This document shows, piece after piece, positions 1-34,170 of a DNA stretch of 34,170 nucleotides. The notes below the pieces were generated by a model. It was not told the origin of the DNA. It saw only the letters and a program-made list of their open reading frames with translations, and did not search any database. This DNA comes from Candidatus Lambdaproteobacteria bacterium RIFOXYD2_FULL_56_26 (GTDB lineage Bacteria > SAR324 > XYD2-FULL-50-16). Both the position numbers and the translations under genes were made by a program. The stretch is taken from NCBI GenBank assembly GCA_001783715.1, contig MFNF01000025.1, positions 1-34,170 of the forward strand. Direction: 5' to 3'. Numbering within the stretch: the first letter of the stretch is position 1; every line of letters starts with the position of its first letter.

Positions 1-1637
<1,637 letters not shown>

Positions 1638-1762
1638 TTAGAGGCGGAAGGGTTTGGAGCCGGTCCAGCGCCAACGGCAACGGGCGGGGGAGGAAGAACC
1701 GTAAGCCCAGACCCGGCGGGCCTGGGCCGTCTCGGCCAGAATGACCTAGCCGCCACTCTGGC

Positions 1763-2458
1763 TTATTCCCGGTAAAGGTACTCCAACAGCCAAGCCCACA
1801 GGGGAGAAAACCGGCCCAGCCGGTCGGCCAAAAACCGGACCGCTTCGGGGCCGTGCAGCTCCGGGGGAACCGGCTCCTCTCGCCACAAGGAGAGCCCCTT
1901 GCGTTTGGCCAGATCGGGGTAGGGGAAATCCGGTCCAAAAGGAGCGGGGAGCTTTTTCAGGTCCGGCTCAAAGAGGTGTTGCCCCTGCAAGGTCGCCGTC
2001 TCCACCAATGCGGCTAACTCCTTCCCGGCTTTTGTGAGTAAGGCTTGGCGGTAGGTTTCCAGTTGGTCTTTGGAGAAACCGAAGACCCCGCAACCGGTCA
2101 TGATCTTCTCCGCCTCCAAGGACAGGTAAAGCCCCAAGTGCCCCTCCGCAAACCCGCCGTTCCTCTGCCCTGGCACCGCCGGGCAAAAGGACATACGAAT
2201 GTAAAGGTTGTATGGGGTCTTGTCCTTGCTGAACCGCAGGTCCCGGTTGAGCCGAAAGATTTTGGACCGAAACTCCAGCCCAAACCGCTCCTCCAGCGCC
2301 TCGGCAAGCTCCAACTCCAAGGCCTCGGCAGGTTCCTTTAGAGCCGCCTTGTACCTTTGTTCGTGGGCCTTGAACCAAGGACGGTTGTTGTTCGCCCCCA
2401 GTTCGGCCAGGAACCGGAACCCTTCTTTGGGGAGGCCGGGAAAGGAAGTCAGGTCCAT
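1763..2458 (-). CDS. DUF2461 (TIGR02453) family protein
   Basis: The translated protein (231 residues from the ATG at 2458) matches the DUF2461/TIGR02453 family as I recognise it: an N-terminal F-P-G-L segment, NNxxWF ('ANNNRPWFKAH'), 'RLNRDLRFSKDKTPY' near residue 75, and a C-terminal 'LADRLGRFSPLWAWL' stretch. The family is widespread and soluble, and has no established biochemical role that I can state. The frame is open 24 bases further to a TTG at 2482, but the ATG at 2458 is preceded by GGAAG at a suitable distance and starts at the family's usual point, so I prefer it. It sits 50 bases after the TfoX-like gene and probably shares its transcript. Confidence 0.85.
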   Translation of the reverse strand: MDLTSFPGLPKEGFRFLAELGANNNRPWFKAHEQRYKAALKEPAEALELELAEALEERFGLEFRSKIFRLNRDLRFSKDKTPYNLYIRMSFCPAVPGQRNGGFAEGHLGLYLSLEAEKIMTGCGVFGFSKDQLETYRQALLTKAGKELAALVETATLQGQHLFEPDLKKLPAPFGPDFPYPDLAKRKGLSLWREEPVPPELHGPEAVRFLADRLGRFSPLWAWLLEYLYRE

Positions 2459-2508
2459 AGGGTTCTTCCATTTAAGGTTCAACCAAGCACCACCGGAAGC
2501 GGTGGCCG

Positions 2509-2838
2509 CTACTTGTCGGGCAGGCTGCCGGTAAAGGCTAGGCCCAATTCCAGCCAGGCCTTGAGGTCCCGGTCTTCCTCGAACCCGGCGGGCTCAATGT
2601 AAACCAATCCGGTCATCGGCTTGCCGGTAAAATCCATTTTAACCACCTGGGGCCGGGCCAAGACCGACTCGTAAGCCTCCTTGCCCACCCGCAACATCAA
2701 TCGCCCGTCCTTGACGATCCCACAAAGCATGTTGCCTCGGTCCAAAAAACAAAGCCCGCCAAACATCTGTTTTTTGGTGACCTCCCGGCCCGCCAAGGCC
2801 TCCTCGATCCGCACCTCCAGCCCTTCATCGTAGGCCAT
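2509..2838 (-). CDS. TfoX N-terminal domain protein
   Basis: A 109-residue protein consisting only of a TfoX/Sxy N-terminal domain: 'MFGGLCFLDRGNMLCGIV' followed by 'LMLRVGKEAYE' and a C-terminal 'FTGKPMTGLVYIEP' strand region. In gammaproteobacteria the two-domain TfoX/Sxy is a competence regulator; stand-alone N-domain proteins are common in other bacteria and their role is not established, so no competence function is claimed. The ATG at 2838 has a GAGAGGGA ribosome-binding site. It lies 47 bases after uvrA in the same direction, so it may be cotranscribed with uvrA. Confidence 0.85.
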   Translation of the reverse strand: MAYDEGLEVRIEEALAGREVTKKQMFGGLCFLDRGNMLCGIVKDGRLMLRVGKEAYESVLARPQVVKMDFTGKPMTGLVYIEPAGFEEDRDLKAWLELGLAFTGSLPDK

Positions 2839-2885
2839 GGTCCCTCTCTTTGGTTTGCCAAGGGGCTAAACCGCAGCCCCGCAGC

Positions 2886-5714
<2,829 letters not shown>

Positions 5715-5740
5715 CGGGGCGTAGAGGGGTCGCCCCTAGG

Positions 5741-5833
5741 TCACAGCAATACCTTGGCCGGCAGGATCTGGACATAAAACAAGGTACAGGACGCTACAAA
5801 GAGGGCGTAAAAAAACAAGAGCCGGTAGTACAT
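5741..5833 (-). CDS. Possible 30-residue hydrophobic microprotein
   Basis: A 30-codon ORF (ATG at 5833, TGA at 5741) preceded by AAGGAT seven bases before the ATG, a good ribosome-binding site. The peptide is one continuous hydrophobic span (YYRLLFFYALFVASCTLFYV) with an arginine at position 4 and a lysine near the end, as expected for a single transmembrane helix. It ends 26 bases before the uvrA start on the same strand. I do not recognise it. It could be a real small membrane protein, an upstream leader ORF of uvrA, or chance; the RBS and composition favour translation but there is no homology evidence. Confidence 0.4.
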   Translation of the reverse strand: MYYRLLFFYALFVASCTLFYVQILPAKVLL

Positions 5834-5996
5834 ATGTATCCTTATCCTCGGTCTCCGGTCAAGAACTGCCGTGAGACAAACCCATTTGGGGTTACGGGAA
5901 AGCAAAAACCTAGCCATAGCCTCTGGTTCCGGCGTTTTCCTTGACTTTTGCCCCCCCGGTTGGGAATCTAGAACTCCAAACCGAACCCCAAAAAAG

Positions 5997-6872
5997 ATGT
6001 TTGAAATCCTGTCCGAAATGTTGACCTTTGAGGGAATGGGTAGCCTCAGCCACTTCCCCAACCTCGTTTTTCTGCTCGAAGTCCTGGCCCTGCTTTGGCT
6101 GGGCAAGCTGGCCTACGGCTGGACCAGCCCCTTTAAGCTGGAGCACCAAATGGTGGTGGCAGACAACAAGGCGATCACCCTCAACTTCACCGCCTACCTG
6201 ATTGGCTTGGTGGTGATTTTAGAAGGGGTGCTCGAAGGGGTCAGCGATGATGTCCTGGCCAGCATGTGTGATTTGGCGGCCTGGGGCGTGATCGGCCTGG
6301 TCTTGTTGCTGGTCGCCGGGAAGCTCAATGACCGCCTTCTCCTGGTCGGCTTCAAGGCCCCGGTGGAGATGTTGGAACGGCAAAATCTCAGCGCCGCTTT
6401 GGTGGTCGCCGGGGGTTATCTGGGCTCGGCGGCGATGATCCGCTCGGTAGTAGTGGGTGAAACCCTGGGCTGGGCGCTCGACCTGGGTTTGACGGTCTTT
6501 TATTTTGCCTTGGGCCAGCTGGGCCTTTGGGTTTACGGCTGGCTGTACCAGCGGATCACCGGGTACGACGACCTCAAGGAAATTGCGGCCGGCAACCCGG
6601 CAGCCGGGATCAACCTGGGGATCAATCTGGCGGCCATGGGCTTTTTGATGGCCCTGCCGCTGCGCCAGTCCTATTCCCTGGTTTGGTACCTCGCTTGGTT
6701 TTTGCTGGGCAACGCCACCCTGCTGGGCTTTCGGTTTGCCTTGACCAAACTGATCATCCCCAGCCAAGGGTTGGACCAGGAGATCGAGCGGGACCGCAAC
6801 TGGGGCATCGCCTGCCTGGAAGGGGCCTTCTCGGTGGGGGCGGTGTTGGTGCTGCAAAACCTGTTTGGCTGA
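5997..6872 (+). CDS. DUF350-family membrane protein with four repeat units
   Basis: An integral membrane protein (291 residues from the ATG at 5997) with about eight hydrophobic segments. It contains four copies of a unit that begins with Asn followed by a small-residue-rich helix: around N57 (NKAITLNFTAYLIG), N130 (NLSAALVVAGGYLG), N200 (NPAAGINLGINLA) and N268 (NWGIACLEGAFSVG), spaced 68-73 residues. This pattern fits DUF350 (YjfL-type) domains, which have no established function that I can state. The frame is open to 5871, but the ATG at 5997 starts just ahead of the first hydrophobic segment and lies outside the divergent promoter region. It is the first gene of a plus-strand operon: 12 bases separate it from the Cys-rich protein gene, which in turn overlaps the DUF3334 gene. 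Confidence 0.8.
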   Translation: MFEILSEMLTFEGMGSLSHFPNLVFLLEVLALLWLGKLAYGWTSPFKLEHQMVVADNKAITLNFTAYLIGLVVILEGVLEGVSDDVLASMCDLAAWGVIGLVLLLVAGKLNDRLLLVGFKAPVEMLERQNLSAALVVAGGYLGSAAMIRSVVVGETLGWALDLGLTVFYFALGQLGLWVYGWLYQRITGYDDLKEIAAGNPAAGINLGINLAAMGFLMALPLRQSYSLVWYLAWFLLGNATLLGFRFALTKLIIPSQGLDQEIERDRNWGIACLEGAFSVGAVLVLQNLFG

Positions 6873-6884
6873 GGCCCGTTTTTG

Positions 6885-7412
6885 ATGAGCGAAAAAACCA
6901 TTTCCTTGGACCAGTTCCGCAAAAAGCGGGAAGAGGCCAAAGCCCAAGAGGAACTGGAGCCCTTTGAAGGCTGTTTGGTCTGGCTGCACTGCCCAAACTG
7001 CCAAAAGATCGAATACACCGAGGTTCGGGCCCCCGGTGGCCGGACCCACCGCTGTGGCACCAAAGTCGAAGAAGTTGAGGTTTTTTTGGACCTCCGGGCC
7101 GAATTGAGCTTTACCTTGGAAAACCTGAAAACCATTGAGGCCCACCTCCTGGAAGTGGGGCAGAACCGGCTCAAAAAGCTCCTGGCCCGGTCTTTGGAAA
7201 AAACCTTGCTCCAACTCAAAGCCAGCGAAGAAGAATACGCCTCCCGGTTGCAAAAAGCCGGAGGCGGCAGGGTGGTCCCCTACCCGCAGGAGACCCAACC
7301 GTTGGTTGAACGATTTGCGGAAGTCCAGATCAACCCTTTGGGGCTTTATGTCACCCCCTTTCGGCTGGAGCCGCACAAACGCTTCCCCAACAACACCAAG
7401 GAACCTTCATGA
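6885..7412 (+). CDS. Hypothetical cytoplasmic protein with CPxC-type zinc-binding motif
   Basis: A 175-residue soluble protein that I do not recognise as a named family. The N-terminus is charged (Lys/Glu-rich to residue 25). Residues 30-57 hold C30, the pair C36-P-N-C39, H55 and C57, an arrangement that could bind one zinc. From about 75 to 125 it is probably helical or coiled coil (rich in Leu, Glu, Lys). The ATG at 6885 is chosen over the TTG immediately before it. The gene lies 12 bases after the DUF350 gene, and its stop overlaps the start of the DUF3334 gene in an ATGA, so the three products are very probably translated together. The context suggests a partner of one of these two, which is inference. 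Confidence 0.75.
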   Translation: MSEKTISLDQFRKKREEAKAQEELEPFEGCLVWLHCPNCQKIEYTEVRAPGGRTHRCGTKVEEVEVFLDLRAELSFTLENLKTIEAHLLEVGQNRLKKLLARSLEKTLLQLKASEEEYASRLQKAGGGRVVPYPQETQPLVERFAEVQINPLGLYVTPFRLEPHKRFPNNTKEPS

Positions 7413-8281
7413 TCAGCAGTTCAGAAACGGTCAACGCCATTGCCCAGCTGTTTTGCGAGGCCACCCAAGAGGTGGTCGGCACCTCGACGGGCCAAGAGGT
7501 GAGCTACTCCCAGACCATGCAGATGATCCCTTCGATCCACCTGAGGCCGGACATCGGCTGTTTTGTGCTGTTTTCGGGGGACTATTCGGGTTTGATGATC
7601 ATGAACTTCGAGGGCCAAGCGGCGGTGGAGATCTACCGGCAAAGTATGCTCAAGATGGGTATGCCCGAAGAGGAACTTTCCACCGAACACACTGCCGATG
7701 AGGTGGTCAACGCCATTGGGGAATTGATCAACCAGGTGATCGGCATGGTCCGGCGGCGGATCGAAGAACAATACCAGTTGGTCGCCCACAACACCCAGCC
7801 CAAGGCGATTGCCCTGGCCACGGCGATCATCCTGAACATCGACTCTCGGGACCCGGCCAGCCAAGAGCTTTGCCGGAGGCTGTCCTTTAAGATCAACCGC
7901 AAAAGCTTCCACATTGAGCTGTCCTTGGAGCGCAGCGAATTTGTCCGCTTTGACGGCGGGGACGTACACCGGCCCAAGCACCACCAGAGCAACAAAGACA
8001 TCAAAATGGAAAACTTTGCTCCCCAGACGGCTTCGGCCCCCGCCCCCAAGGCGGTACAGGCCGACCCCTTTGCGGCAGCCCAAGCGGCCACCCAGTTTGA
8101 GGTGGTAGCGGCCCAGGACCCTTTCGCCGCTGCACAGGCAGCAGCCCAGGAAGACCCCTTTGCGGCGGCCCAAAAGGCCGCCAAAGCGCCTACCTCTGCC
8201 AAAACCGCAGCCAAACCCGCCTCGGCGGTGGAAGGGTTTGACTTTGAGGCCCTCCAGCGGCAGGCCAAGCAAGACCATTAG
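7409..8281 (+). CDS. DUF3334 / CheX-like protein with DPFAAAQ-repeat tail
   Basis: Residues 1-185 resemble DUF3334, a family related to CheC/CheX phosphatases: 'LRPDIGCFVLFSGDYSGLMIMNF' (46-67) and 'MGMPEEEL..EHTADEVVNAIGELINQV' (83-110). The helix at 97-110 holds two E-x-x-N patterns, E98..N101 and E105..N108, the catalytic pattern of CheX/CheC-type CheY-P phosphatases; whether it dephosphorylates anything here is unproven. Residues 190-290 form an Ala/Pro/Gln-rich, probably disordered tail with three copies of DPFAAAQ starting at residues 219, 237 and 249, ending in 'FDFEALQRQAKQ', a possible short binding helix. It overlaps the upstream gene by ATGA and ends 4 bases from the convergent gspK stop, so no separate terminator fits between them. 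Confidence 0.82.
   Translation: MISSSETVNAIAQLFCEATQEVVGTSTGQEVSYSQTMQMIPSIHLRPDIGCFVLFSGDYSGLMIMNFEGQAAVEIYRQSMLKMGMPEEELSTEHTADEVVNAIGELINQVIGMVRRRIEEQYQLVAHNTQPKAIALATAIILNIDSRDPASQELCRRLSFKINRKSFHIELSLERSEFVRFDGGDVHRPKHHQSNKDIKMENFAPQTASAPAPKAVQADPFAAAQAATQFEVVAAQDPFAAAQAAAQEDPFAAAQKAAKAPTSAKTAAKPASAVEGFDFEALQRQAKQDH
8063..8173 (+). repeat. Three DPFAAAQ-encoding repeats in the DUF3334-like gene tail
   Basis: Codons for Asp-Pro-Phe-Ala-Ala-Ala-Gln occur three times, starting at nucleotides 8063, 8117 and 8153. The spacing is 18 then 12 codons, and each copy is followed by more Ala/Gln. The copies use different synonymous codons (for example CCC TTT versus CCT TTC), so they look like a maintained peptide motif and not a very recent DNA duplication. 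Confidence 0.9.
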
Positions 8282-8285
8282 AAGT

Positions 8286-9347
8286 TCAATAAACCTGTAG
8301 GGAAGCCAAGGTCACCCCGGTGACCGAAGGCAGCTTGCCTTTGCCCTTGCCACCGAATTGAAGCCTCATTTGGGCGACCACTTGGCGGCTCAAGGAGCCA
8401 TAGTGCAGGGTAAAGCGCATCTCTACCAGCTTGGGCACCCCGACAAACAAAGCCTTTTCGGCCAGGGTCAATTGGTCGAACAACCCCCGGTTGGCCATTT
8501 CCTGTTCAAAGACCGAACCTCGCCGTTCAAAGGGGTGGTCAAAGGTGGGCTCCATCCCCAGGGGGTCTTTTTTGCTCAACACCTCCAAGAGTTCGCTTTT
8601 GAGCCGCCCGATGTTGGGGTAAGGCTCCCCGACCCCGGAGAAGCGGTCCAAAAAAGCGGAGATCTCGGCCTTGCTGGCGTTGTTGACCTCCAGGTGGGAT
8701 TCCAAGTCCCCGATCACCCGAAAGTTTTGCTCCAGTTCCCTTTGGGTCAGCCCCAACCGGACGAAGCTGGGCAGCACCTTGACCTCACTCAAAACGTCAA
8801 ACTGGGCATTTTTGACCTCAAAGACCGGGTGGGCCTGGGGGTATTGTTCCGCACCGTAAGGGAAATGTTGGTCCGGGTCCGAATCCAGGTCTTGGTAGTC
8901 GTTTATGGCGCTCATCACCTCCTCCACATTTGGGGCCAGGGACTGTTCCGCACGACCGGCATAAATCTGGTTTAAGGTCTGCTCCAGCAGTTTGGCCTGG
9001 GGGCTGGCGGGCTTGTAGATCTGCCGCAGGTTGTAAAGGCTGTCCAGGGAACGGACCGAGAGATTGCTGATCCCCGATTCCTCGCTCAAGGGAACGATCA
9101 CCCCCGGCGGGAACCGTTTGATCCCTTGGGAAGAACCCACCAGCTCCCAATAACCTGCCTGCCGTATCACCTGGATCAACCCCCGGACCACCGAGCGGCT
9201 GAGGTTCTCCAGCAGAAACCTTGACCTTGTCGCTTCCAGGTGCCGCCGCTCCAATGCCCGGTCCTCAAAGCTTTTGGCCAGGCCCAAGGAAAGGATCAAC
9301 AGGATCGAAAGGGTCATCAACAACGCCATTCCCGGTCGGCCTTTCAT
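8286..9347 (-). CDS. gspK: Type II secretion minor pseudopilin GspK
   Basis: The largest minor pseudopilin, placed at the tip of the T2SS pseudopilus with GspI and GspJ in the inner membrane/periplasm. The 353-residue protein begins 'MKGRPG' followed by MALLMTLSILLILSLGLA: a prepilin peptidase site after Gly6 and a hydrophobic helix lacking Glu at position +5, which is the typical exception for GspK. The long periplasmic domain contains helix-hairpin-helix-like stretches ('EVNNASKAEISAFLDRFSGVG') as in the family. Its start overlaps the gspJ stop by 4 bases. It is the last gene of the gspGHIJK operon, and its stop is 4 bases from the convergent DUF3334 gene. Confidence 0.92.
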   Translation of the reverse strand: MKGRPGMALLMTLSILLILSLGLAKSFEDRALERRHLEATRSRFLLENLSRSVVRGLIQVIRQAGYWELVGSSQGIKRFPPGVIVPLSEESGISNLSVRSLDSLYNLRQIYKPASPQAKLLEQTLNQIYAGRAEQSLAPNVEEVMSAINDYQDLDSDPDQHFPYGAEQYPQAHPVFEVKNAQFDVLSEVKVLPSFVRLGLTQRELEQNFRVIGDLESHLEVNNASKAEISAFLDRFSGVGEPYPNIGRLKSELLEVLSKKDPLGMEPTFDHPFERRGSVFEQEMANRGLFDQLTLAEKALFVGVPKLVEMRFTLHYGSLSRQVVAQMRLQFGGKGKGKLPSVTGVTLASLQVY

Positions 9348-10030
9348 GGGGACCCCCAGGTGCCCCCCGGCCCCATCGAGGGGTGCAGGTTGAGGGTAAA
9401 CTTCTGTTCCAAGGTGAGGCCGTTTTCCCCTTCCAGAACCAAGGTTACGTCCACCCCGCTGGGCAGGGGGGCTTCGGTGGAGGAGACCCAGCCGGGCTGG
9501 GATTTGTTTTCAAAGTCGTAGTAGGTCAGGTTGAACCCCTTGAGCCGGGTGGAAAGCCGGTGGACAATCGCCTCCCCCCCCGAATCCAAAGGCCCGCCGA
9601 CAAAAAAGGATTCTCGCCGGTAAAACCCCAATACCCCTTGCTCGTCCCGGTCAAAATAATAGCTGACCTCAAAGAGTTCGGGGTTGTAGGCCATTTTAAA
9701 GCCGTTAAAAAACTTCCCCCGAGAGTGGATCTGGAGGTCAATCCGGTCTCGGTCGGCCCCGGCTTCCTGGAGATCGGTGCCCAGGATCCCGCTGGGGTTG
9801 GGCTGCTCGGCCTTGGCCCCGGCCAAGCGGGTCAGGAATACCGCCGAGCCGAGGTCTTCTCGCAACAAGGTTTCCAGGTTGCGCAGCTCTTGGCGCAGGT
9901 TGGTGGTCTGCTCCAGCTTGCTGCCCACCCCTTCAAACTGAAAAAAACTACCCAGCAACAGGGCGGTCACCGCCGAGAAGAGGCTCAAGCTGACCAGCAA
10001 TTCCAAGAGGCTGAATCCGGGACGGTTCAT
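9344..10030 (-). CDS. gspJ: Type II secretion minor pseudopilin GspJ
   Basis: Minor pseudopilin of the T2SS tip complex. The 228-residue protein has a class III signal 'MNRPG' followed by FSLLELLVSLSLFSAVTALLLGS, with Glu at +5, so it should be cleaved by the prepilin peptidase after Gly5. The C-terminal periplasmic part contains 'FDRDEQGVLGFYRRE' and 'FNLTYYDFENK', typical of GspJ beta-sheet domains. Both ends overlap their neighbours by 4 bases (gspI upstream, gspK downstream), indicating translational coupling. Confidence 0.9.
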   Translation of the reverse strand: MNRPGFSLLELLVSLSLFSAVTALLLGSFFQFEGVGSKLEQTTNLRQELRNLETLLREDLGSAVFLTRLAGAKAEQPNPSGILGTDLQEAGADRDRIDLQIHSRGKFFNGFKMAYNPELFEVSYYFDRDEQGVLGFYRRESFFVGGPLDSGGEAIVHRLSTRLKGFNLTYYDFENKSQPGWVSSTEAPLPSGVDVTLVLEGENGLTLEQKFTLNLHPSMGPGGTWGSP

Positions 10031-10395
10031 TTGAGGTCCCCCCAGATTTGGGTGCTGTAATTTTTACTGACCCCTCGCTCCAGGTAGGTGAGGGTGCAGC
10101 GGATCTGGGAGAGTGGAAAACCCAAAAAGTCCTGTTCGCTCCGCTCCACCTTCCAACTGCCTCCGGCCAAAGGGTGAGGAGAAAAAAACTGGCCTTCCGC
10201 CGGTTCGGGCAGGGTGCCCGCCCGTTCGACGCTCAAGAGCCGGTTCATCGCTTCGTTTTGGACCGCTTCCAATTTGGCGCTACGGTCCAAAAAAAAGACC
10301 GCTTCCCCTTGGGACTGGACCAACAGGGCCAGGAGCCCCGAGAGCAGGGCAAAGGCGACCAACACCTCCAGCAGGGTAAAGCCGTTTTTCCTCAT
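10027..10395 (-). CDS. gspI: Type II secretion minor pseudopilin GspI
   Basis: A short (122 residues) minor pseudopilin, the expected size for GspI. The leader 'MRKNG' followed by FTLLEVLVAFALLSGLLALLV is a prepilin signal with Glu at +5; 'LLEVLVAFALL' is characteristic of GspI. The periplasmic part holds 'NEAMNRLLSVE'. It overlaps gspH by 4 bases at the start and gspJ by 4 bases at the end, so it is firmly part of the operon. The protein is thought to nucleate the pseudopilus tip with GspJ and GspK. Confidence 0.9.
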   Translation of the reverse strand: MRKNGFTLLEVLVAFALLSGLLALLVQSQGEAVFFLDRSAKLEAVQNEAMNRLLSVERAGTLPEPAEGQFFSPHPLAGGSWKVERSEQDFLGFPLSQIRCTLTYLERGVSKNYSTQIWGDLK

Positions 10396-10937
10396 GGCCC
10401 CACGGCCTCCCGGGTGAGAGACATAACGCCCATGACATCCTTGACCTCCAGGAACAACCGTTGTTTCCCGTCGGCCAGTTCCAAGGAAAACAGGTCCATC
10501 AGGCCCGCCCGGTCGATAAAGACTTCGGATTCCAACCCAAAAATGGGGTCAAAGGAGAGGGATTTAAAACCCATCTGGAATTGCCGGTCCCGTTGTTTTT
10601 GCACCGGCTTCATCTGCACCCCCGGCTCCAGGGCAAAACCGCTCAGGCCTTTGGCCAAATAGGGGCGGTAGGTCTCCGGGTCCGCACCGTCCTGTTCGTA
10701 AACCAGGACCTCCCCTTTGGCCGAATCCAGGACCAGCTTAAAGCCCCGCCCTTCAAGGAGAGCCTCTTTTTTTAGCCGGGAGACGAGGGTCTGGATACGG
10801 AGGGCATCCTTGTCCAGGGGACTTTGGAAAAGCAGGGAGAATCGAGGCAGCGCCAGCCCCAAGAAGAGCACCATCAAAAAGAGAACCAGGCTGACCTCCA
10901 GCAAGGTCATGCCCGGTTGTCGATTTGTCTTATTCAT
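10392..10937 (-). CDS. gspH: Type II secretion minor pseudopilin GspH
   Basis: A 181-residue pseudopilin with leader 'MNKTNRQPG' then MTLLEVSLVLFLMVLFLGLAL: a prepilin peptidase site with Glu at +5 and a Met instead of Phe at +1. The middle 'ALRIQTLVSRLKKEALLEGRGFKLVLD' resembles the GspH/FimT domain. It lies between gspG and gspI in the canonical order, which supports the H assignment over other minor pseudopilins. Its start overlaps the gspG stop by 8 bases (ATGAATAA). Confidence 0.88.
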   Translation of the reverse strand: MNKTNRQPGMTLLEVSLVLFLMVLFLGLALPRFSLLFQSPLDKDALRIQTLVSRLKKEALLEGRGFKLVLDSAKGEVLVYEQDGADPETYRPYLAKGLSGFALEPGVQMKPVQKQRDRQFQMGFKSLSFDPIFGLESEVFIDRAGLMDLFSLELADGKQRLFLEVKDVMGVMSLTREAVGP

Positions 10938-11364
10938 TCAACAGGTCTTGGGCGAGCCCTTCGCCGCCCACCACTCGGTCCGAGCCCAGGCACTTGAGTT
11001 CAAAGGCGGTCCCGTCGGAGAGATAGGCATAGTCCCCGCCCCAGGGGTCGGTGGGCAGGCTTTTTGAATTGAGGTAAGGACCCCGCCAATTCTGGGGAAC
11101 CATCCCCAAGGTCGGTTTTTGGATCAAGGCGGCCAAACCCTGCTCCGAACTGGGGTAACCGGAGTTGTCCAACCGGTAGAGTTCCAGCGCCCCGGCCAGA
11201 TTTTTCATCTGGATCTTCGCTTGGTCCACCTTGGATTCATCAAGTTTGCTGAACAAAGCAGGGCCAACCAAGGCGGCAATCCCGGCCATGATCACAATGA
11301 CGATCAGGATCTCGATGAAGCTAAAACCCGGTTTCCTGTGGAACCTGAACCTTTTTTGAGCCAA
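10930..11364 (-). CDS. gspG: Type II secretion major pseudopilin GspG (TTG start)
   Basis: Major pseudopilin subunit of the T2SS. I choose the TTG at 11364 because AAAGGAG lies seven bases upstream; this gives 144 residues, the usual GspG length, and a leader 'MAQKRFRFHRKPG' before FSFIEILIVIVIMAGIAALVG with Glu at +5. The frame is open to 11427, but the extra residues do not look like a leader. The C-terminal 'GGDYAYLSDG..FELKCLGSDRVVGGEG' carries the calcium-binding loop pattern known in GspG. It is the first gene of gspGHIJK; core T2SS genes (gspC, D, E, F, L, M) are not in this window. Confidence 0.93.
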   Translation of the reverse strand: MAQKRFRFHRKPGFSFIEILIVIVIMAGIAALVGPALFSKLDESKVDQAKIQMKNLAGALELYRLDNSGYPSSEQGLAALIQKPTLGMVPQNWRGPYLNSKSLPTDPWGGDYAYLSDGTAFELKCLGSDRVVGGEGLAQDLLNE

Positions 11365-11583
11365 GGGAATTCTCCTTTTTTTAAGACTTTCGCCGAGCCC
11401 CAAGAATGGGTTGCACGGGCCTTGCATTGTCGTTTAAAGAACCAAAGAGACCAGAGGAGCCCAGGGTTTTCCGCTAGGCCCCAAGCCCTGCCGCCGGTGT
11501 TGTTGGCGCTTTGGAAGCCAAAAGGCCGACCCTGACCCCGTCAGGCTACCTAAAAAAGATTTTTTTTTCATCCCCAAATCGCC

Positions 11584-12147
11584 ATGAGCGAAAGAATCAA
11601 ATACCTCTTGCTGGCCCTGTTGTGGGTCGCCTTTTTTGCCTTGGAGGCAAGGGCCCAAAGCCCTTCCTACCTGGAAGACGAAGGCTCCAGCCTTTGGCAG
11701 CAGGACAGCTTTATCGAATCGGACGGAAGCGAAGGGCTCGGCGAGGGGGGCAGCGGCGGCGAATATGTGGGGGACGAAGAACTCCGCAACCTGGAAGAAG
11801 CGGCCCGAAATGCCCAAACCCCGCAGCTCAACTTGGCCGCCCAACTGGAAAAGGACAAGGAACTCCTGCCCGACAACATCATCTACGGACTGGGCACCGG
11901 GCTCGCCATGGGCGGCTGGTACGCCTTGTTGGCCAAAAAGGGAGCCCGGGAGAATGCCCAGTACCTGGGCGGAGGTGCGGTTCTTGGTTTATTGCTGGGC
12001 TTGGCGGTAGGGACCAAGTCGGTTTACCAGCCTTTGCTTCGGGGCTCAAACGATCCACCCCAACCCAGCCTGCCGCTCTTTCTGCCGGTCCTGGGGGAGG
12101 ACCACCGGAGCGCCAGAGCGGGGTTAAGCCTACAGATGAAGTTTTAG
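11584..12147 (+). CDS. Exported protein with glycine-zipper-like segments, unknown function
   Basis: A 187-residue protein that I do not recognise. Residues 1-24 are a Sec signal peptide ending in ARA before Gln25. Residues 30-75 are acidic and Gly/Ser-rich. Two Gly-rich hydrophobic segments follow (99-117 'IIYGLGTGLAMGGWYALL' and 128-145 'LGGGAVLGLLLGLAVG'), resembling a glycine zipper hairpin. The C-terminus 'AGLSLQMKF' ends in Phe. It diverges from gspG, with 219 bases between the two starts, so the two may share a regulatory region. It might be an envelope protein related to secretion, but this is only positional inference. Confidence 0.65.
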   Translation: MSERIKYLLLALLWVAFFALEARAQSPSYLEDEGSSLWQQDSFIESDGSEGLGEGGSGGEYVGDEELRNLEEAARNAQTPQLNLAAQLEKDKELLPDNIIYGLGTGLAMGGWYALLAKKGARENAQYLGGGAVLGLLLGLAVGTKSVYQPLLRGSNDPPQPSLPLFLPVLGEDHRSARAGLSLQMKF

Positions 12148-12174
12148 CGGCCCCGCCGTTTCTCAAGGGCACAA

Positions 12175-12203
12175 AAGGCCGCCCACTTCCGTGCAGCGGC
12201 CTT
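12175..12203 (-). terminator. Hairpin between convergent genes, likely terminator of the ABC-F gene
   Basis: A perfect 8-bp inverted repeat, AAGGCCGC / GCGGCCTT, with a 13-base loop lies between the stops of the exported-protein gene (12147) and the ABC-F gene (12217). Read on the minus strand, the stem is followed by further T residues (CCTTTTG), fitting a rho-independent terminator for the ABC-F gene. On the plus strand the T-run is absent, although the hairpin itself could still slow the polymerase. Confidence 0.65.
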
Positions 12204-12216
12204 GCTCCCCTAAAAA

Positions 12217-14175
12217 CTACTCCCCTTTCAGGTCCGACAGCTCCGGGAATTTGGCGATCAACTCGTCAAACTTTGCTTGGGCTTCTTCCCATTCCTGGTT
12301 GGCCTTTTCGATCCCTTTGGTCAGCTCTTCCTTTTGGGTCAAAGCTTCGGCCAATTCCTTCTTGAAAGGTGGCTTGTACAGGGTTCCTTCCGCCAGTTTT
12401 GCTTCTATCGCCTTGATTTCCTTTTCCAGGCTGGCGATTTTGGACTCCTTGTTCCGCACCCCCTTTTTCATCCGGTTGGCATCTTTGCGGGCATTAAAGG
12501 CATCTTGGCTGCCGGTCTTGGGCTTGGCCGCCTGGGGCTCCACCGGGGCCACGGGCTTTGAGGCTTGGGGGCTTTGGGCCGCCCGGTCCAGGTAGTCCTG
12601 GCCTTCCTTTTCCACAAATTCCAAGTACCCGCCAGCAAAATGCAGGAACCCTTCGTGAGTCAACTCCAACACCTGGGTGGCAATGGCCTCGATAAAACGG
12701 CGATCGTGACTGACACAGATCACCGTCCCCGGAAACGACTTGAGTGCATCGGTCAAGGACTCGATCGATTCGATGTCCATGTGGTTGGTCGGTTCGTCGA
12801 TCAAAAGCAGGTTGGGCTTTTGCAGCATCAACCGGGCAATGATCAACCTCGCCGCCTCCCCCCCGGAAATGGCACCGGTGGACTTGTGGACATCTTCGTC
12901 GGTCAAAAGTACCCGGGCGAGCAGACTGCGGATCTGTCCGATGGTCGCCGTAGGTTCAAAGGAATACAACCACTCGTAAGGGGTCGTGTTTTTGGGGATC
13001 TGCTCGTGGTGGTCCTGGGGGAAGTAGCCGATTTGGCTTTCGTGGCCCAAGATCATTTCCCCTTGGTCGGGGCTCAATTGCCCAACGATGATTTTGAGCA
13101 AGGTGGACTTCCCGATCCCGTTTGGCCCGATCACCGCCAACCGCTCCCCGCGCTGCAACTTGAGGCTGGTTTTTTTGATCACCGCCTTGTCGCCGAAGGA
13201 CTTGGAGATTTCCCTGAGTTGCAAGGCTTCCTTGCCCGAAGGGCGGTTGATCTCAAAACGAATTTTGGGGTGGATTCTTGAGCTTCGTTTGATGACGATC
13301 TCTTCCATCTTTTCGATCTGCTTGGCCTTGCTGCCCGCCTGCCTTGCCTTACTGGCCTTGGCTTTAAAACGGTCCACAAAGGCTTGCATCTCTTCTTTCT
13401 TTTTCTCTTGCCGTTCGATCTCCGATTCCTTTTGTTCCCGCTCCAATTTTTTGGCGCTCACAAACCGGTCGTAGTTGCCCGGATAAACCCGGATCTCTTC
13501 GTAGTCCACGTCCACGATGTGGTTGCAGATTCCGTTCAAAAAATGCCGGTCATGGGAGATGATCAAAAAGGTCCCTTCAAACTGACTCAAATACCCTTCC
13601 AACCAAGTGATCGAGGCCAAGTCCAAGTGGTTGGTCGGTTCATCCAGGGCCAAAAAGTCGGGCCGTCCGAACAGACATTGGGCCAGGAGCACCCGCAGCT
13701 TGTAACCGCCCGAAAGGGTCTTGAGGGGCTTTTCGTAGTCCGGCACTCCCAAACCGGCCAAAAGCTCGGCCGCCTGGGGCTCGGCCATGTAGCCGTCCTG
13801 GTCGGCGATGGTCATCTCCAGCTCCCCCAACCGGTGGCCGATCGCTTCGGTGATCTCCCCCGAGGCGGTCAGGGCATCCTTTTCCTTCATGGCGTGCCAC
13901 AATTCTTGGCGGCCCATCAGGACCACATCCATGATCCGGTGTTCCTCGTACTCGAAATGGTCCTGCTTGAGCAGCCCCAGCCTAAGTTCAGTGGGCATCG
14001 AAACCTCGCCCTCTTCCGGCTTGATTTGCCCCGAAAGGATCTTGAGCAAGGTGGATTTTCCCGAACCGTTGGCTCCTACCAAGCCATACCTACCGCCGGG
14101 ATTCAGTTGGAAGTTGGCGTTTTCAAACAACACCTGCTTGCCAAAATGCATCGAAAGTTCGTTAACCGCAATCAT
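12217..14175 (-). CDS. ABC-F family ATPase (YbiT-like)
   Basis: A soluble twin-ATPase protein without membrane segments; ABC-F proteins act on the ribosome and modulate translation or relieve stalls. At 652 residues it shows Walker A GANGSGKS, signature LSGGY, Walker B LALDEPTNHLD, the central Arg/Lys-rich linker (about 240-290, 'KLEREQKESEIERQEKKKEE'), then the second half with GPNGIGKS, ISGGEAAR and LLIDEPTNHMD, and a C-terminal Lys/Glu-rich coiled coil (about 560-652). The N-terminus 'MIAVNELSMHFGKQVLFENANFQL' and 'LLKQDHFEYEEHRIMDVVLMG' resemble YbiT more than EttA or Uup. The frame is open to 14454, but the ATG at 14175 matches the family start. It diverges from the CASTOR/POLLUX-like gene. 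Confidence 0.9.
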   Translation of the reverse strand: MIAVNELSMHFGKQVLFENANFQLNPGGRYGLVGANGSGKSTLLKILSGQIKPEEGEVSMPTELRLGLLKQDHFEYEEHRIMDVVLMGRQELWHAMKEKDALTASGEITEAIGHRLGELEMTIADQDGYMAEPQAAELLAGLGVPDYEKPLKTLSGGYKLRVLLAQCLFGRPDFLALDEPTNHLDLASITWLEGYLSQFEGTFLIISHDRHFLNGICNHIVDVDYEEIRVYPGNYDRFVSAKKLEREQKESEIERQEKKKEEMQAFVDRFKAKASKARQAGSKAKQIEKMEEIVIKRSSRIHPKIRFEINRPSGKEALQLREISKSFGDKAVIKKTSLKLQRGERLAVIGPNGIGKSTLLKIIVGQLSPDQGEMILGHESQIGYFPQDHHEQIPKNTTPYEWLYSFEPTATIGQIRSLLARVLLTDEDVHKSTGAISGGEAARLIIARLMLQKPNLLLIDEPTNHMDIESIESLTDALKSFPGTVICVSHDRRFIEAIATQVLELTHEGFLHFAGGYLEFVEKEGQDYLDRAAQSPQASKPVAPVEPQAAKPKTGSQDAFNARKDANRMKKGVRNKESKIASLEKEIKAIEAKLAEGTLYKPPFKKELAEALTQKEELTKGIEKANQEWEEAQAKFDELIAKFPELSDLKGE

Positions 14176-14212
14176 CAGGACCAGTCTCCAGTAAAAAATG
14201 AGGGATACCCCG

Positions 14213-14241
14213 TTGCTACCCTGGACCGGGGATTCTGTCAA
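14213..14241 (-). promoter_or_regulatory. Putative sigma70 promoter of the ABC-F gene
   Basis: On the minus strand a perfect TTGACA (14241-14236) is followed after 17 bases by TAGCAA (14218-14213), a weak -10. It lies about 38 bases upstream of the chosen ATG, a reasonable leader length. Assigned by eye only. Confidence 0.4.
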
Positions 14242-14259
14242 AGCTCTGGGGATTCTTTC

Positions 14260-14289
14260 TTGACGGGGCCGAAACTTTCTCTCTATAAA
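14260..14289 (+). promoter_or_regulatory. Putative sigma70 promoter of the CASTOR/POLLUX-like gene
   Basis: TTGACG (14260-14265) and TATAAA (14284-14289) separated by 18 bases give one of the best sigma70-like matches in the window. Transcription would begin near 14296, leaving a leader of about 35 bases before the ATG at 14331. Its -35 lies about 20 bases from that of the divergent ABC-F promoter, so the two could interfere or be co-regulated. Confidence 0.6.
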
Positions 14290-14330
14290 TAGTGGGGTTT
14301 GGCAGTCTGCAACACTTCCGGTAGGGGACC

Positions 14331-16286
14331 ATGAAGCAACCAAAAAAAAACATCGCCCAACGATTCGAGACGGAACTGCTTTACGGTCGCCGTTCCCTCC
14401 TGTGGCTTTGGGTCCCCGGCCTGCTTGTCCTGTTGGTGTTTGCGGTGCTCGCAAGGCTTTGGGTCAACCACCAGTTTGGCGACCCCCTCGACCCTACCGC
14501 CGGGGAGCCCGGCGAGGCCTTGTGGCGGGCGCTGGTCGAAAGCCTGAACCTTGCTTCCTTGGGCAAAGAAGAGCCCTCTTCCACCGCCAACCGGCTGGTG
14601 GGGGTCTTTACCGCCTTGTTGGGTGGGCTTTGGTTGGTCTTTGGGGTCAGCGGTGCCACAGCCCGACTGGTGATGCGCCTGCACCAACAAAAAGAAGGGC
14701 AAGGGGAGTTCCAAGAGGTCAACCACACCTTGATCCTGGGCTTTGGGGAACAAACCGTGGATGTGGTGCGGGAGCTGATCGAAGCCAGCCGTTTCCACCA
14801 GGGGGCGGCCATCGTCATCTTGTCGGAACAGGAACCGGACCGGGTGATGGAACAACTCAAAGAAGGCATGCACAGCTTCGGGAACACAAAGATTCTCTGC
14901 CGCCGGGGCAACATTGCCAGTCCTTACGCCCTGGCCCGGCTGGGGGTCGAGCGGGCCCATTCGGTGATCCTGGTCAACCCGGCTTTGTCCTGGGAACACG
15001 GCAGCATCAAAAACCAGGGGGATTCGACCGTCACTCTGGCGATCATGGCCGTGGTCAGCGCCTGTTCCCAGCATATCCCCAACATGACCGTCAAAATGCA
15101 CTACAAGCGCAACCTCCAGGTGGCCCAAGGGGTGGCCCAGGGCAAACTTTTTGCCATCGAGGAGGACGAAATCCTGGCCAAGATCATGGTCCAGGCCTCC
15201 CGGAGCCCCGGACTCAGCCGGGTCTATTCCAATCTGGTCGGTTTTGTGGGCAACGAAGTTTACTTTTACCATCCCCCCAAGGTGCTGGTGGGCAAAACCT
15301 TTGGCGCACTGGCTTTCCACTTCTTGGACTCCATCCCCTTAGGTGTCCGGTACAGCCAAGGTTCGGTGGAACTGAACCCCAACAAGGACTACCTGTTGGA
15401 GCCCGGCGACCAGTTGGTGGTCCTCGCCGAGGACGAGCAGAAGATTCGGTTTTTCGACCGACCGGTGATTGAGCCCCGAGAGCTGGCCAGCAACGACCAA
15501 AAACAGGTGCAAAAACCCGAACATTACCTGATCTACGGTTGGAACAAAAAGACCCCCAAGATCATTGCGGAATATGCCTCCTACTTGGCCCCCGGTTCGG
15601 TGGTCAACCTGGTGGTGCCGGACATGAGCGAGCGCATGGAACGGCAATTCAAGGAAATGTTCAAACAATATACTAACCTGCAGCTGGGCTTGGGGCAGGT
15701 GAATCCGGGGGCCGAAGACTTTCCCGAAAAGCTCCAACCGGAACGTTACAAGGCGGTCGTCCTGCTTTCCTCCGAAGGAGACAACCCCCAAGAGGTGGAC
15801 AGCGCCACCTTCAGCCTGTTGCTGCGTTTTAGAAGCTACTTCCAGGAACGGGTCGAACAAACCGGTAAGGCCCCCAAGACGCAGTTGCTGGCCGAAACCC
15901 AGCAAACCAAAAACGCCCAATTGATGCAGGCGGCCGGGGTAAAAAACCTGATGGTTTCCAACCAGATTCTTTCCAAGATCTTGGCCCAGGTTTCCGAGGA
16001 GCCCGAGATTCTCCAGGTCTATGAAGACCTCTTCCGGGCAGAGGGCAGCGAGATCTATCTCAAGCCGGTAGAACTGTTTTTGGAGGAATTGGACAGCGAG
16101 GTCCACTTTGCGGACCTGATGCTTGCCGCCCAAAGGCGAGGCGAGATTTGTTTCGGGATTTGGCTCAAACGGCTCGAAGACAGCGCCGAGGACAACTTTG
16201 GCTTGTTGCTCTTGCCCAACAAGACCCAAACCTTCTGGGTCACCCATGGAGACCGGCTGGTCACCTTGTCGCCGGACAACAACTGA
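14331..16286 (+). CDS. CASTOR/POLLUX-related ion channel with RCK-type domains
   Basis: Resembles bacterial members of the CASTOR/POLLUX/SYM8 family, whose plant members are nuclear-envelope cation channels. At 651 residues it has an N-terminal basic segment, TM1 about 22-41, a loop with a probable pore helix (64-80, 'ALWRALVESLNLASLG'), TM2 about 88-108, and two cytoplasmic Rossmann/RCK-like modules. The first starts near 132 with 'HTLILGFGEQTVDVVRELI', the second near 528 of the coding frame's protein half with 'HYLIYGWNKKTPKIIAEY'. The pore loop has no TVGYG potassium filter, as expected for this family. The ATG at 14331 follows GGGGA. Its stop is 9 bases from the convergent J-domain gene stop. 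The ion and ligand cannot be told from sequence. Confidence 0.82.
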   Translation: MKQPKKNIAQRFETELLYGRRSLLWLWVPGLLVLLVFAVLARLWVNHQFGDPLDPTAGEPGEALWRALVESLNLASLGKEEPSSTANRLVGVFTALLGGLWLVFGVSGATARLVMRLHQQKEGQGEFQEVNHTLILGFGEQTVDVVRELIEASRFHQGAAIVILSEQEPDRVMEQLKEGMHSFGNTKILCRRGNIASPYALARLGVERAHSVILVNPALSWEHGSIKNQGDSTVTLAIMAVVSACSQHIPNMTVKMHYKRNLQVAQGVAQGKLFAIEEDEILAKIMVQASRSPGLSRVYSNLVGFVGNEVYFYHPPKVLVGKTFGALAFHFLDSIPLGVRYSQGSVELNPNKDYLLEPGDQLVVLAEDEQKIRFFDRPVIEPRELASNDQKQVQKPEHYLIYGWNKKTPKIIAEYASYLAPGSVVNLVVPDMSERMERQFKEMFKQYTNLQLGLGQVNPGAEDFPEKLQPERYKAVVLLSSEGDNPQEVDSATFSLLLRFRSYFQERVEQTGKAPKTQLLAETQQTKNAQLMQAAGVKNLMVSNQILSKILAQVSEEPEILQVYEDLFRAEGSEIYLKPVELFLEELDSEVHFADLMLAAQRRGEICFGIWLKRLEDSAEDNFGLLLLPNKTQTFWVTHGDRLVTLSPDNN

Positions 16287-16295
16287 ACCTAGGGC

Positions 16296-16928
16296 CTACC
16301 GGCGGGCGGCCAACAGTTGGTGGTAGGTCCCGTTGATCAGGCTCATCCACTGGTCCAGCTCCTTGTTGGAGCCGAACTGGTCGGGGTGGTACTTTTTGAT
16401 CAGCTTACGGTAGATAAACTTGAGATTTTCGCTTTTGCCCGCTCCTTTGAGCAAGGCCATGTCCTGCTCGAAGTCCCGCTGGTTGGGCGGAGCCGTTGGC
16501 GTAGGCTTGGGGCTCAGGACCGGCTTCCTCCAGACCGCACCGATCCGGTCGATGTGGTGGTCGGCGGTTTTTGCTTGGGCCGACGGGGGGTTGGGGTCGT
16601 TTTGCTCCTTGAGGCTCTCTTGGGGGCCCAGTTGGGCTTGTGCCTGGGCCCGCTCGTAGGCCCTGGCCTGTTCTTCCTTTTGCACCTCCGCCAACTTTTT
16701 GCCGCCCAGGATCTCCCCCATCAGGATTTGGGTCAGGTCCATCGGTTTGAAGGACCGGCCCAAAAACACGTCTTTCGCCGCTCCGGCCAAGGTAAAGTGG
16801 GCATACCAATAGGGGCCGTGCCCTTGGGTGGTCAGGCAGGTCAAACACTCCGCCTTGCTGCAAGGCAAATGTTTGAGCGAATAGGTGATGACGACTTGTT
16901 CCAAAAGTTCTTTGGGGTTCCTGGTCAC
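16296..16928 (-). CDS. J-domain protein with N-terminal Cys/HGPYWY domain
   Basis: A two-part protein of 210 residues. The N-terminus has C23, C28 and C31 followed by H37-GPYWY, a pattern I associate with DUF6788-type small zinc-binding-like domains. The middle (about 78-150) is Ala/Gln/Pro-rich and probably flexible. The C-terminus (151-210) is a J domain: helix II 'NLKFIYRKLIKKY' followed by the HPD tripeptide at 181-183 and 'ELDQWMSLINGTYHQLL' as helix III. J domains stimulate the ATPase of DnaK-type Hsp70 partners, so this may deliver a specific client or act at a specific site. It starts with GTG at 16928, with AAGGAAG six bases upstream. The combination is unusual and the client is unknown. 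Confidence 0.75.
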   Translation of the reverse strand: MTRNPKELLEQVVITYSLKHLPCSKAECLTCLTTQGHGPYWYAHFTLAGAAKDVFLGRSFKPMDLTQILMGEILGGKKLAEVQKEEQARAYERAQAQAQLGPQESLKEQNDPNPPSAQAKTADHHIDRIGAVWRKPVLSPKPTPTAPPNQRDFEQDMALLKGAGKSENLKFIYRKLIKKYHPDQFGSNKELDQWMSLINGTYHQLLAARR

Positions 16929-16988
16929 CGGTTCTTCCTTTGATCGGCAGTGGTGCGCAAATTGACAAAACCTAAAAAAAGGCCAACC

Positions 16989-17186
16989 TTATAGCCTCGC
17001 CGACAATCCTACAGCCAAGGATCCGTTGGTAAACACAATCAAGGTGAAAAAGGGGTAAAACCCTTCCGCCTCCGGTTTTTCCCTTGGTTGGCACCGGCCC
17101 TGGGCCAGGGTGTACAAGGCCAAGAACCAGCTGTTAAAAACAAGCATTGCAAATGCAACCGACGTTCCAAGTGCCGCCAAACCCAA
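16989..17186 (-). CDS. Possible small two-TM membrane protein
   Basis: This ORF occupies most of the otherwise gene-free 300 bases between 16928 and 17229. It encodes up to 65 residues with two hydrophobic segments (about 4-28 and 45-60) separated by a charged loop (CQPREKPEAEG). Codon choice in the 3' two thirds (TTC, GCC, CTG, ACC) resembles real genes here. Against it: the only in-frame starts are a TTG at 17186 or an ATG at 17147, neither with a Shine-Dalgarno. It is not recognised and could be a gene remnant. Confidence 0.35.
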   Translation of the reverse strand: MGLAALGTSVAFAMLVFNSWFLALYTLAQGRCQPREKPEAEGFYPFFTLIVFTNGSLAVGLSARL

Positions 17187-17228
17187 CCGGTTGGGTTTAA
17201 AAAGTCTCTCTTCTCTTTGACGGATTGT

Positions 17229-18509
17229 ATGAAAAAATTGGCTCTTTTCCTATCCCTATCTTTGGCTCTTTTGTCCCCGGCCCATGCAGCCTACGTGGTG
17301 AAAGGAAAGGTCCTGGCCGAAGGGGGGCAGAGCACCCAAGGGATTCCAGTGGTGTTGATCGAGCAAAACCCCAACAAACCTCCCCAAGGCCCGGTGGCGA
17401 TGTCCAAGGCCGGGGAAGGCGGACTGTACCGATTGGAGTTGGAGTCGGTGGACAGCACTTCCCAATATGTGGTTGGTGCCAGATTGGGCGACAGCCGGGG
17501 GGCTTCCGCACCTTTTTCCTTTACCGAACCGACTCAAACCGTCGATTTCACCCTGCCCGCCCCGGCTCTGGTCGAGGAAGGAGAGGGCGAGGCCCCCAAA
17601 GACGAAGTCGTCCCTGGCCCCTTTGTTTTTGAAGGACAGCTGAAGGCCGAGCCGGGCTTTGCCCTGGCCGGGGCCTTGGTCCAACTGGTGGAGATGACCA
17701 TGGCCAACCCGGAAGGCCGGATCGTGGCCCAGGCCCAAGCGGACGGCAATGGCCGTTTCTCGGTCCCCTTGCCGGTAGGGTACAAACATTCCTTGTATTA
17801 CCTCTCCGCCGAGCAGGACCACCGGGTGGCCGGTTCCGAACCTGCCACCTTGAAGGCGGGGGTCAAGAAGATCCTCCAGGAACTGGCCTTTTTGCCGGTC
17901 AGCTCCGACCCGGCCCAGTTGAGCGTGGAAAAAAACCTCTACTTTTTTGAGCTGATGGACGATGCGGTCCGGGTCTCGGAGATCCTGTTGGTGCAAAACC
18001 TTTTTGAAGGCACCTTGGACCTGCGCCACAAGCCCTTTGCCAAACAACTGCCCACCGGGGCCACCAACTTCCAGCTGATGCGGGCCGACGGTACGGTTTC
18101 GGCAGAAGCAGCCAACGGCAAGGCGTTTTTGAGTTTGGCGCTCAACCCCGGACGGGGCCAAATCTTTTTGTCTTATGACCTGCCCAAAAAGAGCCTGGGG
18201 ACCCCGTTGGAAGCACAGTTGCTGCCCAACACCAAGGAAGTGGAGCTGGTCCGCACCTCCATGGGTTTTGAACTCGCCTTCCTGGGCGACTGGGCCAAGA
18301 ATGTGGTGGAAAGCAAAAAGGGCCACGGCCAAGAGGTCTTTTTCTCCCAAAAGGCCCTGGTCGAACTGGGGCAAGACAAGCTGGCCTTTGAAATCGAGGT
18401 CAGCCTGATCCCCCAAAAGCGGCTCTTTTACCCGGCCACCCTGCTGTTGGTTCTTTTGCTGTGCGGGTTGTTCTGGTACGTCAAGATCAAGCCCCAAACG
18501 GGGGCATGA
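17229..18509 (+). CDS. Periplasmic protein with Ig/carboxypeptidase-regulatory-like domains and C-terminal anchor
   Basis: A 426-residue envelope protein. The ATG at 17229 gives a clear signal peptide (1-20, ending AHA). Residues 22-110 ('KGKVLAEGGQSTQGIPVVLIEQ') and 132-200 ('FEGQLKAEPGFALAGALVQLVE..DGNGRFSVPLP') read as two beta-sandwich domains of the carboxypeptidase-regulatory type. Residues 235-395 are another beta-rich region. Residues 401-418 form a transmembrane helix followed by a short basic tail, so the bulk would face the periplasm on the inner membrane. No catalytic motif is seen. Its TGA overlaps the ATG of the CPBP protease gene, so the two are translationally coupled and may act together. 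No strong ribosome-binding site is visible. Confidence 0.72.
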   Translation: MKKLALFLSLSLALLSPAHAAYVVKGKVLAEGGQSTQGIPVVLIEQNPNKPPQGPVAMSKAGEGGLYRLELESVDSTSQYVVGARLGDSRGASAPFSFTEPTQTVDFTLPAPALVEEGEGEAPKDEVVPGPFVFEGQLKAEPGFALAGALVQLVEMTMANPEGRIVAQAQADGNGRFSVPLPVGYKHSLYYLSAEQDHRVAGSEPATLKAGVKKILQELAFLPVSSDPAQLSVEKNLYFFELMDDAVRVSEILLVQNLFEGTLDLRHKPFAKQLPTGATNFQLMRADGTVSAEAANGKAFLSLALNPGRGQIFLSYDLPKKSLGTPLEAQLLPNTKEVELVRTSMGFELAFLGDWAKNVVESKKGHGQEVFFSQKALVELGQDKLAFEIEVSLIPQKRLFYPATLLLVLLLCGLFWYVKIKPQTGA

Positions 18510-19222
18510 GTCCAGAGGGCCTGTCCTTGCGGGGCTACTTCCAAGAATCCCGGCACCCCTTTTACGGGGCCATGGTCGCCTTGGTGATGTTCCTGGCCTA
18601 CGAGATCCTCCTGGTCGCCGAGCCTTTTGGCCCTGGGGGACGGATCAGGAACGCCCCCGAGGCCTGGGTCAGGTTTCTCTTTTATTCCCTGGGGGTTGCC
18701 CCCCAGCACCTCACCTTTGTGATGATCACCTTCAGCCTCTTGGCCTTGCCTTGGTTTTACCGGGGCAAAGGGCAGGTGTACCCCAAGGTCTTTTTTTGGC
18801 TGCTGTTGGAGGCCATGGCCTGGGGAGCGGTCAGCGGGGTGGTGATCCATTGGGTCTTGGGCAAACTCTTTTTCTCAGCCGCCCCCCACGGGGCCAGGGT
18901 GATGACCGAGCTGGGGCTGGCGGTAGGGGCCGGGCTGTTTGAAGAACTGTTCTTCCGGGTGATCCTGACCAGCGGGTTGATCTACCTGGGGGTCAAGTGG
19001 TTCAAAAGCCGGTGGGTCGCTACGGTCCTGGCGGTGCTTCTGGCCTCTTTTTTCTTCTCCTTGACCCACTACCTGGGCAGCCTGGGCGATGCCTTTGAAC
19101 TCTACTCCTTCCTCTTCCGGTTTTTGGGCGGCCTTTGGTTTACCAGCCTTTACGCAGCCAGGGGATTTGCCTTGGTCGCCTTGTCCCATGCCTGCTACGA
19201 TATCTTCCTGGTTTTGACCTGA
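18506..19222 (+). CDS. CPBP-family intramembrane metalloprotease
   Basis: A 238-residue polytopic membrane protein with the CPBP (CAAX protease / Rce1-like) signature: EELFFR (E146, E147, R151), 'FFFSLTH' ending in H188, and 'LSHACYD' with H228 and D232. These are the residues that hold the catalytic water or zinc in the family. Hydrophobic segments surround each motif. Bacterial CPBP proteins include bacteriocin-immunity and protein-processing enzymes; the substrate here is unknown. The ATG at 18506 overlaps the stop of the upstream anchored periplasmic protein (ATGA), making that protein a candidate substrate or partner. Confidence 0.85.
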   Translation: MSPEGLSLRGYFQESRHPFYGAMVALVMFLAYEILLVAEPFGPGGRIRNAPEAWVRFLFYSLGVAPQHLTFVMITFSLLALPWFYRGKGQVYPKVFFWLLLEAMAWGAVSGVVIHWVLGKLFFSAAPHGARVMTELGLAVGAGLFEELFFRVILTSGLIYLGVKWFKSRWVATVLAVLLASFFFSLTHYLGSLGDAFELYSFLFRFLGGLWFTSLYAARGFALVALSHACYDIFLVLT

Positions 19223-19308
19223 AAGGATTGACACAGCCTTGCCGATAAGGGAGACTTCCCAAGAGCCAAAGAACGGCAAAGCCAACCCCCCATTGCCTTA
19301 AACCATCC

Positions 19309-19842
19309 ATGCGAACCAAATCCCTACTTCTAGTTCTCCTGCTCACCTTGGGTACCTCCACCTGGGCCTTTGGGGCAGAGAAATTTAAAATCGCCTACGT
19401 CAACATGCAGCTGGCCATCAACAACTCCAACGAAGGGCAGAAGGCCACCGAGTACCTCAAGGCCAAAGGCCAGGAAAAAGAAAAGGAATTCCGGGCCAAA
19501 GGCATGGACGTAAAGAAAAAGGAAGAGGCGCTGCAAGCCTCAATGATGCTTTCCGAAGAAGCGAGACAAAAACAGCAGGAAGACCTGGAACGGTTGAAAA
19601 ACTCGCTCCGTGAAGAGGTGCAAAAAGCCCAGGAGGAATACCGGCAGGAAGAGATGAAACACCTCCAACGGGTCAGCCAGGAAGTTTTGTTGGCCGTCAA
19701 AAAAATCGGCGAGCAAGGGAAATACGACTTGGTCATGGAAGCCAACCTTCGGCAAGCCTTGCTCTACACCCCCAGCGAAATCACCGACATCACCGATGAG
19801 GTGGTCAAAGAATACAACAAGATGAAATCCGGGGGGAAATAA
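19309..19842 (+). CDS. OmpH/Skp-family periplasmic chaperone
   Basis: Skp-like chaperones hold unfolded outer-membrane proteins in the periplasm and pass them to the BAM machine. The 177-residue protein has a signal peptide (1-22, ending near FGA), a conserved start of the mature part 'KFKIAYVNMQLAINNSNEGQ', a long charged helical arm (about 45-125, rich in Glu, Lys and Gln) and the C-terminal 'YDLVMEANLRQALLYTPSEITDITDEVV' that closes the body domain. Its place directly before fabZ-lpxA is the classical skp position. Only 3 bases separate it from fabZ. A TTGACA at 19228-19233 lies in the upstream gap, but I see no good -10, so the promoter is not called. Confidence 0.9.
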   Translation: MRTKSLLLVLLLTLGTSTWAFGAEKFKIAYVNMQLAINNSNEGQKATEYLKAKGQEKEKEFRAKGMDVKKKEEALQASMMLSEEARQKQQEDLERLKNSLREEVQKAQEEYRQEEMKHLQRVSQEVLLAVKKIGEQGKYDLVMEANLRQALLYTPSEITDITDEVVKEYNKMKSGGK

Positions 19843-19845
19843 CCG

Positions 19846-20295
19846 ATGCAAACCGTCTTGGGAATCAACGAAATCAAGAAGCGGCTGAAACACCGGTACC
19901 CCTTCTTGCTGATTGACCGGGTGATCGAGCTGGTGGAGGGGGAGTCCTGCACGGCCCTCAAAAACATCACCATCAACGAAGCGCTGTTCAACGGACACTT
20001 TCCCCAAATGCCGATTTTTCCTGGGGTCCTGATCGTTGAAGCTCTGGCCCAGACCGCCGGTATCGCCGGGTACAGCCTGCACAGTGATGCGGACAAGGAC
20101 CTGAGCTACTTTGCCGGGTTCGACAACGTTCGGTTTAAGGCCCCGGTGATCCCGGGAGACCAGTTGATCCTCAAGGCCAAGTTTTTGAAGAAAAAGCGCA
20201 ACATCTGGTTCATGTCCGGCGAAGCGTTTGTGGGGGACAAGTTGGTCACCACCGCCGAATTCACCTTGGCAACCGTAGCGCCCCCCAAGGAATAG
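19846..20295 (+). CDS. fabZ: (3R)-hydroxyacyl-ACP dehydratase FabZ
   Basis: Dehydrates beta-hydroxyacyl-ACP in fatty acid elongation and competes with LpxA for hydroxyacyl-ACP, hence its common placement next to lpxA. The 149-residue protein contains the hot-dog-fold catalytic segment 'NGHFPQMPIFPGVLIVEALAQTAG' spanning residues 49-72, with His51 and Glu65 as the expected catalytic pair, and the start 'IKKRLKHRYPFLLIDRV' typical of FabZ. It begins 3 bases after the skp-like gene and ends 3 bases before lpxA. Confidence 0.97.
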   Translation: MQTVLGINEIKKRLKHRYPFLLIDRVIELVEGESCTALKNITINEALFNGHFPQMPIFPGVLIVEALAQTAGIAGYSLHSDADKDLSYFAGFDNVRFKAPVIPGDQLILKAKFLKKKRNIWFMSGEAFVGDKLVTTAEFTLATVAPPKE

Positions 20296-20298
20296 GGC

Positions 20299-21069
20299 AT
20301 GATTCACCCCACTGCGATCATCGACAAGTCGGCGAAGATCCACGAGCGAGTCCAGATCGGTGCCTACACGACCGTCGGCCCGGAGGTGGAGATCTTTGCG
20401 GACTGCGAGATCAAGGCTCATGTGGCCATAGAAGGGCCAACCCAAATCGGCCCTCGCTGTCGGATCTTTCCCTTTGCCGCCATCGGCCTGGAGCCCCAGG
20501 ACAAAAAGTACCACGGCGAAAATTCCCTTTTGGTGATCGGCTCGGACAACCTGTTCCGGGAATACGTCACCCTCAACCGAGGTTCGGAGGCGGGCGGCGG
20601 GGTCACCAAGATCGGCGACCACAACTGGATCATGGCCTACTGCCATATCGCCCATGACTGCCAAATCGGCAGCCATACGGTGCTGGCCAACGGGACCACC
20701 TTGGGCGGCCATGTGGAAGTCGGGGACTATGCCGTGCTGGGCGGCCTGACCGCAGTGCACCAGTTTTGCCGGATCGGAAAATACGCTTTGACCGGCGGCC
20801 AATCGATGATCGCCCAGGATGCCGCCCCCTACATGATTGTCGCCGGAAACCGAGCCAAGGCCGCAGGACTCAACTTCGTGGGGCTGGAACGCAACGGTTT
20901 TTCCAAGGCTGACATCGAAGAGATCAACCAGATCTACCGGATTTTCTTTTTGAGCGGGCTGGCCAAGGACCCGGCCATCGAAAAGCTCCGGGCCGAACGG
21001 CCTGCCGGACCGAATTTGGACTTGTTCATCAACTTTATCAACAACTCCCAACGAGGCGTGATCCGCTAA
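20299..21069 (+). CDS. lpxA: Acyl-ACP:UDP-sugar O/N-acyltransferase LpxA
   Basis: First step of lipid A synthesis: transfers 3-hydroxyacyl from ACP to position 3 of UDP-GlcNAc (or to the 3-amino group of its 3-amino analogue). At 256 residues it shows hexapeptide repeats of the left-handed beta helix, then a helical C-terminus. Aligned by eye to E. coli LpxA, the key His residues are kept: H116 and H119 in CHIAHD (H119 = catalytic H125), H138 in GGHV (H144), H154 in VHQF (H160). Gly167 aligns with E. coli Gly173, the chain-length ruler position, which fits a long (about C14) acyl chain. It sits between fabZ and an oxidoreductase gene that may alter its sugar substrate. Confidence 0.96.
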   Translation: MIHPTAIIDKSAKIHERVQIGAYTTVGPEVEIFADCEIKAHVAIEGPTQIGPRCRIFPFAAIGLEPQDKKYHGENSLLVIGSDNLFREYVTLNRGSEAGGGVTKIGDHNWIMAYCHIAHDCQIGSHTVLANGTTLGGHVEVGDYAVLGGLTAVHQFCRIGKYALTGGQSMIAQDAAPYMIVAGNRAKAAGLNFVGLERNGFSKADIEEINQIYRIFFLSGLAKDPAIEKLRAERPAGPNLDLFINFINNSQRGVIR

Positions 21070-21073
21070 AGCC

Positions 21074-22084
21074 ATGAAAATAGCAGTAATCGGTTATGGA
21101 TACTGGGGTCCCAATTTGGTTCGCAACTTCTCTTGGGCACCCAACGCCCAGGTCAAGTATGTTTGTGACCTGGACGAAAAACAGTTGGCCCGGGTCAAGG
21201 GGATGTTCCCCAACGTGGAAAAAACCACCACCAACCTGCAAGAGGTCCTGGACGACCCACAAGTCGAAGCGGTAGCGATCAGCACCCCGGTGCGGACCCA
21301 CTTCCCCCTGGCCAAGGCGGCGCTGCTCAAGGGCAAGCATGTGATGGTCGAAAAGCCGATGACCGATTCGGTGGCCCAGGCCAAAGAATTGGTCAAGCTG
21401 GCAGACGACAAGGGCCTGACCTTGATGACCGACCACACCTTCCTTTACACCGGGGCGGTGCGCAAGATCAAAGCGCTGATCGATTCGGGGGATCTGGGGG
21501 AGCTTTATTACTTCGACAGCATGAGGGTCAACCTGGGGCTGTTCCAAAGCGATGTCAACGTGATCTGGGACTTGGCCCCCCACGACCTTTCGATCATGCT
21601 CTACCTGATCAACAAAAAGCCCACGGCGGTCAGCGCCACCGGGGTGGCCCATGTGGCCGGGCAGCCGGAAAACATCGCCTACATGAACGTCTTTTTCCAA
21701 GACAACACCATTGCCCATTTTAACGTCAACTGGCTCAGCCCGGTCAAGGTCCGGCAGATCCTGATCGGCGGCTCCAAAAAAATGGTCCTTTACGACGACA
21801 TGAACAACGCCGAGAAGGTCAAGGTCTATGACTCGGGGATTCAGGTCACCACCAAGGAAGAGGTTTACAAGGCGATGATCTCCTACCGCAACGGGGATGT
21901 TTACTCGCCCAAGCTGGACGGAGCCGAGGCCTTAGCCACCGAATGCCGCCACTTCCTGGAGTCCATCACCAACAAAACCAAGCCCCTTTCGGACGGTCAC
22001 TTTGGTTTGGAAGTGGTCAGGATCCTGGACGCTGCCCAACAGTCCATGGACAACCGGGGGGCGATTGTTGAGCTGGACCGGTAA
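21074..22084 (+). CDS. Gfo/Idh/MocA oxidoreductase, GnnA candidate
   Basis: An NAD(P)-dependent sugar dehydrogenase of 336 residues: Rossmann start 'IAVIGYGYWGPN' (3-14), the EKP motif (E93-K94-P95) and the active-site region 'WDLAPHDLS' (D166, H170). The closest look-alikes I know act on nucleotide sugars at C3 (WbpB/WlbA type). Its position between lpxA and lpxB is the one described for gnnA in Acidithiobacillus ferrooxidans, where GnnA oxidises C3 of UDP-GlcNAc and GnnB aminates it to UDP-GlcNAc3N, giving amide-linked lipid A. No GnnB-like aminotransferase lies in this window, so GnnA is a hypothesis. The alternative is another envelope sugar pathway. Confidence 0.85.
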   Translation: MKIAVIGYGYWGPNLVRNFSWAPNAQVKYVCDLDEKQLARVKGMFPNVEKTTTNLQEVLDDPQVEAVAISTPVRTHFPLAKAALLKGKHVMVEKPMTDSVAQAKELVKLADDKGLTLMTDHTFLYTGAVRKIKALIDSGDLGELYYFDSMRVNLGLFQSDVNVIWDLAPHDLSIMLYLINKKPTAVSATGVAHVAGQPENIAYMNVFFQDNTIAHFNVNWLSPVKVRQILIGGSKKMVLYDDMNNAEKVKVYDSGIQVTTKEEVYKAMISYRNGDVYSPKLDGAEALATECRHFLESITNKTKPLSDGHFGLEVVRILDAAQQSMDNRGAIVELDR

Positions 22085-22102
22085 CCGCCTTTTGGCTGCC
22101 CC

Positions 22103-23254
22103 ATGATTCGTTTGATGGTCATCGCCGGGGAGGCCTCCGGCGACCTGCATGGAGGGCATGTCCTAGGGCAACTCAAAACCCTGATCCCCGACCTGGAAGC
22201 CTTCGGCACCGGAGGCCCGCTCCTGGCCGAAGCCGGGGTCGAGCTTTATTACCGGGCCGAGGAAATGGCGGTCATCGGTTTCAAAGAAGTCCTCAAGAAC
22301 TACAGCTTTTACAAATCCATCTTCGACAAGATGGTCTCTTTGTTGGACCAACGAAGGCCGGATGCGGTTTTTTTGGTGGACTATGCCGGGTTTAACCTGC
22401 GGTTTGCCAAGGAAGCCAAAAAGCGGGGGATTCCGGTGGTCTTTTATGTGGCCCCCCAGGTCTGGGCCTGGAAGAAAGGGCGGATCAAAGAGATGAAAAA
22501 GGTGATCGACCACTTGATCGTCCTGTTCCCCTTTGAGGTCGAGTTTTTTGCCCAAGAAGGGATCCTGGCCCAATGTTTTGGCCACCCCCTGCTCGACATC
22601 GTCAAGCCCACCCAAAGCCGGGCAGACTTTTGTACCAAGATGCGGCTCGACCCCCAGAAAAAGCTGGTAGCCCTGTTGCCCGGCTCTCGACGTAACGAAG
22701 TGGCCAAGCACCTGCCGGTGTTGGTGGAAATGGCCAACCATTTGGCCCAACAGCTTCCGGGGGTTCAGTTTGTTTACCCCTTGGCCCCTACCGTGGCTTA
22801 TGAAGAGGTCCAGTCCATTTTGGGCCAAGTCCATGCCCCCCTGGCGCTCGCCCAAGGGGAGACCTACAACGCCGTAGCGGCGGCGGACTTTGCGGTGGTT
22901 GCTTCGGGCACCGCCACCTTGGAAACGGCGATCCTGGAAACCCCGCTTTTGATCTTTTACAAGGTTGCCGCCACTACCTACGCCATCGGCAAGTACCTCC
23001 TGGGAATCAAGGCCATTGGCTTGCCCAACATTATTTTGGGGGAATCGTTGGTCCCCGAGTTGGTGCAAAGCAATACCGACCCTAAAGTCATGGCCGACCT
23101 GGTTTACGGCTACCTCCAAGACCCGGCGGCCCATTCGGTGCTCAAGGCGCACCTCAAGCGGTTGCGGGAGAAATTGGGTCTGCCCGGAGCCTACCAAAAG
23201 ACCGCCCAAACCTTGGGCCAACTGCTTTTGGACCTCCAAAAAGACAAAGCATAA
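22103..23254 (+). CDS. lpxB: Lipid-A-disaccharide synthase
   Basis: Joins UDP-2,3-diacylglucosamine to lipid X to form the beta-1,6 disaccharide of lipid A, at the inner face of the inner membrane. The 383-residue GT19 glycosyltransferase shows 'IAGEASGDLHGG' (8-18), 'VDYAGFNLRFA', 'YVAPQVWAWKKGR', 'FPFEVEFFAQEG', 'GHPLLDI' and 'LLPGSRRNEV' in the expected order, and the C-terminal 'GTATLETAI' donor-binding motif. The length equals that of E. coli LpxB. It is the last gene of skp-fabZ-lpxA-oxidoreductase-lpxB, 18 bases after the oxidoreductase. The 169 bases after it hold no clear terminator. Confidence 0.96.
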   Translation: MIRLMVIAGEASGDLHGGHVLGQLKTLIPDLEAFGTGGPLLAEAGVELYYRAEEMAVIGFKEVLKNYSFYKSIFDKMVSLLDQRRPDAVFLVDYAGFNLRFAKEAKKRGIPVVFYVAPQVWAWKKGRIKEMKKVIDHLIVLFPFEVEFFAQEGILAQCFGHPLLDIVKPTQSRADFCTKMRLDPQKKLVALLPGSRRNEVAKHLPVLVEMANHLAQQLPGVQFVYPLAPTVAYEEVQSILGQVHAPLALAQGETYNAVAAADFAVVASGTATLETAILETPLLIFYKVAATTYAIGKYLLGIKAIGLPNIILGESLVPELVQSNTDPKVMADLVYGYLQDPAAHSVLKAHLKRLREKLGLPGAYQKTAQTLGQLLLDLQKDKA

Positions 23255-23423
23255 CTTGACCTTGGGGGACAGGTTTTTGCGGGCCACCAGTGAGAGATAG
23301 GCTTTCCTTTTTAAAAAAGAACAGGCTACAATCCTTCCCAATGGGAACAGCCCTTGCACGGCCTAATCTAGGCCAGGGCGCTTTTGCCTCAGGCCAAAAC
23401 CGATTCATCCGCACTGCTGGTCA

Positions 23424-23987
23424 ATGAAAAAAGGATTTTGCCGCACCTTGGGTCTTGCTCTTTTGCTGCTGGTCTTGGGCAGCATTTGCCTGGGTAGGGT
23501 TTCCTACGCCCAGGGGACCTACATGGGGGTCAACTTGGCAACCGGGCTGTACAACCAGCCGGAGGAAAAAGACCTGCAAAAGACCTCCCAAACCTTTGAC
23601 CTCAGCTTTGACCTCGCCCAATTTCGGATGGGCTACAACAAAGCCCAGTCTTACATGAACGCCAGCATTTACGAAAAGACCTGGGACATAAAGGTCACCG
23701 CCGAAACCTACTACGGTGCCTGGGTAATCGGCGTTCCCGAAGGGACCCATTTTTATGGGCTCTTGGGCCTGGGGTACCAGATCAACCAACTGAGCTTGGG
23801 CAACCAGGTGCCGGACCGGACCACCCAGGACTTGGCTTGGTTGATGGGCGGAGGTTTGCTTTTTGACTTGGACAGCCTCTTTTTGGGGGTCCAGTGGATG
23901 TACCTTTCGGGACGTTCGACCTTTAACGACATCACGGTCGCCACCGGTTCCAATCAGGTCCAATTGGCCCTCAGCATCCCCTTTTGA
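23424..23987 (+). CDS. Probable small outer-membrane beta-barrel protein, unknown function
   Basis: A 187-residue exported protein. Residues 1-29 form a signal peptide ending SYA. The mature part alternates polar and aromatic residues in strand-like stretches ('FDLSFDLAQFRMGYN', 'AETYYGAWVIGV', 'FYGLLGLGYQIN', 'LAWLMGGGLLFDL', 'LFLGVQWMYLSGR') and ends 'VQLALSIPF', a C-terminal Phe strand as in BAM-assembled barrels. I infer an 8-stranded barrel; no family is recognised. A TACAAT is present at about 23324, but no convincing -35 is seen. The next gene, a lipoprotein, starts 2 bases after its stop, so they are probably a pair. Confidence 0.62.
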   Translation: MKKGFCRTLGLALLLLVLGSICLGRVSYAQGTYMGVNLATGLYNQPEEKDLQKTSQTFDLSFDLAQFRMGYNKAQSYMNASIYEKTWDIKVTAETYYGAWVIGVPEGTHFYGLLGLGYQINQLSLGNQVPDRTTQDLAWLMGGGLLFDLDSLFLGVQWMYLSGRSTFNDITVATGSNQVQLALSIPF

Positions 23988-23989
23988 CG

Positions 23990-25639
23990 ATGAAACCAAA
24001 CCACCTTGTTCTACTGAGCCTGCTGCCCCTCTTGGCCCTGGCCGGAGGTTGCAAACGGGACAACCAGCTGACTACGGAGATCACCAACTCCGAACTGTTG
24101 CTGCCCTACGCCCGGTACCTCAAGATCGACAAGTCCTACACCGGACGGGTCGGGGGGGCGGTCAACCCGACCTTGCGCAGCTCCCAGGCTTTCAACACCG
24201 GTTACTGGGGTTGGAACGACACCACCGCCTATTTGTCCGGCTCTACCAGTCTGGTGGCCTTTGCCACTATCAGCCAACCCCTGCCCGACCAGTCCTTGGA
24301 GTTGAGCTACACCGTCCCCTTTGGAGACGGGACTTGGCCCAACAACTTTGTTTCCACCGGCGTATTGCGGCCCCTGGCCATCACCGGCTATACCTACAAA
24401 AGTTTTGACGCTTCCGGCACCGATGTCACCCCTACGGTACCCGACACCTACGAAGTCGGGTACGACACCCAAACCGGGGTGATCAGCACCGCCGTCTTGA
24501 CCAACTACACCTCGGCCGGGGTATTGAGCACCAAGTACGTTTACACCTTTGCCGCCGACCCCAGGGCCTACAGCGAATACTACCAAACCGGGCTCACCCT
24601 TTATTCGGGTACCAGCTTGAGTCTGGTCGGTTCCACCACCACCGCCATCGAATCGGCCTCGGTGGGCAGTAACCTGATCGAGACCTACACCTACAAAAAC
24701 TACGGTTCCGACGGGGCCTTGGGGGACTTTTCCACCAACAGCTTCGGTACTGCCAATGGGGCCACGGTGGTCAAAAAAGTGGTCACCAAAGGAACCTACT
24801 ACGATGCCACCACCGACATCTCGGCGGACACGATCCAAACTACCACCACCAGCTACTCCAGCGAAACCGCCGCAGTTTACAAGACCCAAACCACCGAATA
24901 CTTCAACGACCTGACCCAACGCACCCCGATCAGCACGGTCGAGGCCGGGTACACCGTCAGCGGCAGCACCGAGACCTTGGCGACCAAAACCGCTTCTTAT
25001 TACACCAGCGGATTTGAAACCACCAACATCTCCTATTCGGTGACCGCCGGTTCGGCCACCCCCAACCTGACGACCTTGACCACCCGCAACACCGCCGGGA
25101 GGCCCACCCAGGTGGTCAAGAAAAACAGCAGCGATGTGATCTATTACAAGGCGGTCTATACCTACGACACCACCGGCAGAGAAGCGACGGTGCGGATCTA
25201 TGACGTTTCCGCCACCGGCACCGAGACCTGTGCCTCCGGGAACTACGACATGGACTACCAAACCACCACCGACACCGCCGGAGCGACGATCTACATTCTC
25301 GCCAAAACCACCTACCCCTGTTCAGGTGCAGCCTTGAGCAGCACTCCCTCGGGCAAGACGGTGACCACCTACAATGTTTCTTTCCGGCCCACCTTGATCC
25401 AGGGGTACACCTATTCGGTCGGCGCTTTTGTCTTGACCAGCCAAACCGGCTACACCTACAACAGCGCCTTCCAGGTGACCAAACAACAAAACTACACCGT
25501 CGCCTTGGGGTTGGCCACCGCCGGTGGTTATACCAGCTACAACTATGACAGCAACGGCTTTTTGACCTCCACGGTCAGCTACAGCTCCAGCGGCAGCCAA
25601 AACGCCGCCTACGTTGCCTACACCTATACCTACAAGTAA
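23990..25639 (+). CDS. Lipoprotein with YD-repeat-like Tyr/Thr-rich beta repeats
   Basis: A 549-residue secreted lipoprotein. The signal peptide ends in 'LALAGGC', with Cys21 as lipid attachment and Lys at +2, consistent with the outer membrane. The mature protein is very rich in Thr, Ser, Tyr and Gly, in short repeated strands. Several segments resemble RHS/YD repeats: 'YEVGYDTQTG', 'YTYDTTGREATV' near residue 391 and 'YNYDSNGFLTS' near residue 517, with many 'YTY/YTYK' strands between. No RHS core protease motif or toxin domain is seen, and the protein ends in a run of such strands. The ATG at 23990 is chosen over a TTG 6 bases upstream. Its repetitive composition could suit a filamentous or shell-like surface protein; function unknown. 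Confidence 0.7.
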   Translation: MKPNHLVLLSLLPLLALAGGCKRDNQLTTEITNSELLLPYARYLKIDKSYTGRVGGAVNPTLRSSQAFNTGYWGWNDTTAYLSGSTSLVAFATISQPLPDQSLELSYTVPFGDGTWPNNFVSTGVLRPLAITGYTYKSFDASGTDVTPTVPDTYEVGYDTQTGVISTAVLTNYTSAGVLSTKYVYTFAADPRAYSEYYQTGLTLYSGTSLSLVGSTTTAIESASVGSNLIETYTYKNYGSDGALGDFSTNSFGTANGATVVKKVVTKGTYYDATTDISADTIQTTTTSYSSETAAVYKTQTTEYFNDLTQRTPISTVEAGYTVSGSTETLATKTASYYTSGFETTNISYSVTAGSATPNLTTLTTRNTAGRPTQVVKKNSSDVIYYKAVYTYDTTGREATVRIYDVSATGTETCASGNYDMDYQTTTDTAGATIYILAKTTYPCSGAALSSTPSGKTVTTYNVSFRPTLIQGYTYSVGAFVLTSQTGYTYNSAFQVTKQQNYTVALGLATAGGYTSYNYDSNGFLTSTVSYSSSGSQNAAYVAYTYTYK

Positions 25640-25642
25640 CTC

Positions 25643-25675
25643 CCCCCTCCTCTTGCCAAGCTTTGAAGGAGGGGG
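25643..25675 (+). terminator. Inverted repeat after the YD-like lipoprotein gene
   Basis: CCCCCTCC (25643-25650) and GGAGGGGG (25668-25675) form an 8-bp GC-rich stem with a 17-base loop, starting 3 bases after the stop codon. No T-run follows on either side, so this is either a weak or factor-assisted terminator or an mRNA 3'-end stabiliser. Confidence 0.4.
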
Positions 25676-25738
25676 TATGATCAAAAACGTAGCCTCCTCT
25701 TTGAGAGGTGATTCATTCTCGTTATTTTAAGGAGCAAG

Positions 25739-26416
25739 ATGGAACCAATGACCGCCTATTCCCACCCTGTTGTGGCCGCTATGGCCCCCACTTCCGAGCG
25801 AATGGCGTTTTTGCGTAAAATCTACGGCCTGCTGGCCTTGAGCACCTTCATGGCCGCAGGGGCGGCTTTTATGACGGTGAGCAACGAGGCCTTTCTGGCC
25901 ACCGTGGCGCAAAACCAGATGCTCTTTTTTGCCTTGGAAATCGGAGCGATCTTTTTCACCTTCTGGGCCCGGAAAAAAGAAACCCTGGGGTTGGTTGCGC
26001 TGTTCAGCTTCACCACCCTGACCGGGGTCACCATCGCACCGGTGCTGCTCATTTATACCGGTGCCAGCGTAGTCAACGCCGCCTTGATGACCGGGATCGT
26101 GTTTGTGGGCCTCTCGGTTTATACCGTAGCCTCCAAAAAAGACTTCACCTTCATGGGCGGGATGTTGACCACCGGATTGATCGTGTTGGTGGTTGGTGGT
26201 CTGCTCAACCTCTTTTTCTTCCACAGCTCGGGGACTTCCTTTTTGTTCAGCGCCTTTGGGGCAATGTTGTTCAGCGGGTTCATCGTTTTTGACACCTTCA
26301 ACATCCTCAACCGCTACCCGACCGATGAATACATCTCGGCGACCTTGACGTTGTACTTGGATGTCTTGAACCTCTTCTTGTCTCTCTTGCGCCTCTTTGG
26401 CGGCAACAGGGACTAA
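25739..26416 (+). CDS. BAX inhibitor-1 / YccA family membrane protein
   Basis: A seven-helix membrane protein of 225 residues of the BI-1 (TMBIM) family; the Bacillus member YetJ is a pH-sensitive Ca2+ leak channel. Conserved landmarks: 'FLRKIYGLLALSTFMAAGAA' as TM1 entry, 'IVFDTFNIL' with D185 and 'LYLDVLNLFLSLLRLFG' with D208. D185 and D208 correspond by position to the di-aspartyl pH sensor of YetJ (D171/D195), so the gating pair appears intact. The ATG at 25739 has a strong AAGGAG site. It is followed by a hairpin and then by a Na+/Ca2+ exchanger gene, suggesting a shared calcium theme. Confidence 0.9.
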   Translation: MEPMTAYSHPVVAAMAPTSERMAFLRKIYGLLALSTFMAAGAAFMTVSNEAFLATVAQNQMLFFALEIGAIFFTFWARKKETLGLVALFSFTTLTGVTIAPVLLIYTGASVVNAALMTGIVFVGLSVYTVASKKDFTFMGGMLTTGLIVLVVGGLLNLFFFHSSGTSFLFSAFGAMLFSGFIVFDTFNILNRYPTDEYISATLTLYLDVLNLFLSLLRLFGGNRD

Positions 26417-26428
26417 GACTAATCCAGT

Positions 26429-26446
26429 GCCCACCCGAGGGTGGGC
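26429..26446 (+). terminator. Hairpin between BI-1 gene and exchanger gene
   Basis: GCCCACC and GGTGGGC pair as 7 bp around a CGAG tetraloop, 12 bases after the BI-1 stop codon, followed by CTTTCC. The T-run is short, so it may terminate only part of the transcripts and let some read into the exchanger gene. Confidence 0.5.
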
Positions 26447-26473
26447 TTTCCCCCCACCCTTACCCCAAAAAAT

Positions 26474-27436
26474 ATGGATCTGTTGCAATGGGCCTTGCTG
26501 GCCGGAGGGCTGGTAGCCTTGACTTTGGGCGGAGAATTGTTGGTCCGTGGTGCCTCTCGTTTAGCGGTACGGCTAGGGATCACTCCTTTGGTGATCGGCT
26601 TGACCATCGTAGCCTACGGGACCAGCGCCCCGGAACTGGCGGTCAGCGTCACCGCCGGACTGGCCGGCAATGCGGACTTGGCGGTGGCCAACGTGGTGGG
26701 CAGCAACAGCTTCAATGTCCTTTTTATTTTAGGGGTTTGTGCCTTGATTGCCCCCTTGGCGGTCCAGCGACAGTTGATCCGGCTGGATGTGCCGGTCATG
26801 TCGGCCGCTTCGATCTTGATGATAGTTTTCGCCTGGAATGGCCAAATCAACGCTATCGAAGGGGTGATCTTTGTCGTTTTGGCAGTCGCCTATACCTGGT
26901 GGCTGATCCGTCTTTCCCGTTCCGAACCGGACCAAGGAGAAGCGGAGCCGGAGGAAGGGGGCTTTTGGCTGGAACACCGACTGTGGGGCCAATTGCTGCT
27001 GATTGCGGCAGGCATCGGTACCCTGACCTTGGGTTCCGGTTGGTTGGTGGACGGCGCTACGGCCTTGGCTCGCAGTTTGGGGGTCAGTGATGCCTTGATC
27101 GGCCTGACCATTGTCGCCGCCGGGACCTCCCTGCCCGAATTGATGACCAGCCTGGTGGCCACCTACAAAGGACAGAGGGACATCGCCGTTGGCAACGTGG
27201 TGGGCAGCAATATCTTCAACATCCTGTTTATCTTGGGGGTTTCTTCGATCATCACCCCGGGCGGGCTCAATGTCGGAGAGCACATGTTGGCCTTTGACAT
27301 GCCGGTGGCGCTGATCGCCGCCTTGGCTTGTCTGCCGATCTTTATCACCGGTGCCAGGATTGCTCGTGGGGAAGGGGCTTTGTTTTTGGGGGCTTATCTG
27401 GCTTACTTGGGGTACATGATCTACCCCTACCTCTAG
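26474..27436 (+). CDS. Na+/Ca2+ exchanger of the CaCA family (YrbG-like)
   Basis: A 320-residue inner-membrane antiporter with two inverted alpha repeats: the first with GTSAPELAVS (49-58) and 'NVVGSNSFNVLFILG' (73-87), the second with GTSLPELMTS (217-226) and 'GNVVGSNIFNILFILG' (240-255). The two GTS-x-PE motifs supply the Glu residues (E54 and E222) that bind Ca2+ in this family. An acidic loop (148-162) separates the halves. About ten TM segments. The ATG at 26474 begins right before TM1; the frame is open 33 bases further, but into the preceding hairpin. Its TAG stop shares CTAG with the stop of the convergent cheX. Confidence 0.92.
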   Translation: MDLLQWALLAGGLVALTLGGELLVRGASRLAVRLGITPLVIGLTIVAYGTSAPELAVSVTAGLAGNADLAVANVVGSNSFNVLFILGVCALIAPLAVQRQLIRLDVPVMSAASILMIVFAWNGQINAIEGVIFVVLAVAYTWWLIRLSRSEPDQGEAEPEEGGFWLEHRLWGQLLLIAAGIGTLTLGSGWLVDGATALARSLGVSDALIGLTIVAAGTSLPELMTSLVATYKGQRDIAVGNVVGSNIFNILFILGVSSIITPGGLNVGEHMLAFDMPVALIAALACLPIFITGARIARGEGALFLGAYLAYLGYMIYPYL

Positions 27437-27915
27437 CCTAAAAACTTCTTCGAGTCGAAGCAGGCTTCGATGTAATACTTTCCGCTCTTGGTCTCGAAGG
27501 GGATCAGGATGATCCTTGCGTCCACAAAGTGTTTGATCTCGTGGTCCAGCCCCCGGTAGGTGACCGGGATCCCGGCGGAGAAGTGGAAGCCCAGTTTGGC
27601 CAACTCACGGCGGGCCTCACCGCTGACCATGTTCACAATTTCCCCGACCATGTCCACGATTTCATCGTCAATGTCGGCGTACTCTTGGCCGAACATCTGT
27701 TGAGCGACGGCGAGGATGCAACTCTTGCTGAAACTGATCCCGATCGACCCTTTGGATTCTCCGGTCAATTCGATGACCGCCGAAAGCTCTCCCAGCGCCT
27801 TGGTGCTGGATTCTTCCTTGAGGGCAGGCCGACCCGGCTTGGACTCCATGAACGCCATGGTGCTCAAGACCTTTTTGGTCGCAATGATAAATGGGTTTAT
27901 GTATTCAACCTTCAC
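27433..27915 (-). CDS. cheX: CheX-family CheY-P phosphatase-like protein
   Basis: A 160-residue CheX-like protein, close to the length of Thermotoga CheX (about 155). The phosphatase helix 'DEIVDMVGEIVNMVSGEARREL' (84-105) contains the E92-x-x-N95 pair used by CheX and CheC to hydrolyse CheY phosphate. The N-terminal 'VEYINPFIIATKKVLSTM' and C-terminal 'HFVDARIILIPFETKSGKYYIEACF' are also typical. GTG start at 27915 with GAGGTG upstream; the start overlaps the rluD stop by 11 bases. No cheY, cheA or receptor gene lies in the window, so the response regulator it serves is unknown. It shares a CTAG stop with the convergent exchanger gene. Confidence 0.88.
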   Translation of the reverse strand: MKVEYINPFIIATKKVLSTMAFMESKPGRPALKEESSTKALGELSAVIELTGESKGSIGISFSKSCILAVAQQMFGQEYADIDDEIVDMVGEIVNMVSGEARRELAKLGFHFSAGIPVTYRGLDHEIKHFVDARIILIPFETKSGKYYIEACFDSKKFLG

Positions 27916-28849
27916 CTGACACCTCTTCTAACTGCCTCACCAAAGCCGACATTTCCTCAGGCATTTCCACCTCAAAAAACATAGGCTCTCCAGAGACAGG
28001 GTGGGTAAACCCCAGGCTTTGCGCATGTAACGCTTGGCCCTCAAAGCTGCGCAATCCCTCCACCACCGAAGGTGGGTAAATCCGGCTCAAATCCCGGTAC
28101 TGCCCGTAGAGTGGGTCTCCAACCAACGGGTGGCCGATATGGCTCAAGTGGACCCGAATCTGGTGGGTCCTCCCGGTTTCCAACCGGCAAGCCACCAAGC
28201 TGAGTTTACGAAACAACTTCAGCCTGTGGTAATGGGTCACCGCCCGCTTTCCGTCGGCCCGAACGGCGAACTTCATTCGCTCTCTGGGGTGCCGTCCCAA
28301 ACAAAAGTCAATCGTCCCGGCCGGTTGGGCCAACTCTCCCCAGACCAGCGCTACATAACGGCGCTCAATGCTGTGGACCCGAAACTGTTCGGCCAGCCCC
28401 TCTTGGGCTTGGTCGGACTTGGCGACCACCAGCAACCCGGAAGTGTCCTTGTCGATCCGGTGCACAATCCCTGGCCGAAGCCCATTCTCCCTGGCCAGCC
28501 GGGTATGGTAAAGCAAGAAATTGACCAAACTGTCTTCATGGTGCCCCGGAGATGGATGAGTTACCATACCTCGGGGTTTGTTGACAAGAAGAAGGTCCTC
28601 ATCCTCGTAAACGATTTCAAGCGGAAAAGCCACCGGCTTGGCGTTCTCCGGCAAGCTGGGTGGCAGCTCAAACTCAACGGTTTCTCCAGCCTGGAGCAAT
28701 TTTTTGGGGCTTTCTTCCGCTTCGCCGTCCACCAGCACCAGCCCCAGCTTGATCATCCGCTGGGCCTTGCTGCGGGTGCCGACCCATTCGACCAGCCCCA
28801 GGTCCAACCGGACCCCTTCCTGCTCCGCCGCCACCACAAAGTTGCCCAT
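27905..28849 (-). CDS. RluD-type 23S rRNA/RNA pseudouridine synthase
   Basis: A 314-residue pseudouridine synthase of the RluA family. An S4 RNA-binding domain occupies about 15-62 ('EWVGTRSKAQRMIKLGLVLVDG'); the catalytic domain holds 'HRIDKDTSGLLVVAKS' with catalytic Asp133, 'ALVWGEL', and 'LETGRTHQIRVHLSHIGHPLVGDPLYG'. The S4 domain plus these motifs points to RluD (helix 69 of 23S rRNA) among RluA-family members, but RluC-like activity cannot be excluded. The ATG at 28849 is preferred to a TTG just upstream; it overlaps the rng stop in TGATG. Its end overlaps cheX by 11 bases. Confidence 0.92.
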   Translation of the reverse strand: MGNFVVAAEQEGVRLDLGLVEWVGTRSKAQRMIKLGLVLVDGEAEESPKKLLQAGETVEFELPPSLPENAKPVAFPLEIVYEDEDLLLVNKPRGMVTHPSPGHHEDSLVNFLLYHTRLARENGLRPGIVHRIDKDTSGLLVVAKSDQAQEGLAEQFRVHSIERRYVALVWGELAQPAGTIDFCLGRHPRERMKFAVRADGKRAVTHYHRLKLFRKLSLVACRLETGRTHQIRVHLSHIGHPLVGDPLYGQYRDLSRIYPPSVVEGLRSFEGQALHAQSLGFTHPVSGEPMFFEVEMPEEMSALVRQLEEVSGEG

Positions 28850-30369
28850 CAAAACTCGAAGAGCTCAAATTGTTCGTGATGATACCGCTCGGAGGTTTGT
28901 AGGGATAGTGTCCCTTTGAGCAGTTTTTCCATCGACCGGAAGGTGTCCATCTCCTCCACTTCCAGGTATTCGGCCAGATCCGGGTGCAGGCCCAAAAGCA
29001 GGTTTTCCGGCGGGTCCACTTCCTTGGTCAGCCGGGCAATCTCTCGGTACACTTCATAGATCATGGTCGCCGGGCTTTTGATCCTAGCCCTGCCGTCACA
29101 GTAGGGGCAAGCCTCCCGGAGGTACCGGCCCAGGTTTTCCCGGTTCCGTTTGCGGGTCATCTCCACCAGCCCCATCTCGCTGATCGGCAGTACCTTGGTC
29201 CGGGCCTTGTCTTTTTTCAGCTCTTCCTTGAGCAGGTTAAACACCTTCTGGCGGTTTTCCATCGATTCCATGTCGATGAAGTCGATGATGATGATCCCGC
29301 CAATGTCTCGCAGCTTGAGCTGGTGGACGATCTCCACCGAAGATTCCAGGTTGGTGGTCAAGATGGTGTCTTCGTGGCTGCTGCTGCCGGTGAAGCTGCC
29401 GGTGTTCACGTCGATGGCGGTCAGGGCTTCGGTTTGGTCGATCACCAAATACCCGCCCGACTTGAGCCAGACCTTGCGGGACAAGGCCCGGTCGATCTCC
29501 AGGCTGATGCCATAATGGTCAAAGATCAACACTTTGCGTTTGAACAGCTTGAGAATCCCGCTGTACTTGGGCAGGTAGGTGTTCAGGTGTTTTTTAAGCT
29601 TCTCGTACTCGGTCGGGTCGTCAATGTCCAACAACTCAACCTCGGGGCTCAACATGTCCCGGATGGTACGGAAAGTGAGGTTCAGGTCTTCGTACAAAAT
29701 CGCCGGGGACTTGTAGGTCTTGAACTTCCGCTCCACTTCGGTCCAGGTGGAGATCAGGTAGTCCACATCGTTTTGGAATTCCTCTTCACTCCTGCCCGCA
29801 GCCACGGTACGGACGATAAACCCGGTTCCTTCCGGCTTAACGGAGCTGACGATCTTGCGCAGCCGGGCCCGCTCCTTTTCGTCTCGGATCTGCCGACTGA
29901 CCCCCACATTGTTGACATGGGGCATAAACACCAGGTTACGGCCCGGCAGGGTGATGTTGCAGGTGATCCGGGCCCCTTTGGTGCCGATCGGGCCTTTGGA
30001 GACCTGGACCATGATGTCCTGGCCTTCCTTGATCAGTTGGCCGATTTCCGGTCGGTTTTTCTTGGGCTTGCCGCTGGACCGTTTGACCCCGCCTTCCTCG
30101 TCATCCACCAAGGCTTCGTCCGGCTCCACGTCCACTTCGTCATCGGTACGGATGTCGTCCACATACAAAAAGGCGGCTTTTTCAAGGCCAATGTCGATGA
30201 AGGCGGACTCCATTCCGGGCAGGACCTTCAAGACCCGGCCCTTGTAGATGTTGCCGACGACGCTTTTGTTTTTCTCTCGTTCGTAAAACAGCTCCGAGAC
30301 CATGCCGTCTTCGAGCAGAGCCACTCGAATCTCATGTTTGGCGTGGTTGATAATGATCTTTTTTGCCAT
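28849..30369 (-). CDS. rng: Ribonuclease G/E family endoribonuclease
   Basis: Single-strand-specific endoribonuclease acting in rRNA maturation and mRNA decay. From the ATG at 30369 (GGAG site) it is 506 residues, close to RNase G (489) and lacking the long C-terminal scaffold of RNase E. S1 domain about 35-135, interrupted by an acidic then basic insert (76-106, 'DDEVDVEPDEALVDDEEGG'). Catalytic Mg2+ ligands D320 (DVNTGSFTG) and D363 (IIDFIDM) match E. coli RNase E D303/D346. The zinc-link CPYC (C421, C424) is intact. The stop overlaps the rluD start, giving an RNA-processing operon rng-rluD-cheX. Confidence 0.95.
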   Translation of the reverse strand: MAKKIIINHAKHEIRVALLEDGMVSELFYEREKNKSVVGNIYKGRVLKVLPGMESAFIDIGLEKAAFLYVDDIRTDDEVDVEPDEALVDDEEGGVKRSSGKPKKNRPEIGQLIKEGQDIMVQVSKGPIGTKGARITCNITLPGRNLVFMPHVNNVGVSRQIRDEKERARLRKIVSSVKPEGTGFIVRTVAAGRSEEEFQNDVDYLISTWTEVERKFKTYKSPAILYEDLNLTFRTIRDMLSPEVELLDIDDPTEYEKLKKHLNTYLPKYSGILKLFKRKVLIFDHYGISLEIDRALSRKVWLKSGGYLVIDQTEALTAIDVNTGSFTGSSSHEDTILTTNLESSVEIVHQLKLRDIGGIIIIDFIDMESMENRQKVFNLLKEELKKDKARTKVLPISEMGLVEMTRKRNRENLGRYLREACPYCDGRARIKSPATMIYEVYREIARLTKEVDPPENLLLGLHPDLAEYLEVEEMDTFRSMEKLLKGTLSLQTSERYHHEQFELFEF

Positions 30370-30705
30370 CAAGGCTCCACTTGTACACACAAGCCGCCTC
30401 AAGACAACCTCCTGCCTGGGTCCCTACGGCCAACGCCTAGCCCCGCTTTGGTTCGGCTTGTGAAAAAAGCGGCTCCAAGGGTGAAATCGGAGGCGCTTTT
30501 GGGGTAAACACAAGCACAAGCAGAGGCTTTTATGGTAAAGCGTCGGTAAATAACGGGCTCAGGGCCGGATCTGTTGTTCTTCGGTTTGTGGTGGTTGTTA
30601 AAAAATCGTCTTCCGCTCGCTTTTTGTAGTTCCTGGTCCGGTCAAAAGCGGGCTTGGACCCAAAAACATCCTTGGACCCGTCCTTGGGCCCCATTCCTAG
30701 GCCAG
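30370..30705 (-). other. 336-base non-coding gap between rng and ribH
   Basis: No ORF with a supported start is seen on either strand. The part near rng should hold the rng leader and promoter; a TTGTCT / TACAAG pair with 16-base spacing lies just before the start but leaves almost no leader, so it is not called. The part near ribH holds a small inverted repeat CCTAG-GCCAG-CTAGG (30696-30710) overlapping the ribH stop codon and three short direct repeats of CTTGGRCCC. No tRNA-like or riboswitch-like structure was recognised. Confidence 0.6.
30653..30691. repeat. Three short direct repeats CTTGGRCCC
   Basis: CTTGGACCC occurs at 30653-30661 and again at 30671-30679 (18-base period); CTTGGGCCC follows at 30683-30691. 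They lie downstream of ribH in the non-coding gap. Function is not known; they could be remnants of a transcript-end structure or a protein-binding site. Confidence 0.6.
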
Positions 30706-31176
30706 CTAGGAAATCTTTTTATAAAGATCAATGAGTTCGATCAGGCCGTTCATGCTGTCGGCCCCTTTGTTGCCCGACTTGGTTCCAGCCCGTTCAATCG
30801 CCTGCTCGATGTCGTCGGTGGTCAAGACCCCAAAGGAAACCGGAACCCCGGTCTCCAGGGAAACCTGGGCGACCCCTTTGGCGACTTCGGAGGCGACATA
30901 GTCAAAGTGAGGGGTAGAACCCCGGATCACCGCCCCTAAGGCCAAGATGCCTTCAAATTTTTTGGTCGCCGCCGCCTTTTTGCAGGCCAGGGGGATCTCG
31001 TAGGCCCCAGGCACCCGAATGACGGTCAGGTCTTCCAGCTTCCCGCCGTGCCGGGAGAAGGTATCCAAGGCCCCTTCGAGCAGCTTGCCGGTGATAAAGT
31101 CGTTGAACCTTGCCACCACGATCGCCAGTTTCAGACCTTTGGCGTTGAAATGGCCTTCCAATTGGACGTAACCCAT
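30706..31176 (-). CDS. ribH: 6,7-dimethyl-8-ribityllumazine synthase
   Basis: Condenses 3,4-dihydroxy-2-butanone 4-phosphate with 5-amino-6-ribitylaminouracil, the penultimate step of riboflavin synthesis; forms pentamers or 60-mer capsids. The 156-residue length is standard. Motifs: '[11 protein letters not shown]' (19-29), 'VPGAYEIPL' (55-63), '[19 protein letters not shown]' (79-97) with His90 as the general acid, and '[15 protein letters not shown]'. GAGGAA precedes the ATG. It lies 12 bases after ribBA, supplying the enzyme that uses both RibBA-derived branches. Confidence 0.97.
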
Positions 31177-31188
31177 CTTGTTCCTCGT

Positions 31189-32409
31189 TTAGGGATGGTC
31201 TTTGAGGCTCAGCATGTGGCCGAGCTTTTGTTTCTTGGTGTTTAAATACTTGGAGTTGCCTGCATGGGCCTGGATTTCCAGCGGGACCCTTTCGATCACC
31301 TCCAGTCCATAACCTTCCAAACCAATGATTTTTCTAGGGTTGTTGGTGATCAGCCGGATCTTGTGGACCCCCAAATGGGCCAAAACCTGGGCACCAAAGC
31401 CATAGTCCCGCAAGTCGGCCTCAAAGCCCAACTGCTCGTTGGCTTCAACCGTGTCGGCCCCTTGGTCTTGCAGACTGTAGGCCTTGAGCTTGTTTAAAAT
31501 CCCGATCCCCCGGCCCTCTTGGGCCAAGTACAACACCACCCCTTGCCCTTCCGCCTCAATCAGCCGCATCGCTTGGTGCAGTTGGGGGCCGCAGTCACAA
31601 CGGGACGAGCCAAAAACATCGCCGGTCAAACATTCGCTGTGCACCCGCACCAGGACCGGATCGTTTTTCTTCCACTCCCCCTTGATCAGGGCGATGTAGT
31701 TTTCCCCGTTCAGCTTGTTGGTGAAACCCTGGATCTTAAATTCCCCAGCGATTTCGGTAGGCAACCGGGCCTCGGCAACCATTTCCACCATCACCTCATG
31801 GCTCATCCGGTATTTGATCAATTCGGCGATGGTGACGATCTTGAGTTTAAATTGGTCGGCAAACTCCCGGAGTTCGGCGTACCGGGCCATGGTGCCGTCA
31901 TCGTTCATGATCTCGCAGATCACCCCCGAGGGATTGAGCCCCGCCAACCGGGCCAGATCCACCGACCCTTCGGTTTGCCCCGCCCGTTGCAGCACTCCGC
32001 CCAACTTGGCCTTGAGCGGGAAAATGTGCCCGGGGATGGAGATGTCCGAGGGTTTGGCTTCCGGTCTAATGGCGGTCAAGACGGTGTGGGACCGGTCAGC
32101 GGCGGAGATACCGGTGGTCACCCCGGTAGAGGCTTCAATGGAGACAGTGAAGTTGGTGCCAAATACCGAAGTGTTTTTTGCCGCCATCATCGGCAATTCC
32201 AGCTTGACCACCTGCTCTTCGGTCAAGGTCAGGCAGATCAAACCCCGGCCATGTTTGGCCATAAAGTTGACCGCTTCGGGGGTAGCGAACTCGGCGGCAC
32301 AGCAGAGATCCCCTTCGTTTTCCCGGTCCTCGTCGTCCACCAGGACAATCATCTCGCCCCGCTTGATCGCCTCAATGGCCTGGGGAATCGAGTCAAACTT
32401 TTTGCTCAT
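31189..32409 (-). CDS. ribBA: Bifunctional DHBP synthase / GTP cyclohydrolase II, RibB His replaced by Gln
   Basis: A fusion of 406 residues that should supply both precursors of riboflavin. RibB part (1-205): 'DDEDRENEGD' with E30 conserved, 'GVTTGISAADR', 'FPLKAKLGG', but the usual G-H-T-E-A motif reads G-Q-T-E-G (Gln145, codon CAA). That His is a Mg2+ ligand in E. coli RibB (His153), so DHBP synthase activity is in question. RibA part (206-406): zinc ligands C260, C271 and C273 in 'CLTGDVFGSSRCDCG', 'AQEGRGIG' and 'NNPRK' are intact. The ATG at 32409 fits the family start, although the frame is open to 32517. ribH follows after 12 bases. No FMN riboswitch is seen upstream. Confidence 0.93.
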   Translation of the reverse strand: MSKKFDSIPQAIEAIKRGEMIVLVDDEDRENEGDLCCAAEFATPEAVNFMAKHGRGLICLTLTEEQVVKLELPMMAAKNTSVFGTNFTVSIEASTGVTTGISAADRSHTVLTAIRPEAKPSDISIPGHIFPLKAKLGGVLQRAGQTEGSVDLARLAGLNPSGVICEIMNDDGTMARYAELREFADQFKLKIVTIAELIKYRMSHEVMVEMVAEARLPTEIAGEFKIQGFTNKLNGENYIALIKGEWKKNDPVLVRVHSECLTGDVFGSSRCDCGPQLHQAMRLIEAEGQGVVLYLAQEGRGIGILNKLKAYSLQDQGADTVEANEQLGFEADLRDYGFGAQVLAHLGVHKIRLITNNPRKIIGLEGYGLEVIERVPLEIQAHAGNSKYLNTKKQKLGHMLSLKDHP

Positions 32410-32541
32410 GCTTTTGTCCAAGCCCCAAACCCTGGGGAGCAGTTCCGGTTGGGTCTTCCTCAGCCGCAAGGGACGGTTTCCCTCGAACAAAATCGAGGCC
32501 GGGAAAACGGGTGTCAACGGTTTAAGGTCTGTAAGGCTCGA

Positions 32542-32570
32542 ATTGTAGGGTAGTCTGTCAAAAAAGACAA
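32542..32570 (-). promoter_or_regulatory. Putative sigma70 promoter for ribBA-ribH
   Basis: On the minus strand TTGTCT (32570-32565) and TACAAT (32547-32542) are separated by exactly 17 bases. Transcription would start near 32535, leaving a leader of about 125 bases before the ribBA ATG. The -35 forms the right arm of the dnaE terminator hairpin. The long leader would leave room for regulation, but I find no FMN riboswitch consensus in it. Confidence 0.45.
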
Positions 32571-32579
32571 TCCTTGTCT
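32560..32579 (-). terminator. Rho-independent terminator of dnaE
   Basis: Starting at the last base of the dnaE TGA, AGACAA-GGA-TTGTCT forms a 6-bp stem with a 3-base loop, followed by six T residues on the minus strand (32565-32560). Short stem, but position and T-tract fit an intrinsic terminator. Confidence 0.6.
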
Positions 32580-34170
32580 CAGGAGCTTTTCTTCAGCTCC
32601 CCCGGTTCCTCCGGGCGGTACTCCAGTTTGAATTCAAAGCCGATCCCCGGCAGGGTTTCGGAGATCTGGTCCAAAAAGGCTTCGCTGGCCCGCACCGAGG
32701 CCCCCAGGTCCAGCCGCACCCCCAGGCCCTCGTTGGTGAAGACCTTGGCATAAACCCGACAGCGCCCCGAGGCACCGAAGACCAAGACCTTCAACCGGTT
32801 GATCTGCTCCAGGCCCGTCCCTTGGGGCAGTTTGAGGGTCAGTTCGACCGCCGTTTCCTCCCGGAGCTTGGGCAGAGGGGTGATTTTTTCGGTGGCCAGG
32901 GAGGTTCCATTGTACCTGCCGCTCACCAACACCGGCTCCCCCGGCTCAATCGCTTCGGCCAACTGCTCAAAGGCCGCCGGGAAAACCACCGCCTCATAGC
33001 TGCCATACTGGTCTTCCAGCTTGAGCACCGCCATCTTTTCGTTTTTCCGGGTCATCTTGACCACCTTGGACTGCAAGACTCCCAAGAGCCTCATTTGGGA
33101 TTTGGGTTTAAAGGTCTTTTCCTCGTCCCGGAGCGCCCAAGAAGGGGTTAGGGTGACAAATCTGGCGATTTCCTGGGCATAAGGGTCCAAGGGGTGGCCG
33201 GAGATAAAAAAGCCCAACGCCTCATATTCAAAACGGAGTTTTTCCTTGGGCTTCCAGTCCAAAACTTCCTTGAACTCCAGCCGGGCCTTGCACTTGTCCA
33301 GCTCCTTGGCATCCAGGAGGTCAAACAGGCTGGTCTGGTCTTCGATTTTCATCGACTTCTCGGAAGCCGCCAGCCCAAGGCAAGACTCAATCCCTTCATA
33401 CATCATCCGCCGGTTGGGCATCAGGGAATCAAAAACCCCAGACTTGACCAGTGCTTCCATCACCCGGCTGTTGAGCTTGGAAGCGTCAATGTTGCTAAAA
33501 ACCTGGGCGAGGTCGGCAAACTTGCCTGCATTTTTCCGGGCGGCAAAGATCGACTCCATCGCCGCCGAACCCACGCCCTTGATCGCCGAAAGGCCAAACC
33601 GGATCCGCCCTTGGTGGGTGGTAAAAACCAGTTCCGACTCATTGATGTCCGGGGCCAAAACCTCAATGCCCATCTCCCGGCATTCGGTGATCAACTTGAC
33701 GATGGAATCGGGCTTGCTGATCTCCGAGGTCAACAGGGCGGCCATAAACTCCACTTTGTAATTCGCCTTGAGCCAGGCAGTCTGGTAGCTGACCAGGGCA
33801 TAGGCGGCAGAGTGGGACTTGTTGAACCCATAACCGGCAAAGTAGTCGATCAGGTCAAAGATCTCCCCGGCCACCGCATCTGGCACCTTGGCACCACAAC
33901 CGGAGACAAATTCGGGGTTGGCCTTGCAGCCGTCGATAAAGATTTGCCGCTGTTCGGCCAAAATCTCGGCGATTTTTTTCCCAATCGCCCGGCGCAACAT
34001 GTCCGACTGGCCCAGGGTGAAGCCGCCCAGCACCTGGACCACCCGCATTACCTGTTCCTGATAAACCATGACCCCATAGGTTTCCCGCAGCACCCCAGCC
34101 ATCAGAGGGTGAGTGTAGATCACCTTCTGCCGGCCATGTTTGCGTTCCACAAAGTTTTCCACCATCCCCG
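32579..34170 (-). CDS. dnaE: DNA polymerase III alpha subunit, C-terminal part (5' end outside window)
   Basis: Catalytic subunit of the replicative polymerase; the window holds roughly the last 530 residues. The visible part begins in the polymerase core with 'VENFVERKHGRQKVIYTHP', then 'ETYGVMVYQEQVMRVVQVLGGFTLGQSDMLRRAIGKK' (fingers), 'FAGYGFNKSHSAAYALVSYQTAWLKANY', 'AIKGVGSAAMESI' (helix-hairpin-helix), 'LGFFISGHPLDPYAQEI' and an OB-fold with 'MAVLKLEDQYGSYEAVVFP'. The PHP domain and the catalytic aspartates lie beyond the right edge. The ORF stays open to the edge. It ends in a terminator-like hairpin before the ribBA promoter, so the rib genes are probably a separate unit. Confidence 0.96.
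   Translation of the reverse strand, partial: GMVENFVERKHGRQKVIYTHPLMAGVLRETYGVMVYQEQVMRVVQVLGGFTLGQSDMLRRAIGKKIAEILAEQRQIFIDGCKANPEFVSGCGAKVPDAVAGEIFDLIDYFAGYGFNKSHSAAYALVSYQTAWLKANYKVEFMAALLTSEISKPDSIVKLITECREMGIEVLAPDINESELVFTTHQGRIRFGLSAIKGVGSAAMESIFAARKNAGKFADLAQVFSNIDASKLNSRVMEALVKSGVFDSLMPNRRMMYEGIESCLGLAASEKSMKIEDQTSLFDLLDAKELDKCKARLEFKEVLDWKPKEKLRFEYEALGFFISGHPLDPYAQEIARFVTLTPSWALRDEEKTFKPKSQMRLLGVLQSKVVKMTRKNEKMAVLKLEDQYGSYEAVVFPAAFEQLAEAIEPGEPVLVSGRYNGTSLATEKITPLPKLREETAVELTLKLPQGTGLEQINRLKVLVFGASGRCRVYAKVFTNEGLGVRLDLGASVRASEAFLDQISETLPGIGFEFKLEYRPEEPGELKKSS

Follow-up and report, generated by a model that had tools for sequence, protein, structure and literature searches.

A CheX-type DUF3334 protein and a SAR324 core zinc-ribbon-like protein in a family-wide three-gene unit

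Closest described systems and layout of the locus

The CheX proteins of Thermotoga, Borrelia, and Desulfovibrio (PF13690) are response-regulator phosphatases, and the glutamate and asparagine of their ExxN motif are required for activity (PMC3510030). FliY, a CheC-type phosphatase of the flagellar C-ring, carries a CheC/CheX-class phosphatase domain together with an EIDALL motif; phosphorylated CheY (CheY-P) binds to this motif in both FliM and FliY (PMC9126983). In other bacteria, proteins of the YjfL/DUF350 type, among them an 8-TM form, occur with PspA-linked operons that encode a polyamine-type enzyme or a potassium channel (PMC11237479). Small zinc-ribbon proteins, such as RNHCP and the TFIIB-type ribbons, have a CxxC...HxC metal-type site. 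Here, we describe a SAR324 locus that encodes a DUF350 protein, a zinc-ribbon-like protein (the Cys protein), and a DUF3334 protein of CheX type.

The window, that is, the whole 34,170-nucleotide stretch of DNA that was analyzed, spans one complete contig; the SAR324 genome to which it belongs is 3.1 Mb in size. On its forward strand, the first gene of the trio (5997–6872, +) encodes a DUF350 (YjfL-type) membrane protein of 291 aa, the second (6885–7412, +) encodes the Cys protein of 175 aa with a CPxC...GRxHxCG pattern, and the third (7409–8281, +) encodes the DUF3334 protein of 290 aa. The open reading frames and their spacing were as given in the first-pass annotation, with a gap of 12 bases between the DUF350 and Cys genes and a 4-base ATGA overlap by which the Cys gene and DUF3334 (start at 7409) are translationally coupled in the window genome. 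The conserved start of the Cys gene is the ATG at 6885, with an alternative TTG at 6882. The 4-base overlap is peculiar to the window genome, with distances of approximately 12 to 362 bp in its relatives. All three proteins are approximately 42–60% identical to the counterparts in relatives, and because the relatives keep the gene order at this level of identity, the three are genuine genes and not chance open reading frames.

The DUF350 protein matched its Pfam family with E = 2.5e-43 (147.7 bits against a cut-off of 26) in two tandem repeats at 6060–6449 and 6480–6854, and it was 47–52% identical in seven family members. A sequence search of the PDB found no relatives of this protein. The DUF350 repeats are held in common with the PspA-linked YjfL operons, in which the 8-TM form has also been described (PMC11237479). 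However, the partners differ; here, DUF350 is accompanied by a zinc-ribbon-like protein and a phosphatase of CheX type. No PspA, spermidine-synthase-like, ATP-grasp, or potassium-channel partner was found at the trio locus, where DUF350 has as neighbors the Cys gene, DUF3334, uvrA, and the pseudopilin genes.

CheX-type domain and C-terminal tail of DUF3334

The Pfam scan of the third gene product returned DUF3334 (PF11813; E = 1.5e-50, 172.5 bits against a cut-off of 25.2) and CheX (E = 4e-8). In the AF2 model, built from a 19-sequence alignment, the CheX-like domain is predicted with confidence and the tail behind it is disordered. The best PDB match of this model by Foldseek was 3hm4 (E = 1.3e-11, TM(target) 0.84), with TM(target) values of 0.84 to 1xko and 0.86 to 6vpw. 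The top matches were all CheX or CheX-like entries (3hm4, 3h4y, 1squ, 6vpw, and 1xko), and FliY, CheC, and FliM ranked lower. The DUF3334 profile also retrieved the CheX structures 3hm4 and 3h4y from the PDB by sequence, with the glutamate and asparagine aligned. In this profile alignment, 'GElvNqiiGkvR' lies over 'GEVTNMISGQAR', and the catalytic-type motif E105-L-I-N108 (7721–7732, +) is aligned with GEVTN of the Desulfovibrio CheX 3hm4. G104-E105-x-x-N108 was invariant in all 19 DUF3334 proteins, distant paralogues included. The third gene encodes a protein of the response-regulator-phosphatase (CheX) type, as had been proposed. DUF3334 and CheX have the same fold (TM 0.81–0.86 for the closest entries), ExxN helix, and N-G-R context, whereas their identity is approximately 20% or less and DUF3334 forms its own Pfam family with a long disordered tail bearing one or more FliM-like peptides. 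The class assignment of DUF3334 as a putative CheX/CheC-class phosphatase, made from sequence and modeled fold, is well supported.

The literature search on DUF3334 found no paper and no report of phosphatase activity or CheY binding. A paper on HubP of V. cholerae was considered as a lead and set aside; going by their descriptions, VC1380 and VC1210 have no relation to DUF3334, which leaves VC0377 (CheX) as the one relevant protein. The window also contains a canonical CheX gene (27433–27915, −), whose product has GEIVN and matches its Pfam family with E = 4.6e-22; a pseudouridine synthase gene lies immediately upstream of it. The window genome has a second, tailless DUF3334 gene near a TerB-like gene (L022:6502–7269, G000:C18). 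A tailless DUF3334 paralogue was also present in another genome (G049, L031).

The repeat tail noted in the third gene product is real. Its low-complexity region (7955–8239, +) contains three copies of DPFAAAQ and is predicted to be disordered, with pLDDT values below 50 for most of residues 206–274. At its end lies a D-F-E-A-L peptide (8240–8254, +) that resembles the EIDALL motif of FliM, and a C-terminal helix is predicted at residues 279–288 (pLDDT approximately 81). The FliM N termini of the same SAR324 genomes read VLSQxEVD[AS]LL. Of the 16 DUF3334 tails, 13 had the class motif D[FI][DE][AS]L within their final 20 residues, compared with an average of 0.16 and a maximum of 2 for shuffled tails; among the other proteins of the same loci, 1 of 396 had it. 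The pattern was derived from FliM residues by means of conservative residue classes, and the comparison is partly post hoc because it was the sequences that had first drawn attention to the motif. The tail-end peptides included SQADIDALF (L032), IDFDALL (L027), LDIEALL (L030), PDIDAIM (L048), and FDFEALQ (window). The tails of L032 (3463–4437) and L033 (6714–7556) bear seven and five copies of the motif, respectively, in QPDIDALM-type repeats that end with SQ[AS]DIDALF. The motif was absent from tailless DUF3334 and from an Aeromonas homologue. In a substitution-matrix test against FliM, the tail peptide was mostly nonsignificant in single proteins, that of the window included; the class-pattern comparison over all tails was significant. 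The window copy alone scored weakly, and the case for the peptide rests on the family pattern.

From these sequences, we infer that the DUF3334 tail may act as a CheY-P-docking peptide, and this candidate docking tail is a new feature of DUF3334. A pairing of a CheC/CheX-class phosphatase domain with a peptide related to EIDALL would be shared with FliY, and CheY-P binding by the DUF3334 peptide is predicted. The two proteins differ in that the peptide of FliY is N-terminal and its FliN domain anchors the protein in the C-ring, whereas the peptide of DUF3334 is C-terminal and sometimes repeated. No FliN (SpoA) domain was detected in DUF3334 by the Pfam scan, and the remainder of the protein is the disordered tail.

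Distribution of the trio and of the Cys protein in SAR324

The phylum sample comprised 52 SAR324 genomes, 10 of them from the family of the window genome. The order DUF350–Cys–DUF3334 was found in 8 of these 10 genomes. The first-pass annotation had named adjacency in this genome only as the finding that would speak against its proposal, and such uniqueness is ruled out by the same order in the other family genomes. The DUF350 gene adjoins the Cys gene in 10 of 10 family genomes, two of which lack DUF3334 alongside, and in one genome, a gene for an MscS-type mechanosensitive channel sits between the second and third genes. No trio was found in the phylum sample outside this one family; DUF3334 is present in 14 of the 52 genomes and stands alone in the other families. 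The three-gene unit is real and family-wide.

In most family loci, the trio is flanked by uvrA (divergent) and a pseudopilin operon (convergent), and these flanks are about as conserved as the trio itself. Since the whole block is syntenic, unrelated flanks included, adjacency is weak evidence for a joint function of the trio, and a single joint mechanism is a possible hypothesis. In the DUF3334 tree, the deep forks were not resolved and the operon copies did not form one supported clade, so that the tree does not establish that the trio was inherited vertically. In the window, the pseudopilin operon (8286–11427, −), which consists of GspG and weak GspI/J/K-like minor pseudopilins, is convergent with the trio and is conserved alongside it in the family.

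The Cys/His site ascribed to the second gene product was confirmed as C36-x2-C39...H55-x-C57, and these four putative metal ligands are invariant in 14 diverse relatives. No Pfam family reached its cut-off for this protein (RNHCP, 16.1 bits against 24; Zn_ribbon_TFIIB, 13.3 bits against 22). It has the CxxC...HxC metal-type site in common with the small zinc ribbons, with these subthreshold scores, but differs from them in an extra helical hairpin and a conserved C terminus, for which the PDB gave no match. The AF2 model had a pLDDT of 86, and no PDB relatives were found by sequence or by fold. In a profile search, the Cys protein was single-copy in 49 of 52 SAR324 genomes; a few of the genomes are fragmentary, and there the one copy was reported as two pieces. 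It occurred also in genomes that lack DUF3334 as well as any MCP or CheW match. It was absent from 10 non-SAR324 genomes holding DUF3334 or CheX and was not found in the plasmids searched; a search of 297 genomes from another phylum yielded one marginal partial match (E = 2e-4), which was treated as chance. The Cys protein is a SAR324 core protein, and a single-copy, zinc-ribbon-like protein that has neither a Pfam family nor a PDB fold match is hereby identified as core to this abundant deep-ocean phylum.

Depending on the lineage, the Cys gene lies beside recR-tyrS, tgt, DUF350-CheX, or a gene for a CheY-like protein or a chemoreceptor domain. In most genomes of one SAR324 family (f4), recR(-tyrS) lies 6–29 bp downstream of the Cys gene, with an FGE-sulfatase-domain gene inserted in some genera, and in another family (f3), tgt adjoins it. 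These changing neighbors indicate that the basic job of the Cys protein is independent of DUF350 and DUF3334. The role of adaptor that had been suggested for it is weakened, as the protein occurs in nearly all genomes of the sample and beside other genes elsewhere.

Two of these arrangements involve a 4-base overlap between the Cys gene and the gene upstream of it. In one genus (6 genomes; L194–L197, L122, and L123), the upstream gene encodes a CheY-like single-domain receiver, with recR and tyrS downstream. In 2 genomes of another genus (L124 and L134), it encodes a membrane protein with an MCP signaling domain, and an FGE-sulfatase-domain gene follows.

Chemotaxis context and explanations of the locus

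The locus had been assigned to a system without classical chemoreceptors, which is wrong; the window genome has 23 MCP-signal matches, 13 CheW matches, and FliM, and it encodes 113 receiver domains. DUF3334 was present in 14 of the 21 SAR324 genomes with at least six MCP matches and in 0 of the 31 with fewer (simple Fisher p approximately 7e-8, uncorrected for relatedness). This co-occurrence fits a role in chemotaxis-type signaling, although relatedness and genome size confound it. Because the window genome also has a canonical CheX and a second DUF3334, the substrate of the trio DUF3334 may be a nonmotor receiver. One DUF3334 gene is followed by a gene for a protein with a weak receiver-domain match. 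FliM was found in all 52 SAR324 genomes, 11 of which gave no MCP match: some of the small or incomplete genomes have flagella but no detected chemoreceptor.

The third gene probably encodes a CheX-fold CheY-P phosphatase with a docking peptide, acting in ordinary flagellar chemotaxis or response-regulator signaling. The tail peptide would bind phosphorylated CheY or a CheY-like receiver on the alpha4/alpha5 face, as that of FliM does, and would tether the substrate for removal of its phosphate by the ExxN helix. The Cys protein has a basic role independent of the trio operon and, in one SAR324 family, has been joined to an 8-TM-type DUF350 protein and the phosphatase. Hypothetically, co-expression, and perhaps membrane recruitment, of the phosphatase could link the state of the envelope to CheY-P decay. 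FliM shares the fold and is not a phosphatase in most species, and the DUF3334 tail resembles its docking peptide, so that DUF3334 might instead be a catalytically dead scaffold of the FliM/FliN kind that only binds receivers; we consider this quite improbable, since a pure scaffold would not need the catalytic glutamate and asparagine, which are invariant even in the distant paralogues.

The relation among the three genes allows other readings. The Cys protein may serve a core process and DUF3334 may separately serve chemotaxis, the genes merely sharing a promoter, which we regard as a serious possibility although we lean against it. The neighbors recR, tyrS, and tgt, including the close spacing to recR in f4, and the divergent uvrA hint at nucleic-acid metabolism; the Cys protein also occurs in genomes without an MCP or CheW match, and the family-wide synteny takes in unrelated flanks. 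Against such separate roles, separate lineages have the Cys gene in tight contact with a chemotaxis-type gene (CheX, CheY-like, or MCP-domain), which is suggestive of a signaling link; the chance of such contacts is low by a rough, post hoc estimate in which chemotaxis-type genes make up approximately 1–5% of a genome. At the other extreme, DUF350 could sense the membrane or ion state, with the zinc protein as cytoplasmic adaptor and DUF3334 as output phosphatase in one complex. The shared gene order in the family, with DUF350 and the Cys gene always adjacent, is consistent with this, as are the translational coupling in the window genome, the MscS-type channel gene inside one operon, and the association of DUF350/YjfL elsewhere with PspA and with a potassium channel (PMC11237479). 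However, the Cys protein is found without the other two in most of the phylum, two family genomes have DUF350-Cys without an adjacent DUF3334, the intergenic distances are variable, and uvrA and the pseudopilin genes are about equally syntenic, so that a single complex seems rather unlikely.

For DUF3334, a Pfam family of unknown function, the phosphatase reading supplies a specific activity that can be tested, along with an architecture that is unusual in combining a phosphatase with motor-mimic docking peptides. In its boldest form, which we hold to be unlikely, tailed DUF3334 would be a new class of chemotaxis phosphatase with one to seven FliM-mimicking CheY-P-docking peptides, a freely diffusing counterpart of FliY, and in one SAR324 family, it would be wired through the zinc protein to DUF350, so that the envelope state tunes the lifetime of CheY-P. 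Elsewhere in the window, a gene for a Castor/Pollux-type ion-channel protein (14331–16286, +; Pfam E = 5.7e-28) lies divergent from an ABC-F-like ATPase gene.
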